Origin: an uncultured Maribacter sp.
GTDB lineage: Bacteria > Bacteroidota > Bacteroidia > Flavobacteriales > Flavobacteriaceae
DNA: 64,000 nucleotides
Assembly: GCF_947495965.1 (NCBI RefSeq)
Contig: NZ_CANMBB010000002.1
Span: 124,001-188,000 of the forward strand
Direction of reading: 5' to 3'
Both the position numbers and the translations under genes were made by a program. Below are positions 1 to 64,000 of the stretch, one piece after another. The notes under the pieces were generated by a model. That model saw only the letters and a list, made by a program, of their open reading frames with translations. It had not been told where the DNA came from and made no database searches. How positions within the stretch are numbered: the first letter of the stretch is position 1; the number at the start of each line of letters is the position of its first letter.

Positions 1-2
1 AT

Positions 3-452
3 AAATTAGATCGCTTTTTAAGTAACGATACTATAGAATTAAAGGTTTGGGATCAAATAGAGATTATTGTTACAAGACAAACCAACTTAGGATGGGAAGT
101 CATTGTAAATAACAAACACAAAGGATTAGTATATTCTAATGAAGTGTTTAAAAAAATTGCAATAGGAGATACAATGCCTGCTTGCGTAAAAACAATTAGA
201 AAAGATAATAAGTTAGATATTTCTTTACAACCATTAGGAACTAGAGTTTTAGAACCTGCTGCGAATAAGATTTTTGAAATGCTAACTAAAGAAAACGGAT
301 TTTTACCTTTTAATGATAAGTCGTCTCCGGAAGAAATTACAACCACTTTTCAAATGAGTAAAAAGACTTTTAAGAAAGGAATAGGTAGTTTGTATAAAGA
401 AAGAAAAATAGAGATCAAAAAAGATGGTATTTATAGTATAAAATCAAATTAA
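3..452 (+). CDS. S1-domain RNA-binding protein, CvfB/YitL-like (3' part only)
   Basis: The reading frame is open at the left window edge, so only the last 149 residues are visible. They contain the end of an S1-like beta-barrel (pattern GWEVIVNNKHKGLVYSNEVF) followed by a basic C-terminal segment, residues about 95-149, that looks like a winged helix (MSKKTFKKGIGSLYKERKI). This order, S1 repeats then winged helix, is that of the CvfB/YitL family of RNA-binding regulators. The protein is cytoplasmic, with no membrane segment seen. It lies just upstream of the menaquinone genes, but a gap of about 160 bases follows. The function in this organism is inferred from family only. Confidence 0.8.
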   Translation, partial: KLDRFLSNDTIELKVWDQIEIIVTRQTNLGWEVIVNNKHKGLVYSNEVFKKIAIGDTMPACVKTIRKDNKLDISLQPLGTRVLEPAANKIFEMLTKENGFLPFNDKSSPEEITTTFQMSKKTFKKGIGSLYKERKIEIKKDGIYSIKSN

Positions 453-573
453 GACTCCTTGTATAATTATTTGGTTTTTAGTTGTTTATAAAATTTACTA
501 TATTTATTTATAATAAGAAAATAAAATTTAATTTTTCTTTTTAAAAAAAGAGTAGACATTCGGCTATTTTAAT

Positions 574-581
574 TAACTTTA
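574..581 (+). promoter_or_regulatory. candidate -7 promoter element (TAACTTTA) before the SPOR-like gene
   Basis: The octamer TAACTTTA is one base off the Bacteroidota -7 consensus TAnnTTTG and lies 32 bases before the ATG at 614. No clear -33 TTTG is visible, so this is a tentative call. Confidence 0.35.
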
Positions 582-613
582 GCCTGTTAAATTAGCCCCA
601 AAACTAATACTGC

Positions 614-1222
614 ATGCCATTTATAGAAGAAAGCGATTTATTAGAATTGCATAAAGATATTGATAAAGCTCAGATAATTAATGAGCGTTTACTGGATCAA
701 ATAAAAATTAAAAACAAAGAATTAAAAAAAAGTAATATTCAGCGTAATGTGCTTGCTGGTGTAACTGCTTTATTTTTAATAGGAACATTAGCTATAACCT
801 CATTTACAGCAGGTCTTAGTAGTTCTAATACTTTTAAAAAACAAAATAATACTAGTAACTTATTGGTTTCTATAGATAGTTTAGATGCTATTAAAAGCAG
901 AATAGACAATCTTAAAATTCAGAATGAAGAGTTAAGTTTGGTTAAAGAATTTTACTTAGCTAAAGAGTTTATAGAGAAAGAAAAAATTTATTCTGTGCAG
1001 GTTAAATCTTTTGTTGATAATAATGTTACTCTAGCTTCAGAAGCTTTAACAAATACACTTTTTGTAAAAACAAATCCTTTTTATTCCTATTCTTTAGGAA
1101 ATTTCCAAACTCTTAATGAAGCTCAAAAATTTAGAAAACAGTTGGTAGACCTAGGTTTTCAAGATGCTTTTGTTGCTTCTTATAAAGATGGAAAACGTAT
1201 TCAAATAGAAGATCCTTTTTAA
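614..1222 (+). CDS. coiled-coil single-pass membrane protein with SPOR-like C-terminus
   Basis: This 202-residue protein begins with a charged, helical N-terminus (about 5-45, coiled-coil-like). One transmembrane helix follows (about 48-70, AGVTALFLIGTLAITSFTAG), then a second coiled-coil stretch (about 85-130). The C-terminal part (about 132-200) contains YSVQVKSF, YSYSLGNFQTLNEAQKFRKQLVDLGFQDAFV, which has the layout of a SPOR domain that binds denuded peptidoglycan. This suggests a periplasm-facing envelope or cell-division-associated protein. It ends two bases before menA, so the two are probably co-transcribed. Identification of the SPOR domain is by pattern only. Confidence 0.65.
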   Translation: MPFIEESDLLELHKDIDKAQIINERLLDQIKIKNKELKKSNIQRNVLAGVTALFLIGTLAITSFTAGLSSSNTFKKQNNTSNLLVSIDSLDAIKSRIDNLKIQNEELSLVKEFYLAKEFIEKEKIYSVQVKSFVDNNVTLASEALTNTLFVKTNPFYSYSLGNFQTLNEAQKFRKQLVDLGFQDAFVASYKDGKRIQIEDPF

Positions 1223-1224
1223 TT

Positions 1225-2133
1225 TTGAATAAAGTAAACATCTGGTTAAATGCAGCTAGATTAAGAACGTTACCATTATCTATTTCAGGTATTTTAGTGG
1301 GTACTGCAATTGCTAATATGTATGGTTTTACAGACAATATTATTTTAGTTTTAGCTTTATGTACTACCATAGGTTTTCAAATAACTTCTAATTTTGCTAA
1401 TGATTATGGAGACGGAGTTAAAGGAACAGACAATGAAGACCGTATAGGCCCCAAAAGAGTACTGCAAAGTGGATTATTATCTAGAGCTCAATTAAAAAAA
1501 GGAATACTACTTTCTATTGGTATTAATATACTACTAGTTCTTGTATTGGTTTTCTATAGTTTTGGAATAGAAAATTGGAAATATATAATACTTTTTTTAA
1601 TTCTAGGTTCTTTTAGTATTTGGGCAGCTATAAAATATACCGTTGGTAAATCTGCTTACGGTTATAGAGGTTTAGGAGATGTTTTTGTCTTTCTTTTTTT
1701 TGGACTTCTAAGTGTTTTAGGAACACTTTTTTTATATGCTAAGTACATCACTTTTTTATCTGTATTGCCTGCTATTACAGTTGGAGCTCTAAGCACAGGA
1801 GTTCTAAACTTAAATAATTTAAGAGATTATAATTCTGATAAAAAAGCTTTAAAAAATACTGTAGTAGTAAAAATGGGATATGAGAATGGGAAAATTTACC
1901 ATTATATTTTATTAACAGTTGCAGTTTTATCTTTACTAGTATTTACTATTAAAATATATCAAAACTGGTTTGTTTTACTACCATTACTAGTTGTATTTCC
2001 TTTATTATTACATGCCAAAAGAGTTGTTACTACTTTGGAACCCATTAAATTAGATCCAGAACTTAAAAAATTAGCATTGACAACTTTTTTTATGTCAATA
2101 CTCATATATTTTTGTTACAATTATTTTTTGTAA
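1225..2133 (+). CDS. menA: 1,4-dihydroxy-2-naphthoate polyprenyltransferase
   Basis: MenA attaches the isoprenoid tail to 1,4-dihydroxy-2-naphthoate in the membrane, giving demethylmenaquinone. The 302-residue protein shows the UbiA-family aspartate motifs: NDYGDGVKGTDNEDR at residues 59-73 and NNLRDYNSDKK near 200, separated by hydrophobic helices (eight to nine in total). The frame begins with TTG two bases after the preceding stop, and no ATG lies near the conserved N-terminus (WLNAARLRTLPLSISGI), so TTG is chosen. Together with menC and menE downstream it forms part of the menaquinone pathway; menB, menD and menF are not in the window. Confidence 0.93.
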   Translation: MNKVNIWLNAARLRTLPLSISGILVGTAIANMYGFTDNIILVLALCTTIGFQITSNFANDYGDGVKGTDNEDRIGPKRVLQSGLLSRAQLKKGILLSIGINILLVLVLVFYSFGIENWKYIILFLILGSFSIWAAIKYTVGKSAYGYRGLGDVFVFLFFGLLSVLGTLFLYAKYITFLSVLPAITVGALSTGVLNLNNLRDYNSDKKALKNTVVVKMGYENGKIYHYILLTVAVLSLLVFTIKIYQNWFVLLPLLVVFPLLLHAKRVVTTLEPIKLDPELKKLALTTFFMSILIYFCYNYFL

Positions 2134-2138
2134 TTTTG
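2131..2138 (+). promoter_or_regulatory. candidate promoter -7 element (TAATTTTG) for the LytTR regulator
   Basis: TAATTTTG matches the Bacteroidota -7 consensus TAnnTTTG exactly and overlaps the menA stop. A TTTG lies at 2111-2114, slightly closer than the usual spacing. The TTG start at 2166 is 27 bases downstream, a normal leader length, which supports that start. Confidence 0.5.
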
Positions 2139-2165
2139 AGTTTAAACCAATTAAACTAAATAACC

Positions 2166-2918
2166 TTGGAACAACCAATTAAAATACTTATCGTAGAGGA
2201 CAATGTCATAATTGCGGATGATATGCAATCTATGTTAGAAGAAATTGGTTACGAGATTGTAGACAATGTTATAGTATATGAACAGGCTGTTGAAGTTCTA
2301 AAAACTCAGCAGGTAGACCTAGTTTTAATTGATATTATATTAGCATCTGATAAAACTGGAATTGATTTAGGTAAGCATATTCGCGATAATTATGATATTC
2401 CTTTTATTTTCGTAACATCTAACTCTGATAGAGCAACTGTTGAAAATGCAAAAACAGTAAAACCTAATGGGTATTTGGTAAAACCGTTTGAGCAGCAAGA
2501 CCTTTATACTTCTATAGAAATAGCACTTTCTAATTTTACTTATGGTGCTGCAGAAAAAAATGGTAATGTAGCTTCTTCAGAAGATGCTCCAATGTCTAAC
2601 TCTATTCTAAAAGATTCAATTTTTGTTAAAAAACAACATCTTTATTACAGAATTCAGTTTGGAGATATTCAATTTATAAAAGCAGACAATGTTTACTTAG
2701 AGGTAAATACTGTAGATAAAAAGTTTTTGGTTAGATCTCCTTTAAAAGACTATTTAGAGAAATTACCTAAAAACAAATTCTATAGAGCTCATAAATCATA
2801 CATAGTTAATGTGGATCATATAGATGCTATTAATTCTAAAGATATTATGATTAACAATAATTTAATTCCAATATCAAAAGATTTTAAAGAGTTTATTATT
2901 TCAGCAATGAACTCTTAA
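2166..2918 (+). CDS. LytTR-family response regulator
   Basis: This 250-residue two-domain regulator has an N-terminal receiver domain (about 5-122) with acidic pocket residues E11 and D12, the phospho-acceptor D56 (DLVLID) and the conserved Lys in VKPF. The C-terminal LytTR DNA-binding domain (about 150-245) shows FIKADNVYLEV, FYRAHKSYIVN and IPISK. It is the likely partner of the TPR/HisKA_2 kinase downstream at 3205. The start is TTG, as no ATG precedes the receiver domain. The pair sits between menA and menC, but nothing suggests it acts on quinone synthesis. Its target is unknown; nearby repeats suggest autoregulation. Confidence 0.92.
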   Translation: MEQPIKILIVEDNVIIADDMQSMLEEIGYEIVDNVIVYEQAVEVLKTQQVDLVLIDIILASDKTGIDLGKHIRDNYDIPFIFVTSNSDRATVENAKTVKPNGYLVKPFEQQDLYTSIEIALSNFTYGAAEKNGNVASSEDAPMSNSILKDSIFVKKQHLYYRIQFGDIQFIKADNVYLEVNTVDKKFLVRSPLKDYLEKLPKNKFYRAHKSYIVNVDHIDAINSKDIMINNNLIPISKDFKEFIISAMNS

Positions 2919-2935
2919 AAACAATATTTCAGTTT

Positions 2936-2965
2936 AAAAAGACGCCATAAATGGCGTTTTTTTAT
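2936..2965 (+). terminator. intrinsic terminator after the LytTR regulator
   Basis: The inverted repeat ACGCCA / TGGCGT at 2942-2947 and 2952-2957 is extended by an A-run before and a T-run after it. It is the usual form of a Rho-independent terminator. Confidence 0.8.
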
Positions 2966-2984
2966 TTTTTATGACCATCTAAAA

Positions 2985-3012
2985 CATCCATGAAATACGT
3001 ATTTTATCGATG
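2985..3012. promoter_or_regulatory. 28-base near-perfect palindrome centred on TACGTA
   Basis: The stretch is symmetric around 2998/2999, with a central AAATACGTATTT and outer arms CATC/GATG; only two of the fourteen base pairs mismatch. It lies about 190 bases before the kinase start, downstream of the regulator's terminator. It has no T-run, so it is more likely an operator than a terminator. The binding protein is unknown; the adjacent LytTR regulator is one candidate. Confidence 0.55.
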
Positions 3013-3040
3013 AAAAACACTTGTTTTTAATTATAGTCAA

Positions 3041-3077
3041 TTACACAACAATATTTAAGGGTTACACAACAATATTT
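3041..3077 (+). promoter_or_regulatory. tandem 16-base direct repeat, period 21 bases
   Basis: TTACACAACAATATTT occurs at 3041-3056 and again, identical, at 3062-3077. The 21-base period is two helical turns, which is the geometry of known LytTR-type binding sites (paired direct repeats). It lies about 130 bases upstream of the kinase gene. Binding by the neighbouring LytTR regulator is inference. Confidence 0.55.
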
Positions 3078-3204
3078 CTATAGTTTTCTACGGATAGAAT
3101 ATTTTTGAATGATATTAACGCGTGATAATTTTTTAATACTAATTGCGTTAAAACTAATACAAAAAGAAGAGTAATTATGTTTGAATTTGTTGCATTGTAA
3201 TACT

Positions 3205-5172
3205 ATGAGAAAACTGCTGAAAAAATTCTTACACGCCACTTTATTATGCTTCTTTATTGTTTCTGGGATTAATGCTCAGGATTCTCTAGACGTTAAACCT
3301 ACAGTTTTTAAAGAGTTTAAATTGCTAGAAAATGTAAATACTAGATTTAACTTCTTTTTTAATACTCCAAATAGATATACAGAGAATTCTGCATATGATT
3401 GGTTAGATTCGGTAAATTTATATTTAAATGAATCAGAACATAAGAACGATTCTACAGCTGTACAAAAGTATTCTGTTGTACAGTCTCAAATTCATTATGA
3501 TTTAGGGGATTATGATAAAAGTTTAGCTATTGCTAAAGAATTATATGAGAAAAAAGAAAGTTTAGGTGCAGACACTAAGCTTATAGTCTTAAACCTTTTA
3601 GATACAAACTATTCTAAGCTAGAACTTTATGCAAAGCAAATAGAAATTAGAAAGGAAAAGAAAGATTTAGGTATTACAGAAAACATTGCTTTCTACGATA
3701 TATATTCCAATTTAGGCCTCCATAGAAAAGCAATGGATGATTATTTTAAAGAGGAGAAAAAGTTTATTGCAGAGGATGATTTTTATGGACAAGCTGTTTT
3801 TTATAATAATGTTGGAAATTATTTACGTTTAGATAAATCTACCCCAACTGCATTAAGTACGTATAAGAAAGCGAAAGGTTTTGTTGATATTTATCTAAAC
3901 GATGTAACTAAAATAAAAACAGAAAAGCAATTATCTGAAGCCAACCACCTTAAAGGAATTATAGAAGGGAATATTGGAAAATGTCATGTTTTATTAAAAC
4001 AATATAGTGACGCTTTACCATATTTAGAAAGAAGTGTTGCTACTATAAAAGAATTTAATGCAGGTAAATTTTCTTCAGATGCGGTAGAAAATACTTTAGA
4101 AATAGCTGAGTGTTATTTGCAATTGGATGATTTAGAAAAAACTACCGATATTTTAAGTAGTTCCATTGCTCCAATTAAAACCGACAATATTCTAAAAAAA
4201 TATAAGCTATATGCTTCTTACTATAATAGAACGGGAGATTATAAAAATGCAACCGAATATTTAAATAAAGTTATTCGTTTAAAAGACTCCGTGAGCTTAA
4301 ATCAATCTTCATTAAAAAAGCAACAATTAGCAGCAGTTGTGGGACAAGATTTGGAGTATTCCAAAAAAATGATGGAGCAACAAAAGCAAGATTTAGAAGA
4401 TTCTAGAAATAAAATGATAGAGAAAGATGAGCGAATTAACATGGTTTTTATAACACTTGTATTTCTATTATTAGGTTTTGCAGGTTTAATTTATGCTTAT
4501 TTAAGAATTATAAAAAGTCAAAGACTAATTGTAGAACAAAAACATATTATTGAAAAGGCATTAGTAGAAAAAGATTCCCATTTAAAAGAAATACACCATA
4601 GGGTAAAAAATAATTTGCAAATGGTTTCTAGCTTATTAAGTCTTCAAACAAAGAATACAAGAAGTAAGTCTGCAATTGCTGCCTTAGAAGAAGGTAAAAG
4701 TAGGGTAAAGGCCATGGCTTTAATTCATCAAAAATTGTATCAAAATGAAGACCTTTCTGTTATTGAAATGCAAGGGTATATAGAGAGTTTAATAAATAGT
4801 GTACAGTCTGTTTATAAAAAAGGAGGTCATAATATTAATATAACTATTGATGCGGAAGGCGTAGAGCTAGATATTGATAGAGCAATCCCTTTTGGATTAA
4901 TGTTAAATGAGTTAGTTTCTAATTCTTTTAAATATGCTTTTCCAGATGATAATGCAGATGGTAAAATTTATATTCATCTAAGAAAAATGATAGGCAAAGA
5001 AGGCTTTTTTGAATACACTGATAATGGTGTAGGGTTACCAGAAGATACCGAAGTTAGAGCCGAAGCTTCTATGGGTATTCGCTTAATGAACCGTTTAGCA
5101 AACCAGCTTCAAACCAGCTTAAATACTGACAGAACAACGGAAGGAGTACGTTTTTGGTTTAATTTTAAATAA
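3205..5172 (+). CDS. TPR sensor histidine kinase, HisKA_2 type
   Basis: This 655-residue kinase has a signal peptide (KKFLHATLLCFFIVSGINAQ). A periplasmic TPR-rich region follows (about 60-385), then a coiled coil, one transmembrane helix (about 411-433, MVFITLVFLLLGFAGLIYAYL) and a cytoplasmic HisKA_2 box with EIHHRVKNNLQ (His464/465). The ATPase domain shows NELVSNSFKYAF and DNGVGLP. The frame stays open upstream to a TTG at 3181, but ATG 3205 directly precedes the signal peptide and is preferred. It very likely phosphorylates the LytTR regulator at 2166. This domain order is common in Flavobacteriia; the ligand is unknown. Confidence 0.9.
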   Translation: MRKLLKKFLHATLLCFFIVSGINAQDSLDVKPTVFKEFKLLENVNTRFNFFFNTPNRYTENSAYDWLDSVNLYLNESEHKNDSTAVQKYSVVQSQIHYDLGDYDKSLAIAKELYEKKESLGADTKLIVLNLLDTNYSKLELYAKQIEIRKEKKDLGITENIAFYDIYSNLGLHRKAMDDYFKEEKKFIAEDDFYGQAVFYNNVGNYLRLDKSTPTALSTYKKAKGFVDIYLNDVTKIKTEKQLSEANHLKGIIEGNIGKCHVLLKQYSDALPYLERSVATIKEFNAGKFSSDAVENTLEIAECYLQLDDLEKTTDILSSSIAPIKTDNILKKYKLYASYYNRTGDYKNATEYLNKVIRLKDSVSLNQSSLKKQQLAAVVGQDLEYSKKMMEQQKQDLEDSRNKMIEKDERINMVFITLVFLLLGFAGLIYAYLRIIKSQRLIVEQKHIIEKALVEKDSHLKEIHHRVKNNLQMVSSLLSLQTKNTRSKSAIAALEEGKSRVKAMALIHQKLYQNEDLSVIEMQGYIESLINSVQSVYKKGGHNINITIDAEGVELDIDRAIPFGLMLNELVSNSFKYAFPDDNADGKIYIHLRKMIGKEGFFEYTDNGVGLPEDTEVRAEASMGIRLMNRLANQLQTSLNTDRTTEGVRFWFNFK

Positions 5173-5305
5173 TGACACTCTTCAAAGCTACAATCTATGG
5201 TTAAAGTTTAAGAATTCATAAATTGTAAAATTTTTTATTTCTATTTTTAGAAAAAATATAACTAATCTACTTTTGTTATCTTACGGTACTTTTGAGTACA
5301 ATTTT

Positions 5306-5410
5306 ATGAAGCAATTTTGGAAAAAATCGTTTTATATAAACGACAATGATTTCTTTTCTTCTCTACGAGCAGAAATAATTAATTTACAATCTTTTGTGTT
5401 TGACAAATAA
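5306..5410 (+). pseudogene. possible 5' remnant of a plus-strand gene (34 codons)
   Basis: A short frame beginning MKQFWKKSFYI follows a TACTTTTG promoter-like octamer at 5287-5294. From about 5335 on it runs antisense through the truncated SDR remnant, so only the first ten or so codons can be original. I read it as the start of a lost gene joined to the SDR remnant by a deletion. No family is recognised and the call is weak. Confidence 0.3.
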
Positions 5411-5478
5411 GTTAAAGCTTCTCCAATACCAGAAGAAGCGCCAGTAATCCAAACAATTTTATTATTTATCCTTTTCAT
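5332..5478 (-). pseudogene. truncated short-chain dehydrogenase/reductase (N-terminal remnant)
   Basis: Read on the minus strand, the frame starts at ATG 5478 and encodes a clear Rossmann start: KIVWITGASSGIGEAL with the TGxxxGIG cofactor motif, then CKLIISARREE, the usual second strand and NADP-binding arginines. It stops after 48 codons, where an intact SDR has about 240-270. The catalytic YxxxK region is missing, so it cannot be an enzyme. The 3' part is deleted up to about 5335. Its intact paralogue is not in the window, apart from the distantly related fabG. Confidence 0.75.
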
Positions 5479-5526
5479 TAAAATGTTTTTACTGCTTAAA
5501 AATATAGTTAAATTTGATAGGTATAT

Positions 5527-6579
5527 ATGAAAGCTACCTATAAAAAATATAATTTAATATTTAAACAAGCGAGTGGTACCTCTAGAGGGGTGTTAACTAA
5601 TAAAGAAACTTGGTTTATTATTCTAGAAGAAAACGGAAAAAAGGGAATTGGTGAATGTGGTCTTTTTAGAGGGTTAAGTATAGATGATGTTCCTGAATAT
5701 GAAAAAAAACTTAAATGGGTAGTAGCTAATATTCATTTAAGATTAGAAATTTTATTAGAAGAATTAATTCATTTCCCAAGTATTCAATTTGGTTTAGAGC
5801 AAGCTTTTTTATCTTTAAATTCAGAGGACTCTTTTTCTCTTTTTCCATCTAACTTTATAAATAATAATGCTTCAATACCCATAAACGGTTTAATTTGGAT
5901 GGGAGATGAGGATTTTATGTTAAAACAAATTGAAGAAAAATTACAGGAAGGCTTTAATTGTATAAAGTTAAAGATTGGAGCAATAGATTTTTCTAAAGAA
6001 TTAGCACTAATAGAATCTATTAGAAAAAAGTTTACGCCTAAGGAAATAGAATTAAGAGTAGATGCTAATGGTGCATTTACTGTAGAAGAAGCATTAACTA
6101 AATTAAAACAATTAGCACAATTTAAAATTCATTCTATAGAACAACCTATTAAACAAGGTAATATTTTAGATATGAAAGTTTTGTGTAATTCAACCCCTTT
6201 ACCTATTGCATTAGATGAGGAGTTAATTGGAGTTTTTACAATTGCCGAGAAAGAAAAATTATTACAAACAATAAAGCCGCAATATATAATCCTTAAACCA
6301 AGTTTGGTTGGTGGTTTTAAGGGGAGTTTAGAATGGATTACTTTAGCAGAAAAATATAATGTTGGTTGGTGGGTAACCAGCGCTTTAGAAAGTAATATTG
6401 GTTTAAATGCAATTGCGCAATGGACGTATACACTTTCTAATAAAATGCCGCAAGGACTTGGAACAGGGGCCTTATTTACAAATAATTTTACTAGTCCGTT
6501 ATATGTAGAAAACGGAAAGTTATTCCATAGTAAATTTGTAGGTTGGCAAAATAATTTAATAGAAGATTTATGTATATAG
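5527..6579 (+). CDS. menC: o-succinylbenzoate synthase
   Basis: MenC dehydrates SHCHC to o-succinylbenzoate in menaquinone synthesis. The 350-residue protein is an enolase-superfamily member with the expected sequence of active-site motifs: KLKIG (about residue 148, acid/base Lys), the metal ligands in VDANGAF (about 178), IEQPI (about 204) and ALDEE (about 229), and the second catalytic Lys in ILKPSLVGG (about 257). It overlaps the CPBP protease gene by ten bases, so it is translationally linked to CPBP and menE. The ATG start gives the normal family length. Confidence 0.92.
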   Translation: MKATYKKYNLIFKQASGTSRGVLTNKETWFIILEENGKKGIGECGLFRGLSIDDVPEYEKKLKWVVANIHLRLEILLEELIHFPSIQFGLEQAFLSLNSEDSFSLFPSNFINNNASIPINGLIWMGDEDFMLKQIEEKLQEGFNCIKLKIGAIDFSKELALIESIRKKFTPKEIELRVDANGAFTVEEALTKLKQLAQFKIHSIEQPIKQGNILDMKVLCNSTPLPIALDEELIGVFTIAEKEKLLQTIKPQYIILKPSLVGGFKGSLEWITLAEKYNVGWWVTSALESNIGLNAIAQWTYTLSNKMPQGLGTGALFTNNFTSPLYVENGKLFHSKFVGWQNNLIEDLCI

Positions 6580-7532
6580 AACAAGGGTTTAAAGGAAGAG
6601 AAGATTTTTGGAGATATATTATTGGTGTATTAATTATTTTTGTGGGTTGGCAAATTTTAGGAATGATTCCTTTAATGATTGGTCTTGCGTCTAAAGTAGA
6701 TGGTTTAGGAAATTTACCAACAGATGTAGCGGGAATGAGCTCTTTATTGGGGTCTAATATGTTTCTTTTTTTAATGTTAGTATCTTTTGCTTTTGGTCTT
6801 GTAGCTACATTTTTTACCACTTCTGTATTACACCAGCAAAAAATAGTTGCGCTAACTACTTCCAGAAAAAAAATAGATTGGAGAAGAGTGTTTTTCTCTT
6901 TTGGTTTATGGGGAATAGTATCCGTTGTATTAATTTTGTTAGATATTTACCTATCTCCAGATGATTATGTCTTAAACTTTAAGTTAAGACCATTTCTTAT
7001 TCTTGCCGTAATAAGTATTATTCTTATTCCAATACAAACAAGTTTTGAAGAATATTTTTTAAGAGGATATTTAATGCAAGGAATAGGAATTGTAGCTAAA
7101 AATAAATGGCTTCCTTTGGTTATTACCTCTGTAATTTTTGGGCTATTACATTTAGCCAATCCTGAAGTGGATAAATTAGGGTACGGCATTATGGTATTCT
7201 ATATAGGAACTGGTTTTTTTCTAGGCATTTTAACTTTAATGGATGAAGGTCTAGAGTTGGCGTTAGGTTTTCATGCTGCAAACAATTTAATTACAGCATT
7301 GCTTGTAACGGCAGATTGGACAGCTTTTCAGACCGATTCTATTTACAGAGATATCTCTAACCCAGAATTAGGTTTAGATGTTTTTGTTCCAATTTTTGTG
7401 ATTTTTCCTATTCTACTCTATATTTTTTCTAAAAAGTATAATTGGACCAATTGGAAAGAACGTCTTACAGGAGAAATTGTATCTAAAGAAGAATTTTTAG
7501 AAGAGAAAATTGAAGAAATTGGATTGGAATAA
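6570..7532 (+). CDS. CPBP-family intramembrane metalloprotease
   Basis: This 320-residue polytopic membrane protein has about eight helices and the Abi/CPBP motifs in order: EEYFLRG (EExxxR, about residues 156-162), FGLLHLANP (about 189-197) and a later histidine in FHAANN (about 235). In this superfamily the Glu and His residues bind the catalytic metal in the membrane. The C-terminal tail (about 300-320) is acidic and cytoplasmic. It is embedded between menC and menE with overlaps on both sides (10 and 23 bases), an arrangement often seen in flavobacteria; whether it has any role in menaquinone metabolism is unknown. Confidence 0.88.
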   Translation: MYIEQGFKGREDFWRYIIGVLIIFVGWQILGMIPLMIGLASKVDGLGNLPTDVAGMSSLLGSNMFLFLMLVSFAFGLVATFFTTSVLHQQKIVALTTSRKKIDWRRVFFSFGLWGIVSVVLILLDIYLSPDDYVLNFKLRPFLILAVISIILIPIQTSFEEYFLRGYLMQGIGIVAKNKWLPLVITSVIFGLLHLANPEVDKLGYGIMVFYIGTGFFLGILTLMDEGLELALGFHAANNLITALLVTADWTAFQTDSIYRDISNPELGLDVFVPIFVIFPILLYIFSKKYNWTNWKERLTGEIVSKEEFLEEKIEEIGLE

Positions 7533-8583
7533 AATACATGTAGACTTTAAATTAAATGGTGTTTCTATTGGGGAAGATACAATCTCTGAAGTTGCTTATT
7601 CTTTTATTAAAGAAGGGGAAAATTTTGAAAAGGAAATAGGTGATTTTTTGCAATGTTGGATAGATAATAATGAAACTATTGAAGTTAAAACTTCTGGTTC
7701 TACAGGAATACCAAAAACTATTGTTCTTAAAAAAGAACATATGGTGAACTCTGCTTTAGCAACAGGAGATTATTTTAATTTAAAACCAAAGGATACAGCA
7801 TTCATGTGTATGTCTGCAAGTTATATTGCTGGTAAAATGATGCTGGTAAGGGCAATGGTATTAGGGTTAGCAATAACAATTGTTGCCCCTAGTTCTAATC
7901 CTTTAGAGAATGTAACAAAACAGTTTGATTTTTGTGCAATGGTGCCCTTACAATTGCAAAACTCTATAAACAAATTACATACTTTAAAAAAAGTTATTAT
8001 TGGTGGTGCTCCAATGTCTGCTTCTTTAAAAGAAAAAGTACAAGGAATAAAAACAGAAGTTTTTGAAACCTATGGAATGACAGAAACAATTACCCATATT
8101 GCTTTAAAGAAAATAAATAATAACTCGAAAAAAACTTTTTCTATTCTTCCAGGTATTAAAATAACAAAAGATAATAGAGATTGTTTGGTAATTGACGCTC
8201 CCAAAATCACAAATACTACCATTTTTACAAATGATATAGTAGAGATAATTTCTGAAACTGAATTTAATTGGTTGGGCAGAATAGATAATGTTATTAATTC
8301 TGGAGGAGTAAAATTACATCCAGAACAAATTGAAACCAAACTTTCTACTATTGTTAAAAGCAGATTTTTTGTTGCAGGAGTACCAGATGAAACCTTAGGG
8401 CAGAAACTAATTTTGATAGTTGAAACTAGTGATAATGTATCTAATTTATTATCTAAAATTAAAAATTCAGGACTTTTTGGTGTTTATGAAATCCCTAAAG
8501 AAATACATGCAATTTCAAAATTTGAATATACAAAAAGTGATAAAGTGCAACGTTCTAAGACATTAGAAATGTTGAAAAAATAG
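7510..8583 (+). CDS. menE: o-succinylbenzoate-CoA ligase (short AMP-binding form)
   Basis: MenE activates o-succinylbenzoate with CoA. The 357-residue protein carries the adenylate-forming P-loop (TSGSTGIPKTI, about residues 61-71), the A5-type motif YGMTETITH (about 195) and the later hinge region LGRIDNVINSGGVKLHPEQIE (about 256). It is shorter than the usual 450-500 residues because the N-terminal part is reduced, which is normal for Bacteroidota MenE. The start is TTG, overlapping the CPBP gene by 23 bases; no ATG precedes the conserved part. Context with menC and menA makes the substrate assignment firm. Confidence 0.88.
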   Translation: MKKLDWNKIHVDFKLNGVSIGEDTISEVAYSFIKEGENFEKEIGDFLQCWIDNNETIEVKTSGSTGIPKTIVLKKEHMVNSALATGDYFNLKPKDTAFMCMSASYIAGKMMLVRAMVLGLAITIVAPSSNPLENVTKQFDFCAMVPLQLQNSINKLHTLKKVIIGGAPMSASLKEKVQGIKTEVFETYGMTETITHIALKKINNNSKKTFSILPGIKITKDNRDCLVIDAPKITNTTIFTNDIVEIISETEFNWLGRIDNVINSGGVKLHPEQIETKLSTIVKSRFFVAGVPDETLGQKLILIVETSDNVSNLLSKIKNSGLFGVYEIPKEIHAISKFEYTKSDKVQRSKTLEMLKK

Positions 8584-8644
8584 TGTTCCCTCATTCAAAA
8601 GCATACTTCACTCGTTCTTCATTTTTTTACTTCTATCTTAAGTA

Positions 8645-8652
8645 TAGGTTTG
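8645..8652 (+). promoter_or_regulatory. candidate promoter -7 element (TAGGTTTG)
   Basis: TAGGTTTG matches TAnnTTTG and lies 24 bases before the ATG at 8677, the usual leader length. No clear -33 TTTG is seen. Confidence 0.45.
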
Positions 8653-8676
8653 TTTTAAACAATTAAAACCAGCCTT

Positions 8677-10794
8677 ATGAAAAAAATGAATCTATTTAAA
8701 GTATTATTCCTTTTTGCATTATTTGTAAATGCACAAGAAATAACAATTTCAGGAAATGTAACAGACCATGAAAAATTACCCTTACCAGGAGTAAATGTAA
8801 TTGTAAATGGAAAAGCAGAAGGAACCCAAACAGATTTTGATGGTAACTATACTTTAAAAACAGAAGTTGGTGATTCCTTAGTTTTTAGTTACATAGGTTA
8901 TATAACCAAAACAATTGTTATCGCTAATTCTAAAATGATTAATGTTCAGTTGGAAGAAGATGAGCAAGTTTTAGAGGAAGTTATAGTAATTGGTTATGGA
9001 ACACAAAGGAAGAGCAGTATAACAGGTTCTGTTGTAAGAATTAGAGGGAACTCTTCTATTGCTTACAGAAAACCTACAAAGCGAGAAAAATTAAAAAATA
9101 ATATAGCCCAACAACTACAAGGAAAAATTTCTGGAGTACAAATTGTAAATAGCGCAGCTAGCCCATCAGTCACAAAAGAGATTAATACTAAACCTAGTAA
9201 CAACTCTTATGAACCAATGTATATTATAGATGGTGTAGTACAAACCGGAGGCGAAAAAAGTTTAAATAAAATAAAAGCATCAAAAATAAATACCACAGAG
9301 GTTTTTAAAGGAGTAAAGGCAAGAGCTCTTTTTGGAGAATCTGCAAAAAATGGATGTGTAGTTATTACCACTAAAAATTATAAAAACTCTATAAATTATG
9401 ATGAGGAATATGCTAGATTATCAGAAAACAAATTTAAAAAAACACAACTAAACCCATTATCTACTTTTTCTATAGATGTTGATAAGGCAGGCTATAGTAA
9501 TATTAGAAGAATGATAAATAATGGAGAGACAATACCAGTAGAAGCAGTAAGAGTAGAAGAAATGGTAAATTATTTTAATTATAAGTATCCACAACCAAAA
9601 GGGGAACATCCATTTTCTATAAATACTGAAGTTGGAAAAACTCCTTGGAACTTAGATACCAAAATAGTCCGTATTGGCCTTCAGGGAAAACAATATATAA
9701 ATGAAGAGTTACCAGCATCTAACCTAACTTTTTTAATAGATGTTTCTGGTTCTATGGATGCTTCAAATAAATTACCACTATTAAAATCGGCCTTTAAACT
9801 ATTTACAAATCAACTAAGAGAAAAAGATAAAGTTTCTATTATAGTGTATGCAGGAGCAACTGGTATGGTTTTGCCACCAACAAATGGAGACAAGAAAGAA
9901 AAAATACTTGCCGCTTTAAATAATTTAAGTGCGGGTGGTTCTACAGCAGGCGGAAAAGGGATAAAACTAGCATATAAGTTGGCTTTAAAGAATTTTAAGA
10001 AAAACGGGAACAACCGTGTTATACTTGCTACCGATGGTGATTTTAATGTTGGGGCTTCTAATAACAAGGCAATGGAAAATTTAATTGAAGAAAAAAGGAA
10101 ATCTGGTATTTTCTTATCTGTACTTGGTTTTGGAATGGGAAACTATAAAGATTCTAAATTAGAACTATTAGCGAATAAAGGAAATGGTAATTATGCATAT
10201 ATAGATAACATGCAAGAGGCTCAAAAAGTTTTTGGGGATGAATTTGGAGGTACCTTACATACTATTGCTAAAGATGTAAAAATCCAGGTAGAATTTAATC
10301 CTACTAAAGTACAAGCATATAGATTAATAGGATATGAAAACCGTTTATTAGCGGATGAGGATTTTGTTGATGATACTATTGATGCTGGAGAGTTGGGAAG
10401 CGGTCATAAGGTTACAGCACTTTATGAGATTGTGCCTGTTGGTGTACAGACAGAATATATAAAAGAAGTTCCTTCTTTAAAATATGTAGATACTGCAAAT
10501 ACTACTAATTTTTCGGAAGAGTTATTTACCGTAAAATTTAGATATAAGAAACCAAATGAAAATACTAGTATAGAAATGATTCATACACAGTTAGATGTGC
10601 TAGATGATTTGTCTACCGATTTTAATTTTGCTTCTGCAGTAGCTTTATTTGGACTGCAACTTAGAAAATCTCAATTTACCAATGGAGCCAAAACTAAACA
10701 AATACTAGAATTGGCAGAAAAGGGTAGAGGTGCGGATAAAATGGGATATAGAGCAGAGTTTATACGCATGGTTAAATCACATCAAAATATGTAG
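8677..10794 (+). CDS. secreted YfbK-like VWA protein with SusC-type carboxypeptidase-regulatory and plug segments
   Basis: This 705-residue protein has a signal peptide (about 1-19). A CarboxypepD-regulatory-like fold follows (about 22-95: GNVTDHEKLPLPGVNVIV, TDFDGNYTL, IGY). Next come a TonB-box-like stretch and plug fragment as in SusC receptors (EEVIVIGYGTQRKSSITGSV at about 99-118; QLQGKISGVQIVNS, MYIIDG, up to about 233). The rest resembles YfbK: NPLSTFSIDVDKAGYSNIRR, a VWA domain with MIDAS motif DVSGS at 355-359 and ATDGDFNVG, and a C-terminal domain. No beta-barrel follows the plug, so it is not a transporter. It is probably periplasmic or surface-exposed; ligand and role are unknown. 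Confidence 0.85.
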   Translation: MKKMNLFKVLFLFALFVNAQEITISGNVTDHEKLPLPGVNVIVNGKAEGTQTDFDGNYTLKTEVGDSLVFSYIGYITKTIVIANSKMINVQLEEDEQVLEEVIVIGYGTQRKSSITGSVVRIRGNSSIAYRKPTKREKLKNNIAQQLQGKISGVQIVNSAASPSVTKEINTKPSNNSYEPMYIIDGVVQTGGEKSLNKIKASKINTTEVFKGVKARALFGESAKNGCVVITTKNYKNSINYDEEYARLSENKFKKTQLNPLSTFSIDVDKAGYSNIRRMINNGETIPVEAVRVEEMVNYFNYKYPQPKGEHPFSINTEVGKTPWNLDTKIVRIGLQGKQYINEELPASNLTFLIDVSGSMDASNKLPLLKSAFKLFTNQLREKDKVSIIVYAGATGMVLPPTNGDKKEKILAALNNLSAGGSTAGGKGIKLAYKLALKNFKKNGNNRVILATDGDFNVGASNNKAMENLIEEKRKSGIFLSVLGFGMGNYKDSKLELLANKGNGNYAYIDNMQEAQKVFGDEFGGTLHTIAKDVKIQVEFNPTKVQAYRLIGYENRLLADEDFVDDTIDAGELGSGHKVTALYEIVPVGVQTEYIKEVPSLKYVDTANTTNFSEELFTVKFRYKKPNENTSIEMIHTQLDVLDDLSTDFNFASAVALFGLQLRKSQFTNGAKTKQILELAEKGRGADKMGYRAEFIRMVKSHQNM

Positions 10795-10810
10795 AAATTA
10801 CATGAAACAA

Positions 10811-10845
10811 AAAGAGCGACACTATTGTCGCTCTTTAATTTTTTA
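10811..10845. terminator. bidirectional intrinsic terminator
   Basis: A perfect 11-base stem AAAGAGCGACA / TGTCGCTCTTT (10811-10821, 10826-10836) with a CTAT loop is flanked by A and T runs. It separates the convergent VWA and carboxylase genes. Confidence 0.88.
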
Positions 10846-10859
10846 TTAGTATAATAATA

Positions 10860-12488
10860 TTACACCTGTAAAACCCCCATATTAAATGGTTTTTCAATAG
10901 GAGCATGGTTTGCTGCTTCAATACCCATAGATATCCATTTCCTAGTGTCTAATGGGTCTATTATAGCATCGGTCCAAAGACGAGAGGCTGCATAGTAAGG
11001 AGAAACTTGATTGTCATATCTTTCTTTAATTTTAGAGAACAACTCAGCTTCTTTCTCTGGAGTTATTTCTTCTCCTTTTTTCTTTAAAGAAGATTTTTCT
11101 ATTTGTAGAAGAACTTTTGCTGCAGAGTTACCACTCATTACAGCTAATTCTGCACTTGGCCAAGCAGCAATAAGTCTTGGGTCATATGCTTTGCCACACA
11201 TAGCATAGTTACCTGCACCATAGCTATTACCAATTACTATAGTGAACTTAGGAACAACAGAGTTACTAACAGCGTTAACCATTTTAGCACCATCTTTAAT
11301 TATACCACCATGCTCACTTTTACTTCCTACCATAAAGCCGGTGACGTCTTGCAAAAACACTAACGGAATTTTCTTTTGGTTACAATTAGCAATAAATCTA
11401 GTAGCTTTATCTGCAGAATCGGAATAAATAACCCCGCCAAATTGCATTTCTCCTTTGGTGGTCTTTACAACTTTACGTTGGTTAGCAACAATACCTACAG
11501 CCCAACCGTCTATTCTAGCATAACCGGTTAATATGGTTTGTCCATACCCTTCTTTGTATTGTTCAAAGTCCGAGTTGTCTACAAGTCTTTTTATTATTTC
11601 TACCATATCATATTGCTCATGGCGAGCAGCTGGTAGTAAACCATATATATCTTCAGGTTTTTCTTTTGGTTTAATAGCTTTTGTTCGGTTATAACCAGCT
11701 TTATCAAAATTACCAATTTTATCCATAATACCTTTTATGGTATCTAGAGCAGAGGCATCATCTTTTTCTTTATAATCGGTTACACCACTAATTTCACAAT
11801 GTGTGGAGGCTCCTCCTAAAGTTTCATTATCAATTTGTTCTCCAATAGCAGCCTTAACAAGATAACTCCCCGCAAGAAATATGCTTCCTGTTTTATCAAC
11901 TATTAAAGCTTCATCACTCATAATAGGCAAATAGGCTCCCCCAGCAACACAACTACCCATAACGGCAGATATTTGTGTAATACCCATACTACTCATTTTG
12001 GCATTATTTCTAAAAATACGTCCAAAGTGTTCTTTGTCTGGAAAAATTTCATCTTGCAATGGAAGGTATACCCCAGCACTATCTACTAAGTAAATAATTG
12101 GTAATCTATTTTCAATTGCAATTTCTTGGGCTCTTAAATTCTTTTTTGCAGTAATAGGAAACCAAGCTCCAGCTTTTACAGTAGCATCATTTGCAACAAC
12201 AAGACATTGTTTTCCAGAAACATACCCCATTTTAATTACAACACCACCTGAAGGACAGCCTCCGTGTTCTTTATACATTCCTTCGCCTACAACAGCTCCA
12301 ATTTCAATACTATCTTTTTTGTTGTCTAATAAATAGTCTATGCGTTCTCTAGCAGTCATTTTACCTAGAGAATGTTGTTTTTCTATTCTTTTTTTTCCTC
12401 CTCCTAATTTAATTAGAGCAAGTCTTTTTCTTAATTCTGATAAAAGTAATTTATTGTGGTCTTCGTTTTTATTGAAGGCTAAATCCAT
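10860..12488 (-). CDS. acyl-CoA carboxylase beta subunit (carboxyltransferase)
   Basis: This 542-residue protein is the carboxyltransferase half of a biotin-dependent acyl-CoA carboxylase, moving CO2 from biotin to an acyl-CoA. Both crotonase-like halves are present, with oxyanion-type glycine motifs: the N-terminal half has GGCPSGGVV and ISAVMGSCVAGGAYLP, and the C-terminal half has VTGFMVGSKSEHGG and IGNSYGAGNYAMCGKAYDPR. The length and NYAMCGKAY pattern fit the methylcrotonyl/propionyl/geranyl class. The exact substrate cannot be set from sequence alone. No biotin-carboxylase subunit is adjacent in this window, so the partner must be encoded elsewhere. Confidence 0.88.
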   Translation of the reverse strand: MDLAFNKNEDHNKLLLSELRKRLALIKLGGGKKRIEKQHSLGKMTARERIDYLLDNKKDSIEIGAVVGEGMYKEHGGCPSGGVVIKMGYVSGKQCLVVANDATVKAGAWFPITAKKNLRAQEIAIENRLPIIYLVDSAGVYLPLQDEIFPDKEHFGRIFRNNAKMSSMGITQISAVMGSCVAGGAYLPIMSDEALIVDKTGSIFLAGSYLVKAAIGEQIDNETLGGASTHCEISGVTDYKEKDDASALDTIKGIMDKIGNFDKAGYNRTKAIKPKEKPEDIYGLLPAARHEQYDMVEIIKRLVDNSDFEQYKEGYGQTILTGYARIDGWAVGIVANQRKVVKTTKGEMQFGGVIYSDSADKATRFIANCNQKKIPLVFLQDVTGFMVGSKSEHGGIIKDGAKMVNAVSNSVVPKFTIVIGNSYGAGNYAMCGKAYDPRLIAAWPSAELAVMSGNSAAKVLLQIEKSSLKKKGEEITPEKEAELFSKIKERYDNQVSPYYAASRLWTDAIIDPLDTRKWISMGIEAANHAPIEKPFNMGVLQV

Positions 12489-12539
12489 TCCTTATTTTTT
12501 TGTTTATTAGTCCGTATAAAGATAAGAAGTTAAATTGAT

Positions 12540-12547
12540 TACATTTG
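12540..12547 (+). promoter_or_regulatory. candidate promoter -7 element (TACATTTG)
   Basis: TACATTTG matches TAnnTTTG and lies 28 bases before the ATG at 12576, in the divergent gap between the carboxylase and oxidoreductase genes. Confidence 0.45.
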
Positions 12548-12575
12548 ATAAAAATCAATAATCAAAAAGATAACA

Positions 12576-13550
12576 ATGATAAAATGGGGTATTTTAGGTT
12601 TAGGAAATATAGCTAAAAAATTTGCTTCAGATTTAAAGTTAGTTCCTACAGCTACACTTCATGCAGTAGCTTCTAGAGATTTAACTAAAGCTAATGTATT
12701 TGCGAATGAAAATAATGCATCTAAAGCTTTTGGGACATACCAGCAGCTTTTTGAGGATAAGGAAGTTACGGTTATTTATATAGCTACACCACATAATAAT
12801 CATGCCGAATTGAGTATACAGGCAATGACGCATGGTAAACATGTTTTGTGTGAAAAACCTTTAGGAGTAAATGAAAAAGAAGTTAGAGCAATGGTAGCTG
12901 CTTCTAAAAATAATAAGGTTTTTTTAATGGAAGGTTTGTGGTCTAGATTTAACCCAACAATAAAAAAAGTAAAAAATCTAATAGATAAAAAAGAGATAGG
13001 TAGTTTAAATCATATGTATGCAGATTTTGCTTTTTATGGATTAAATAGAGAGGAGAATAGTAGATTGCTAAACCCTAGCATGGCAGGTGGTTCATTATTA
13101 GATATTGGAATTTACCCTGTCTTTTTAGCTTATTTATTTTTAGGCAAACCAGAGACTATCCTTGCTACATCTAATTTTCATAGTACAGGTGTAGAAATTC
13201 AAACCTCTATAATTTTTAATTATAAAAATGCACAAGCAATACTCTATTCTGGATTAAATTCTACTACGCAAACAATAGCTGAGTTTTCAGGTAGTGAAGG
13301 TTCCATACTAATTCCTTCTAGATGGCATGAAGCACAAGGGTATCAATTAAAAAAAGAAAATGAGTCTTCTTTCTTTTCTATGCCAAGAAATGGCCTTGGG
13401 TTTACTTATGAGATAGAAGAAGTACACCAATGTATTCTAAAAAATAAAACAGAAAGTGAATTGTGGAATCATCAAAATAGTATAGATTTAGCACAATTGT
13501 TAGACTCTATTCGTAAAGAAGTAGGAATTATTTTTCCTTTTGAAGAATAA
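12576..13550 (+). CDS. Gfo/Idh/MocA-family oxidoreductase
   Basis: This 324-residue NAD(P)-dependent dehydrogenase has an N-terminal Rossmann fold (WGILGLGNIAKKFASDL, residues 3-19), the family's EKPLGVN motif with the conserved lysine (about residue 93) and a C-terminal GFO_IDH_MocA substrate domain (about 130-320) containing GGSLLDIGIYP. Members act on sugars, inositols or related polyols; the substrate here is unknown. It stands alone between a divergent carboxylase gene and a small membrane protein gene. Confidence 0.88.
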   Translation: MIKWGILGLGNIAKKFASDLKLVPTATLHAVASRDLTKANVFANENNASKAFGTYQQLFEDKEVTVIYIATPHNNHAELSIQAMTHGKHVLCEKPLGVNEKEVRAMVAASKNNKVFLMEGLWSRFNPTIKKVKNLIDKKEIGSLNHMYADFAFYGLNREENSRLLNPSMAGGSLLDIGIYPVFLAYLFLGKPETILATSNFHSTGVEIQTSIIFNYKNAQAILYSGLNSTTQTIAEFSGSEGSILIPSRWHEAQGYQLKKENESSFFSMPRNGLGFTYEIEEVHQCILKNKTESELWNHQNSIDLAQLLDSIRKEVGIIFPFEE

Positions 13551-13625
13551 TATTAGAGTTATACATTTATAAATCTTGGAATTTTTCCGATATTTGAAAT
13601 TACCAAAAACTAAACCAAAAAAACT

Positions 13626-13808
13626 ATGGGAATGAATAAAAACACCGTACTCGCGTGGGCAACATTTATAATGCTATTTGTAGGAGTAGTTCTTATTGCG
13701 CTAGGAGCTTTTAAATATAGAGAAGTATCAGGAATAGGATTTGCAGCAGTTGGTATTGGTTTTTTTGCAATTGCTTGGGTTTTTAATGCCTTAAAAGGTA
13801 GAGTTTAA
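13626..13808 (+). CDS. small two-helix membrane protein, conserved in flavobacteria
   Basis: The 60-residue product consists almost wholly of two transmembrane helices (about 9-27 and 36-54) joined by a short basic loop (FKYREVSG). From memory its length and sequence fit a small flavobacterial family named after the CAL67264 protein; no function is known. It lies just upstream of ettA with a 38-base gap and may share its transcript. Confidence 0.75.
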   Translation: MGMNKNTVLAWATFIMLFVGVVLIALGAFKYREVSGIGFAAVGIGFFAIAWVFNALKGRV

Positions 13809-13846
13809 TAAATTTTCACACTTTTCATTTACGATAAATACAAACT

Positions 13847-15538
13847 ATGTCTGACGATAAGAAAGTAATTTTCTCAATGTCTGGGGTTTCCAAGACGTTT
13901 AAAACTGCGAATACACCTGTATTAAAAAATATATACTTAAGCTTCTTTTACGGAGCAAAAATTGGAATTTTAGGACTTAATGGTTCTGGTAAATCTACCT
14001 TACTAAAGATTATAGCTGGGGTTGATAAAAATTTTCAAGGCGATTTAGTTTTTTCTCCAGGTTATAAAGTTGGTTATTTAGAACAAGAACCACAATTAGA
14101 TGAGGATAAAACGGTACTAGAAATAGTAAAAGAAGGAGTTGCAGAAACAGTAGCTATTTTAGAGGAGTATAATAGTATTAATGACCAATTTGGTTTAGAA
14201 GAAGTATACTCTGATGCAGATAAAATGGAGAAGTTAATGGCTAGGCAAGCTGTTTTACAAGACCAAATTGACGCTTCTAATGCATGGGAATTAGATACCA
14301 AGTTAGAAATAGCAATGGATGCGTTACGTACTCCAGATTCCGATAAAAAAATAGCGGTATTATCTGGAGGAGAAAGAAGAAGAGTTGCATTGTGTAGATT
14401 GCTATTACAAGAACCAGAAATTTTATTATTAGATGAGCCTACTAACCATTTAGATGCAGAATCTGTACACTGGTTAGAACACCATTTAGCACAATATAAA
14501 GGAACTGTTATTGCCGTGACGCATGATAGATACTTTTTAGATAATGTTGCAGGATGGATTTTAGAATTGGATAGAGGAGAGGGTATTCCTTGGAAAGGAA
14601 ATTATTCTTCTTGGTTAGATCAAAAATCTAAACGATTAGCGCAAGAGAGTAAAACCGCCTCTAAAAGGCAAAAAACATTAGAACGAGAGTTAGAGTGGGT
14701 ACGCCAAGGAGCAAAAGGAAGGCAAACCAAACAAAAGGCGCGTCTTAAGAATTATGATAAGTTAATGAGTCAAGATCAAAAACAACTTGACGAAAAACTA
14801 GAAATATATATCCCAAATGGTCCTAGACTAGGAACTAATGTTATTGAAGCAACAGGAGTAAGCAAGGCCTATGGCGATAAATTACTGTATGAAGATTTAA
14901 AATTTAATCTTCCGCAAGCAGGTATTGTAGGTATTATTGGCCCAAATGGTGCTGGTAAAACTACTATTTTTAGAATGATAATGGGGGAGGAAACTCCAGA
15001 CAAAGGAGAATTTGTTGTTGGTGAAACAGCAAAAATTGCATATGTAGATCAAAGTCATTCTAATATTGATCCAGAAAAAACTATCTGGCAAAACTTTAGT
15101 GATGAGCAAGAACTTATTATGATGGGAGGAAGGCAAGTAAATTCTAGAGCATATTTAAGTAGATTTAATTTTTCTGGTAGTGAACAAAATAAAAAAGTAA
15201 ACATGCTTTCCGGTGGGGAGCGTAACCGTTTGCATTTGGCAATGACACTTAAAGAAGAAGGAAATGTTTTGCTTTTAGATGAGCCTACCAATGATTTAGA
15301 TGTTAATACATTGCGAGCTTTAGAAGAAGGTTTGGAGAATTTTGCAGGTTGTGCTGTAGTTATTTCTCATGACCGTTGGTTTTTGGATCGTATTTGCACA
15401 CATATATTGGCTTTTGAAGGGGACTCTCAAGTATATTTCTTTGAAGGTTCTTTTTCTGATTACGAAGAAAATAAGAAAGCACGTCTAGGTGGCGATTTAA
15501 TGCCAAAACGTATTAAGTACAAAAAGTTAATTAGATAA
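13847..15538 (+). CDS. ettA: energy-dependent translational throttle protein EttA (ABC-F)
   Basis: EttA binds the ribosomal E site and gates the first peptide bond according to ATP/ADP level. This 563-residue soluble ABC-F protein has two ABC domains. The first has Walker A GLNGSGKST at 43-51, signature LSGGERRR near 172 and Walker B LLLDEPTNHLD. The second has Walker A GPNGAGKTT near 365, signature LSGGERNR near 454 and Walker B LLLDEPTNDLD. A charged linker (about 260-320) sits between them, and the arm insertion in domain 1 is present (about 95-150). Length matches EttA (about 555-565) rather than other ABC-F proteins. It has no membrane segments, so it is not a transporter. Confidence 0.93.
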   Translation: MSDDKKVIFSMSGVSKTFKTANTPVLKNIYLSFFYGAKIGILGLNGSGKSTLLKIIAGVDKNFQGDLVFSPGYKVGYLEQEPQLDEDKTVLEIVKEGVAETVAILEEYNSINDQFGLEEVYSDADKMEKLMARQAVLQDQIDASNAWELDTKLEIAMDALRTPDSDKKIAVLSGGERRRVALCRLLLQEPEILLLDEPTNHLDAESVHWLEHHLAQYKGTVIAVTHDRYFLDNVAGWILELDRGEGIPWKGNYSSWLDQKSKRLAQESKTASKRQKTLERELEWVRQGAKGRQTKQKARLKNYDKLMSQDQKQLDEKLEIYIPNGPRLGTNVIEATGVSKAYGDKLLYEDLKFNLPQAGIVGIIGPNGAGKTTIFRMIMGEETPDKGEFVVGETAKIAYVDQSHSNIDPEKTIWQNFSDEQELIMMGGRQVNSRAYLSRFNFSGSEQNKKVNMLSGGERNRLHLAMTLKEEGNVLLLDEPTNDLDVNTLRALEEGLENFAGCAVVISHDRWFLDRICTHILAFEGDSQVYFFEGSFSDYEENKKARLGGDLMPKRIKYKKLIR

Positions 15539-15557
15539 AGAATATAATATTAATATT

Positions 15558-15597
15558 AAATGCCTCTTTGTAATAAACACAAGAGGCATTTTTTTTA
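15558..15597. terminator. bidirectional intrinsic terminator
   Basis: AAATGCCTCTT and AAGAGGCATTT (15558-15568, 15581-15591) form an 11-base stem followed by a T-run, between the convergent ettA and GNAT genes. Confidence 0.85.
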
Positions 15598-16059
15598 GAC
15601 TAAAATTAATTCCATTTTTACATCACTTCTAACATAAGGTAAATTTTTCTCTAAAGGAATGTGTTTAAAACCATATTTTTCATAAATATGAAGAGCAGTT
15701 TCTAATTTGGTGCTAGAATATAATAAAATTTTAGGCCATTTCTTTTCTTGGGCAAAATTTATCGCAAACTCTAATAGTTGTTGCCCTATCTTTAAGCCTT
15801 GGTAATCTTTGGCTACTGCCATTTTTCCTAATTCATAATTACCATCCTTCATTATAATATAAGAAAAGCAACCAACAATAGTATTTTGGTATTGTGCCAT
15901 GAAAATATAACCGCCAGGCTTAATAATAGTATCTTCGCTATTTTCTAATAATTGAGAATCTTTTTCTTCAACATGAAAATATTTTTCTAACCAAGCTATA
16001 TTTAAATCTTTAAAAGCTTTTGCGTGTATAGGTTTATAGGGTATTATTTGTAAGCTCAT
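15595..16059 (-). CDS. GNAT-family N-acetyltransferase
   Basis: This 154-residue cytoplasmic protein has the GNAT fold. The acetyl-CoA-binding segment follows the beta4 strand: LGKMAVAKDYQGLKIGQQLLEFAINFA (about 77-103, Q/RxxGxG/A-like). The C-terminal LHIYEKYGFKHI motif is typical of the family. The substrate is unknown. It stands alone, convergent with ettA; its start ATG 16059 gives a complete first strand. Confidence 0.85.
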   Translation of the reverse strand: MSLQIIPYKPIHAKAFKDLNIAWLEKYFHVEEKDSQLLENSEDTIIKPGGYIFMAQYQNTIVGCFSYIIMKDGNYELGKMAVAKDYQGLKIGQQLLEFAINFAQEKKWPKILLYSSTKLETALHIYEKYGFKHIPLEKNLPYVRSDVKMELILV

Positions 16060-16221
16060 TTTTTGTCATTACTGTATTTTATTAAAGATATAGAATTCAT
16101 TTAAATAAAAATAATTGCAATTTTTTTAACAAAAAAAATCTAAAACTACTTTTCCTGCGTATATTTAGAAAGCAAACAACCAATTTTAAAAGTTAAACAA
16201 GGTTAATTAATTTTTTACATT

Positions 16222-17109
16222 ATGAGTGAATCTAAAAATAACAACGGTTTAAAGGTATTAGCAGGGTTACTAGGAGTAATTCTTTTAGGTACTATTATTT
16301 ATACTGTTAGTCTTTATCAAGATAAGAAAAAGACAGAAACTGTTCTTACGAAAGAAAAAGAATTAGTAGTAGAAGATTTAAATAGTTTAAAATCGGAATA
16401 CGATAAAGCTATTTTAGAAAGTAATGCAACTAATGAAGAATTAGTAACTGCAAGAGATAACATTTCAAAGTATATTGATTCTGTAAAGGCAATGAAAGGA
16501 GATATAGCATCTTTGTCTAGATATAGAAGACAAGTAGGTGTATTAAAAGCAGAAAGAGCTAAATTATTAAAGCAAGTAGATTCTCTTACACGCTCTAATA
16601 CTTTAATTGCTATGGAAAGAGATAGTACATATGTAGAATTAGAAAAGCAAACAGTTTTTAATGATTCTCTAGTTGTGCAAAACACTCAATTAGCAGATGT
16701 TGTAGAAAAAGGTTCTGCATTAAATTTATCAAAGTTTTCTGTAGATGCTGTAAAAGAGCGTAATAGCGGAAAATTAGTATCTACATCTAGAGCTGGTAGA
16801 ACAGATAAATTTAAAATATGCTTTACCGTTGCAGATAATGTAATTGCAGGAGCGGGAGATAGAGAATTTTTTGTAGAAGTTTTAGACCCACAAGGAAATG
16901 TTTTAGGGGAAAGCTATTCTAAAACAAATGAATCTGGAGCTTCTGTAACCTATAGCAAGTCTACAAGTTTTTATTATGAAAATAAATCTTTAGATGTTTG
17001 TGATTATATAGGAAAGCCTGCTGGAGATTTCCAAAAAGGAAATTATATGGTGAATGTTTATGATGATAAATTAAAATTATTAGGAACTTCTAAGTTTACT
17101 TTGAAGTAA
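16222..17109 (+). CDS. single-pass membrane protein with long coiled coil
   Basis: The family is not recognised. The 295-residue protein has an N-terminal transmembrane helix (about 10-29, LKVLAGLLGVILLGTIIYTV) and a long charged heptad-rich region (about 33-160) predicted as a coiled coil. The C-terminal beta-rich domain (about 175-295) contains KICFTVADNVIAGAGDREFFVEVLDPQGNVLG and ends in GTSKFTLK. The topology suggests a periplasmic domain held off the inner membrane. It is monocistronic, with its own terminator at 17141. Similar proteins are widespread in flavobacteria as hypotheticals. Confidence 0.75.
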   Translation: MSESKNNNGLKVLAGLLGVILLGTIIYTVSLYQDKKKTETVLTKEKELVVEDLNSLKSEYDKAILESNATNEELVTARDNISKYIDSVKAMKGDIASLSRYRRQVGVLKAERAKLLKQVDSLTRSNTLIAMERDSTYVELEKQTVFNDSLVVQNTQLADVVEKGSALNLSKFSVDAVKERNSGKLVSTSRAGRTDKFKICFTVADNVIAGAGDREFFVEVLDPQGNVLGESYSKTNESGASVTYSKSTSFYYENKSLDVCDYIGKPAGDFQKGNYMVNVYDDKLKLLGTSKFTLK

Positions 17110-17140
17110 TAACGAGAACACACACTATCCATTAATATTT

Positions 17141-17178
17141 AAGAGCCAATCATTAATTTGATTGGCTCTTTTATTTTG
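17141..17178. terminator. bidirectional intrinsic terminator
   Basis: A perfect 12-base stem AAGAGCCAATCA / TGATTGGCTCTT (17141-17152, 17159-17170) has a six-base loop and a T-rich tail, between the convergent coiled-coil gene and fumC. Confidence 0.9.
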
Positions 17179-17194
17179 TAGTAGAATTAAAATA

Positions 17195-18592
17195 TTATTT
17201 TAAACTGCCTACCATATTTTCTGGTTTTACCCAAGCATCATAATCTTCTGCAGATACATACCCAAGATTAATAGCTTCTTCCTTAAGAGTAGTACCATTT
17301 TTATGTGCCGTATTTGCAATTTCTGCAGCTTTGTAATAACCAATTTTAGTATTTAAAGCTGTAACAAGCATTAAAGAGTTGTTTAATAATTCTTTAATAA
17401 CACTATGATTAGGCTCTATGCCAGATGCGCAATTAACATCAAAACTTACACAAGCATCACCAATTAGTTGTGCAGATTGCAAAATGTTTGCCCCCATCAT
17501 TGGTTTAAAAACATTTAATTCATAATGACCTTGTGTTCCCCCTATAGTAACAGCTACATCATTACCCATTACTTGCGCACATACCATGGTAAGTGCTTCG
17601 CATTGTGTAGGGTTTACTTTTCCTGGCATAATAGAACTACCTGGTTCATTTGCAGGAATAATAATTTCTCCAATACCAGAACGAGGACCAGAAGCCATCA
17701 TTCTAATATCATTAGCAATTTTATTTAAAGAAACTGCTAATTGTTTTAATGCACCATGACTTTCTACAATAGCATCGTGTGCAGCAAGTGCTTCAAATTT
17801 ATTCTCCGCAGTAATAAAAGGTAATTCAGAAAATTCTGCAATATACTTTGCTACTAATACATCATAACCTTCTGGGGTATTTAAACCTGTACCTACAGCA
17901 GTACCACCTAAAGCAAGTTCACTTAAATGTGCTAGTGTGTTTTTTAAGGCTTTTAGTCCATGATCTAACTGCGATACATAACCAGAAAATTCTTGCCCTA
18001 AGGTTAGGGGAGTAGCATCCATTAAATGGGTTCTACCAATTTTTACAACATTGTTAAATTCTTTTCCTTTCTTAGCAAATGTATCTCTTAACTGTGTTAC
18101 ACCAGGAATAGTATTTTCTACTATTTTTTTATAGGCAGCAATATGCATGCCCGTAGGAAAGGTATCGTTAGAAGATTGCGATTTGTTTACATCATCATTA
18201 GGTTGTATAGTTTTATCTCCTTCACCAATTTTTTTTCCAGCAATTTCATGAGCACGATTAGCAATAACCTCATTTACATTCATATTACTTTGCGTACCAG
18301 AACCGGTTTGCCATATAACTAAAGGAAATTGATCATCGTGTTTTCCTGCAAGAATTTCATCGCAAACACTAGCAATTAAGTCTCTTTTTTCAATGGCAAG
18401 TACTCCTAAATCATGATTGGTATAAGCAGCTGCTTTTTTTAAATAAGCAAAACCATATACAATATCTAATGGCATAGATGCAGCTGCTCCTATTTTAAAA
18501 TTATTTCTGGAGCGCTCTGTTTGTGCTCCCCAATACTTATCACTAGGAACTTTTACTTCGCCCATAGTGTCTTTTTCTATCCTAAAGCTCAT
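17195..18592 (-). CDS. fumC: class II fumarate hydratase
   Basis: FumC interconverts fumarate and L-malate in the TCA cycle. The 465-residue protein has the class II signature [11 protein letters not shown] (about residues 315-325), the substrate-loop motif [12 protein letters not shown] (about 98-109), SSNDTFPT (about 138) and [10 protein letters not shown] (about 185). Its length equals the family norm and no iron-sulphur cysteines are needed. It stands alone on the minus strand. Aspartase shares the fold, but the SGTQSNMN and HLMDA patterns favour fumarase. Confidence 0.93.
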
Positions 18593-18661
18593 TTCTTAAA
18601 AAGTTTTATTTATACCAAAGGTAGGGGTTTACAGATTTATTTCCATTTTTTTTAATTTTGA

Positions 18662-18694
18662 TTTGCACTATTAGTGTATTTAAAAGTATCTTTG
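18662..18694 (+). promoter_or_regulatory. promoter: TTTG and TATCTTTG, 21-base spacer
   Basis: TTTG at 18662-18665 and TATCTTTG at 18687-18694 fit both Bacteroidota promoter elements at close to the usual spacing. Transcription would start near 18700, so the upstream TTG at 18658 cannot be the gene's start; the ATG at 18715 fits. Confidence 0.6.
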
Positions 18695-18714
18695 CAATGT
18701 TAATATTATATATC

Positions 18715-18891
18715 ATGTTTGACTTTGACCAATATTTAGGATTTTTATCATTTTTAACCATATTAACCATAGGATTTTGGTTAATGATTTTCTTGTTAAC
18801 ATTTGTTATCCCTTACTGGTTATTTGGTAATATTAAAGAATTATTAAAAGAAAAAAGAGATGCTAAAAAAGCAGCTCGTGAAAAGGCATAA
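18715..18891 (+). CDS. small single-helix membrane protein with basic tail
   Basis: This 58-residue product has one or two closely spaced hydrophobic segments (about 8-40, LGFLSFLTILTIGFWLMIFLL and TFVIPYWLFG) and a lysine/alanine-rich cytoplasmic tail (KEKRDAKKAAREKA). The frame extends upstream to a TTG at 18658, but the promoter at 18687-18694 places transcription start after that, so ATG 18715 is chosen. No family function is known. It is followed directly by a strong terminator. Confidence 0.65.
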   Translation: MFDFDQYLGFLSFLTILTIGFWLMIFLLTFVIPYWLFGNIKELLKEKRDAKKAAREKA

Positions 18892-18893
18892 AT

Positions 18894-18926
18894 AAAAAGG
18901 GAAATCTATAAGATTTCCCTTTTTTG
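18894..18926. terminator. bidirectional intrinsic terminator
   Basis: AAAAAGGGAAATCT / AGATTTCCCTTTTT forms a 14-base stem with an ATA loop (18894-18907, 18911-18924), between convergent genes. Confidence 0.9.
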
Positions 18927-18953
18927 ATTTTAAGAATTTTCTTTTCAGTTATA

Positions 18954-19604
18954 TTACCAATTATTTAGAGTATTTTGAAAGCCTCTAAAATATTTTTCTA
19001 GATTATGAGTAGATAATTTTCTATTTATAATTTCTGACCAAGAGTATTTTTTGTAAATATCTTCTTCACTTGAGAGTGCTACTTTTTTGTATTCCTTAGT
19101 TTCTTTCTCTTTTTGTTTCTTTTTAAGAATATGCAATTCTTTTTCCATGGCTTCAATATCTATACCATGTACATACCTATCATACAGTTTAATACGTATA
19201 AAATATACAATAGGAATTACCACCATACATATAGGAATTACCCACCAAATATTTTCAGTATCTACAAGGTCGTCTGAATCTGAGAAAACTTCAAATAACT
19301 GAAATGCATACATTGCTATGGGAATAATAATAATATGATACCACCAGTTTTTAGAAGAGAAAAACCAGATAATCATAAGATATAAAGGAATTATTTTACT
19401 GAAAAGAAACCAGAAATATACAGAAACACTATGAAAACCTCCATTATCTATTGTATATCCAAGCAAAGAAATTGTATCATTTGGTTCTTTTGGTAAGTAA
19501 TCATAAAACTTATACAAAAAAGGAGATACAGCAATAAAAAAAACAAAAATTGATTCTAAAATTATTTTTGTTTTTGCTTTTTTACTTGTAGAATTATTCA
19601 TCAT
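18954..19604 (-). CDS. four-helix integral membrane protein, unknown function
   Basis: The 216-residue protein has about four transmembrane helices (roughly 13-31, 52-80, 87-104, 119-137). A lysine/glutamate-rich helical tail follows (about 140-216) and is probably cytoplasmic. I recognise no catalytic motif or family. It may start at either of two adjacent ATG codons (19604 or 19601). It is monocistronic, with terminators on both sides. Confidence 0.65.
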   Translation of the reverse strand: MMNNSTSKKAKTKIILESIFVFFIAVSPFLYKFYDYLPKEPNDTISLLGYTIDNGGFHSVSVYFWFLFSKIIPLYLMIIWFFSSKNWWYHIIIIPIAMYAFQLFEVFSDSDDLVDTENIWWVIPICMVVIPIVYFIRIKLYDRYVHGIDIEAMEKELHILKKKQKEKETKEYKKVALSSEEDIYKKYSWSEIINRKLSTHNLEKYFRGFQNTLNNW

Positions 19605-19643
19605 TAGGTAGAAGTTCTTTTCTACTAACGAGAATACCTAAAA

Positions 19644-19690
19644 AAAAGTATAAAAAAAAGGCAATATTTATTGCCCTTTTTTTTATACTT
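19644..19690. terminator. long A/T-flanked intrinsic terminator
   Basis: AAAAAGTATAAAAAAAAGGCAATA pairs with TATTGCCCTTTTTTTTATACTTTTT with one bulged base, giving an unusually long stem between two minus-strand genes. Confidence 0.85.
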
Positions 19691-19691
19691 T

Positions 19692-19829
19692 TTATTCTGG
19701 TCTTAGATGTTTTTTATCTATTCCTTGTTCATACAATTGATCATCATCAGATGACGTGTTAGGGGAACAAGAAAAAGCCATTAAAGTAACCAATGCTGCA
19801 AAAGCAAAAATAATTTTTTTCATTTTCAT
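19692..19829 (-). CDS. very small lipoprotein (45 residues)
   Basis: Reading from ATG 19829, the product has a basic start (MKMKKI), a hydrophobic stretch (FAFAALVTLMAFS) and a lipobox-like LMAFSC with cysteine at residue 21. A short hydrophilic tail rich in Asp/Ser follows (SPNTSSDDDQLYEQGIDKK). It would be exported and lipid-anchored, leaving only about 24 residues. A second ATG two codons later is an alternative start. Similar short lipoproteins occur in flavobacteria from memory; the function is unknown. It has its own leader with an inverted repeat upstream and a terminator after it. Confidence 0.7.
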   Translation of the reverse strand: MKMKKIIFAFAALVTLMAFSCSPNTSSDDDQLYEQGIDKKHLRPE

Positions 19830-19901
19830 AAGTATTTAGTTAAACATGGAGTGTTTCTACAAACGAAAGTAACTAAAAAAATGATGCAATAGTGCATTTA
19901 A

Positions 19902-19926
19902 ACGTTAAAATTGAGCACTTTAACGT
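19902..19926. promoter_or_regulatory. inverted repeat ACGTTAAA-N9-TTTAACGT (operator-like)
   Basis: Perfect 8-base arms at 19902-19909 and 19919-19926 lie 73-97 bases before the small lipoprotein start. There is no T-run, so it is unlikely to be a terminator. Confidence 0.4.
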
Positions 19927-19992
19927 AGAAAAAGGTATTTTGTCGATGCGTTTAAAAGGGAGAGAAGTGGCTTTTTTTCATTAGAAAATGGA

Positions 19993-20400
19993 TTACATAA
20001 CTAATTGGCGGTTAGTGGCATCAATAATTTCTATAGTTATTTGTGTAGTATTTTCAGGAAGATAGGAAGGTATTTTTTCTGGCCACTCCATGAGTATCCA
20101 TGCTTTAGAATTTAAATAGTCTTCTAAACCAAAGTCTAAAGCTTCATTTTCATCATTTAATCTATAAAAATCAAAATGATAGGCAATTAATTCTCCTTCT
20201 GTATTTTCATATTCATTTACAATTCCAAAAGTAGGACTGTTCGCTATATCTTTTACCTCAAGAAGTTTTACTATTTCTTTTATTAATGTTGTTTTTCCAG
20301 CTCCCATTTCACCATTAAAGGCTAAAAATTTATTTGGAGCGTTTCTTAAAATCTCTTCTGCAACTTCTTTTAACTGATTTTCAGAATATATAATGTTCAT
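19993..20400 (-). CDS. tsaE: tRNA threonylcarbamoyladenosine biosynthesis ATPase TsaE
   Basis: TsaE is the ATPase that acts with TsaB and TsaD to make t6A37 in ANN-decoding tRNAs. The 135-residue protein is of normal length, with Walker A GEMGAGKTT at 30-38, the switch-like DIANSPTFGIVNEY (about 52-65), the conserved HFDFYRL (about 74-80) and GLEDYL, and LMEWPEKI (about 102-109). It starts six bases after the porX stop, so the two are an operon. This neighbourhood is known in flavobacteria. Confidence 0.93.
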   Translation of the reverse strand: MNIIYSENQLKEVAEEILRNAPNKFLAFNGEMGAGKTTLIKEIVKLLEVKDIANSPTFGIVNEYENTEGELIAYHFDFYRLNDENEALDFGLEDYLNSKAWILMEWPEKIPSYLPENTTQITIEIIDATNRQLVM

Positions 20401-20406
20401 TTAATT

Positions 20407-21951
20407 TTATTTAGGCTCTAACACTACAAACGGAATAATCATTTCTTCTAAAGAAACACCACCATGCTGATACGTATTTCTGTAGTATTTTACATAATGA
20501 TTATAGTTGTTTGGATATGCAAAAAACATATCATTTTTTGCAAAAATAAAAGAACTACTCATATTTATACTTGGTAATTGAATATTTTTAGGATTTGTTG
20601 CAGCAATTACCTCTTTATCTTCATACGTTAAACTTCTACCTGTTTTATACCTTAGGTTTAAACTAGTATCTTTATCCCCAATTACCTTAGAGGCTTGTTT
20701 TACATTTATGGTTCCATGATCTGTAGTGATAATAAGTTTCATTCCCATATTTTGGGCTTGCTGTATTATTTCTAATAATGGAGAATTTTTAAACCAACTT
20801 TGCGTTAATGACCTATACGCTTTATCATTGGAAGCAAGTTCTTTAATCACTTCCATTTCAGTTTTGGAATGTGATAGCATGTCTACAAAGTTGTATACAA
20901 TTGCAGTTAGGTCATTATCCTTTTGAGATTTAAAATTTTGTGACAATTGCTTTCCTTGTTTTAGGCTACTAATTTTGTGGTATTCCCATTTTATATCTAA
21001 GCCTAAATTCTTTATTTGTTGCCCAAGAAATTTATCTTCAAAAAGATTTTTTCCTCCTTCATCTGTATCGTTTTTCCACCAGTCAGGATGTTTTGTTTCC
21101 ATTTCTAAAGGTGTTAGTCCAGAAAAAATAGAATTTCTCGCATACTGTGTAGCAGTAGGTAAAATACTAAAGTAACAATCTTCTTTAATTTTTTTGTAAA
21201 AGGAGTTTATTGTATCTTCAAAAGAACACCATTGATCTAATCTAAGATTATCAATAACAACTAATAATGTTTTGTTGCCTTTAAGTTCAGGAACTACCCA
21301 TTTTTTAAATAAAGTATGTGATAATACTGGTGCATTATCATTTACAAACCAGTCTTTATATTCTTTATCAATAAATTTTGAAAATTGATTATTTGCTTCT
21401 GTTTTTTGAGATTCTAAAATCTCGAACATACTGCTATCTTCAATTTCTTCTAATTGTAATTCCCAGTAAATTAATTTATTGTATAATTCTACCCATTCTT
21501 CTTTAGAATTTACCATGGCTAAATCCATAGCTATTTTTCTAAATTCTTGTTGGTAGTTAGCTGTAGTTTTTTCAGATACTAAGCGAGAATGATCTAAATT
21601 CTTTTTTAAAGAAAGTAAAATTTGATTAGGATTAACGGGTTTTATAAGATAATCTGCTATTTTAGAGCCAATTGCTTCCTCCATTATAAGCTCTTCTTCA
21701 CTTTTAGTAATCATTACTACAGGCAAAGAAGAATTTAAAATTTTTATTTCGTTTAAGGTTTCCAATCCAGAAATACCAGGCATATTTTCATCTAAGAAAA
21801 CAATATCTACACGAGTTTCTTGAAGTTCTTCTAAGGCTTCTTGTCCACTTTTGCAGGTTACAACTATATAATTTTTAGCTTCTAAGAATAGAATATGTGG
21901 TTTTAATAAATCTATTTCATCATCTACCCAAAGTATTGTTATCTTGTTCAT
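20407..21951 (-). CDS. porX: PorX, response regulator with PglZ phosphatase-like domain
   Basis: PorX regulates the type IX secretion system and gliding. The 514-residue protein has an N-terminal receiver domain (1-~120; acidic D10/D11/E12, phospho-acceptor D54 in IVFLDENMPG, and KPVNPNQ). A helical linker follows, then a PglZ/alkaline-phosphatase-superfamily domain (about 205-510) with VVIDNLRLDQW, FSGLTPLEM, NFVDMLSHS and the metal-site TTDHGTI. The fusion of these two domains is diagnostic of PorX. Its partner kinase PorY and sigma factor SigP are not in the window. It is divergent from the HD-domain gene with a 35-base gap. Confidence 0.93.
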   Translation of the reverse strand: MNKITILWVDDEIDLLKPHILFLEAKNYIVVTCKSGQEALEELQETRVDIVFLDENMPGISGLETLNEIKILNSSLPVVMITKSEEELIMEEAIGSKIADYLIKPVNPNQILLSLKKNLDHSRLVSEKTTANYQQEFRKIAMDLAMVNSKEEWVELYNKLIYWELQLEEIEDSSMFEILESQKTEANNQFSKFIDKEYKDWFVNDNAPVLSHTLFKKWVVPELKGNKTLLVVIDNLRLDQWCSFEDTINSFYKKIKEDCYFSILPTATQYARNSIFSGLTPLEMETKHPDWWKNDTDEGGKNLFEDKFLGQQIKNLGLDIKWEYHKISSLKQGKQLSQNFKSQKDNDLTAIVYNFVDMLSHSKTEMEVIKELASNDKAYRSLTQSWFKNSPLLEIIQQAQNMGMKLIITTDHGTINVKQASKVIGDKDTSLNLRYKTGRSLTYEDKEVIAATNPKNIQLPSINMSSSFIFAKNDMFFAYPNNYNHYVKYYRNTYQHGGVSLEEMIIPFVVLEPK

Positions 21952-21959
21952 TTAGTACT

Positions 21960-21967
21960 TATATTTG
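21960..21967 (+). promoter_or_regulatory. candidate promoter -7 element (TATATTTG)
   Basis: TATATTTG matches TAnnTTTG and ends 19 bases before the TTG at 21987. This supports that codon as the start of the HD-domain gene. Confidence 0.5.
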
Positions 21968-21986
21968 TGCGTAAATTATACCGATT

Positions 21987-23216
21987 TTGATAAAATCTAA
22001 CAAGCTTAAAATATTTAATGATCCAATTTACGGATTTATTAGAATTCCCAACACTTTAATTTTTGATCTTATTGCAGATCCTTTTTTTCAAAGGTTACGA
22101 AGAATCTCTCAAATGGGACTTTCTTATCTTGTATACCCAGGAGCGCACCATACACGTTTTCATCATGCGTTAGGGTGTATGCATTTAATGCGTAAAGCTA
22201 TACAAGTATTAAGATTTAAGCAGGTAGCATTAACAAAGGAAGAAGAAGAAGGGCTTTTAATTGCAATTCTTTTACATGATATTGGCCACGGACCTTTTTC
22301 GCACGCAATGGAGCATAGTATTGTAGAAGGGGTTAATCATGAGCATATTTCTTTATGTTTTATGCAAGAGTTGAATAAAAAATTTGAAGGAAAACTAACT
22401 TTAGCTATAGAAATATTTAATGGCAATTACCCTAAAAAGTTTTTAAATCAATTAGTGTCTAGCCAGTTAGACATGGATAGGTTAGACTACCTAAAAAGAG
22501 ATAGTTTTTATACAGGTGTGGCAGAAGGGAATACAAATGCAGAACGATTAATTACAATGCTCAATGTGGTTAATGGAGAGTTAGTAATAGAAGAAAAAGG
22601 AATTTATTCTATTGAAAAATTTATTATGGCTCGCAGGTTTATGTATTGGCAAGTTTATTTGCATAAAACTGGAGTTGCTGCAGAGCAATTATTAATGCGT
22701 ATTCTAAAACGTTCCAAAGAGTTAATTTTAAGAGGGGAGCATTTAGATTGCAGTAAAAATTTAAAGTTCTTTTTAGAAAATAAAATTGACATTGATAATT
22801 TTGATTTAGATACATTAGTCCGATTTTCTAAGCTAGATGATATAGATATTCTTTCCGCAATTAAGAATTGGCAAGAAAGTTCCGATTTTGTTTTATCGCA
22901 ATTGTGCCAAATGGTAATAAATAGAAGACTTTTACAAGTAAAAGTTAAAAATGAACCTATTTCTGAAATTAAATTAGAAAAACATTTTAATGATTTTAAA
23001 ACAGAAAATGATTTAACTGATGAAGAAACAAATTATTTTGTTTTTACAGGCGAGATAAAAAATAAGGCGTATGATAGAGATTATCAGCCAATTAATATCC
23101 TTAAAAAAAATGGGAGAGTAGTAGATATAGTAAAACTGTCGGATTATTTAAAAATAAAAACATTATCAAAGACGGTTTCTAAATATTATATATGCTACCC
23201 TAAAGATTACGTTTAA
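21987..23216 (+). CDS. HD-domain phosphohydrolase (dGTPase/SAMHD1-like)
   Basis: This 409-residue cytoplasmic protein has the HD-superfamily metal motif: RFHHALGCMHL (about 56), LLHDIGHGPFSHAMEH (about 96-111) and the distal Asp in SQLDMDRLDYLKRDS (about 160-174), as in SAMHD1/YfiK-like triphosphohydrolases. The N-terminal KIFNDPIYGFI is characteristic of the group. The substrate is probably a nucleotide, but this is not fixed by sequence. The start is TTG, because no ATG lies before the conserved N-terminus. It precedes lpxD by 23 bases and may share a transcript. Confidence 0.85.
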   Translation: MIKSNKLKIFNDPIYGFIRIPNTLIFDLIADPFFQRLRRISQMGLSYLVYPGAHHTRFHHALGCMHLMRKAIQVLRFKQVALTKEEEEGLLIAILLHDIGHGPFSHAMEHSIVEGVNHEHISLCFMQELNKKFEGKLTLAIEIFNGNYPKKFLNQLVSSQLDMDRLDYLKRDSFYTGVAEGNTNAERLITMLNVVNGELVIEEKGIYSIEKFIMARRFMYWQVYLHKTGVAAEQLLMRILKRSKELILRGEHLDCSKNLKFFLENKIDIDNFDLDTLVRFSKLDDIDILSAIKNWQESSDFVLSQLCQMVINRRLLQVKVKNEPISEIKLEKHFNDFKTENDLTDEETNYFVFTGEIKNKAYDRDYQPINILKKNGRVVDIVKLSDYLKIKTLSKTVSKYYICYPKDYV

Positions 23217-23226
23217 CTATTTTTCT

Positions 23227-23234
23227 TACTTTTG
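23227..23234 (+). promoter_or_regulatory. candidate promoter -7 element (TACTTTTG) abutting lpxD
   Basis: TACTTTTG matches TAnnTTTG exactly but ends only five bases before the lpxD ATG at 23240. If used, the mRNA would have almost no leader. Confidence 0.4.
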
Positions 23235-23239
23235 TGCTC

Positions 23240-24256
23240 ATGGTATTTACAGCGAGTCAAATTGCAGGCATATTAGAGGGGGAAATTGAAGGAAACCCAG
23301 AGATTGCCGTTCACAAATTAGCCAAAATAGAAGAAGGAGAAAAAGGTTCTCTTACTTTTTTAGCTAACCCAAAATATACTTCATATATATATTCTACAAA
23401 AGCATCAGTTACAATTGTAAATAAAGACTTTATTCCAGAGCAAAGTATAACTACAACATTAATTAAAGTAGAAGATGCTTATGAGTCTTTTTCTAAGTTA
23501 TTAGAGTATTACAATGAAGTAAAAAATAATAAGCAAGGCATAGAGAATCCTGTATTTATTGCAGATACTGCAAAATATGAAGAAGATATTTATATAGGAG
23601 CTTTTACCTATATAGGTGCTAATGTTGTACTTGGAAAAAATGTAAAGATTTATCCTAATGTTTTTATTGGGGATAATGTGGTAATAGGAGATAATAGTTC
23701 TGTTTTAGCAGGTGCTAGAGTTTGTTCGGAATCTGTTATTGGAAAAAACTGTACCATTCATAGTGGTGCTATTGTGGGGGCAGATGGTTTTGGTTTTGCA
23801 CCTAATAAAGATGGCTCCTATAGTAAAATACCGCAAACAGGAAATGTAATTTTAGAAGATAATATAGATGTTGGTGCAGGAACCACAATAGATAGAGCAA
23901 CATTAGGGTCTACAATTCTCCGTAAAGGTGTAAAGCTAGATAACCAAATACAAATAGCTCATAATGTAGAAATTGGAGAAAATACAGTAATAGCTGCCCA
24001 AACGGGTGTTGCAGGATCTACAAAGATTGGTAAAAACTGTATGATAGGAGGACAGGTAGGTATTGTTGGGCACATTACTATTGGAGATAATGTTAAAATA
24101 CAAGCGCAATCTGGTATTGGAAGAAATGTAAAAGATAACGAAGTGTTACAAGGTTCTCCTGCTTTAAATTATGGAGATTATAACAAATCTTATGTGCATT
24201 TTAAAAATTTACCAAAAATTGTAAATAGAATAAATCAATTGGAAAAAAAAGAATAA
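23240..24256 (+). CDS. lpxD: UDP-3-O-acylglucosamine N-acyltransferase
   Basis: LpxD adds the second acyl chain to UDP-3-O-acyl-glucosamine in lipid A synthesis. The 338-residue protein has an N-terminal uridine-binding domain (FTASQIAGILEGEIEG, LAKIEEGEKGSLTFLANPKY), then a left-handed beta-helix of hexapeptide repeats (about 100-310), with the catalytic His in QIAHNVEIGENTVIAAQTG (about 238). The C-terminal helix is present. A GTG at 23234 is in frame, but ATG 23240 gives the standard N-terminus. It begins the run lpxD, lpxC-fabZ, lpxA. Confidence 0.93.
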   Translation: MVFTASQIAGILEGEIEGNPEIAVHKLAKIEEGEKGSLTFLANPKYTSYIYSTKASVTIVNKDFIPEQSITTTLIKVEDAYESFSKLLEYYNEVKNNKQGIENPVFIADTAKYEEDIYIGAFTYIGANVVLGKNVKIYPNVFIGDNVVIGDNSSVLAGARVCSESVIGKNCTIHSGAIVGADGFGFAPNKDGSYSKIPQTGNVILEDNIDVGAGTTIDRATLGSTILRKGVKLDNQIQIAHNVEIGENTVIAAQTGVAGSTKIGKNCMIGGQVGIVGHITIGDNVKIQAQSGIGRNVKDNEVLQGSPALNYGDYNKSYVHFKNLPKIVNRINQLEKKE

Positions 24257-24264
24257 TTGTGAAT

Positions 24265-25659
24265 ATGAAACCACAAAAACAAAGAACAATTGGAAAAGAA
24301 GTTACACTAACAGGTGTAGGTTTACATACAGGAGAAAATGTAACTCTTACATTTTTACCAGCAGCAGAAAATCATGGTTATGCTTTTAAGAGAGTAGATT
24401 TAGAAGGGGAGCCAATAATAGAGGCAGATGCTAATTATGTAGTAAACACGCAAAGAGGAACTAATTTAGAAAAACGTGGAGTTAAAATACAAACATCAGA
24501 ACATGTTTTAGCTGCATTAGTTGGTCTAGAAATTGACAATGTTTTAATAGAATTAAATGCTCCAGAACCACCAATAATGGATGGTTCTTCTAAGTTTTTT
24601 GTAGAAGCTTTAGAAAAAGCTGGTATTGTAGAACAAGAAGCAGAAAGAGAAGAATATATTGTAAAAGATGTTATTTCTTACAAAGATGAAGCTACTGGTA
24701 GTGAAATAACTATAATACCATCGGATACCTATATGGTAACTACAATGGTAGATTTTGGTACTAAAGTTTTAGGAACACAAAATGCAACTTTAGAAAAACT
24801 TAGCGATTTTAAAACCGAAATAGCGGATGCAAGAACTTTTAGTTTCTTGCATGAATTAGAAGCTTTATTAGAGCATGGACTTATTAAAGGTGGAGATTTA
24901 AATAATGCTATTGTGTATGTGGATAAGGAAATTTCCGAAACCACAATGAAAAAATTAGAGAAAGCTTTTAATAAAGAAAAGCTATCTGTTAAGCCTAATG
25001 GCATATTAGATAACTTAACATTGCACCAGCCAAATGAAGCAGCAAGGCATAAATTGTTAGATGTTATTGGAGATTTGGCATTAGCAGGAACACGCATACG
25101 TGGTAAAATTATAGCTAATAAGCCAGGGCATTATGTAAATACACAATTTGCTAAGAAAATTGCAAAAATTATTAAACTAGAGAAAAGAAATAAAGTTCCT
25201 AGTTATGATTTAAACCAACCGCCGTTAATGGATATCCATCAAATTATGGATATGTTACCTCATAGACCTCCATTTTTATTAATTGATAGAGTTTTAGAGC
25301 TTTCGGATACACATGTTGTTGGTATGAAAAACGTTTCAATGAATGAACCATTTTTTGTTGGTCATTTCCCAGGAGCACCAGTAATGCCTGGTGTATTGCA
25401 AGTAGAAGCAATGGCGCAAACAGGTGGCATTTTGGTGCTTAGTACTGTGCCAGATCCAGAAAACTACCTTACCTTTTTCATGAAAATGGACAATGTAAAG
25501 TTTAAACAAAAAGTACTTCCGGGAGATACACTAGTTTTTCACTGTAGTTTAATTACTCCTATACGAAGAGGAATTTGTCATATGCAAGCATATGCTTATG
25601 CTAATAATAAGTTAGTTTGTGAGGCAGAATTAATGGCACAAATAGCTAAAAAGAAATAA
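24265..25659 (+). CDS. lpxC/fabZ: bifunctional UDP-3-O-acyl-GlcNAc deacetylase / 3-hydroxyacyl-ACP dehydratase
   Basis: This is the natural LpxC-FabZ fusion of Bacteroidota. Residues 1-~305 are LpxC (TGVGLHTGENV, SEHVLAALVGLEIDNV, zinc ligands including HKLLDVIGDLAL near 261), which performs the committed lipid A deacetylation. Residues ~315-464 are FabZ (LPHRPPFLLIDRVLEL, GHFPGAPVMPGVLQVEAMAQ with the active His and Glu), which dehydrates 3-hydroxyacyl-ACP in fatty acid synthesis. The two parts compete for the same hydroxyacyl pool. The start is ATG 24265; a GTG at 24259 is a near alternative. Confidence 0.93.
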   Translation: MKPQKQRTIGKEVTLTGVGLHTGENVTLTFLPAAENHGYAFKRVDLEGEPIIEADANYVVNTQRGTNLEKRGVKIQTSEHVLAALVGLEIDNVLIELNAPEPPIMDGSSKFFVEALEKAGIVEQEAEREEYIVKDVISYKDEATGSEITIIPSDTYMVTTMVDFGTKVLGTQNATLEKLSDFKTEIADARTFSFLHELEALLEHGLIKGGDLNNAIVYVDKEISETTMKKLEKAFNKEKLSVKPNGILDNLTLHQPNEAARHKLLDVIGDLALAGTRIRGKIIANKPGHYVNTQFAKKIAKIIKLEKRNKVPSYDLNQPPLMDIHQIMDMLPHRPPFLLIDRVLELSDTHVVGMKNVSMNEPFFVGHFPGAPVMPGVLQVEAMAQTGGILVLSTVPDPENYLTFFMKMDNVKFKQKVLPGDTLVFHCSLITPIRRGICHMQAYAYANNKLVCEAELMAQIAKKK

Positions 25660-25661
25660 AA

Positions 25662-26447
25662 ATGAATCAACCTTTAGCTTATATACACCCTGGTGCAAAA
25701 ATTGCAAAAAATGTTGTTGTGGAACCTTTTACAACAATTCATAATAACGTTTCTATTGGGGATGGTACTTGGATAGGATCCAATGTTACAATTATGGAAG
25801 GAGCAAGAATTGGGAAAAATTGTAATATTTTTCCAGGGGCGGTTATTTCTGCACCGCCTCAAGATTTAAAGTATGATGGCGAAGAAACTACGGTTGTAAT
25901 AGGAGACAATACTACTATTAGAGAATGTGCAACAATACATAAAGGAACCTCAGACAGAATGAAAACTGTTATTGGTAAAAATTGTTTAATTATGGCTTAT
26001 TGCCATGTAGCACATGATTGCTTAGTTGGTGATAATTGTATTTTTTCTAATAATTCTACCTTAGCAGGACACGTAACTATTGGAGATAATGTAATATTAG
26101 CTGGTTTAGTTGCAGTGCATCAATTTGTATCTGTAGGGCAGCATGCATTTGTTACAGGAGGTTCTTTGGTGCGTAAAGATGTACCGCCTTTTGTAAAAGC
26201 CGCACGTGAGCCACTTTCTTATGTGGGTATTAATTCTGTGGGATTAAGAAGAAGAGGAATAGCATCCGAAAAAATTAGAGAAATTCAGAATATATATAGA
26301 ATATTATATCAAAAAAATTATAATAATACACAAGCAGTTCAAATTCTTGAAGCAGAAATGGAAGCAACTCCAGAACGTGATGAAATACTTCAATTTATAA
26401 GAGATTCACAACGTGGTATTATGAAAGGGTATTTTAGTAATAACTAA
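25662..26447 (+). CDS. lpxA: acyl-ACP--UDP-N-acetylglucosamine O-acyltransferase
   Basis: LpxA makes the first acyl transfer of lipid A. The 261-residue protein is a left-handed beta-helix (about 1-190) with regular hexapeptide turns (VSIGDGTWIGSNVTIMEGARIGKNCNI), the catalytic-His region AYCHVAHDCLVGDNC (His near 125) and GLVAVHQFVSVGQHAF. A helical C-terminus follows (VGLRRRGIASEKIREIQNIYR). Length matches LpxA. It begins two bases after lpxC-fabZ stops, so they are coupled. Confidence 0.94.
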   Translation: MNQPLAYIHPGAKIAKNVVVEPFTTIHNNVSIGDGTWIGSNVTIMEGARIGKNCNIFPGAVISAPPQDLKYDGEETTVVIGDNTTIRECATIHKGTSDRMKTVIGKNCLIMAYCHVAHDCLVGDNCIFSNNSTLAGHVTIGDNVILAGLVAVHQFVSVGQHAFVTGGSLVRKDVPPFVKAAREPLSYVGINSVGLRRRGIASEKIREIQNIYRILYQKNYNNTQAVQILEAEMEATPERDEILQFIRDSQRGIMKGYFSNN

Positions 26448-26528
26448 GTATAAAAATAAGGTAAGTTAAGAGGATGTATCTTTTAAAAGAATTCTCTTAA
26501 TGATTAACGAATAACTAACAACAAATAA

Positions 26529-27095
26529 ATGGCATCTACATCAGATATTAGAAAAGGATTATGTATTAGATATAATAATGATATATATAAAATCATTGAA
26601 TTTTTACATGTAAAGCCAGGAAAAGGTCCTGCTTTTGTTAGAACAAAATTAAAAAGTGTTTCTACCGGAAAAGTTTTAGATAACACTTTTTCGGCAGGGC
26701 ATAAAATAGAAGATGTTCGTGTAGAAACGCGTTCTTATCAATTTTTATATCCAGAAGGAGATACTTTTCATTTTATGAATACAGACGATTACAACCAAAT
26801 TACCTTGCAAGAAAGTTCTTTAGACGCTCCTGGCTTGTTAAAAGAAGGTACTGTTGTAAAAATTATGTTTAATACAGAAGATAGTATGCCTTTATCTGTA
26901 GAAATGCCTGCAAGTGTAATTTTAGAGGTTACCTATACAGAACCTGGTGTAAAAGGAAATACAGCTACAAATGCTACAAAACCTGCAAAAGTAGAAACAG
27001 GAGCAGAAGTTAACGTTCCTTTATTTATAAACGAAGGAGATAAAATTAAAGTAGATACTGAGAAAGGTAGTTACATGGAAAGAGTAAAAGAATAG
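26529..27095 (+). CDS. efp: elongation factor P
   Basis: EF-P relieves ribosome stalling at polyproline. The 188-residue protein has the three-beta-barrel length and the modification-site loop HVKPGKGPAFVRTK (about 28-41, with the conserved Lys at the tip). SFRSG-like ... TFSAGHKIEDV and ETRSYQFLYPEGDTFHFMNTDDY follow, then a C-terminal domain with LPLSVEMP-like and VNVPLFINEGDKIKVDTEKG. It lies between lpxA and the second lpxD-like gene, a common flavobacterial order. Confidence 0.95.
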   Translation: MASTSDIRKGLCIRYNNDIYKIIEFLHVKPGKGPAFVRTKLKSVSTGKVLDNTFSAGHKIEDVRVETRSYQFLYPEGDTFHFMNTDDYNQITLQESSLDAPGLLKEGTVVKIMFNTEDSMPLSVEMPASVILEVTYTEPGVKGNTATNATKPAKVETGAEVNVPLFINEGDKIKVDTEKGSYMERVKE

Positions 27096-27105
27096 TTTTT
27101 TTACA

Positions 27106-28038
27106 ATGAAATTTCCTAAATCGTATACTTTACAAGAAATCTCTCAAATTATTCAATCAGAATATATTGGGGAAGCTAATTTTTCTATAACGGGTATGAA
27201 TGAAATTCATGTTGTAGAAAAGGGAGATATTGTATTTGTGGATCATCCAAAATATTATGATAAAGCATTAAATTCTAAGGCTACTACTATCTTAATAAAT
27301 AAAAAAGTTGCATGTCCAGAGGGTAAAGCTCTATTAATTTCGGAAGACCCTTTTCGCGATTTTAATAAACTAACCACTTATTTTAAGCCATTTGTACCTG
27401 CAAGTTCGGCTATTTCAGAAAGTGCACAAATAGGGAAGGGTACCATTATACAACCCAATACTTTTATAGGAAATAATGTTTCTATCGGAGAAAATTGTGT
27501 GGTGCATTCTAATGTAGCCATTTATGATAATTGTGTTATAGGAAATAATGTTACTATCCATGCAGGGAGTGTTTTAGGAGCAGATGCTTTTTATTATAAA
27601 AATAGACCTGAAGGTTTTGATAAGTTACGTTCTGGCGGAAGAGTTGTATTAGAAGATAATGTAGATATAGGAGCTCTTTGTACTATAGATAAAGGAGTTA
27701 CTGGAGATACTACCATTGGAAAAGGAACAAAACTTGATAATCAAGTACATGTAGGACATGATACTATTATTGGGGAAAAATGTTTAATTGCATCCCAAAC
27801 TGGAATTGCTGGTTGTGTTATTATTGAAGATGAAGTTACCTTATGGGGGCAAGTAGGAACCAATAGTGGAATTACTATTGGTAAAAAAGCTGTTATAATG
27901 GGGCAAACAGGAGTTACTAAGTCAGTGCCAGGTGGTAAAAGCTATTTTGGAACTCCAATAGAAGAATCTAGAGAAAAATTGAAGCAATTGGCTTACATTA
28001 AAAAAATTCCAGAAATAATAAAAAAAGTAGAAAAGTAA
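27106..28038 (+). CDS. LpxD-like UDP-3-O-acylglucosamine N-acyltransferase paralogue
   Basis: This 310-residue relative of LpxD has the same layout: an N-terminal domain (YTLQEISQIIQSEYIGE, VEKGDIVFVDHPKYYDKAL) and a hexapeptide beta-helix (about 100-275). The catalytic-His segment QVHVGHDTIIGEKCLIASQTG aligns with that of the first LpxD, so it is probably active. It is about 28 residues shorter and diverges in the acyl- and uridine-binding parts. It may use a different acyl donor or act on another nucleotide sugar. It starts ten bases after efp. Confidence 0.82.
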   Translation: MKFPKSYTLQEISQIIQSEYIGEANFSITGMNEIHVVEKGDIVFVDHPKYYDKALNSKATTILINKKVACPEGKALLISEDPFRDFNKLTTYFKPFVPASSAISESAQIGKGTIIQPNTFIGNNVSIGENCVVHSNVAIYDNCVIGNNVTIHAGSVLGADAFYYKNRPEGFDKLRSGGRVVLEDNVDIGALCTIDKGVTGDTTIGKGTKLDNQVHVGHDTIIGEKCLIASQTGIAGCVIIEDEVTLWGQVGTNSGITIGKKAVIMGQTGVTKSVPGGKSYFGTPIEESREKLKQLAYIKKIPEIIKKVEK

Positions 28039-28078
28039 ATTAAAAAGAAGTTTACTTTAAAAATCATTTACAAACGCA

Positions 28079-28086
28079 TATTTTTG
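28079..28086 (+). promoter_or_regulatory. candidate promoter -7 element (TATTTTTG) for sucD
   Basis: TATTTTTG matches TAnnTTTG and lies 23 bases before the sucD ATG at 28110. Confidence 0.5.
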
Positions 28087-28109
28087 TGTTATTAAAAAAA
28101 TAATATCGT

Positions 28110-28982
28110 ATGAGTGTTCTAGTTAATAAAGATTCTAAAATAATAGTACAAGGTTTTACAGGAAGTGAAGGAACTTTCCATGCCGGACAAATGATTGATT
28201 ACGGTACTAACGTTGTTGGTGGTGTTACTCCAGGAAAAGGAGGTCAAGAACATTTAGGAAAACCTGTTTTTAATACTGTTTTAGAAGCAGTTGAAAAAGT
28301 AGGGGCAGATACAACTATTATATTTGTACCGCCAGCATTTGCTGCAGATGCTATTATGGAAGCAGCTAATGCAGGTATAAAAGTTATTATTACAATTACA
28401 GAAGGTATACCTGTAGCAGACATGGTAAAAGCTTCTAATTACATAAAAGATAAAGATTGTAGACTTGTTGGGCCTAACTGTCCAGGAGTTATTACTCCAG
28501 GAGAAGCAAAAGTTGGTATTATGCCAGGATTTGTTTTTAAAGAGGGGAATGTAGGTATTGTTTCTAAATCAGGAACTTTAACTTATGAAGCAGCAGACCA
28601 AGTTGTTCGTCAAGGATTAGGAATAACTACTGCAATTGGTATTGGTGGTGATCCAATAATTGGAACTACAACAAAAGAAGCTGTAGAATTATTAATTAAT
28701 GATTCTGAAACTGAGTGTGTTGTAATGATTGGAGAAATTGGAGGACAATTAGAAGCTGATGCTGCAGAATGGTACAAGGCAAGTGGAAGTAAAAAACCAA
28801 TTGTTGGTTTTATTGCTGGTGAAACTGCTCCTGCAGGAAGAACTATGGGGCATGCTGGTGCTATAGTTGGTGGTAGTGATGATACTGCACAAGCAAAAAA
28901 ACGTATTATGAGAGAATGTGGTATATATGTTGTAGATTCTCCTGCCGAAATAGGTGTTAAAGTAAAAGAAGTTATGGGGTAA
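28110..28982 (+). CDS. sucD: succinyl-CoA ligase (ADP/GDP-forming) alpha subunit
   Basis: SucD with SucC converts succinyl-CoA to succinate while making ATP or GTP. The 290-residue protein has the CoA-binding Rossmann N-terminus ([26 protein letters not shown]), [23 protein letters not shown], and the phospho-histidine in [11 protein letters not shown] (His248). Length matches the family. sucC is not adjacent, which is usual in flavobacteria. It has its own promoter and terminator. Confidence 0.95.
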
Positions 28983-29025
28983 TAGCACTTAAAGTGTTAA
29001 ATCTTTCCAAATAATTCTTACATTA

Positions 29026-29064
29026 AATCCATCATTCTTACATTAGAATGGTGGATTTTTTTTA
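29026..29064 (+). terminator. intrinsic terminator after sucD
   Basis: AAATCCATCATTCT / AGAATGGTGGATTT (29026-29039, 29046-29059) pairs with one G-U and is followed by a T-run. Confidence 0.88.
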
Positions 29065-29138
29065 CCATAAATTCAACATCTTTTTAAAACTAATAAATTG
29101 TATTTTTAAAAAGAGCTAACTATTTAAAATGTATTTCA

Positions 29139-32102
29139 ATGAAAAATCAATTTATAGCAGTTTTTACAGGTCTTTTAATTATTGTTGGATGTTCCAAATC
29201 TAAAAATGAAAAGCATGCATCTTCAACTATTACAGATAGCAATGGCTTTACCTATGAAACAGTTAAAGATGACCCCACTGGTTTACGATTGTACACTTTA
29301 GATAACGGATTAAAAGTTTATTTAGGAAAAAATACGGAAGAGCCTAAAATACAAACCTTAATTGCAGTAAGAGCAGGTTCTAAATATGACCCGGCAGACA
29401 ATACTGGTTTAGCACATTACCTAGAGCATATGGTTTTTAAAGGAACCGATAAAATAGGAACTCAAGATTATGAAAAAGAAAAAGTTTTTTTAAAACAAAT
29501 TTCAGACCTATATGAAGTTCATAAAGCAGAAAAGGATACGGTAAAGAAAAAAGAAATTTATAAAAAGATAGATTCCGTTTCCTTACTTGCTTCTAATATC
29601 TCTATTGCGAATGAGTATGATAAAATGGTAAGCTCCCTCGGAGCAGAAGGTACAAATGCTTTTACATCTAATGAGCAAACTGTATATGTTAGTAAGATTC
29701 CTTCAAATGAAGTGGATAAATGGTTGCAAGTAGAAAGTGAGCGTTTTAAAACATTGGTCTTACGTTTATTTCATACAGAGTTAGAGGCTGTTTATGAAGA
29801 GTTTAATAGAGGGCAGGATAGTGATGGAAGAAAACAATATTTTGCTGTTTTAGAAGGTCTGTATCCTAATCATCCATACGGAACGCAATCCACAATAGGG
29901 AAGTCAGAGCATTTAAAGAATCCGTCAATGAAGGCTATTCATAATTATTTTGAAACATATTACGTCCCAAATAATATGGCAGTTATTATGGTTGGCGATT
30001 TAGATTTTGAGGTAACTATTAAAAAAGTAAATAATTCTTTTGGTGATTATAAATCAAAAGAAGTTTCACACCCTACTTTTCCTGAAGAAATACCTTTAGC
30101 AGCTCCTGTTAAAAAAGAAGTGTATGGGCCAACGGCAGAATCTGTTTATGTTGCTTTTAGAACCAAAGGAAAAGGAGATAAAGAAGAAGTAATGGTTACC
30201 TTAATAGATTATATGTTGGCAAACTCTAACGCTGGGTTAATAGATTTAAATTTAAATCAAAAACAAATGGTGCAAAGAGCTTCTTCTTATACCAATTTTG
30301 ATAATGATTATGGTTTTCATTTACTGTATGGAACTCCAAAACAAGGGCAAACTTTAGATGAAGTAAGAGATTTGTTATTAGGACAGGTAGAGAAAATTAA
30401 AAAAGGTGAATTTGAGGACTGGCTTTTAGATGCAGTAGTAAATGATTTACGACTTTCTAAAATTAAATCTTTTGAAAAATCTTCCTCTACGGCTTATGAA
30501 TATTTAGATGCTTTTATTGGTTTTCAAGATTGGAACAAGCGTTTAAGTATGTTAGATGAGATGAAAAAAATAACAAAAGAAGAAGTGGTTTCTTTTGCAA
30601 ATGAATTATATGCAAATAATTATGTAGAAGTGCATAAAATAAAAGGAGAAGATAAGCATATAGTAAAAGTAGATAATCCGGGAATTACCCCAATAAACTT
30701 AAATAGAGGTAAAGAGTCTACTTTTTTAAAAGAATTTAATGCAGTAAACTCTCCAGCTTTAACGCCACAGTTTGTAGATTATAAGTCTGCAATTAATGAA
30801 ACAAAAACTAAGAGTGGCTTAAACGTTTCTTATATAGAAAACCCTAATAATGATATTTTTAATCTGAATATAATTTTTGATATGGGGAAAGACAATGACC
30901 CTATGGTTTCTTTAGCTGCCGGATATTTAGATTATTTAGGAACAAATAAATATTCTCCAGAAGAACTTAAGCAAGAATTTTATAAGATTGGAATTTCTTA
31001 TTATGTAAATACGGCTAACGATAAAACATATGTTGGTATTTCGGGTTTAAAAGAAAATTTAAATTCAGGTTTAGAATTATTAGAACATCTTTGGGGAAAT
31101 GCAGTTCCTGACCAAGAAACCTATAATAAGTATGTAGACAAGATATTAAAAGGAAGGCAAGATTCTAAAACACAAAAAGGAAATATTTTTTGGAATGGGT
31201 TAATGAGTTATAGTAAGTACGGAGAAGATTCTCGTTTACGTGATATTTATACTATGTCTGAATTAAGAGCTATTACGCCTATAGAACTAGTAGAAAAAAT
31301 AAAACAACTCAAACAGTATAAACAACGAGTTTTTTATTATGGAAAAGACGTAGATAATGCAATTGCATCTTTAGATAGTAATCATGTCATAAATATTGAT
31401 AAGCTAAAAGATTATCCAGAAAGAAAAAGATACGAAGAAAAAGAAACAGGGGGTAACGTTTACTTTGTAGATTATGATATGGTACAAAGTGAAATTCTTT
31501 TATTAGCCAAAGGCGCTGAGTTTGATGCTAAAAAAATGGCGGCATCTAGATTGTTTAATACGTATTTTGGAAGTGGTTTATCTTCTATTGTTTTTCAAGA
31601 AATAAGAGAATCTAAATCTTTAGCATATTCTGCATTTTCTAGTTATAGTAATGCCAGAGAAAAAGGAGATTCTGACTATGTAATGGCGTATGTAGGAACA
31701 CAAGCAAATAAATTGCCAGAAGCTGTAGATGCTATGATGGCATTAATGACCAATATGCCAGAGGCCGAAGAACAATTTAAGCAAGCAAAAGAAGCTACAT
31801 TAAAAAAGATAGCTGCAGAAAGAATAACAAAATCTAATATTTTTTGGACCTATGAATCTTTAAAGAAAAGAGGGTTTGAAAATGACAATAGAGAAGCACT
31901 TTATAATACTATAAAAAATATGACCTTAAATGATTTAAAAACTTTTTTTAATACAAACATTAAAGGTGAAAATTACAATGTTATGGTAATTGGTAATAAA
32001 AAAGATATCGATTTTAAGGCATTAAAAAAGTTAGGAGACATTAAAGAAATGGATATTGATGAAATCTTTAACTTTGAAAAATCGGCTCCAGTAAAAGGGT
32101 AA
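29139..32102 (+). CDS. M16-family zinc metallopeptidase, lipoprotein
   Basis: This 987-residue protein has a lipoprotein signal (IIVGC, cysteine 18). Two inverzincin halves follow: the N-terminal active half has the zinc motif HYLEH (His93, Glu96, His97) and the distal Glu in ELEAVYEEFNRG (about 170-182); the C-terminal half (about 540-960) lacks HxxEH and is the usual inactive partner with a YSAFSSYSN-type region. It probably degrades peptides in the periplasm or at the outer membrane. It is monocistronic, with no secretion-tail domain. Confidence 0.9.
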   Translation: MKNQFIAVFTGLLIIVGCSKSKNEKHASSTITDSNGFTYETVKDDPTGLRLYTLDNGLKVYLGKNTEEPKIQTLIAVRAGSKYDPADNTGLAHYLEHMVFKGTDKIGTQDYEKEKVFLKQISDLYEVHKAEKDTVKKKEIYKKIDSVSLLASNISIANEYDKMVSSLGAEGTNAFTSNEQTVYVSKIPSNEVDKWLQVESERFKTLVLRLFHTELEAVYEEFNRGQDSDGRKQYFAVLEGLYPNHPYGTQSTIGKSEHLKNPSMKAIHNYFETYYVPNNMAVIMVGDLDFEVTIKKVNNSFGDYKSKEVSHPTFPEEIPLAAPVKKEVYGPTAESVYVAFRTKGKGDKEEVMVTLIDYMLANSNAGLIDLNLNQKQMVQRASSYTNFDNDYGFHLLYGTPKQGQTLDEVRDLLLGQVEKIKKGEFEDWLLDAVVNDLRLSKIKSFEKSSSTAYEYLDAFIGFQDWNKRLSMLDEMKKITKEEVVSFANELYANNYVEVHKIKGEDKHIVKVDNPGITPINLNRGKESTFLKEFNAVNSPALTPQFVDYKSAINETKTKSGLNVSYIENPNNDIFNLNIIFDMGKDNDPMVSLAAGYLDYLGTNKYSPEELKQEFYKIGISYYVNTANDKTYVGISGLKENLNSGLELLEHLWGNAVPDQETYNKYVDKILKGRQDSKTQKGNIFWNGLMSYSKYGEDSRLRDIYTMSELRAITPIELVEKIKQLKQYKQRVFYYGKDVDNAIASLDSNHVINIDKLKDYPERKRYEEKETGGNVYFVDYDMVQSEILLLAKGAEFDAKKMAASRLFNTYFGSGLSSIVFQEIRESKSLAYSAFSSYSNAREKGDSDYVMAYVGTQANKLPEAVDAMMALMTNMPEAEEQFKQAKEATLKKIAAERITKSNIFWTYESLKKRGFENDNREALYNTIKNMTLNDLKTFFNTNIKGENYNVMVIGNKKDIDFKALKKLGDIKEMDIDEIFNFEKSAPVKG

Positions 32103-32155
32103 TAAAATTTAAAAGAAAAGCTCTTTTATAATTTATGAAGAGTATTTTTAATTGG

Positions 32156-32163
32156 TATATTTG
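32156..32163 (+). promoter_or_regulatory. candidate promoter -7 element (TATATTTG) for fabG
   Basis: TATATTTG matches TAnnTTTG and lies 34 bases before the ATG at 32198. Confidence 0.5.
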
Positions 32164-32197
32164 TTTTGCTAACCAAAAAATAACAAATTAAGCTAGT

Positions 32198-32944
32198 ATG
32201 AAATTATTAGAAGGAAAAAATGTGATAATCACAGGTGCAAGTAGAGGAATAGGAACGGGGATAGCACAGGTGTTTGCAGAAAATGGTGCGAACGTGGCAT
32301 TTACATATAGTTCTAGCGAAGCTCCTGCTTTGGCATTAGAAAAAGAATTATCAGAAAAAGGAATAAAAGCAAAAGCATATAAAAGTAATGCAGGAAGTTT
32401 TAGTGATTCTGAGGAGTTAGTAGCTAAAGTTTTGGAAGATTTTGGAGGTATAGATGTATTAATTAATAATGCAGGTATTACAAAAGATAATTTACTAATG
32501 AGAATGGCTGAGGATGATTTTGATAAAGTTATTGAAATAAACCTTAAATCTGTTTTTAATATGACAAAGGCAGTACAGCGTACTATGCTTAAACAACGTA
32601 AAGGTTCTATTGTGAATATGAGTAGTGTTGTAGGAGTAAAAGGAAATGCCGGTCAAGCAAATTATGCCGCTTCTAAAGCAGGAATGATTGGCTTTACAAA
32701 GTCTATAGCCTTAGAATTGGGTTCTAGAAATATACGATGTAATGCCATAGCACCTGGTTTTATAGAAACTGAAATGACTGCTAAATTAGATGAAAAAGTA
32801 GTGCAAGGTTGGCGAGATGGTATTCCTTTAAAAAGAGGAGGTTCTACAGAGGATATAGCCAATGCTTGTTTGTTTTTTGCATCGGATTTATCTGCATATG
32901 TTACCGGCCAAGTACTTAATGTAGATGGCGGAATGCTTACATAA
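32198..32944 (+). CDS. fabG: 3-oxoacyl-ACP reductase
   Basis: FabG performs the first reduction of the fatty acid elongation cycle. The 248-residue SDR has the cofactor motif TGASRGIGTG (about 12-21), NNAG (about 90), the catalytic Ser in NMSSVVGVKG (about 140) and YAASKAG (about 154-160, YxxxK). The C-terminus GQVLNVDGGMLT is typical. The length and NAIAPGFIETEMT pattern fit FabG well. It is followed closely by a YbjQ-family gene. Confidence 0.92.
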   Translation: MKLLEGKNVIITGASRGIGTGIAQVFAENGANVAFTYSSSEAPALALEKELSEKGIKAKAYKSNAGSFSDSEELVAKVLEDFGGIDVLINNAGITKDNLLMRMAEDDFDKVIEINLKSVFNMTKAVQRTMLKQRKGSIVNMSSVVGVKGNAGQANYAASKAGMIGFTKSIALELGSRNIRCNAIAPGFIETEMTAKLDEKVVQGWRDGIPLKRGGSTEDIANACLFFASDLSAYVTGQVLNVDGGMLT

Positions 32945-32959
32945 ATTAAAATATTTATT

Positions 32960-33274
32960 ATGATATACGTAACTACAGAAACCGTTGGTGGTAAAGAAAT
33001 AGAATCTGCATTAGGAACAGTTAGAGGAAGTACTGTTAGAGCAAGAAATATAGGAAGAGATATTTTTGCAGGATTAAAAAATATTGTTGGTGGTGAAATA
33101 TCAGAATACACAAAATTATTAGCAGATGCTAGAGAACAAGCAATTAAACGTATGTTAGATGATGCACAACGTTTAGGTGCAGATGCTGTTGTTAATGTTC
33201 GTTTTACTACATCTCAAGTTATGCAAGGTGCAGCAGAAATGCTTGCTTATGGTACTGCTGTAAAACTTAAGTAA
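32960..33274 (+). CDS. YbjQ/UPF0145-family protein
   Basis: This 104-residue protein matches the UPF0145 layout: VTTETVGGKEIESALGTVRGSTVRARNIGRDI, then a helix (EYTKLLADAREQAIKRMLDDAQRLGADAVVNVRF) and the terminal GTAVKLK. The family forms pentamers resembling a heavy-metal-binding or dodecin-like fold. No function is established. It starts 15 bases after fabG and is probably in the same transcript. Confidence 0.87.
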   Translation: MIYVTTETVGGKEIESALGTVRGSTVRARNIGRDIFAGLKNIVGGEISEYTKLLADAREQAIKRMLDDAQRLGADAVVNVRFTTSQVMQGAAEMLAYGTAVKLK

Positions 33275-33283
33275 TTACATCTT

Positions 33284-33409
33284 ATGGAATTATTTCCTGT
33301 TTTTTTAATGATTTTAATTTATGGTAGTTTTTTTGCCATAATAATTTATTTAATATTTAAAAGGATAGAAGATAAGAAGAAAGAAAATTTTGAGAAGAGA
33401 GATAATTAA
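33284..33409 (+). CDS. small single-pass membrane protein (41 residues)
   Basis: A short frame starting at ATG 33284 encodes one hydrophobic helix (about 4-25, FPVFLMILIYGSFFAIIIYLIF) followed by a charged tail (KRIEDKKKENFEKRDN). It fits exactly into the gap between the YbjQ gene (9 bases away) and the next gene (3 bases), with no other coding explanation. No family is recognised. Confidence 0.6.
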   Translation: MELFPVFLMILIYGSFFAIIIYLIFKRIEDKKKENFEKRDN

Positions 33410-33412
33410 TAC

Positions 33413-35440
33413 ATGCAAACTAAAACAGTACTATTTATTATTTTAGCTGCAGTGGTAGCATTGTTTCTAGTGCTATTTCAATATTATTACAAAAGAAAAA
33501 TAAAAGGAAAGACAACTATTGTGCTTTCCTTTTTACGTTTTATTTCCATTTTTGGTATTTTGTTACTTCTTATAAACCCAAAGTTTGTTAAGAACAATTA
33601 TGAGATAGTAAAAACAAATCTGATATTTTTAGTTGACAACTCCTCTTCAATAAAAAAAGAAGAAACTCTTGTTAAAAGTCTTTTAGAAAAGTTAACTACA
33701 AATAAGGCTTTAAAAGATAAGTTTACTATTCATAAATATGCTTTTGGAAAAGAATTTAGCACATTAGACTCATTATCATTTTTAGAGCAAAACACTAATA
33801 TTTCAAAAGCTTTATTAACTACAGAAAATATTTATGCTAGAACAAATTCTGCTGTAGTACTACTCACAGATGGTAACCAAACTATAGGACAAGATTACGA
33901 ACATTTAAAATTAAAAAAGGATATTACAATTTTTCCAATTTGTATAGGAGACACAACTAAATATAATGATATTAGAATAGAACAAATTAATAGTAATCCG
34001 TACTCTTTTTTAAATAATCAATTTCCTATTGAAGTACTTGTAAACTATGACGGTACATCACAAGTAAATAAAACTATTACAATTAGTGTAGATGGGAAAA
34101 AAGAATATCAAGAAAAAATTTCTTTTTCTAAAAATAATTCTTCTAAAACTATTGCTACGAATTTAAAGGCTTTAAGCGTAGGGGTAAAATCTATTGAGGT
34201 ACATATAGAAGCCCTAGAGAAGGAAAAAAATGTAGTTAATAACCGTAAAATTTCATTTATAGAAGTAATAGATGAAACTACAAAAATAGGAATAGTATCT
34301 TCTATATTACATCCAGATATTGGTACTTTAAAAAAGTCTATTGAAACAAATAAGCAAAGAGAAGTTTTTATTTTAAAACCAACAACAAGCCTTTCAGAAC
34401 TAGGAAAGATAGATTTGTTTATACTTTATCAACCAAATAGTTCTTTTTCTTCAATTTATAATTACATCAAACAAAAACAAGTAAATAGTCTTACTGTAAC
34501 GGGAGTAAAAACCGATTGGAGTTTTTTAAATGCTATTCAAAAGAATATAAAAGTTCAAGATAATTATCCAATACAAGAGGTGATTCCTAAAATGAATCAG
34601 ACTTTTTCAAAATTTGATATATCCGATTTTAAATCCATAGATTATCCACCTTTAGAGACGAATGCAGGACCTATTATTTTTAATGATAACTCGGAGTCAT
34701 TATTAAAAATGGTGGTAAAGGGTGTAGACATAGACAATCCTCTATGTGTAGTTTTAGATAATAATGTAACAAAAGAAGTTTTCTGGTTTGGTGAGAATAT
34801 TTGGAAATGGAGAGTACAGGAATATAGAAATTCTAAAGAGTTCAAAAATTTTGATGATTTTATAGGGAAAATAATAATCTATTTAACTAGTTCAAAAAAT
34901 AAGGATCGACTAAATGTAGATTACAAACCAGTATATCAAGGAAATAATAATTCTAAAATTACAGCAACCTATTTTGATGAGTCTTTCACTTTTGACTCTA
35001 ATGCAACAATCCTTGTTACGATTCAAAATAAAAATAAAGAGAAAAAAATAGAAATTCCAATGCTTTTAAAACAAGACTTTTTTGAAGTAGATGTTTCTAA
35101 TTTGCAACCTAGTGATTATACCTTTACTGTATCAGTCAAAGATAAAAACTATTCAAAAAAAGGAAGTTTTTCTATTAAAAACTTTAATGTAGAACAACAG
35201 TTTTTGTCTTCTAATTATATAAAACTACAGTCTTTAGCATATGATAGCAATGGAAAACTCTTATTTCCAAATCAAGTTTCGGAATTAGAAAATACTTTGT
35301 TGTCTAATAAAGCATTTGTACCAGTACAAAAGAGGACTGAAAATATTGTACCTTTGGTTTACTTTAGAATTCTTTTAGGCTTAATAATAGGAGCTCTTAC
35401 TTTAGAGTGGTTTATAAGAAAGTATAAAGGTTTAATGTAA
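33413..35440 (+). CDS. membrane protein with VWA-like domain
   Basis: This 675-residue protein has two N-terminal transmembrane helices (about 5-24 and 37-56), then a VWA-like domain whose MIDAS motif DNSSS starts at D75 (IFLVDNSSSI), with LLTDGNQTIG near 155. A long beta-rich periplasmic region follows (about 190-640), then a C-terminal helix (about 650-668) with a short basic tail. The pattern resembles the BatA/BatB-like and GATase1-type VWA membrane proteins of Bacteroidota. The function is unknown. It is followed by a prohibitin-family gene after ten bases. Confidence 0.78.
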   Translation: MQTKTVLFIILAAVVALFLVLFQYYYKRKIKGKTTIVLSFLRFISIFGILLLLINPKFVKNNYEIVKTNLIFLVDNSSSIKKEETLVKSLLEKLTTNKALKDKFTIHKYAFGKEFSTLDSLSFLEQNTNISKALLTTENIYARTNSAVVLLTDGNQTIGQDYEHLKLKKDITIFPICIGDTTKYNDIRIEQINSNPYSFLNNQFPIEVLVNYDGTSQVNKTITISVDGKKEYQEKISFSKNNSSKTIATNLKALSVGVKSIEVHIEALEKEKNVVNNRKISFIEVIDETTKIGIVSSILHPDIGTLKKSIETNKQREVFILKPTTSLSELGKIDLFILYQPNSSFSSIYNYIKQKQVNSLTVTGVKTDWSFLNAIQKNIKVQDNYPIQEVIPKMNQTFSKFDISDFKSIDYPPLETNAGPIIFNDNSESLLKMVVKGVDIDNPLCVVLDNNVTKEVFWFGENIWKWRVQEYRNSKEFKNFDDFIGKIIIYLTSSKNKDRLNVDYKPVYQGNNNSKITATYFDESFTFDSNATILVTIQNKNKEKKIEIPMLLKQDFFEVDVSNLQPSDYTFTVSVKDKNYSKKGSFSIKNFNVEQQFLSSNYIKLQSLAYDSNGKLLFPNQVSELENTLLSNKAFVPVQKRTENIVPLVYFRILLGLIIGALTLEWFIRKYKGLM

Positions 35441-35450
35441 ATAAATAACT

Positions 35451-36266
35451 ATGGATAAATTACCTAAAATAGCAGTGCCAGTAGTATTTGTATTGGTTTT
35501 ATTGGCAATATTAATTTCAAAATCAGCAGTAACTATTGGTTCAGGAGAGGCAGGAGTATTGTATAAAACTTTTGGTGGCGGTGTTGTTACTGATGAACCG
35601 GCAATGGGAGAGGGTTTTCATATTGTTGCACCTTGGAATAAAGTATATGTTTATGAGGTAAGACAGCAAGAAGTTTTTGAAAAAATGCAAGTTTTATCTT
35701 CTAATGGTCTAGAAATTAAGTTAGATGCTTCTGCATGGTTTCAACCAAAAATGGAGTTTTTAGGAAAATTGCACCAAGAAAAAGGGGCAGATTATGTACA
35801 GCGTGTTTTATTACCAACCATACGTTCTGCAGCTCGTAGTGTAGTTGGAAGGTATACACCAGAACAATTATACTCTAGTAAGAGAGATGCTATACAACAA
35901 GAAATTTATGAGGAAACTAAGAAAATTGTAGATGGACAATACATACAATTAAATGAAATTTTAGTGCGCGATGTAACATTGCCACCAACAATAAAAGAGG
36001 CTATTGAGCGTAAGTTAAAACAAGAGCAAGAATCTTTAGAATATGAGTTTAGACTAGTAACTGCTAAAAAAGAAGCTGAAAAAGTTACTATTGAAGCGCA
36101 AGGTAAAGCAGATGCAAACCGTATTTTAAGTGCATCTTTAACAGATAAAATATTACAAGATAAAGGTATAGATGCCACTATTAAATTATCAGAATCTCCA
36201 AATGCAAAAGTAATTGTAGTTGGTAGTGGTGATTCTGGTTTGCCACTAATATTAGGGAATAACTAA
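35451..36266 (+). CDS. prohibitin/SPFH-family membrane protein
   Basis: This 271-residue protein has an N-terminal transmembrane helix (about 7-25) and an SPFH/band-7 domain (about 26-195: SGEAGVLYKTFGGGV, RQQEVFEKMQVLSSNGLEIKLDASAWFQ, VGRYTPEQLYSSKRDAIQQEI). A coiled coil follows (about 180-225, KLKQEQESLEYEFRLVTAKKEAEK). SPFH proteins form large rings in the membrane, often holding proteases such as FtsH. Partner unknown. It probably shares the transcript of the VWA-like gene. Confidence 0.88.
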   Translation: MDKLPKIAVPVVFVLVLLAILISKSAVTIGSGEAGVLYKTFGGGVVTDEPAMGEGFHIVAPWNKVYVYEVRQQEVFEKMQVLSSNGLEIKLDASAWFQPKMEFLGKLHQEKGADYVQRVLLPTIRSAARSVVGRYTPEQLYSSKRDAIQQEIYEETKKIVDGQYIQLNEILVRDVTLPPTIKEAIERKLKQEQESLEYEFRLVTAKKEAEKVTIEAQGKADANRILSASLTDKILQDKGIDATIKLSESPNAKVIVVGSGDSGLPLILGNN

Positions 36267-36360
36267 AGAACTGTTATTTTTTTTATTAAAACATTAATAG
36301 TTGTTAAAAAAACAGTTTTTGCTTTTATGCAATTAAAATATATTTTACATTTACAAAGTA

Positions 36361-36414
36361 ATGAGAAACAAAACTACACATCATCATTTTCATACTGGCT
36401 ATCAAGCGAGGTGA
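36361..36414 (+). CDS. hisL: his operon leader peptide, His-rich (17 residues)
   Basis: The frame encodes MRNKTTHHHFHTGYQAR and stops with TGA at 36412. Four of five consecutive codons (residues 7-11) are histidine, which is the hallmark of a His-sensing leader peptide. It lies about 150 bases before hisG with an intrinsic terminator between. The stop codon lies just after the first of two identical ATCAAGCG octamers, so a ribosome reaching the stop would cover it. It is too short for protein-level recognition; the call rests on codon content and context. Confidence 0.82.
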   Translation: MRNKTTHHHFHTGYQAR

Positions 36415-36453
36415 TAATGTATTGTGTAAAATAAATATATATAACCCGTTTGA
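36401..36453 (+). promoter_or_regulatory. antiterminator of the his attenuator
   Basis: TCAAGCG at 36402-36408 can pair with CGTTTGA at 36447-36453 (one G-U), which is the 5' arm of the terminator; the pairing extends by GG-CC across one bulged A. The same ATCAAGCG octamer recurs at 36457-36464 as the terminator's 3' arm, so the two structures exclude each other. Confidence 0.7.
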
Positions 36454-36476
36454 GAAATCAAGCGGGTTTTATTTTT
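36443..36476 (+). terminator. attenuator terminator before hisG
   Basis: AACCCGTTTGA / TCAAGCGGGTT (36443-36453, 36458-36468) forms an 11-base stem with one G-U and a GAAA tetraloop, followed by TTATTTTT. It lies between the leader peptide and hisG. Confidence 0.88.
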
Positions 36477-36512
36477 AAACCAATTTGATTTCCAAACAAA
36501 ATAATAAAAGGA

Positions 36513-37370
36513 ATGACAAAAATTAGAATTGCAATTCAGAAATCTGGAAGATTAAATGAAGACTCTATAGAAATACTTAAAAACTGTGGTATATCTATAG
36601 ACAATGGTAAAGATCAATTAAAAGCATCTGCCCGTAATTTTCCTATGGAAGTTTTTTATTTAAGAAATGGTGATATTCCGCAATATTTAAAAGATGGTGT
36701 TGTAGATATAGCTATTATTGGAGAGAATGTTTTAATAGAAAAAGGAGAAGGTATTGGTTTTGATGTAAGACTAGGGTTTTCTAAATGCAAAGTGTCTTTA
36801 GCTGTCCCAAAAGAAGTAGAATATTCTTCTGTAAAAGATTTTAATGGTAAACGTATTGCTACATCTTACCCTAATACAGTAAAACAATATTTAAAAGAAA
36901 AAGGAGTAGCTGCAGATATACACATTATTAATGGTTCTGTAGAAATTGCACCTAATATTGGTCTAGCGGATGGTATTTGTGATATTGTTTCTAGTGGTAG
37001 TACTTTATTTAAAAATGGTTTAAAAGAAGTAGAAATAATGCTAAAAAGTGAAGCAGTTTTAGCTGTTTCTCCAAAAATATCTGAAGAGCGTAAAGAGATA
37101 CTTAAAAAATTACAATTTAGAATTAATGCAGTATTAACGGCTAGACAATCTAAATATGTTCTTTTAAATGCTCCAAACGATAAATTGGATAAAATAATTT
37201 CTTTATTACCAGGTATGCGAAGTCCTACTGTGTTACCATTAGCAGAAGAAGGTTGGAGCTCCGTACATACTGTTATTAATAAGCACAAGTTTTGGGAAGT
37301 TATAGATGAGTTAAAGCAAGCAGGGGCAGAAGGTTTACTTGTTTGCCCAATAGAGAAAATGGTATTATAA
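36513..37370 (+). CDS. hisG: ATP phosphoribosyltransferase (long form)
   Basis: HisG starts histidine synthesis from ATP and PRPP. The 285-residue protein is the long form: two periplasmic-binding-like lobes (RIAIQKSGRLNEDSIEIL, the PRPP motif DGICDIVSSGSTLFKNGL near 153-170) and the C-terminal ACT-like regulatory domain (about 210-285, SPTVLPLAEEGWSSVHTVI), which binds histidine for feedback inhibition. No HisZ is therefore needed. It is the first structural gene after the attenuator. Confidence 0.95.
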   Translation: MTKIRIAIQKSGRLNEDSIEILKNCGISIDNGKDQLKASARNFPMEVFYLRNGDIPQYLKDGVVDIAIIGENVLIEKGEGIGFDVRLGFSKCKVSLAVPKEVEYSSVKDFNGKRIATSYPNTVKQYLKEKGVAADIHIINGSVEIAPNIGLADGICDIVSSGSTLFKNGLKEVEIMLKSEAVLAVSPKISEERKEILKKLQFRINAVLTARQSKYVLLNAPNDKLDKIISLLPGMRSPTVLPLAEEGWSSVHTVINKHKFWEVIDELKQAGAEGLLVCPIEKMVL

Positions 37371-37380
37371 AATTTTGGCT

Positions 37381-37827
37381 ATGGAAAATGAGTTAAAAAT
37401 TTTCTTAATACCACAAGAAGAATTATACACAATTTTACCTTTAGTTGCTACTCTTAATGAAGGAAAGATAGAAAGAAAAATTCTTGAAGAGCGCTTAACT
37501 GAGATGAAGAAAATTGGTTTTCAGTGCATTGGTGTGTATGATGTAGAAAAGTTAATTGGTATATGTGGTTTTTGGATTTTAAATAAGTTTTATATAGGAA
37601 AACATATAGAACCAGATAATGTTTTTATTTCCAAAGAATATAGAAGTAGAGGTGTAGGCAAATTAATGTTAGATTGGATTTATGAGTATGCAAAAGAAAA
37701 TAATTGTAATAGCTCTGAGATTAATTGCTATGTAAAAAATACTAGAGGAGTACAATTTTGGGAAGAACAAGGATATGTTCCAGAAGGCTACCACATGAGA
37801 AACGTTTTTGATAGAAATAATGAATAA
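37381..37827 (+). CDS. GNAT-family N-acetyltransferase within the his operon
   Basis: This 148-residue protein has GNAT features: VFISKEYRSRGVGKLMLDWIYEYAKENN (about 79-106, with RxxGxG) and the terminal RGVQFWEEQGYVPEGYHM. The start is ATG 37381; a TTG at 37375 is also in frame. It lies 10 bases after hisG and overlaps hisD by 8 bases, so it is certainly co-transcribed with them. Substrate unknown; no histidine-pathway step requires an acetyltransferase here. Confidence 0.85.
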   Translation: MENELKIFLIPQEELYTILPLVATLNEGKIERKILEERLTEMKKIGFQCIGVYDVEKLIGICGFWILNKFYIGKHIEPDNVFISKEYRSRGVGKLMLDWIYEYAKENNCNSSEINCYVKNTRGVQFWEEQGYVPEGYHMRNVFDRNNE

Positions 37828-39103
37828 AATTTATAATCCAAATAAGGAAGACTGGAAAGCTATTCTTATGCGACCAACGCAAACGGTTGCAGATATAGAA
37901 GACACAGTAAATAGTATTTTTAAAGAAGTACAAGAAGGTGGTGATAGTATTTTAACTAAATACACTAAAAAATTTGATGGTGTAGCACTTTCCTCTAACA
38001 TAGTTTCTAAAGATGAAATTAATGCTGCAGGTTCTCTTATTTCTGAAGATTTAAAAAAAGCTATTCAACTAGCAAAGACTAATATTGAAGTTTTTCATGC
38101 CGCTCAAAAAACTGCTAAAGTCTCCGTAGAAACTGCTAACGGCGTACAATGTTGGCAAGAAAAACGTCCTATTCAAAAAGTTGGTTTATATATTCCTGGA
38201 GGGACAGCACCATTATTTTCAACAATTTTAATGCTTGCAGTACCTGCTAATATTGCTGGTTGCGAGGAGATTGTGTTATGTACACCTCCAGACAAAGAAG
38301 GCAATATAAACCCGGCTATACTTTATACAGCAAACCTTTGCGGAGTAACTAAAATATTTAAGGTTGGTGGTATACAAGCAATTGCGGGAATGACATTTGG
38401 GACAGAAACTATTCCAGAAGTTTATAAAATATTTGGACCTGGAAATCAATTTGTAACGGTAGCAAAGCAAATAGCAACTAAATATGGTGTTGCAATAGAT
38501 ATGCCTGCAGGCCCTAGTGAACTTTTAGTAATGGCAGACGATACTGCTAATGCTTCCTTTGTTGCTTCCGATTTGTTGAGTCAGGCAGAACATGGGGTAG
38601 ATAGTCAAGTAATCTTAGTTTCTACATCAAAAAGTATGATAGATGCTGTAGAAAAAGAAGTTGCAGAACAGCTTAATGTTTTACCTAGAAAAGAAATTGC
38701 AAAACAAGCTATTGCAAACAGTAAACTTATCTATGTAAAGAATGAGCAAATTGCAATAGATCTAATAAATGAGTACGGACCAGAACACTATATTTTGTGT
38801 GTTGCTAATGAAGCTCTTTTTATTTCTCAAATAAAAAATGCAGGTTCTGTATTTATAGGAAATTATACGCCAGAAAGTGCTGGAGATTATGCATCTGGGA
38901 CCAACCATACTTTACCAACAAACGGTTATGCAAAACAATATAGTGGAGTAAATTTAGATAGTTTTATGAAGAGTATGACTTTCCAAAAAATTACACCAAA
39001 AGGCATACAAGAAATAGGTAGAGCTATAGAACTTATGGCAGAAGCAGAAGGCCTACAAGCACATAAAAATGCAGTTACGTTACGTTTAAAAAGTTTAGAA
39101 TAA
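37820..39103 (+). CDS. hisD: histidinol dehydrogenase
   Basis: HisD performs the last two oxidations from histidinol to histidine, with zinc and NAD. The 427-residue protein has VGLYIPGGTAPLFSTILML, the signature DMPAGPSELLVMAD (about 227-240), the zinc/base region LLSQAEHGVDSQ (Gln and His near 256) and EHYILC, SVFIGNYTPESAGDYASGTNHTLPTNG (about 347-373). The start is ATG 37820, not the TTG four codons earlier. It overlaps hisC by one base. Confidence 0.95.
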   Translation: MNKIYNPNKEDWKAILMRPTQTVADIEDTVNSIFKEVQEGGDSILTKYTKKFDGVALSSNIVSKDEINAAGSLISEDLKKAIQLAKTNIEVFHAAQKTAKVSVETANGVQCWQEKRPIQKVGLYIPGGTAPLFSTILMLAVPANIAGCEEIVLCTPPDKEGNINPAILYTANLCGVTKIFKVGGIQAIAGMTFGTETIPEVYKIFGPGNQFVTVAKQIATKYGVAIDMPAGPSELLVMADDTANASFVASDLLSQAEHGVDSQVILVSTSKSMIDAVEKEVAEQLNVLPRKEIAKQAIANSKLIYVKNEQIAIDLINEYGPEHYILCVANEALFISQIKNAGSVFIGNYTPESAGDYASGTNHTLPTNGYAKQYSGVNLDSFMKSMTFQKITPKGIQEIGRAIELMAEAEGLQAHKNAVTLRLKSLE

Positions 39104-40143
39104 TGTTTAGTTTAGATACTATAATTAGAGAAAATATTAAGGGGTTACAGCCATATTCATCTGCTAGAGATGAATATGTGTCTGATGGCTCTACAATGGT
39201 CTTTTTAGACGCTAATGAAAACCCTTACAATAATGGTGTAAATAGATATCCAGATCCACAACAAAGAAGCTTAAAAACAGTATTAGCAGAACAAAGAGGT
39301 ATTGCATCAGAAAATATACTTCTAGGAAACGGTAGCGACGAAGTTTTAGACTTACTATTTAGAGCTTTTTGTGAACCAAATGTAGATGCTATTATTAGTT
39401 TGCCTCCTACATATGGTATGTATAAGGTTTTATGTAATATTAATGCTATAGAGAATAAAGAAGTTCTATTAACAAAAGAATTTCAGCCAGATGTTGAAGC
39501 AATATTAAATACAATAACCGAGACTACAAAAATTCTTTTTATTTGTTCGCCAAACAATCCAACTGGGAATACTATTTCAAAAAGTAAGATTTCAGAATTA
39601 TTAACTAATTTTAAAGGTTTAGTAGTTATAGACGAAGCTTATATAGATTTTTCTGAAGATGAAAGTTGGGTTAGAGAATTAGCAAATTATCCAAATTTAA
39701 TAATAACACAAACATTATCTAAAGCCTATGGTATGGCTGGTATACGTTTAGGTATTTGTATAGCATCTAAAGAAATAATAGCGGTTTTAAATAAGATTAA
39801 ACCACCATATAATGTAAATGAATTAACGCAGAAAAAAGCATTAGAACGTGTTATTGATAAAAAATCGGTAGCTACAGAAGTGCAAAATATTCTTAAAGAA
39901 AGAGATGCTTTAATACGTGCGCTGCAAGATATATTTTATGTAAAAGAAATATATGCTACAAACGCAAATTTTGTGCTTGTAAAGGTGGATGATGCTACAA
40001 AAATATACAATCAATTATTAGAAAAAGGTATTGTTGTTCGTAATAGAACTACACAGGCTTTGTGTGAGAATACTTTGCGCTTTACCATAGGAACAACCCA
40101 AGAAAATAATGCTTTAATAAAAGCTTTAAAAGAATTAGTATAA
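39103..40143 (+). CDS. hisC: histidinol-phosphate aminotransferase
   Basis: HisC transaminates imidazole-acetol phosphate. This 346-residue fold-type I PLP enzyme has [12 protein letters not shown] (about 74-85), CSPNNPTGN (about 147-155), VIDEAYIDF (about 173-181) and the Schiff-base lysine in [14 protein letters not shown] (Lys near 208). It starts on the hisD stop and ends one base before hisB, showing tight coupling. Confidence 0.95.
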
Positions 40144-40144
40144 A

Positions 40145-41284
40145 ATGAAAAAAGTACTTTTTATAGATCGTGATGGCACATTGGTTTTAGAGCCTCCTGT
40201 AGATTATCAATTAGATAGTTTAGAGAAATTAGAATATTATCCTAAAGTATTTCAATACATGGCTAAAATAGCTTCTGAATTGGATTATGAACTAGTTATG
40301 GTTACTAATCAAGATGGTTTAGGAACCGATTCTTTTCCTGAAGATACATTTTGGCCAGCACAGAATAAAATTATTTCTGCTTTTGAAAAAGAAGGCGTTG
40401 TTTTTGAACAAGTGTTTATAGATAAAACTTTTCCTCATGAAAATGCTGAAACACGTAAGCCAAGAACAGGTTTACTTACCAAGTATTTTAATAAAGAAGA
40501 ATACGATTTAGAAAATTCTTTTGTGTTAGGAGACCGTATTACTGATATGGAATTGGCAAAGAATTTAGGGGCAAAAGGAATATTTTTATCAGAAGACCCA
40601 GAATTAGGCGCAGATGAGATAGAGGCTAATACGCAAACTATTTTAGATGCTATTGTGTTAACATCTACAGACTGGGAAAAAATATATAAGTTCTTAAAGT
40701 TAGAAGACAGAGTTGCAGAAATTACACGCGACACCAATGAAACTAAGATTTATATTAAGTTAAACCTAGATGGTTCAGGAAAAAATAACATCTCTACTGG
40801 ATTAGATTTCTTTGATCATATGTTAGACCAAATTGGCCGTCATGGCGCTATGGATTTAACAGTAAAAGTAGATGGTGATTTACATGTCGATGAGCATCAT
40901 ACTATAGAAGATACAATGATTGCTTTAGGGGAATTATTCGCAAAAGCTTTAGGAAACAAATTAGGAATAGAACGTTACGGGTTCTGTTTGCCAATGGATG
41001 ATTGCCTTGCGCAAGTTGCGGTAGATTTTGGAGGAAGACCTTGGTTAGTTTGGGATGCCGATTTTAAACGTGAAAAAATTGGAGATATGCCAACCGAAAT
41101 GTTTTTGCATTTATTTAAATCATTTTCTGATGGAGCAAAATGTAATTTAAACATTAAGGCAGAAGGGGATAACGAGCACCATAAAATAGAAGGTATTTTT
41201 AAAGCTTTTGCTAAAGCAATGAAAATGGCTGTAAAAAGAGATGTAAATAAAATGTTTTTGCCAAGTACAAAAGGTATGCTTTAG
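40145..41284 (+). CDS. hisB: bifunctional histidinol-phosphatase / imidazoleglycerol-phosphate dehydratase
   Basis: This 379-residue fusion enzyme has an N-terminal HAD phosphatase (about 1-165; DRDGT at 8-12, [11 protein letters not shown], and [14 protein letters not shown]) that makes histidinol, and a C-terminal IGP dehydratase (about 188-379) with the metal motifs DEHHTIEDT (about 254-262) and [15 protein letters not shown] (about 347-361). The fused form is shared with enterobacteria and many Bacteroidota. Confidence 0.95.
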
Positions 41285-41289
41285 CATAC

Positions 41290-41355
41290 CAGTACTTAGT
41301 TCAAAGTAAAGAGTAATAAGTTTTTTATGATAGACTTAGTACTAGTTACTTAATA
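41290..41355. repeat. AGTACTTAGT-type repeat region, hisB-hisH gap
   Basis: AGTACTTAGT at 41291-41300 recurs in a related form CTTAGTACTAGTTACTTAATA at 41335-41355. The gap is 82 bases, while hisD, hisC and hisB are packed with gaps of at most one base. Confidence 0.5.
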
Positions 41356-41366
41356 TTAAATAAACA

Positions 41367-41948
41367 ATGAAAATAGTAATTATAAATTACGGAGCGGGGA
41401 ATATTCAGAGTATCAAATTTGCGATAAAGCGTTTAGGGTATGAAGCTGTTTTAACAGATAATGTAGAAGAAATAAAAGCTGCCGATAAAGTTATTTTTCC
41501 AGGAGTAGGAGAGGCAAGTAGTGCTATGGCTAAACTTAGAGATAGTGGGTTAGATACGCTTGTACCAAATTTAAAGCAACCAGTTTTAGGTATTTGCTTA
41601 GGAATGCAACTAATGTGTAATACTTCTGAAGAAGGAAGTACAAAAGGGTTAGGGATTTTTGATGTTGATGTTATAAAATTTAATAATGAAGTAAAAGTTC
41701 CACAAATTGGGTGGAACGAAATTTCTGATTTAAAATCCCCTTTATTTTCTAATATAAAAGATAATGCGCACATATACCTAGTGCATAGTTTTTATGCTCC
41801 CATATGTGATGAAACAATTGCAACTTCTGGCTATGGAATTAATTATAGTGCTGCTTTGCAAAAAAATAATTTTTATGGTACACAATTTCACCCAGAAAAA
41901 AGTAGCAAAGTAGGAGAACAAATATTAGAGAATTTTTTAAGCATTTAA
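41367..41948 (+). CDS. hisH: imidazole glycerol phosphate synthase, glutaminase subunit
   Basis: HisH supplies ammonia to HisF. The 193-residue class I glutamine amidotransferase has INYGAGNIQS, the oxyanion loop FPGVGEAS, the nucleophile Cys in PVLGICLGMQLMC (Cys near 76), and the His/Glu of the triad in GTQFHPEKSSK (about 172-182). Confidence 0.95.
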   Translation: MKIVIINYGAGNIQSIKFAIKRLGYEAVLTDNVEEIKAADKVIFPGVGEASSAMAKLRDSGLDTLVPNLKQPVLGICLGMQLMCNTSEEGSTKGLGIFDVDVIKFNNEVKVPQIGWNEISDLKSPLFSNIKDNAHIYLVHSFYAPICDETIATSGYGINYSAALQKNNFYGTQFHPEKSSKVGEQILENFLSI

Positions 41949-41952
41949 TTGT

Positions 41953-41978
41953 ATTAAGTACTAAGTAAATAGTATATA
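41953..41978. repeat. AGTACTAAGTAAATAGTA repeat, left of the four-helix-bundle gene
   Basis: Made of AGTACTAAGTA and GTAAATAGTA units; the same units in reverse orientation lie right of the gene (42365-42396), giving an imperfect inverted-repeat pair around it. Confidence 0.5.
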
Positions 41979-41979
41979 G

Positions 41980-41987
41980 TAGCTTTG
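41980..41987 (+). promoter_or_regulatory. candidate internal promoter -7 element (TAGCTTTG)
   Basis: TAGCTTTG matches TAnnTTTG and lies 15 bases before the ATG at 42003, so the four-helix-bundle gene may carry its own promoter. Confidence 0.45.
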
Positions 41988-42002
41988 TGTTATAGTTGAT
42001 GT

Positions 42003-42347
42003 ATGAATAAATATGAGGATTTAAAAATTTGGCAAAAGGCAATGGATCTCGTAGAGTTAATGAAAGATATGCCAGCAGATGAAATATATGGATTAACTTC
42101 ACAGATTAAACGATGTTCTATTAGTATTCCTTCCAATATTGCAGAAGGAGCTGGAAGAAATTCAAACAAACAGTTTGCTCATTTTTTAAGTATCGTTAAT
42201 GGTTCAACAACCGAATTAGAAACTCAAATATTACTAGTGCAAAGATTAAAATTATGCTCGGAAAATAAAATAAAGCCAATATTAGATATATGTATTGAAG
42301 TTAAAAAAATGAATTTTTCATTACAAAGAAGTTTGAATAAAGAATAG
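42003..42347 (+). CDS. four-helix-bundle protein (23S rRNA intervening-sequence protein family)
   Basis: This 114-residue all-helical protein has the family's pattern: YEDLKIWQKAMDLVELM, YGLTSQIKRCSISIPSNIAEGAGR (the most conserved part, about 35-58), FAHFLSIVNGSTTELETQILL and a last helix. The family was first seen in intervening sequences of 23S rRNA genes and is common as single genes in Bacteroidota; the molecular role is not known. It lies in the his operon between hisH and hisA, flanked by inverted AGTACTTAGT-type repeats, and may be a mobile or recently inserted element. Confidence 0.9.
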   Translation: MNKYEDLKIWQKAMDLVELMKDMPADEIYGLTSQIKRCSISIPSNIAEGAGRNSNKQFAHFLSIVNGSTTELETQILLVQRLKLCSENKIKPILDICIEVKKMNFSLQRSLNKE

Positions 42348-42364
42348 AGAAAAATATTTAATGA

Positions 42365-42396
42365 TTAGTACTGCTTACTTAGTACTATTTACTAGA
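42365..42396. repeat. TTAGTACTGCTTACTTAGTACTATTTACTAG region, right of the four-helix-bundle gene (in two parts)
   Basis: Contains TACTTAGTAC and TATTTACT, the reverse complements of units found left of the gene. Together they flank the gene about 390 bases apart. Confidence 0.5.
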
Positions 42397-42401
42397 AAAA
42401 A

Positions 42402-43139
42402 ATGAGAATAATACCAGCAATAGATATAATAGAAGGACAATGTGTAAGGCTATCTAAAGGAGATTATGATACCAAGAAAATTTACAATGAGAATCCATTA
42501 GAAGTAGCTAAAGAGTTTGAAGATCATGGAATAACTCATTTACATTTGGTAGACCTAGATGGTGCAAAATCTAAACATATTGTAAATCATAAAATACTTG
42601 AGCAAATTGCTAGTAAAACCAGTTTAAAAATTGATTTTGGCGGTGGTTTAAAGACAGATGATGATTTACGTATTGCTTTTGAAAGTGGTGCTAATCAAAT
42701 AACAGGGGGCAGTATTGCAGTAAAAGATAGAGAAACTTTTACCAAATGGATTTCTAATTTTGGAGCAGAAAAGATTATCCTTGGTGCAGATGCTATGGAT
42801 GAAAAAGTTGCTGTATCTGGTTGGTTAGAAGAATCTAAAGAGGAGTTAGTTCCTTTTATTCAAGGCTACCAAAAAGAAGGAGTAAGCTATGTTATTTGTA
42901 CCGATATTAGTAAAGATGGCATGTTACAAGGTCCTTCTTTTGCTTTATATCAAAAAATAATAGAGCAATCAGAATCTGGTTTAAAGCTTATAGCAAGCGG
43001 TGGTATTTCTACCTTTGATGAATTACCAAAACTTGCTGAAATAGGTTGTGAAGGAACCATAATTGGTAAAGCTATTTATGAAAATAGAATTAGTCTAAAA
43101 CAATTAGAAGGTTTTATATTAAATAATAGTGCTGAGTAA
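42402..43139 (+). CDS. hisA: ProFAR isomerase
   Basis: HisA isomerises ProFAR to PRFAR. This 245-residue TIM barrel has [20 protein letters not shown] (catalytic Asp8), [35 protein letters not shown] (second Asp near 169) and [12 protein letters not shown], the half-barrel phosphate motifs. It is homologous to hisF downstream. Confidence 0.95.
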
Positions 43140-43242
43140 TTAGTATCTATCCTAAAAAATGAACAAGTCATTGCAAAACAATTTAAAAGAATAATAATCT
43201 ATATGTAGTATTACGTATTTAGCTCGCAAACTACTAATTACT
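43135..43242. repeat. AGTAATTAGTA / TACTAATTACT inverted repeat, hisA-hisF gap
   Basis: Perfect 11-base arms at 43135-43145 (overlapping the hisA stop) and 43232-43242 enclose 86 bases with no coding capacity. The interior has no further clear structure. Confidence 0.6.
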
Positions 43243-43250
43243 TTAAATAA

Positions 43251-44006
43251 ATGCTTACTAAAAGAATTATCCCTTGTCTAGATATAAAAAATGGTAGAAC
43301 TGTTAAAGGTGTAAATTTTGTTGATTTAAGAGATGCAGGTGATCCTGTAGAACTTGCAGAAATTTATGCAGCTTCTGGAGCAGATGAATTGGTGTTTTTA
43401 GATATTTCTGCAACTGAAGAGCGTAGAAAAACATTAGCAGAATTAGTCTACCATGTTGCAGAGAAAGTAAATATCCCATTTACAGTTGGTGGTGGAATAT
43501 CCTCAGTTGAAGATGTAGATATACTTTTGCAAAACGGTGCAGACAAAGTTTCTATAAATTCTTCTGCGGTTAAAAATCCACAATTAATTAATGATTTAGT
43601 TGCTAAGTTTGGCTCTCAATGTATAGTGGTAGCTATAGATGCAAAAAAGATTGACGGCGAGTGGTTTGTACATTTAGTTGGAGGTAAGGTTCCTACGGAG
43701 TTAAATTTGTTTGATTGGGCAAAAGAAGTAGAAGAAAGAGGGGCTGGAGAAATACTTTTTACTTCTATGAATAATGATGGTACTAAAGACGGATTTGCAA
43801 ATGAGGCATTAAATAAATTGTCTACAGAGTTAAATATTCCTATAATTGCCTCTGGAGGCGCAGGATCCATACAACATTTTACAGATACATTTGTAAAGGG
43901 TAAGGCAGATGCAGCTTTAGCTGCAAGTGTTTTTCATTTTAAAGAAATTGAAATTATAGATTTAAAGCGTCAATTAAAAAAAGAAGGAATACCAGTAAGA
44001 TTATAA
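43251..44006 (+). CDS. hisF: imidazole glycerol phosphate synthase, cyclase subunit
   Basis: HisF makes IGP and AICAR using ammonia from HisH. This 251-residue TIM barrel has [19 protein letters not shown] (Asp11), [29 protein letters not shown] (catalytic Asp near 130), [14 protein letters not shown] and [12 protein letters not shown]. It ends three bases before the next gene. Confidence 0.95.
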
Positions 44007-44009
44007 GTT

Positions 44010-44591
44010 TTGATTAAAGCAACAGAAAAGGATAAAGATTTAGTAGTTAGTATATTAGTTTCGGCTTTTAAAGATTTGGAAGAGGATAATTCTATTAACT
44101 TTATTGTGGAAAATGGAGAGGATAGAATTGATAGAATGAAAGCACTAATGGGATATTTATTCGAAAAATCAATGCTTTTTGGCGAGGTATATTTATCTCA
44201 GAATAAAAATGCATGTCTTTTACTATCTTTTTCCGAAAAAGAAAAAATTACCTTAAAAACTATAGGTTTAGATATAAAATTACTTTTTCGTTGTATTGGT
44301 TTTAAGAATTTATTTAATGTGTTAAAAAGGCAAAAAATAATTAAAGATTTTTATCCAAAAGAAGCACATATAAAACCAGTTATTATGGGAGCTTTAAAAG
44401 AAGCTTATGGTAGTGGTTCTGCGGCAAGGATGGTGTTACGAGTAATGAGTCAATATAAAAGAAATAAAAAACCTGTAGTTTTAGATACAGTATCTGAGTA
44501 TAATATAAAACTGTATCAAAAATTTGGTTTTAAAATAATAAGAGAGGAAAAAACATTAGGCTTTCCTATAAGTTTACTACGATTAAATTAA
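44010..44591 (+). CDS. GNAT-like acetyltransferase within the his operon
   Basis: This 193-residue protein has a GNAT-type layout: IKATEKDKDLVVSILVSAF at the start, YLSQNKNACLLLSF in the middle, a long helical insertion (about 88-125) and the C-terminal LDTVSEYNIKLYQKFGFKIIREEKTLG (about 163-187), typical of the family. The usual RxxGxG loop is reduced to AYGSGSAARMVLRV (about 137-150). The start is TTG 44010, three bases after hisF. The substrate is unknown. Confidence 0.7.
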   Translation: MIKATEKDKDLVVSILVSAFKDLEEDNSINFIVENGEDRIDRMKALMGYLFEKSMLFGEVYLSQNKNACLLLSFSEKEKITLKTIGLDIKLLFRCIGFKNLFNVLKRQKIIKDFYPKEAHIKPVIMGALKEAYGSGSAARMVLRVMSQYKRNKKPVVLDTVSEYNIKLYQKFGFKIIREEKTLGFPISLLRLN

Positions 44592-44599
44592 TAGAAGTA

Positions 44600-45199
44600 A
44601 TGAAAATAGATTTCGATAAAAATAAGGATGGTTTAGTACCAGCAATTATACAAGATGCTACTACTAAAAATGTGCTTATGCTAGGGTATTTAAACCAAGA
44701 AGCATATGATAAGACTATAGAAACTAACAAGGTTACTTTTTTTAGTAGAAGTAAACAGCGATTATGGACTAAAGGTGAAGAAAGTGGAAATTTCTTAAAT
44801 TTAGTTTCTATTAAAAACGATTGTGACAACGATTCTTTATTAATTAAAGTAAACCCAGTAGGGCCAACATGCCATACAGGTACAGATACATGTTGGAATG
44901 AAGAAAATGATTCTAGCTTTGGGTTTATATCTAAATTGGAAAAAACAATAGAACAAAGAAGAATATCATCAGACAGTACAAAATCTTATGTTGCTTCTCT
45001 TTTTGAAAAAGGTATAAACAAGCTAGCTCAAAAAGTAGGAGAGGAAGCTGTAGAAGTTGTTATTGAGGCTAAAGATGATAATGATGATCTATTCTTAAAT
45101 GAAAGCGCAGATTTACTTTTTCACTATTTAATGCTTTTGCAAGCCAAAGGTTTTACTTTAAAAGATATTGAAAAAGTTTTAAAAGGAAGAGAAAAATAG
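44600..45199 (+). CDS. hisIE: bifunctional phosphoribosyl-AMP cyclohydrolase / phosphoribosyl-ATP pyrophosphatase
   Basis: HisIE performs the second and third steps of histidine synthesis. This 199-residue fusion has an N-terminal HisI (about 1-110) with the zinc/magnesium motifs SRSKQRLWTKGEESGN and CDNDSLLIKVNPVGPTCHTGTDTCW (Cys/Asp ligands), and a C-terminal HisE (about 112-199) with KSYVASLFEKGINKLAQKVGEEAVEVVIEAK. It closes the operon before a strong terminator. Confidence 0.95.
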   Translation: MKIDFDKNKDGLVPAIIQDATTKNVLMLGYLNQEAYDKTIETNKVTFFSRSKQRLWTKGEESGNFLNLVSIKNDCDNDSLLIKVNPVGPTCHTGTDTCWNEENDSSFGFISKLEKTIEQRRISSDSTKSYVASLFEKGINKLAQKVGEEAVEVVIEAKDDNDDLFLNESADLLFHYLMLLQAKGFTLKDIEKVLKGREK

Positions 45200-45214
45200 T
45201 TTTCCTATAAATAT

Positions 45215-45258
45215 AAAAAGAGCCTTTTGATCTTCCTAAGATCAAAAGGCTCTTTTTG
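45215..45258. terminator. his operon terminator (bidirectional)
   Basis: A perfect 20-base stem AAAAAGAGCCTTTTGATCTT / AAGATCAAAAGGCTCTTTTT (45215-45234, 45238-45257) has a three-base loop. It separates hisIE from the convergent GIN lipoprotein gene. Confidence 0.93.
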
Positions 45259-45273
45259 TTCGTATATAAAGCT

Positions 45274-46026
45274 TTAGTCTTTATGTATAAGCTTAGAACC
45301 ACTGTTTACTTTTTCATGTGTAATTTTTGCATCTCCTTTATAGTATAGCCTACTATTTGCTTTGGCTACTACATCTATTGTATTAGAAACGGATAAGTAA
45401 GCTCTAGAATCTGCTAGAAGATTTATATTTAAATCTTCTACTTCTAAATCATAATTTCTTAATTCAGAATCTGCGGTTAATTTAGCTTTTAGTTTAGTTG
45501 CAGAACCAAATACATCTACTTTAGAATCTGCAGATAGTTTTACTTCAATATTCTCAACATCAATTTCTCCTTTAAAAGAACCATTGGCAAAAGCTTCAAT
45601 AAAAACATTATTAGATATTAATGCATCTTCTAACTCAATTTTGGCATCTGTAGAAACTTTATAATTTGTAATGTTCTTTGCAGATATATAAACATTTAAT
45701 GTTTCTTTACCTTTTATGACTACAAAATTTTTAAGTCTAATTTTTAAATTACTTCCTTCTTGGTCTATTCGTATAGCTTTAAAGACATTACTATTTGCTT
45801 CAATCTCCACAGATTCTTCCCCTTCTGTAAAATGTACATAAACATTAAAATCATTAGAAACTTCAATAGAATTAAACTCTGAAAAAGAATATTCTCTAGT
45901 TTCTATATCTCCAGAGGCCCTAATAAAATTATCTTCACAAGAGAATAGAGTTGTTGCAACTGCTAACGCAATTATTAATTTTAAAAAAATAACTTTTGTA
46001 ATTGATTGATTTTGATTGATTTTCAT
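45274..46026 (-). CDS. head GIN domain (DUF2807) lipoprotein
   Basis: This 250-residue exported lipoprotein has a signal with lipobox TTLFSC (cysteine near 30), then a right-handed beta-helix-like repetitive domain (about 50-245). Its recurring pattern is the putative auto-transporter adhesin head GIN type: VSNDFNVYVHFTEGEESVEIEAN, LKIRLKNF, VYISAKNITNYKVSTDAKIEL, and repeated LSADSKV / LTADSEL / LLADSRAYL. The frame extends upstream, but ATG 46026 directly precedes the signal peptide. It is the last gene of the ECF sigma operon. Confidence 0.85.
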   Translation of the reverse strand: MKINQNQSITKVIFLKLIIALAVATTLFSCEDNFIRASGDIETREYSFSEFNSIEVSNDFNVYVHFTEGEESVEIEANSNVFKAIRIDQEGSNLKIRLKNFVVIKGKETLNVYISAKNITNYKVSTDAKIELEDALISNNVFIEAFANGSFKGEIDVENIEVKLSADSKVDVFGSATKLKAKLTADSELRNYDLEVEDLNINLLADSRAYLSVSNTIDVVAKANSRLYYKGDAKITHEKVNSGSKLIHKD

Positions 46027-46066
46027 GATTGTTAATTTTGATTGATTATTGATGAATATTTTTAAT

Positions 46067-46210
46067 TTAAACTGTTGTCCATTGTAGCACAACTGGTAAC
46101 CATTCTTCTGAATAGTTTTTATTAGTTGAACTTTTTTTAAAAAACACTTGGTTGTTTTTCACAAACACAGCTTGTGTTTTTATAGCCTTTCTTTTTCTAT
46201 TTTTAAACAT
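46067..46210 (-). CDS. possible small basic protein (47 residues), coupled to the barrel gene
   Basis: The ATG overlaps the stop of the upstream barrel gene as TAATG, the classic arrangement for translational re-initiation. The product is basic at the start (MFKNRKRKAIKTQ) and ends EEWLPVVLQWTTV; it has no signal peptide or membrane segment. No family is recognised. The evidence is coupling and an open frame filling the gap, so it may be spurious. Confidence 0.45.
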   Translation of the reverse strand: MFKNRKRKAIKTQAVFVKNNQVFFKKSSTNKNYSEEWLPVVLQWTTV

Positions 46211-46872
46211 TACGGTTTCTTTTTGTAGCGATTTCTCCCCATATTAAAAACCCCAACTTTTATACCAACACCAGCAGAAAAACCATTTATACGATCTAAA
46301 GTTGCTGGTTCTAACCTTGTTTTACTTGAAATTCGATATTTAACTCCTGCTTCTAATTGTAAATATCTAGATACATTAAATAAAAGATTAACACCTGGTT
46401 CTATAACAAAGAAACCATCAGATTCTCTTAATTCGTCATCTTCTAAATCATTATTTTCGAAATCAAAATCGGAATCAAAAACACCAAGTCCACCACCACC
46501 AATTAATAAAGGAAATGACAAGTTTACAGTAGATTTACTAAAAAGTATAGGTTCTATATGTAAACCACCATAGGCACCAATAATATCTTCATTTATGCCT
46601 TCTATTTCATTAAAATAGTTTTGCTGAGAATAAAAGAATGTTGCTACAAAACCAACTTCTACTTTCCTATTCGCAACATAAGCCACTTTAAAACTTGGCA
46701 AAAAAGTATCTTTATTGTCCATTTCGCCAAGATGCATGGAAACACCTAGATAAACACCATGAACTACATTTTTACGGTCGTTAAATTCTATATAATCTCC
46801 ATTGTCTTGCGCGTAGCTTACTAGGCAAAATCCTAACAAAGCTAAGAGCATTATTATATTATTATTTTTCAT
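46210..46872 (-). CDS. outer-membrane beta-barrel-like exported protein
   Basis: This 220-residue protein has a signal peptide (about 1-21, IIMLLALLGFCLVSYAQ). Its alternating hydrophobic/aromatic strands are of the small outer-membrane barrel type (VVHGVYLGVSMHL, FKVAYVANRKVEVGFVATFFY, AYGGLHIEPILF, LSFPLLIGGGGLGVF, LQLEAGVKYRIS, FSAGVGIKVGVF). The C-terminus is basic rather than ending in the usual aromatic residue. It lies in the sigma factor operon with its own promoter-like site upstream. Confidence 0.7.
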   Translation of the reverse strand: MKNNNIIMLLALLGFCLVSYAQDNGDYIEFNDRKNVVHGVYLGVSMHLGEMDNKDTFLPSFKVAYVANRKVEVGFVATFFYSQQNYFNEIEGINEDIIGAYGGLHIEPILFSKSTVNLSFPLLIGGGGLGVFDSDFDFENNDLEDDELRESDGFFVIEPGVNLLFNVSRYLQLEAGVKYRISSKTRLEPATLDRINGFSAGVGIKVGVFNMGRNRYKKKP

Positions 46873-46903
46873 TTTTGGTTGCTTTTAATTGTTGTATTAA
46901 GTA

Positions 46904-46930
46904 GACTACTTTTTAATAAAAATTGTTGCA
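46904..46930 (-). promoter_or_regulatory. second ECF-type promoter candidate (GCAAC-N18-GTC)
   Basis: On the minus strand TTGCAAC (to 46925) and AGTCTA (46904-46906 for GTC) repeat the layout of the site before the sigma gene, with an 18- instead of 17-base spacer, 32 bases before the barrel gene's start. Confidence 0.4.
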
Positions 46931-46947
46931 ATAACAGGAACATTTTT

Positions 46948-48036
46948 TTAATTATCTTTAATTTGGATTAATCCTTTTTTTCCTATAATAGTAATACTGC
47001 CCAATAGTTCTTTCCCGTAGGTGGCATTAATTTTTCTAATTCTATCTCCTTTGTCTATAACATTTGAAGTAACATTATTAAAAGATTTTGGTAACCTTAA
47101 TAGTCCTTCTTCTAATGTTGCATTAAACTTTAAAGAAGTGTTTTCTACATTAATGTTAATTTCAGATGATTCTTGATTTAATTTTATAAAAGGCTTAGTT
47201 GTAATAATTTCTTTAATTACTAAATCTGCTATTTTTAAATCAAGATTAGTTTCTTTCTTTAAAGAATTAATGTCTATGGTAGTAAACTTCATAGAGCCTT
47301 TTATTTTATTTACGACATCAATTTTTATTTCATCTTTATTGGAGTATAATTCTAGCGCATTAATGGTTTCTAAATTAAGAGTAGATCCAGAACTATTAAC
47401 TCGTAAATCTTCTGAGTTTTCTACAATAAATTTTCCATTTTTTACACGAACATTACCATAGTTAATTGTTTCGGCTTTAATTTTACCATATTTCATGGTT
47501 ATATCTACAAAATTTAAATTTCCATTTAACCATAAATCGCCATGTTGTATATCTGTTTTGAATTTCCCGGTCCAATCTTCTACAATAATATCTCCAAATT
47601 TGTTCGTAATATCTAATTCGGCATTTTTTGGTAAGAATACTTTATAGTTAATTTTTAAGTTACTTTTATCATAATCAAAAGGAGTGGCTTTATTCCAATA
47701 CTTTGCAAAAAAGCCTGTACTTTTTTCTGCTATTGCAGTTTTAAAAATGATATAATCTTTATTTTCATTTATAGAAGTACCAATTCTATCAATAAGATTT
47801 TTTGCATTCTCACTCTTTTTATGAGTTACTTCTATTTCCATTTTAATAACGAGACTCTCTTTGTTCCATCCTTGAACAGAAATATCTCCATAGTTATTTT
47901 CTAGATAAAGCTTTCCTGAATTTGTCATAGGAAAAGTTTTTTCTATTTTTTTAGAAATTTTATTTTGTGCATGTAGGCTAAAGTTTAAAACAATAGCCAT
48001 TAAGAACAGCAATAGTTTTTTATAATGTATAACCAT
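46948..48036 (-). CDS. exported DUF4097-like beta-repeat protein
   Basis: This 362-residue protein has a signal peptide (about 1-23, LLLFLMAIVLNFSLHAQ). A beta-helix-like region follows (about 30-345) with DUF4097-type recurrence: GKLYLENNYGDISVQGW, AELDITNKFGDIIVEDWTG, KTDIQHGDLWLNGNLNFVDITMKYGKIKAET, and NYGNVRVKNGKFIVENSEDLRV. Such domains are adhesin-like and surface- or periplasm-located. It overlaps the anti-sigma-like gene by 17 bases, so the two are coupled. Confidence 0.8.
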   Translation of the reverse strand: MVIHYKKLLLFLMAIVLNFSLHAQNKISKKIEKTFPMTNSGKLYLENNYGDISVQGWNKESLVIKMEIEVTHKKSENAKNLIDRIGTSINENKDYIIFKTAIAEKSTGFFAKYWNKATPFDYDKSNLKINYKVFLPKNAELDITNKFGDIIVEDWTGKFKTDIQHGDLWLNGNLNFVDITMKYGKIKAETINYGNVRVKNGKFIVENSEDLRVNSSGSTLNLETINALELYSNKDEIKIDVVNKIKGSMKFTTIDINSLKKETNLDLKIADLVIKEIITTKPFIKLNQESSEININVENTSLKFNATLEEGLLRLPKSFNNVTSNVIDKGDRIRKINATYGKELLGSITIIGKKGLIQIKDN

Positions 48037-48571
48037 AATCCTCGTTTATTTTTTTTGAAGAATTTATTTGTTTAAGTAAATTCTCTATTAATTCAATTCT
48101 TTTTTTATAATTACCAATAAGCGCTTCTAGTATACGCTCATTGTCTAAATTTTTCTTCATTTCAATTTTTAGTTCATCATACTCATCATCTAAATCTTGC
48201 ATAAAGGATAAAAATTCTTTTTTGTCTTCGTTAGATAAAGCGGGGTGTTCTTGCACTAATTTTACTTGGTGCTCTACCAAGCTTTTATAATGAATTTCTA
48301 TATCTAATACTTCTTTATTTGCATAACTAGTTTCTATACTTGCGTTATTTGGTTGTAATAAAAATGGGCCAGTTATAGTTAAGAGCCCTAAAACTAAAAT
48401 GATACTAGCTGCTATTTTAAAACCTGTAGACCTCCATAACGGAATAACTTTTTTAGGTTCTGTAGCATCTAATTCTTTAGATATAGCATCCCACAACTTA
48501 TTTTTATCGGCCTTTTTATCATTAAAAAAGTCTTTGTTGTCCCGTATATGTTTTTCAAAATTATCCATCAT
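48020..48571 (-). CDS. anti-sigma-factor-like single-pass membrane protein
   Basis: This 183-residue protein has a cytoplasmic N-terminus (about 1-45, with LWDAISKELD, as in the sigma-binding part of anti-sigma factors). One transmembrane helix follows (about 50-68, FKIAASIILVLGLLTITGP), then a helical, charged periplasmic part (about 80-183). It overlaps the sigma factor stop as ATGA. The position directly after an ECF sigma gene and the single membrane helix support an anti-sigma role; sequence conservation is weak. Confidence 0.65.
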   Translation of the reverse strand: MMDNFEKHIRDNKDFFNDKKADKNKLWDAISKELDATEPKKVIPLWRSTGFKIAASIILVLGLLTITGPFLLQPNNASIETSYANKEVLDIEIHYKSLVEHQVKLVQEHPALSNEDKKEFLSFMQDLDDEYDELKIEMKKNLDNERILEALIGNYKKRIELIENLLKQINSSKKINEDYGYTL

Positions 48572-49107
48572 AACCCTTTAATAATTTCAATTAATTTCTT
48601 TTTTGCTCTATGGTATTGCGATTTAGAAGTGGAGGTACTTATTTCTAAAATTTCTCCAATTTCATTATGATCATAACCTTCAATTAAGTACAGACATATT
48701 ATTTGCTTATAACCTTGCGGCAATTTTTCTATTCCTAGTTTTACTTTTATCAAATCTATTTTTTCTATAGGTTCCGGAGTTTCCTCTTTTAAATGGTATT
48801 CATGATCCTCTATAGGTGTTAAGGAAATACGCTTAACTTTTAAATGATTAATACTTTTATTAATTACTATCCTTTTTAACCATGCTCCAAAAGAACTTTC
48901 GTATTTAAAACTGTTAATTTTTTTAAAAGCATCTATAAAACTGTCTTGTACTACATCTTCAGCATCTTCTTTAATGCCAACCATACGCATACTTATAGAA
49001 TACATAGCATCTACATATAACTCGTACAATTTGTATTGTGAGTTTCTATCGCCAAGCTTGCTTTTTTCAACAAGCTCTTTGTGTGTATTTTGGACTATAG
49101 TTTCCAA
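48568..49107 (-). CDS. ECF RNA polymerase sigma factor
   Basis: This 179-residue sigma-70 group 4 factor has region 2 (about 25-92: YKLYELYVDAMYSISMRMVGIKEDAEDVVQDSFIDAFKKINSF) and region 4 (about 122-175: LPQGYKQIICLYLIEGYDHNEIGEILEISTSTSKSQYHRAKKKL, a helix-turn-helix). It directs polymerase to its own promoter class and is likely held by the next gene's product. The start is TTG 49107, the first possible codon with a full region 2. Confidence 0.92.
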   Translation of the reverse strand: METIVQNTHKELVEKSKLGDRNSQYKLYELYVDAMYSISMRMVGIKEDAEDVVQDSFIDAFKKINSFKYESSFGAWLKRIVINKSINHLKVKRISLTPIEDHEYHLKEETPEPIEKIDLIKVKLGIEKLPQGYKQIICLYLIEGYDHNEIGEILEISTSTSKSQYHRAKKKLIEIIKGL

Positions 49108-49164
49108 TTAAGTAATTACGCTTCTTTGGTGGTTGTTTTCTTAAATTTTAGTTACGTTCTTATT

Positions 49165-49195
49165 ACAAAGACAATTGTAAAAGTAAAAGGTTGCA
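49165..49195 (-). promoter_or_regulatory. candidate autoregulated ECF promoter (GCAAC-N17-GTC)
   Basis: On the minus strand GCAACC (49189-49194) and GTCTTTG with GTC at 49170-49172 are spaced by 17 bases, about 60 bases before the sigma factor start. The -35 AAC and -10 GTC cores are typical of ECF promoters; a related site occurs inside the operon at 46904-46930. Confidence 0.5.
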
Positions 49196-49309
49196 TCAAA
49201 TTAAAATTAATTTTTATTATTTATATTTTTTTTTAAAATAGTTGCGAAACAAATAGTTAAGTTTTCTTAAAAGCTATTTTATAATTTGTTTATGTGTTAT
49301 TTTTATAGG

Positions 49310-50467
49310 ATGAGATTACAAACAAGAAAAGGATTTCGTTTTTCAAACTATGAAGCTCCAAATCAAACCCCTTTTGAAAAGTTGTTTGATATTTTTCAGG
49401 AACTTATAACGCATACCTCTGGTGATTTTGATGAGGCTATAGATTGGTTGCGAGAATTAGATAAAGAATACCAACTTACAGATGAAGACTATACCATTGA
49501 TGATTTTATTGAAGACTTAAAACAAAAAGGGTACATACGCGAGGAATTTGAAGATGGAGGAGGAAAACCAAATGATGATGGGGAAGGTACAGAAGATCCT
49601 AAAGGAACAGTTTCTATTACTGCTAAAATGGAACGTATTATTAGAAAACGTGCGTTAGACCAAATTTTTGGTAAATTAAAACGTAGTGGTTCTGGGAATC
49701 ATAAAACTGGAAAGTCCGGAAGTGGAGATGAGCATACTGGAAATTTAAGAGCATATAAATATGGAGATGGTTTAGATAATATCTCTATGACCGAGAGTAT
49801 TAAAAATGCGCAAGTAAATAATGGCATTGGAAACTTTACTTTAAATGAAGAAGATTTAGTTGTAGAGGATACAGAGCATAAAGCGCAAATGAGTACAGTG
49901 CTTATGATAGATATAAGCCATAGTATGATTTTGTATGGAGAAGATAGAATAACACCTGCTAAAAAAGTAGCCATGGCACTTGCAGAACTTATTACGACAA
50001 GATATCCAAAAGACACTTTAGATATTCTTGTATTTGGTAATGATGCTTGGCCAATTCCTATTAAAGATTTACCTTATTTAAAAGTTGGGCCTTACCATAC
50101 CAATACAGTAGCTGGTTTAAAATTAGCCATGGATATGCTTCGAAGAAAGCGGAATACCAATAAGCAAATTTTTATGATTACAGATGGTAAACCAAGTTGT
50201 TTACGTATGCCAGACGGCACGTATTATAAAAATAGTGTTGGTCTTGATGAGTATATTGTAGAGAAATGTTATAATATGGCTAGCCAAGCTAGAAAATTGC
50301 ATATTCCAATTACCACTTTTATGATAGCCCAAGACCCTTATTTAATGAAGTTTATTAGACTGTTTACAGCAGCTAATAAAGGGAAAGCATTTTTTACGGG
50401 TTTAAAAGGTTTGGGGGAAATGATTTTTGAAGATTATGAAACTAATAGAAGAAAGAGGTTAAAATAG
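49310..50467 (+). CDS. cytoplasmic VWA-domain protein, partner of the adjacent AAA protein
   Basis: This 385-residue protein has a helical N-terminus (about 1-75), an acidic glycine-rich linker (about 78-105, FEDGGGKPNDDGEG), and a basic segment. A VWA domain follows (about 195-370) with a complete MIDAS: DISHS at D201-S205, Thr in HTNTVAG and the later Asp in MITDGKPS. It has no signal or membrane helix. The start is ATG 49310; an upstream in-frame ATG lies before a poor N-terminus. It resembles magnesium-chelatase-type VWA partners and precedes a MoxR/chelatase-like ATPase gene by 177 bases. Confidence 0.82.
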   Translation: MRLQTRKGFRFSNYEAPNQTPFEKLFDIFQELITHTSGDFDEAIDWLRELDKEYQLTDEDYTIDDFIEDLKQKGYIREEFEDGGGKPNDDGEGTEDPKGTVSITAKMERIIRKRALDQIFGKLKRSGSGNHKTGKSGSGDEHTGNLRAYKYGDGLDNISMTESIKNAQVNNGIGNFTLNEEDLVVEDTEHKAQMSTVLMIDISHSMILYGEDRITPAKKVAMALAELITTRYPKDTLDILVFGNDAWPIPIKDLPYLKVGPYHTNTVAGLKLAMDMLRRKRNTNKQIFMITDGKPSCLRMPDGTYYKNSVGLDEYIVEKCYNMASQARKLHIPITTFMIAQDPYLMKFIRLFTAANKGKAFFTGLKGLGEMIFEDYETNRRKRLK

Positions 50468-50644
50468 ATTACTTCGGCTGCGCTTATTCCTCATAAATTT
50501 TGAGATTTAGTAAAGTAGAAATCGGTTTAAAATAATAAAAAAAAGATAGAAATAAGTAAGTTGAGGCTTGTTGTTTGCTAGTGAATAAATACATATTCTA
50601 GAAAATGAGTCATAAACAAGCATCAACCAAGAACAAAAAAATAT

Positions 50645-52114
50645 ATGAAATTGAATTATAAAGAAATATCCACATTAGCAGAATTAAAAAAAGCAGGATA
50701 TAAAAGTAAAAGTATAAAGGACGAGCTTAGAGATAATCTAAGAAATAAAATAAAAAATGGAGAGACTACTTTTGAAGGAGTTTGGGGGTATGAGAATACG
50801 GTTATTCCAGAATTAGAGAGAGCTATTTTATCTAGACACAATATAAATTTACTAGGACTTCGTGGACAAGCAAAAACCCGTTTAGCAAGGTTAATGATAA
50901 CTTTGTTAGATGAATGGATTCCTGTTGTAGAAGGTTCCGAAATAAATGATGATCCTTTGCAACCAATGTCTCGTTATGCTATAGAATTATTAAAAGAAAA
51001 AGGAGATAAAACGCCAATTTCATGGATGCATAGAGACGACCGTTTTTATGAAAAATTAGCAACGCCAGATGTTACTGTTGCAGATTTAATAGGAGATGTA
51101 GATCCAATAAAAGCTGCAAATCTTAAATTGTCTTATGCAGATGAGCGTGTTTTACATTTTGGAATGATTCCACGCGCTAATCGATGTATTTTTGTTATTA
51201 ATGAATTGCCAGATTTACAAGCAAGAATACAGGTGTCTTTATTTAATATTTTACAAGAAGGGGATATTCAAATAAGAGGTTTTAAACTTCGTTTACCTTT
51301 GGATCTTCAGTTTATATTTACTGCAAATCCAGAAGATTATACCAATAGGGGTAGTATTGTAACTCCTTTAAAAGATAGAATTGGCTCACAAATACTGACA
51401 CACTATCCTGAAAATATAGAAACAGCACGTAAGATTACGGAACAAGAATCTAACTTAGATTCTAGACAAGAAGATGTTGTTTACGTTCCTAGTATAGCTA
51501 AAGATATTCTAGAACAAATTAGTTTTGAAGCTCGCAAGAGTGAGTATGTAGATGTTAAAAGTGGCGTAAGTGCACGTACTAGTATTACTGCTTTTGAAAA
51601 TTTATTAAGTACAGCCGAAAGAAGAACATTATTAAGTGGGGCAGAAGCAACAACTATAAGGTTAAGTGATTTTGTTGGTGTTATTCCTGCAATTACAGGA
51701 AAAATAGAATTAGTTTATGAGGGAGAACAAGAAGGTGCAGATGGTGTTGCTAGTTTGTTGTTAGACGAAGCTGTTAAAACTATTTTTACGACCTATTTCC
51801 CTGTAATAAATAAATTAGAACGCAAAGGAGAAGAAACCCCTTACGATGAATTAATACAATGGTTTTATGACGGAGAAGGAGTTGATTTGGATGATGATTT
51901 TACAGAGGAAGAATACGTAAGAGCATTAAATAATATACCTCCATTAACTCAATTAATTAAGGAGTACCAACCAGATTTTGAAGAGAAAGACAAAAACTTT
52001 TTAAAAGAAGTACTTCTTTGGGGGTTAGTAGCTCATAAAAAATTAAGTAAGCATCGTTTTTCTGAAGGCTACCAGTTTAATGATTTGTATGGAAACTATA
52101 TAAGTGGTTTATAA
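50645..52114 (+). CDS. AAA ATPase of the magnesium-chelatase/MoxR type
   Basis: This 489-residue protein has Walker A GLRGQAKT (71-78, the AKT form usual in MoxR proteins). The Walker B strand CIFVINELPDL reads Asn186-Glu187 where most relatives have Asp-Glu. The chelatase-like LFNILQEGDIQIRGF (about 199-213), sensor FTANPEDYTNRG and arginine-finger region PLKDRIGSQILTHYP are also present. The C-terminal lid runs about 290-489. Without photosynthesis genes nearby it is not a chlorophyll chelatase. It and the VWA protein likely form a MoxR-VWA-style chaperone acting on an unknown client. Confidence 0.85.
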   Translation: MKLNYKEISTLAELKKAGYKSKSIKDELRDNLRNKIKNGETTFEGVWGYENTVIPELERAILSRHNINLLGLRGQAKTRLARLMITLLDEWIPVVEGSEINDDPLQPMSRYAIELLKEKGDKTPISWMHRDDRFYEKLATPDVTVADLIGDVDPIKAANLKLSYADERVLHFGMIPRANRCIFVINELPDLQARIQVSLFNILQEGDIQIRGFKLRLPLDLQFIFTANPEDYTNRGSIVTPLKDRIGSQILTHYPENIETARKITEQESNLDSRQEDVVYVPSIAKDILEQISFEARKSEYVDVKSGVSARTSITAFENLLSTAERRTLLSGAEATTIRLSDFVGVIPAITGKIELVYEGEQEGADGVASLLLDEAVKTIFTTYFPVINKLERKGEETPYDELIQWFYDGEGVDLDDDFTEEEYVRALNNIPPLTQLIKEYQPDFEEKDKNFLKEVLLWGLVAHKKLSKHRFSEGYQFNDLYGNYISGL

Positions 52115-52120
52115 CTATTA

Positions 52121-52160
52121 AAAAGCTCCTTAACGTAAGTATTAAGGAGCTTTTCTTTTA
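52121..52160. terminator. bidirectional intrinsic terminator
   Basis: AAAAGCTCCTTAA / TTAAGGAGCTTTT (52121-52133, 52142-52154) is followed by TCTTTT, between convergent genes. Confidence 0.9.
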
Positions 52161-52171
52161 CATAGCAATTT

Positions 52172-53668
52172 TTATTGTATTTGATAGGCTGGTAAGTTAA
52201 ATACAAAAGAACTTCCTTCTTTAGGTTTGCTTAAAACAGTAATGGTAGTATCATGTAAGTCCATAATCTTTTTTACAATTGCAAGCCCTAAACCATAGCC
52301 TTGTTTTTTAGCACTTTCATTTACTTGCTTGTATCTATCAAAAATAAAAGGCTGTTCATTTAATGGTATCCCAGCACCATTATCTGTAAGGATAATTTCA
52401 ATATTATTTCCTATTTTGTTTAAGGATAACGTTACCAAACCGTGAGGGTTTGTGTATTTTATAGCATTTTCTATTAGGTTTTGCAAAGCCCTTTCTACAA
52501 GGCTAACATCTGCAAATACCATACAATTTTCCTTAGGATTTTCTAATTGTAATTTTATTTCTTTTTTCTGAGCCAGTACATTAAATTTCGCTATTAAATC
52601 ATGCGATAATTCAGTTATGGAAAAAGGTTCTTTAATAGGAGTAACTTGTTCTGCTTCTAGTTTAGAATATTCAAATAATTGGTTAATTAAATTAGATAAT
52701 TTATCTACATTATCATGTGTAATTTGTAAATATTCATCTGTTTCAACCTTAGAAAGAGTATCTTTTTTAATTTGTAGTGTTTCTATATACCCTTTTAATA
52801 TGGCTAAAGGTGTTCTTAAATCATGAGAAACGTTGGCTATAAGCTCTCTACGCAATAAATCTACAGATTTCATTTTCTCCATATTATCTACAATAGTATC
52901 TGCCATTTCATTAAAAGAATGTGCAAAAACTTCTATATCAGAATCTTCAGGGTTTTCTATTCTAGCTTCTAAATCTCCTTCTTGAAACCTTCTGACTGTG
53001 CCAGTTATTAGACGTAAATTTTTAGTTAAAAACCAAATACTTAAAAGGCCAATAATTACTGTAAAAAGCATCGTTAATAATGTAGCGCCAACTCCTAATT
53101 GTCTAAAATAAGAACCTAGTAGACTATTACTTATATGCTGAAATTCTGCGCCAGCCAGTATTACATAGACATATCCTTTTCTTGAGTCTACTTCATAAGG
53201 AGCTGCAGAAAATATTTTTTGTTCTCCAGGGTTTCTTGGGTCATCTCCTTCAATATAAGAACTTCCTTTATTTTCTATGAATTTTTTTATGGGTTCTAAA
53301 GTAACAGACTTTGCAGGTGCATTATCACTATGGTCTAAAACTACTGAATATAAAATTTTGCCAACATCATTTAATAAGTACACTTCTATACTTCGATTTA
53401 CAGCCATCATATCGTGCATTAAATCGCCAAATAATGGTTTGTTCACAGTGCCGTCTTCTAGAAAAGGGGATGCATTTGCAAATTTCTCTTGTATTACATG
53501 ATTTGCAACATTTGCATTTACTTGTTGTATGGTTGCTTGGTTATATTTATTGGCGTAGTAGCCAGTTATAAAAATATATGAGGTACCCATTAATAAAATT
53601 AATAGTATAAATGCAAGCCATAATTTTTTGACTAATTTGGGAGTAAGTGCTTTATCTTTTTGATCCAT
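52172..53668 (-). CDS. HAMP-domain sensor histidine kinase
   Basis: This 498-residue kinase has a transmembrane helix (about 11-33), a periplasmic sensor (about 34-190), a second helix (about 192-215) and a HAMP domain (about 216-268). HisKA follows with NVSHDLRTPLAI (phospho-acceptor His282), then an HATPase_c domain with NLIENAIKY, DNGAGIP and GYGLGLAIVKKI. Its ATG overlaps the regulator's stop as TAATG. It is the cognate kinase of the OmpR-family regulator. Confidence 0.93.
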   Translation of the reverse strand: MDQKDKALTPKLVKKLWLAFILLILLMGTSYIFITGYYANKYNQATIQQVNANVANHVIQEKFANASPFLEDGTVNKPLFGDLMHDMMAVNRSIEVYLLNDVGKILYSVVLDHSDNAPAKSVTLEPIKKFIENKGSSYIEGDDPRNPGEQKIFSAAPYEVDSRKGYVYVILAGAEFQHISNSLLGSYFRQLGVGATLLTMLFTVIIGLLSIWFLTKNLRLITGTVRRFQEGDLEARIENPEDSDIEVFAHSFNEMADTIVDNMEKMKSVDLLRRELIANVSHDLRTPLAILKGYIETLQIKKDTLSKVETDEYLQITHDNVDKLSNLINQLFEYSKLEAEQVTPIKEPFSITELSHDLIAKFNVLAQKKEIKLQLENPKENCMVFADVSLVERALQNLIENAIKYTNPHGLVTLSLNKIGNNIEIILTDNGAGIPLNEQPFIFDRYKQVNESAKKQGYGLGLAIVKKIMDLHDTTITVLSKPKEGSSFVFNLPAYQIQ

Positions 53669-54369
53669 TATAGTATTTCTTCATTAAACTTATAACCAAC
53701 ACCCCAAGTAGTTAATATATAAGTAGGGTTAGTCATATCCGATTCAATTTTAGCTCTTAATCTATTTATATGAGAATTTACAGTATGCTCATAACCTTCA
53801 AAATTGTATCCCCAAATTAAATTTAGCAATTCGGTTCTAGAATAATTTCTACCAGGATTAGAGGCCATTAAAACCAATAATTCAAACTCTTTAGGAGATA
53901 ATTCAATTTTTTTATCTTCAATTAACACTTTTCTTTTATCAATATCAATTTGCATTGTATTTGCTGCAATTATTGAAGAATCTTCTTTTAAGTTTTCTGT
54001 AGTAGAAATAACGGTTCTTCTCATTACAGCTTTAACTCTTGCAAGGAGTTCTCTAATACTAAAAGGTTTTGTTATATAATCATCTGCACCAATTTCTAAA
54101 CCAAGTACTCTATCTATTTCTTCAGATTTTGCGGTTAGCATAATTACTGGAGTATTTTTAACTGCTCTAAGTTTTTTACAAATTTCTATGCCATCCATAC
54201 TAGGTAGTGTAAGGTCTAGTAGAATTAAATCATAATCGTTCTCCAACGCCATTTGTAAACCTATTGAGCCATCTGTAGCTTTAGAGGTTTCATAAATTAA
54301 ATCTGTAAGATGAATTTCTAGTAACTTTACTATTTCTAAATCATCTTCTATAAGTAATATTTTCTTCAT
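53668..54369 (-). CDS. OmpR/PhoB-family response regulator
   Basis: This 233-residue regulator has a receiver domain (1-~118; acidic E8-D9-D10, phospho-acceptor D52 in LLDLTLPSMDG, Lys in YITKPFS) and a winged-helix DNA-binding domain (about 135-230: IELSPKEFELLVLMASNPGRNYSRTELLNLIWGYNFEGYEHTVNSHINRLRAKIE). It is the first gene of the pair. Tandem GTATCACA repeats upstream are likely its own binding site. Confidence 0.94.
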   Translation of the reverse strand: MKKILLIEDDLEIVKLLEIHLTDLIYETSKATDGSIGLQMALENDYDLILLDLTLPSMDGIEICKKLRAVKNTPVIMLTAKSEEIDRVLGLEIGADDYITKPFSIRELLARVKAVMRRTVISTTENLKEDSSIIAANTMQIDIDKRKVLIEDKKIELSPKEFELLVLMASNPGRNYSRTELLNLIWGYNFEGYEHTVNSHINRLRAKIESDMTNPTYILTTWGVGYKFNEEIL

Positions 54370-54397
54370 AATTGGTTGTTACGAAATAAACAAAAAA

Positions 54398-54416
54398 GTA
54401 TCACATGAGTATCACA
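54398..54416. promoter_or_regulatory. tandem GTATCACA repeat, 11-base period
   Basis: GTATCACA occurs at 54398-54405 and 54409-54416. The 11-base period is the arrangement recognised by OmpR-family dimers. The regulator gene starts 28 bases to the left, so autoregulation is likely. Confidence 0.6.
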
Positions 54417-54497
54417 GTGTCTAAAAACTCCTATTATACACTCTATTTCTACTGTAACACTGCTTTATAAGGCTATTAACACAGTTTTAAGCCGAAA

Positions 54498-54523
54498 GAT
54501 ATTTGTAAAACTTACAAAATATC
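54498..54523. promoter_or_regulatory. palindrome GATATTTGTAA-aac-TTACAAAATATC
   Basis: The arms match apart from one extra A (54498-54508, 54512-54523). It lies in the divergent gap 80 bases before the lipoprotein gene, with no T-run, so an operator is the likely reading. Confidence 0.45.
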
Positions 54524-54603
54524 ACCAAAAGTTTATACTTCTGTGATATCTCTGTTATGTTGTCTCAGTTAATTTGTCCTGTAATCATAAAACAATTAAA
54601 AAA

Positions 54604-55485
54604 ATGAAAAATTTTAAATTAACTAATGTAATACTACTTGCTTTAGTAGTATTTGTATCCTCATGTAGTAGTGATGATTTAGATGATAGTCCTAAATCTA
54701 CTGCTTTAACTTTAGATATTAATGGTTTAGATAACCTAGGTTCAGATTATTTGTATGAAGGGTGGATTATTGTAAATGGTGCTCCTGTATCTACAGGTAC
54801 TTTTTCTGTGGATGATAATCATAATTTATCACAGTCTAGCTTTACTTTAGATGCTGAAGTACTCGCCAGTGCAACAAAATTTGTATTATCTGTTGAGCCA
54901 AATCCAGACCCATCTCCTGCACCTGCAGACACAAAGATATTTGTTGGAGATTTTAGTGGTAATTCTGCTAGCTTAACTACAGGTACTGTTGCACCTTCTT
55001 TTGATGCTATTGACGGAAAATTTATTATTGCTGCTCCTACAGGTACTGGTGCAGAGGAAGAAAAATATAGTGGTGTTTGGTTTTTAGATAATAGTTCTGG
55101 AAGCGCTGTAGCAGGATTAGAATTACCAACATTAGAAGCTGGATGGAAATATGAAGGATGGGTAGTTATAGATGGTGTGCCATTATCTACAGGTACTTTT
55201 ACTTCTGTAATCGGTGCAGACGAAGGTAGTCCGTTTAGTGGAGCAAATCCAGGCCCTCCATTTCCAGGAGAAGATTTTTTAGTAAATGCTCCTGATGGCC
55301 TAACTTTCCCTACGGATGTTAGAGGCAAAGTAGCTGTAATAAGTATAGAACCTTATCCAGATAATAGTCCTGCTCCATTTACTCTTAAACCATTATTTGG
55401 TATGATCCCTTCTGATGCTATGGGAGTACAACAAATTGGAGATTATGTTACAGAAAGTTTCCCTACTGGTACGGTTACTAGGTAA
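54604..55485 (+). CDS. lipoprotein with two tandem anti-sigma-K-like domains
   Basis: This 293-residue protein has a lipoprotein signal (VVFVSSC, cysteine 21) and two similar halves. The first (about 35-150) has YEGWIIVNGAPVSTGTF and LSVEPNPDPSPAPADTKIFVGDF; the second (about 165-290) has YEGWVVIDGVPLSTGTF and ISIEPYPDNSPAPFTLKPLFGMI. The pattern resembles the C-terminal domain of RskA-type anti-sigma proteins, here extracytoplasmic and with no transmembrane or sigma-binding part. The start ATG 54604 precedes the signal; an upstream in-frame ATG at 54574 is less likely. It is divergent from the two-component pair. Confidence 0.72.
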   Translation: MKNFKLTNVILLALVVFVSSCSSDDLDDSPKSTALTLDINGLDNLGSDYLYEGWIIVNGAPVSTGTFSVDDNHNLSQSSFTLDAEVLASATKFVLSVEPNPDPSPAPADTKIFVGDFSGNSASLTTGTVAPSFDAIDGKFIIAAPTGTGAEEEKYSGVWFLDNSSGSAVAGLELPTLEAGWKYEGWVVIDGVPLSTGTFTSVIGADEGSPFSGANPGPPFPGEDFLVNAPDGLTFPTDVRGKVAVISIEPYPDNSPAPFTLKPLFGMIPSDAMGVQQIGDYVTESFPTGTVTR

Positions 55486-55507
55486 GTAATATTTTAGAAA
55501 AAAAGAG

Positions 55508-55545
55508 AGCCCTTAAGATAAAACTATCTCAAGGGCTTTTTGCCA
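55508..55545. terminator. intrinsic terminator
   Basis: AGCCCTTAAGATA / TATCTCAAGGGCT pairs with one mismatch and is followed by TTTTT, after the lipoprotein gene and before a convergent gene. Confidence 0.85.
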
Positions 55546-55564
55546 TAACGTAGAATATTTTAAT

Positions 55565-56047
55565 TTATTCCCAAGAATCTATTTGTTCATTTAGTATATC
55601 CACATTATATGGGCCAACATGTTTCTTACGATACAAAAAGCTTAAAAAAGTTAGTCCAACTAAAACTACATATAGTAAAATAATTAGTATTCCCATTGGG
55701 AAAAAGGTACTTGGTATTTGATGATTATCAAACTCAGTGTAGGTGGATAAAGTGTATATAGTGTCAAATAATTTAAAAATATAAACAACTAATACAATGT
55801 AGAGTGCATATTCTACATTCCGCATTGGGGAATCACTTATTTCCCCTTCTTTTATTTTAAACCACAATACATAAAGGAAAATAAAGTGGATAATAGAAAA
55901 AATTGGTAGTATATAATTATCATATTTAAAAAAGTAAAACTTATTTGTATATAAGCCATAAAAACTTAAGATAATTAATATGGAAAGTATAATCGTAGTA
56001 ATAATAACACTTCTCTTCCAAGGAAGAAACTTAGATAGTAATTGCAT
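55565..56047 (-). CDS. four-helix integral membrane protein, unknown
   Basis: The 160-residue product has four hydrophobic segments (about 13-31, 44-63, 79-98, 117-138) and a polar C-terminus (YRKKHVGPYNVDILNEQIDSWE). No motif or family is recognised. It follows the next minus-strand gene after 178 bases and is probably a separate transcript. Confidence 0.65.
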   Translation of the reverse strand: MQLLSKFLPWKRSVIITTIILSILIILSFYGLYTNKFYFFKYDNYILPIFSIIHFIFLYVLWFKIKEGEISDSPMRNVEYALYIVLVVYIFKLFDTIYTLSTYTEFDNHQIPSTFFPMGILIILLYVVLVGLTFLSFLYRKKHVGPYNVDILNEQIDSWE

Positions 56048-56225
56048 ATTGGAAAATAATTTTGAGTCTTTGGGGAACTCGTATTAAAATTTTAAAACGG
56101 AACTCATTTTTGTTTATTTTAAAAAATCGATGAACAACATCTAATGTTGAGAAACACTAAAAAATTGTTGTGAAAATTTAGTTAATAATCCTGTTTTTAT
56201 AATTTAGACGCTTTCTTTGAGGTTA

Positions 56226-56660
56226 TTATGCAATCCATTTTCTGTCTAAAGATTTTCTGGCAAAGAAAACCAAAGCTATGGCTATTATAATCACCATAAT
56301 TGGCATTATCATGGCACCAGGTCCATATACTTCAAAAGAATTTGTCATAAAAAAAGAATGTCCCATTTGTGCAAGTACACCAATTAAAGAAATTAATAAA
56401 ATTGGTTTTGCCCATTTTTTTCTCAATAAAAGTGCAATACAGCCTAATGTTCCTCCCCAAACTGCAATTGCAAATGCTGCTGTAACCCATGATGGTTGTG
56501 ATTCATACAATAACCTTTCTGCCTGAGATAATTTTTCTAAATCTTCTATACTCATATACGCGTGTTGCAAATATGCCCCAACACCTGCAAGATTCCATAA
56601 TAATGCAAGCCCACTAACCATCCAGAACCATACTGGTGCTTTTTCTTTAATTGTTGTCAT
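56226..56660 (-). CDS. four-helix membrane protein, conserved in Bacteroidota
   Basis: This 144-residue protein has four transmembrane helices (about 10-30, 58-80, 84-106, 114-134) and a hydrophilic loop (about 33-56, MSIEDLEKLSQAERLLYESQPSW). Related proteins are often labelled sugar transporter in databases, from memory, without experimental basis. It is divergent from truA with a 76-base gap. Confidence 0.7.
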   Translation of the reverse strand: MTTIKEKAPVWFWMVSGLALLWNLAGVGAYLQHAYMSIEDLEKLSQAERLLYESQPSWVTAAFAIAVWGGTLGCIALLLRKKWAKPILLISLIGVLAQMGHSFFMTNSFEVYGPGAMIMPIMVIIIAIALVFFARKSLDRKWIA

Positions 56661-56736
56661 AATATTATTTTAGTTGGTTAAAGTTCTTCTTAAATTACAA
56701 AAAAATTATAAGTTTAAATTTTATGATTTTAAATTA

Positions 56737-57522
56737 ATGCAAAAAAAGAAATATTATTATTTGGTAAGATTGCAATATTTGGGCTTTAGATTTAGTGGTT
56801 GGCAAAAACAACCTGGCCAAAAAACTATTGAAGGAATGCTCACTAAAACTTTAAAATATATTTTACCAGAAACCACTTTTAAGATACTAGGAGCCGGGAG
56901 GACAGATGCAAAAGTATCAGCTCTTGATGCTGCTTTTGAATTGTTTTTAACAGATAAATCAATAGAAGATTTAAATATTTTTATTACACTTTTTAATAAA
57001 AACTTGCCATCTGATATTCGAGTACTAGATATAGAAGAAACTACCAAAGAGTTTAATATAATACAGCATAGTAAATTAAAAGAATATGTTTATTTATTTT
57101 CTTTTGGAGAAAAAAACCATCCTTTTTGTGCTCCTTATTTAACAAACATACAAGAAAAATTAGATTTAGATGTAATGAAAGAAGCTGCATCCTGCTTTGT
57201 AGGAGAGCATGATTTTTCAAGTTTTACTGCTAGATTACAAGAGAATACAAAAGTCAAAAGAGAAGTTGTCTCTTCTTATATTACAGAAAACACCTTATTA
57301 TCAGCAAATTTTTTTCCTAAAAAATCTTATGCCTTTCATGTTAAAGGAAAGGGGTTTATTAGATATCAAATTAGAATGATGATGGGAGCATTACTACAAG
57401 TAGGAAAAAGGGAGTTTTCTATAGAACAACTTAAGGCTAGTTTAACTTCTGAAGATACCACACTATTAAAACATGTTGCTCCTGGTTCTGGTTTATTATT
57501 AAATAATTTGACATTCAATTAA
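56737..57522 (+). CDS. truA: tRNA pseudouridine(38-40) synthase
   Basis: TruA converts U38-40 of tRNA anticodon arms to pseudouridine. The 261-residue protein has the catalytic motif GAGRTDAKVSA (Asp near residue 54) after FSGWQKQPGQKTIEGML, and the C-terminal GKGFIRYQIRMMMGALLQVGK. The frame is open upstream, but ATG 56737 precedes the conserved YLVRLQYLGFRFSGW start, so it is chosen. It is followed eight bases later by the hydrolase gene. Confidence 0.9.
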   Translation: MQKKKYYYLVRLQYLGFRFSGWQKQPGQKTIEGMLTKTLKYILPETTFKILGAGRTDAKVSALDAAFELFLTDKSIEDLNIFITLFNKNLPSDIRVLDIEETTKEFNIIQHSKLKEYVYLFSFGEKNHPFCAPYLTNIQEKLDLDVMKEAASCFVGEHDFSSFTARLQENTKVKREVVSSYITENTLLSANFFPKKSYAFHVKGKGFIRYQIRMMMGALLQVGKREFSIEQLKASLTSEDTTLLKHVAPGSGLLLNNLTFN

Positions 57523-57529
57523 AATATAT

Positions 57530-58327
57530 ATGAAAAGATTAAAAAAAATACTACTTATTATTGGTGTATTATACATTGCAATTACTGCCTTAGCTTATTA
57601 TAACCAGGATAAACTTGTTTTTATGCCTTCTAAAATGCCAATGAATCATGTTTATGATTTTTGCCAACCTTTTCAAGAGTTTTGGTTAAATGCGGATGAT
57701 GGAGGGAAAATAAACGGTATACATATAAAAAATAATTCTACTAAAGGGGTTGTTCTTTATTTTCATGGGAATTCTGGAAATTTATCTCATTTATCCCATG
57801 TTGCAAATATGATTTCTAAAAAGGAGTATGATATTATTATGATAGATTACAGAACTTTTGGAAAAAGTAGTGGTGCTTTAACAGAAAAAGCAATTTACAC
57901 AGACTCTGATATGGTTTATAAGTATGCATTAGAAAGGTATTCTGAAGATAAAATTATTCTATATGGTAGGTCTTTTGGTACTGGAGTAGCTTCTGCATTA
58001 GCATCCAAAAATAAACCTTGTAAACTAATCTTAGAATCTCCTTTTTACAGTGCTGTTAGTTTAGGGCAACATAGATTTCCTTTTTTACCAATAAATTGGT
58101 TATCTAATTTTAGATTTCCATCTAATGAATATATTAAAGAGAGTTCTTGCCCTATTTTTATTTTCCATGGAAAAGATGATCGTGTTATTCCTTTTTCTTC
58201 CAGTAAAAAATTATTTGATGAAATTAAAGGGAATAACAAAAAGTTTTATGCCATAGAAAATGCAGGTCATAATTATTTGCAAGATTATGAAACCTTTAAA
58301 ATGGGATTAGCAGAAGCTTTACCATAA
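57530..58327 (+). CDS. membrane-anchored alpha/beta hydrolase
   Basis: This 265-residue protein has an N-terminal transmembrane anchor (about 6-22), then an alpha/beta-hydrolase domain. It has the oxyanion HGNSGNLS (about 73-80), the nucleophile elbow GRSFGTG (Ser near 145), the acid Asp in FHGKDDRVIPF (about 213) and the catalytic His in AGHNYLQ (about 245). It matches the ABHD13/YqkD-type serine hydrolases (unknown lipid or peptide substrate). It is convergent with cysM. Confidence 0.85.
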   Translation: MKRLKKILLIIGVLYIAITALAYYNQDKLVFMPSKMPMNHVYDFCQPFQEFWLNADDGGKINGIHIKNNSTKGVVLYFHGNSGNLSHLSHVANMISKKEYDIIMIDYRTFGKSSGALTEKAIYTDSDMVYKYALERYSEDKIILYGRSFGTGVASALASKNKPCKLILESPFYSAVSLGQHRFPFLPINWLSNFRFPSNEYIKESSCPIFIFHGKDDRVIPFSSSKKLFDEIKGNNKKFYAIENAGHNYLQDYETFKMGLAEALP

Positions 58328-58329
58328 AA

Positions 58330-59214
58330 TTATCCAAATATATCTGAAGATAAATACCTGTCTCCACGATCACAAACAATAGATACAATTACACCTTTTT
58401 CTAAAGTAGTTGCTAATTGTATTGCCGCATATGCAGCACCGCCACTACTAACACCAGAAAAAATACCTTCTTCTTTTGCTAGCTTAATTGTGGTTTGTGT
58501 AGCTTGTTCTTGATTAACTTCCATAACCTTATCTACTTTGGAAGCATCAAATATTTTTGGTAAATATTCTTTTGGCCATTTACGTATTCCAGGAATTTTG
58601 GCTCCGTCCATAGGTTGCACTCCTACTATTTGTACGTTTGGATTTTGTTCTTTTAAATAAGTAGAAGTTCCCATAATGGTTCCTGTTGTACCCATAGCAG
58701 AAACAAAATGTGTTATTTCTCCCTTAGTATCTCGCCAAATTTCTGGGCCTGTAGTTTTATAGTGTGCTTTCCAGTTATCATTATTTGCAAATTGGTTTAG
58801 CATTACATACCCATCATTTGCAACTTTGGCATCTGCATAATCTCTTGCTCCTTCAATACCAACATCTGCACTAGTTAGTGTAACCTTTGCTCCATATGCA
58901 CGCATGGTTTGTACTCTTTCTTTAGTAGAGTTTTCTGGCATTACTAATTCCATATCTAAACCATAAATACCAGCGATCATAGCTAACGCTATTCCGGTAT
59001 TTCCGCTTGTAGCTTCAATTAATTTATCTTCCTTTTTTATAGCACCAGTATCTAACCCATTTTTTATCATATTATAAGCAGCACGGTCTTTTACACTACC
59101 TCCAGGGTTATGGCCTTCTAGCTTAAAAAATAATTTAACATTAGGATTTTGATTAAGAACTCTAGCTTCTACTAATGGTGTATTACCAATTAAATCAAGT
59201 ATCGTTTTAGACAT
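58330..59214 (-). CDS. cysM: cysteine synthase (CysM/CysK family)
   Basis: The enzyme makes cysteine from O-acetylserine and sulphide (or thiosulphate). This 294-residue fold-type II PLP enzyme has the Schiff-base lysine in PGGSVKDRAA (Lys42), the substrate loop EATSGNTGIALA (about 68-79), and GTTGTIMGTSTYLKEQNP (about 175-192). The short length and lack of a C-terminal regulatory part favour CysM, but thiosulphate use is not shown by sequence. It overlaps cysE by eight bases. Confidence 0.9.
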   Translation of the reverse strand: MSKTILDLIGNTPLVEARVLNQNPNVKLFFKLEGHNPGGSVKDRAAYNMIKNGLDTGAIKKEDKLIEATSGNTGIALAMIAGIYGLDMELVMPENSTKERVQTMRAYGAKVTLTSADVGIEGARDYADAKVANDGYVMLNQFANNDNWKAHYKTTGPEIWRDTKGEITHFVSAMGTTGTIMGTSTYLKEQNPNVQIVGVQPMDGAKIPGIRKWPKEYLPKIFDASKVDKVMEVNQEQATQTTIKLAKEEGIFSGVSSGGAAYAAIQLATTLEKGVIVSIVCDRGDRYLSSDIFG

Positions 59215-60004
59215 TTGGAAGTGTTTTAATTTTAATTTCTGGGGTATGATAAACGGTTGAATTTTCTGGGACAGTTTCGGTTATCCATGCGTTACCACCA
59301 ATTATACTATTCTTTCCAATAGTAGTATTACCACCTAAAATAGTTGCATTGGCATAAATAGTCACATTATCTTCAATAGTAGGGTGTCTTTTTGTTTTTT
59401 GTAAATTCTTTGCTACATACAACCCACCCAAAGTTACCCCTTGGTAAATTTTAACATGATTCTTAATTATCGCGGTTTCTCCAATAACAATTCCTGTTCC
59501 ATGATCTATATGAAAAGCGTCTCCAATAATTGCACCTGGGTTTATATCTACGCCAGTTTGTCTATGCGCATACTCTGTCATTAACCTTGGTACTAAAGGA
59601 AAGCCATCATTATATAATTCATGTGCTAATCTGTAAATAGCTATGGCATAAAATCCTGGATATGCCATATACACCTCTTCTATAGAAAGAGATGCGGGAT
59701 CGCATTCTACTGTAGCTTCGGCATCAATATTTAATTTTTCTAAAATTTTGGGTAATTTTTCTACATAATTTTCCCATACTTTTTTACATGGTTTTTTTAC
59801 TTCCCAACAAGCAAGATTTACTAAAACATCAAAATCTTCTTCTAGCTTTTTCAAATTTTCTTCTACCGGAGTATCAATATCAAAAAGAGTATAAAAAAGT
59901 CTATTTGTGAATTCTTCTACTTTTTCTTTTAATTGATATCTTAAGTTAGGTTGTTTCTTATGTTGAATTATTTTATTAATTACGGACTCTAGTTTCATAA
60001 ACAT
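59207..60004 (-). CDS. cysE: serine O-acetyltransferase (EpsC-type)
   Basis: CysE acetylates serine, feeding cysM next to it. The 265-residue protein has an N-terminal helical domain (about 1-135) and a C-terminal left-handed beta-helix (about 150-260) with the catalytic pattern HRQTGVDINPGAIIGDAFHIDHGTGIVIGETAIIKNHVKIYQGVTLGG. The last residues are not the Ile-terminal tail of enterobacterial CysE. It may start at ATG 60004 or 59998. A TAATTTTG lies upstream in the correct orientation. Confidence 0.9.
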   Translation of the reverse strand: MFMKLESVINKIIQHKKQPNLRYQLKEKVEEFTNRLFYTLFDIDTPVEENLKKLEEDFDVLVNLACWEVKKPCKKVWENYVEKLPKILEKLNIDAEATVECDPASLSIEEVYMAYPGFYAIAIYRLAHELYNDGFPLVPRLMTEYAHRQTGVDINPGAIIGDAFHIDHGTGIVIGETAIIKNHVKIYQGVTLGGLYVAKNLQKTKRHPTIEDNVTIYANATILGGNTTIGKNSIIGGNAWITETVPENSTVYHTPEIKIKTLPNV

Positions 60005-60093
60005 AGGATTAATACATCAAAATTAACCAAATATTAAAAAGTATAATATTCTAAATGGTTAACTTTAGCATAAAATAACAACACATAAGTCGA

Positions 60094-60774
60094 ATGTTAG
60101 ATTCTAGGATTATAAAACCGGTTTTTAATTTTTTAAAAGAGTTAGAAGAAAACAATAATAGAGAGTGGTTTACAGAAAATAAAGAGGTTTTTAAAAAGCA
60201 CCAAACAACTATAAAGAATTTGGCTGCTGTAGTTATGGAAAACCTAAATAAACATGACGAAATTGAAAAATTAAAAGTTTTTAGAATCTATAGAGATGTA
60301 CGGTTTTCTAAAGACAAAACACCTTATAAATCTCATTTTTCTATTTCTTTTGCTAGGTCTGGTGCCAAATTAAGAGGTGGTTACTATTTGCAAATAAAAC
60401 CTGGAGATTCATTTGTTGCTACTGGTTTTTGGGACCCTAATCCAGCAGATTTACTACGTATAAGAAAAGAGTTTGCGTTAGATGCCACAGAAGTTAGAGA
60501 AATTATTGAAGCGCCTTCTTTTAAAGAAGTATGGGGAGATATTGTAGGTGATCAAGTGAAAACATCTCCAAAGGGTTTTGATAAAACACACCCAAACATT
60601 GATTTAATTAAAAGAAAGCAATACATTTTTATCAAGAAATTTTCTGATAAAGAAGTTCTATCAAAAGATTTTAGTATCATTATAGACAATTCTTTTAAAT
60701 CTATAAGACCCTTTTTTAATTTAATGAGTAGCATATTAACTACAAACTTAAATGGCGAATCTTTAGTGGATTAA
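60094..60774 (+). CDS. DUF2461/TIGR02453-family protein
   Basis: This 226-residue cytoplasmic protein has the DUF2461 pattern: FNFLKELEENNNREWFTENKE, RIYRDVRFSKDKTPYKSHFSISF (about 69-91), GGYYLQIKPGDSFVATGFWDP (about 100-120) and the basic C-terminal half. The family has no established activity. It has a TAACTTTA promoter-like octamer at 60060-60067 and overlaps the next (convergent) gene by 12 bases. Confidence 0.88.
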   Translation: MLDSRIIKPVFNFLKELEENNNREWFTENKEVFKKHQTTIKNLAAVVMENLNKHDEIEKLKVFRIYRDVRFSKDKTPYKSHFSISFARSGAKLRGGYYLQIKPGDSFVATGFWDPNPADLLRIRKEFALDATEVREIIEAPSFKEVWGDIVGDQVKTSPKGFDKTHPNIDLIKRKQYIFIKKFSDKEVLSKDFSIIIDNSFKSIRPFFNLMSSILTTNLNGESLVD

Positions 60775-61173
60775 CACCTTTTCCTCAAATACTTGTATTT
60801 GATCTTGTAGTCTTTTAATAACCAAATTCATCATGCGTTTATTTAATGCAGAAGAATCTTGTATATAAATAGTATATTCTTCTTCTGTAAAAGCACCTAT
60901 AATTATCCCCTTAAGAGAGTTTCTAAATTTTATGTCTTTTTGTATTGCATTTTCTATATATAGCAATCTTTTTTCTATAGAAAGTTCATGAAATTTATTT
61001 TTATGTTTAGTTATGTAGTTTTTAAATACAGCTATAAGTAAACCATTCTGAAACTTTAACACAGGCCGTAATGTTTCATTTTGGAATCTTTCATTAAGAC
61101 CCATGGTTTCATTTATTGCTGTTGTTGGTATATCTGGACGAATCTTTAAAAGGTATTGGGACCTATCTAACAT
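60763..61173 (-). CDS. conserved flavobacterial protein, unknown
   Basis: This 136-residue protein is mostly helical, with ERFQNETLRPVLKFQNGLLIAVFKNYI and IQKDIKFRNSLKGIIIGAFTEEEY, then a C-terminal helix (ALNKRMMNLVIKRLQDQIQVFE). It has no signal or membrane segment. Relatives are sometimes labelled glyoxalase, from memory, but no metal-binding motif of that family is visible. Its end overlaps the DUF2461 gene by 12 bases in convergent orientation. Confidence 0.72.
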   Translation of the reverse strand: MLDRSQYLLKIRPDIPTTAINETMGLNERFQNETLRPVLKFQNGLLIAVFKNYITKHKNKFHELSIEKRLLYIENAIQKDIKFRNSLKGIIIGAFTEEEYTIYIQDSSALNKRMMNLVIKRLQDQIQVFEEKVLIH

Positions 61174-61324
61174 AATAATCTTATGGTTTTTATAAAGGTA
61201 AAAGAAACCTTATCTTAAAAATCTTAAAATAAAATTAGTTTTTAACGTGGTTATGAACAAAACCACTATTTTTTTATTTTTATTATTTTAAAATATATTT
61301 TTAACATTATACTTTGTTATTCTT

Positions 61325-62221
61325 ATGAAATTTGGAAAAGTAGAACAACCCGAACTTATAGATTTTACATTACCAAAAGACCATTCTGGCACTAATCTTG
61401 TACTTTCAAAATCCGAAAAAAAAGTGCCAACTTCTATTTATGTAGGTTGTGCTAAATGGAATAAACAAGACTTAAAAAACTTTTACCCAAGAGGAACAAA
61501 AGAGGAGTTGGCCTATTATGCGTCTCAATTTAATAGTATAGAATTAAATGCTACATTTTACAGGATATTCCCTGCAGAACAGTATAAAAAATGGTATGAT
61601 AAGACCCCAGAAAATTTTAAGTTTTTTCCTAAAATAGTTCAAAATGTAAGTCATTTAAGAAGGCTTAATGATCAGGCTTATCCAATATTAGAAGAATATC
61701 TTAATGTAACTTCAAATTTAAAAGATAAGTTAGGAACTATGTTTTTACAATTGCATACTAACTTTGGGCCTAAAAATTGGGATAGAGTAGTGCGTTTTAT
61801 AGAATACTGGCCAAAAGAATTTCCTTTATCTATAGAATTTAGACACACAGATTGGTTTAATGATGCAGCAGTAGCTAATGAATTATATTCTTTATTAGAA
61901 GAGAATAACATAAGTAATACACTAGTAGATACTGCAGGAAGAAGAGATTTAATGCACATGAGACTTACAAAAGATGAGGCTTTTATAAGATATGTTGGTG
62001 CTAATCATAAAAGTGATTATACCAGATTAGATGAATGGATAACAAGATTAATAAAGTGGAAAGAGCAAGGATTAAATAACATTCATTTTTTTATTCATCA
62101 AAATTTAGAATTAGAGTCTCCGTTATTATCAGCCTATTTTATTACAGAATTAAATAAAAGAATGGGAAGTAATTTAATTATTCCAAAAACTATGAATATT
62201 TCTATTCCAAAGTTATTTTAG
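61325..62221 (+). CDS. DUF72-family protein
   Basis: This 298-residue protein is a TIM-barrel-like DUF72 member: YVGCAKWNKQDLKNFYPRGT (about 38-57), FNSIELNATFYRIFP, FKFFPKIVQNVSH, LGTMFLQLHTNFGP (about 138), FPLSIEFRHTDWF and FIRYVGANHKSDYTRLDEWI. Its activity is unknown; it is soluble. A divergent gap of 151 bases on the left holds promoters only. Confidence 0.87.
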   Translation: MKFGKVEQPELIDFTLPKDHSGTNLVLSKSEKKVPTSIYVGCAKWNKQDLKNFYPRGTKEELAYYASQFNSIELNATFYRIFPAEQYKKWYDKTPENFKFFPKIVQNVSHLRRLNDQAYPILEEYLNVTSNLKDKLGTMFLQLHTNFGPKNWDRVVRFIEYWPKEFPLSIEFRHTDWFNDAAVANELYSLLEENNISNTLVDTAGRRDLMHMRLTKDEAFIRYVGANHKSDYTRLDEWITRLIKWKEQGLNNIHFFIHQNLELESPLLSAYFITELNKRMGSNLIIPKTMNISIPKLF

Positions 62222-62265
62222 CATTTTATTCTTTTTTAATTTTATATAAAAAACATCTTTTAACT

Positions 62266-62658
62266 ATGAGGTTTCATACTAGAAAATGGGTAAAACCCGG
62301 AGATTTAAATGCTAATTCTACTTTATTTGGGGGTACAGTTTTAGCTTGGATAGATGAAGAATGTGCTTTATATGCAATTATTCAATTAGAAAATAAAAGA
62401 GTAGTAACAAAATATATGTCCGAAATTAATTTTATGAGTACTGCTGTTAAAGGTGATGTCATAGAAATTGGTATTGAAGTGGTAAAATTTGGAAAATCTT
62501 CACTTACTTTAAATTGTGAGGTTCGTAATAAAATGACCCATGAAACTATTGTTACCGTAGATAATATTATAATGGTAAATCTTGGTGAAAATGGAAAACC
62601 AAAACCACACGGAAAAACAAAAATAGAATATGTGAAAGATAGGTTAGCAGTAGAATAA
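62266..62658 (+). CDS. hotdog-fold acyl-CoA thioesterase (YciA-like)
   Basis: This 130-residue hotdog protein has the acyl-CoA thioesterase pattern: FHTRKWVKPGDLNANSTLFGGTVLAWIDEECAL (about 3-35, with the Asn and Asp active-site positions) and KYMSEINFMSTAVKGDVIEIGIEVVKFGKSSLTLNCEV. It hydrolyses acyl-CoA of unknown chain length. It ends in a terminator. Confidence 0.85.
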   Translation: MRFHTRKWVKPGDLNANSTLFGGTVLAWIDEECALYAIIQLENKRVVTKYMSEINFMSTAVKGDVIEIGIEVVKFGKSSLTLNCEVRNKMTHETIVTVDNIIMVNLGENGKPKPHGKTKIEYVKDRLAVE

Positions 62659-62700
62659 TTATAGCTAAAATATTCTTTTAAAAATTTAATTCTTCACTTT

Positions 62701-62735
62701 ATAAAGGCATATCTAATTATGCCTTTATTTTTTTA
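62701..62735 (+). terminator. intrinsic terminator
   Basis: ATAAAGGCATA / TATGCCTTTAT (62701-62711, 62718-62728) is an 11-base perfect stem followed by a run of T. Confidence 0.9.
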
Positions 62736-62774
62736 AATAAGTACCTTTTTTATATTTTTTGAGAAACTAGAAAT

Positions 62775-62787
62775 ATCTATGAAATAC
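62775..62787. promoter_or_regulatory. ATCTATGAAATAC half-site
   Basis: Twelve of thirteen bases match ATCCATGAAATAC, the left arm of the palindrome at 2985-3012. It lies 128 bases before a kinase gene, as does the palindrome before its kinase. Confidence 0.4.
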
Positions 62788-62914
62788 CAAAAACATAGAC
62801 AAAATACACAGTTTCAAAGGTTTTTTGACCAACAAATACTGCATTTTTACAACACTTTTTGGGTAGTAGGGAACATTTTATTGCGAACTAAGCATTATTA
62901 GTAGAGTTTTAAGG

Positions 62915-64000
62915 ATGTTAAGTTCTTTAAATATGTCTTTTAAAAAAATGGCATTGTGCAAATTAGAGAATGTTTATTTAAATATTAAACCCATTTTATT
63001 GAAAACACAAGACCTACTTAATCAAATGTTACGTTTAGAAACTACTTTAAACGAATTTTCATTTGAAGAATTAAATACGAAAGAGGCTACAAAGCTTAAA
63101 AAATCTTTTTTATCCTTTAAAAATAGCTTAGAATCTAAAATTTTTGGACCACTTGTTTCAACGCATATAGAGGATCAATTTTTTGAAGAATTAGAGGAAA
63201 CTCCAAAAGGTTCTAATACTACGAATACAGATGCTAATAAATTAATAGCAAATGTTAGTCATGAAATTAGAACTCCCTTAAATGGCATTATTGGTTTTGC
63301 AGATTTATTAAAAGAAAGCAAATTAAAAGGAGAACAGTTAGAGCAAGTAAACGCAATACAATCTGCCTCTTATTCTTTAATGGAAATAATTAATGAACTT
63401 TTAGAATATTCTAAACTGTCTGCAGGTCTCGAAGAATTTGAAAGTGTAGATTTTGATTTTCATGATTTAGTAAAAGATGTAGTTTATTTATGCCAAACAC
63501 TAAGTGCTAGTAAAAATATAACTATACATACTAAAATTGATGAAGCAATACCTGAAACATTAATAGGAGACCCTTCTAAATTATCTCAAATTTTATTAAA
63601 CCTCGTAGGAAATGCGATAAAGTTTGTAGAAAATGGAGAAATAAATGTTACCATAAATCTAAAAGAGTTAAAAGACAAGAAAAGTTTTATATTAGAATTT
63701 AATGTTCAAGATACTGGTATTGGTATGACTAAAGAGCAACTAAATCATATTTTTGATTCTTTTAAACAAGCAGAATATGATACGTTTACTAAGTATGGAG
63801 GTACTGGACTTGGATTAAGTATTGTAAAGCAAATTATAGAGAAACTTGGCGGAACCATCCATGTTACCAGTAAAGTAAATGTGGGTACCACTTTTAGTTT
63901 TATACTCCCATATAAAGAAGGAAATGATTCTAAAGTTCCAAAGAAAAATAAAAACACCATAAACTTACAAAAAGGAAGACAGCTAGTAAATGGTACTCGC
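62915..64000 (+). CDS. soluble sensor histidine kinase (continues beyond the window)
   Basis: The frame is open at the right edge after 362 residues. It has no membrane helix. A helical N-terminus (about 1-105) is followed by HisKA with NVSHEIRTPLNGIIGF (phospho-acceptor His116), then HATPase_c with NLVGNAIKFVENG, DTGIGMTKEQ and GGTGLGLSIVKQI, ending near residue 330. A polar linker follows (KEGNDSKVPKKNK), so a receiver or output domain may lie beyond. The start is ATG 62915, with 62933 as an alternative. A motif upstream resembles the palindrome before the HisKA_2 kinase. Confidence 0.88.
   Translation, partial: MLSSLNMSFKKMALCKLENVYLNIKPILLKTQDLLNQMLRLETTLNEFSFEELNTKEATKLKKSFLSFKNSLESKIFGPLVSTHIEDQFFEELEETPKGSNTTNTDANKLIANVSHEIRTPLNGIIGFADLLKESKLKGEQLEQVNAIQSASYSLMEIINELLEYSKLSAGLEEFESVDFDFHDLVKDVVYLCQTLSASKNITIHTKIDEAIPETLIGDPSKLSQILLNLVGNAIKFVENGEINVTINLKELKDKKSFILEFNVQDTGIGMTKEQLNHIFDSFKQAEYDTFTKYGGTGLGLSIVKQIIEKLGGTIHVTSKVNVGTTFSFILPYKEGNDSKVPKKNKNTINLQKGRQLVNGTR

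Follow-up and report, generated by a model that had tools for sequence, protein, structure and literature searches.

Comparative evidence for ribosome-mediated attenuation of the histidine operon in Maribacter and other Bacteroidota

The his attenuator of enterobacteria, represented in Rfam by RF00514, comprises a leader ORF with His codons, a pause or anti-antiterminator hairpin, an antiterminator and an intrinsic terminator before hisG, and the E. coli leader carries seven His codons. A comparative study of attenuation published in 2010 by Lopatovskaya and colleagues, and cited in PMC4833913, may include Bacteroidetes. In the Firmicutes, the available text of PMC2965389 and PMC9413887 describes short ORFs with consecutive His codons before hisS/hisZ or his genes, and the latter paper describes a terminator and an antiterminator for such a leader; the term 'bacteroid' does not occur in the main text of either. 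For the Bacteroidota, the available parts of the literature list Bacteroid-trp (PMC2864571), mention leader-peptide-like short ORFs in B. thetaiotaomicron (PMC7366714) and, in a 2021 transcriptome study of F. psychrophilum (PMC9723704), report strong clues for leader-peptide attenuation before amino-acid operons, together with a structured element 5' of hisG, present also in other Flavobacteriaceae genera, that is without Rfam hits. For that element, the available text neither spells out a leader sequence or a pairing model nor extends its range past the family, and within the accessible portion of the open-access literature no description of a his leader across the Bacteroidota was found. The principle of attenuation is textbook knowledge and the existence of a his attenuator in this locus is unsurprising to a specialist; what is worth having is its wide range, the co-evolving antiterminator and a predicted near-leaderless start.

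The hisG leader considered here lies in a 64,000-nt stretch of DNA from a marine bacterium of the genus Maribacter (the window). It resembles the enterobacterial his attenuator by mechanism, with a His-codon leader ORF, an antiterminator, an intrinsic terminator and a probable pause hairpin in front of hisG, but has three tandem His codons plus one in place of the E. coli seven, and its antiterminator strand occupies the extreme end of the leader ORF. With the Firmicutes attenuators, as described in the available text, it shares a short upstream ORF of consecutive His codons, but in another phylum and with other sequences, and with Bacteroid-trp (RF01692) it shares the phylum and a leader-peptide RNA, although the latter has Trp codons and a different RNA. 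The window contained no match to Rfam 15 at the gathering score, and hence no T-box or other Rfam riboswitch in the leader region. Against RF00514 the hisG leader scored 34.8 bits (gathering score 49), and none of 60 family genomes passed the cut-off under stricter filters. The best RF00514 score in the window's genome was 37.5 bits, at G000:C11:44426-44528 on the minus strand, which is below the cut-off and not at hisG. Membership of the window in RF00514 was rejected, given its sub-threshold score and the higher score elsewhere in the same genome. RF01692 was not among the 15 matches listed for the hisG leader at E values up to 10; the trpE leader of the same genome scored 45.9 bits against it, just below the gathering score of 49, and 40 of 60 family genomes pass this cut-off (48 of 60 at E ≤ 0.001). 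The original prediction that the enterobacterial logic of his attenuation operates in this phylum is supported, although leader-peptide attenuation had already been described or suggested there (Bacteroid-trp; PMC9723704, available text).

The element is very probably an attenuator of his operon transcription of the classical, ribosome-mediated (leader-peptide) type, for which the comparative evidence is strong. Its features were defined in the window and by comparison with a close set of 81 loci, consisting of the window and 80 relatives picked by HisG similarity alone, blind to the leader:

36346-36353, + strand: Bacteroidota -7 promoter box TACATTTA (consensus TAnnTTTG), from position and close-set comparison
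36361-36414, + strand: leader peptide ORF of 17 codons plus TGA, encoding MRNKTTHHHFHTGYQAR, from direct reading of the window
36375-36428, + strand: P1 hairpin over the leader ORF, proposed pause/anti-antiterminator (MFE -18.3 kcal/mol in the window)
36379-36387, + strand: the sensor, three tandem His codons (codons 7-9), from the leader alignment
36402-36412, + strand: 5' strand of the antiterminator, UCAAGCG, a bulged A and GGU, from pairing computations
36443-36468, + strand: intrinsic terminator stem-loop (11 bp, GAAA loop), from folding, terminator scan and close-set comparison
36444-36453, + strand: 3' strand of the antiterminator, most of the terminator 5' arm (ACCCGUUUGA), from pairing computations
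36469-36478, + strand: U-rich tail of the terminator (TTATTTTTAA), from the terminator scan
36513-37370, + strand: hisG, first gene of the regulated operon (Pfam HisG 3.3e-49, HisG_C 5e-30)
37375-45199, + strand: rest of the his operon (GNAT gene, hisD, hisC, hisB, hisH, 23S_rRNA_IVP gene, hisA, hisF, an ORF and hisIE), from ORFs and Pfam

Direct reading places the leader ATG at 36361 and the TGA stop codon at 36412-36414, with His at residues 7, 8, 9 and 11, and the predicted 17-codon frame with four His codons among residues 7-11 is exact to the base. The terminator was also confirmed as predicted, with an 11-base stem formed by 5' arm AACCCGTTTGA (36443-36453) and 3' arm TCAAGCGGGTT (36458-36468), a GAAA loop (36454-36457) and a U-rich tail; the spacer between leader stop and terminator is 28 nt, and the hairpin ends 44 nt before hisG. 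It is the sole terminator-like site in 35500-37500, a count that is not significant by itself because shuffles give 0.7 on average. The octamer ATCAAGCG does occur twice, at 36401-36408 and 36457-36464, with the first copy complementary to 36447-36453, and its repetition reflects competition between leader codons 14-16 and the terminator 3' arm for one 5' arm. The antiterminator 5' strand spans from the last base of leader codon 14 to the first base of the stop codon. As a whole, the 116-nt element exceeds chance: it folds with an MFE of -35.4 kcal/mol, where shuffled sequences average -16.1 (z -6.5; reached by 0 of 200 shuffles), and pairing of the leader with the terminator arm exceeds dinucleotide shuffles at p = 0.015, or 0.03 with a wider arm (200 shuffles each). 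A conserved GAGG at the leader end was considered as a Shine-Dalgarno signal and rejected, as its pairing with the CC of the terminator arm would explain it.

The tandem-His ORF therefore lies directly before the first his gene, an intrinsic terminator lies between leader and hisG, and computed pairing gives an antiterminator that is exclusive with the terminator, freed by a His stall and masked by a ribosome at the stop codon. From these sequences we infer the start site, stalling, read-through and histidine response. Transcription would begin 2-3 nt before the leader ATG, to judge from the promoter box, and by default, with no ribosome present, P1 would fold and hide the antiterminator strand, so that the terminator would halt transcription before hisG. 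When histidine is plentiful, the ribosome would reach the stop codon at 36412-36414 and cover 36402-36412, and the terminator would form. When histidine is short, the ribosome would stall at codons 7-9 and break P1, with its leading edge just before the antiterminator strand; the freed strand would then pair with the emerging terminator 5' arm and polymerase would continue into the operon.

The leader, its His run, the terminator and the exclusive pairings can be followed, with their conservation and co-evolution, through the sequences of relatives. In 79 of 81 close-set loci, a short ORF with a His run lies upstream of hisG. The other two are L012, whose leader is intact except that Tyr replaces the first His, and L078, where the 180 nt upstream before the contig end contain no leader. 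His-rich leaders also precede hisG in 20/20 same-family loci (all those with a HisG match examined beside the window; one, L195, duplicates close-set L004, leaving 19 additional), 32/32 same-order loci outside the small-genome family f69 (32 of 34 genomes with a match, omitting G132, in which the gene is split over contigs, and G209, a weak match), 51/59 same-class loci (all 59 found in two draws) and 29/56 loci from the rest of the phylum (56 of 95, of which 19 were returned by search and 37 hand-chosen for spread, with most of family f76 omitted). The leader was absent from all 15 f69 loci examined (of 19) in the same order, whose 0.6-Mb genomes are presumably those of endosymbionts. Overall, a His-run leader was present in 132/182 loci versus, by the same criterion, 4/182 reverse-strand and about 3/182 shuffled upstream regions. 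The CCCGTTTGAG terminator occurs in all 79 close-set leader loci and terminators accompany the leader in 79/79 close-set, 20/20 family, 32/32 order, 37/51 class and 13/29 phylum loci, counts that depend on the threshold, as L086, L092 and f39 loci (A-T-rich hairpins) may have weak terminators. These sequence comparisons suggest that the His attenuator is widespread in Bacteroidia having hisG and that most relatives in the class use such a switch.

Some loci depart from this arrangement. Four f39 loci of the same class (L114, L131, L226 and L230) have a His leader and a small inverted repeat near the leader stop, and in L114, L226 and L230 an apparent A-T-rich hairpin with a T run, seen by eye, was missed by the terminator criteria. 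Twelve loci of one family outside the class (L164, L166, L167, L169, L171, L176, L231, L238, L241, L245, L247 and L250) have a His leader and no intrinsic terminator by the criteria used; the leaders contain 8-11 His in 15-34 residues in 11 loci and 4 His in L176, while the 75 nt past the leader stop contain 5-9% G and 21-29% C and are weakly structured except in L176. These G-poor spacers resemble Rho loading sites and possibly reflect the same control exerted through Rho or at the level of translation.

Within the close set, 74 of the 79 leaders align without gaps (five of other lengths were dropped). Residues 7-9 are His in 74/74 and residue 11 in 14/74, such that the predicted conservation of the His codons in close relatives holds with the exception of residue 11. 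Extra His residues enter the leaders as whole codons, and elsewhere a fourth His is a whole codon added to the run, unlike the unconserved one at residue 11 in the window. Synonymous CAC codons make up 20 of the 222 His-run codons, which argues indirectly for translation of the leader.

The position of the His run relative to the antiterminator is also constrained. Among the 98 family loci used for geometry and arm variation (79 close-set loci plus 19 of the 20 same-family loci, L111 being absent), 90 have exactly 15 nt between the end of the His run and the antiterminator core, and the distance from the first His codon to the core is 24 nt in 54 loci and 27 nt in 37, two main values that arise because the run has three or four His. 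A ribosome covers approximately 15 nt ahead of its A site. When the ribosome was modelled as a block with a moving front edge on a transcript ending just past the terminator 5' arm, the probability of the window antiterminator was 0.01-0.23 for front edges at 0-15 nt, 0.98-1.00 at 18-42 nt, 0.48 at 45 nt and 0 from 48 nt; a ribosome stalled at codons 7-9 has its modelled edge within the open interval, and one at the stop codon has its edge beyond it. Across the family (98 of 99 loci scored), this probability exceeded 0.5 in 98/98 loci when the edge lay between 15 nt upstream of the core and the core start, and in 0/98 from 3 nt into the core, although the modelled stop-state result follows because masking itself imposes that outcome. 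The predicted roles of the first octamer copy in blocking the terminator, and of a ribosome at the leader stop in masking that copy, are strongly supported by the comparison and the modelled folding. In every modelled state, the terminator prevails at equilibrium after it has been transcribed in full (97/97 loci; 97 of the 98 family loci modelled, L204 skipped), and the switch must therefore be kinetic, decided while polymerase is near, as in other attenuators.

Co-evolution of the leader end and the terminator arm was assessed by pairing the stretch between the His run and the terminator with the terminator 5' arm and scoring it against dinucleotide shuffles. Pairing reached p ≤ 0.05 in 70/79 close-set, 19/20 family, 26/32 order, 19/37 class and 12/13 phylum terminator loci. 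Of 31 families, 22 include one or more such loci and the other 9 include none. The alternative pairing is conserved in close relatives, as the original prediction held. Outside the close set, 75 of the 76 significant cases had the antiterminator midpoint within the footprint of a ribosome at the stop codon, where random placement would give 50.2. Family loci share an almost fixed terminator 5' arm, CGTTTGAG (97/98), and their leaders vary mostly by changes of the A-U to G-U type. The two octamers hardly covary there because the arm is nearly invariant, and the anticipated co-variation, for which close relatives are hardly informative, is one-sided inside the family and convincing between families.

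Outside the family, regulatory sequences differ widely, which makes a swap test informative. With one locus from each of 31 families, leader ends paired with their own terminator arm at -16.23 kcal/mol versus -12.23 kcal/mol with foreign arms, and 0 of 20,000 permutations were as good. Shuffled leader ends kept a small own-foreign signal (126/20,000), indicating that base composition contributes a little, and after this signal was subtracted still none of 20,000 permutations reached the own score. The own leader end was the best partner in 5 of the 31 families and among the top five in 16 (median rank 5, worst 23). With 41 representatives, 11 of them from family f75, the values were -15.98 (own) and -11.80 (foreign), again with 0/20,000, and the shuffled control gave 1,385/20,000.

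A third hairpin, P1, can hide the antiterminator when no ribosome is present, and the 'minimal two-structure switch' of the original prediction is therefore probably wrong. The apex of P1, at 36375-36428 in the window, pairs the antiterminator GCG with codons 12-14, with a pairing probability above 0.5 in 79/79 close-set leaders on a transcript ending before the terminator arm. Leaders up to the terminator fold better than shuffles, with a mean z of -3.1 in both the close set and the family, -2.9 in the order, -2.2 in the class and -1.5 in the phylum. Pairing of the His-codon segment with the post-stop segment is weak in single sequences, reaching p ≤ 0.05 in 18/79, 8/20, 11/32, 17/37 and 1/13 loci of these sets, respectively; the corresponding swap test over 31 families gave 0/20,000 both before and after composition control. 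On an alignment of 25 leaders (in which a few rows, L004, L013 and L033, were cut a few bases away from the leader start), 77% of cells can pair in the window's P1 structure versus 38-46% when the structure is slid, and 0 of 500 shuffles reach its covariation score. Eight P1 pairs have changes on both sides, a count that uses the structure taken from the window itself and is equalled when the structure is slid by +3 columns, while three outer pairs are broken in 19-20 of the 25 rows, and RNAalifold, run unprompted on the 25 leaders, did not recover P1. Without a ribosome, the antiterminator probability has a family median of 0.65, exceeds 0.5 in 50/97 loci and is 0.23 in the window, so sequestration by P1 is not uniform. 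P1 is probably the pause and anti-antiterminator hairpin of the classical scheme, and its role as the default OFF state is likely, though less firm. The post-stop motif (A/G)TGTATTGT at 36417-36425, part of P1, is highly conserved in the close set, seemingly above what P1 pairing alone needs.

Transcription of the leader may begin unusually close to its start codon. The -7 box sits 7 nt before the leader ATG in the window, with a T-run at the position of the -33 element (36323-36326) 19 nt upstream of the box, and in 70 of the 79 close-set leader loci, window included, the distance from the end of TAnnTTTR to the ATG is 7 or 8 nt; a purine occupies -3 in 77/79. In F. johnsoniae, the published distance from -7 box to start is often 4-5 nt. 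Transcription is accordingly predicted by box spacing to start at approximately 36358-36359, implying a 5' UTR of 2-3 nt, which would be an uncommon arrangement. The short spacing is clade-specific: in the additional same-family set it is 17-35 nt in 11 of 20 loci, 7-8 nt in 5 and 1 nt in 1, with no nearest -7 box found in 3 of the 20. The trpE leader of the same genome also has a 7-nt spacing, and trp leaders of family genomes (n = 29, leaving out a thirtieth locus that gave no Trp leader) have spacings of 4-8 nt in 9 and 11-21 nt in 20.

Other explanations of the locus would place its function in the peptide, in the terminator alone or in a different stop signal. The leader could encode an arrest peptide or functional small protein, with its QAR end as a peptide motif and the terminator incidental, in keeping with the presence of Q in 72/74 and A in 74/74 aligned leaders. 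However, three leaders from Maribacter and Kriegella (L018, L022 and L029) carry the stop codon TAG in place of the Gln codon CAG, and QAR is gone from the peptide while the complementary bases and their pairing are kept, so that it is the RNA, not the peptide, that is conserved there. Similarly, Gln is replaced by Arg in three leaders with the pairing kept and by Leu in one with one pair lost, the third position of codon 13 is C in 74/74 leaders while the amino acid varies, and the C-termini in other orders are quite different yet still complementary to their own terminators. The conserved QAR was rejected as a peptide signal on account of the stop-codon variants, and an arrest peptide or small protein is highly improbable.

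A constitutive partial terminator before hisG, with no histidine sensing and a His run due to chance or composition, would agree with the terminator being the stable end state in every modelled condition, but is exceedingly improbable given His-run leaders before hisG in 132/182 loci versus about 3/182 in shuffles, and the fixed distance from His run to antiterminator. Control through hisG translation or Rho, instead of an intrinsic terminator, is also very unlikely here, since a hairpin and U tract lie between leader and hisG in the window and in all 79 close-set leader loci, even though 30 of the 132 leader loci have no terminator by the criteria, including the 12 described above, which belong to one family from outside the class and have a G-poor spacer past the leader. 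Ribosome-mediated attenuation by the leader peptide remains the preferred reading.

The genes downstream would form one transcript, judging from their spacing and strand; hisF and hisIE were assigned by reading the translation, and hisC, hisH and hisA by general Pfam families and position. Three further genes are interspersed in the operon: a GNAT acetyltransferase gene (37375-37827) between hisG and hisD, a gene for a 23S rRNA-intervening-sequence-type protein (42003-42347; PF05635, 1.1e-32) between hisH and hisA, and a 193-aa ORF (44010-44591) between hisF and hisIE with no Pfam match at 1e-5. Short leader ORFs rich in the fitting amino acids also precede trpE (MRNKKTNTWWWSNLRKTT), pheA (MINKYFFNSFTFYFFFKRSTGLF) and ilvD (MKLTRTVVSTIFIVP) in the same genome, and of these the trp leader alone matches an Rfam family at E ≤ 0.1. 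By eye, each of the three, L264 (pheA; Phe/Tyr), L266 (trpE; Trp) and L268 (ilvD; Val/Ile), is followed by a hairpin and T run. His attenuation therefore seems to be one of a set in this genome.

Taken together, and in a joint reading that could equally be right or wrong as a whole, his attenuation would be ancestral in the Bacteroidia and kept in most histidine-making members despite ribosomes without Shine-Dalgarno pairing. The regulatory RNA would have turned over completely, with the leader end and the terminator arm preserving its logic by evolving together. In the clade of Maribacter, Zobellia and Muricauda, the leader would lie on a near-leaderless transcript (5' UTR 2-3 nt), on which the first ribosome would have to load behind polymerase at the extreme 5' end; outside the class, one or more lineages may have exchanged the intrinsic terminator for another stop signal. 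The his leader offers an RNA family still unmatched by Rfam, and its wide occurrence in the Bacteroidia argues that leader-peptide control of his genes is old in the phylum and not a proteobacterial specialty. It also provides a sequence-explicit assay for the tight coupling of transcription to translation in a phylum where Shine-Dalgarno sequences are ignored by the ribosomes: if the attenuator works, the pioneering ribosome must closely trail RNA polymerase in the Bacteroidota too.
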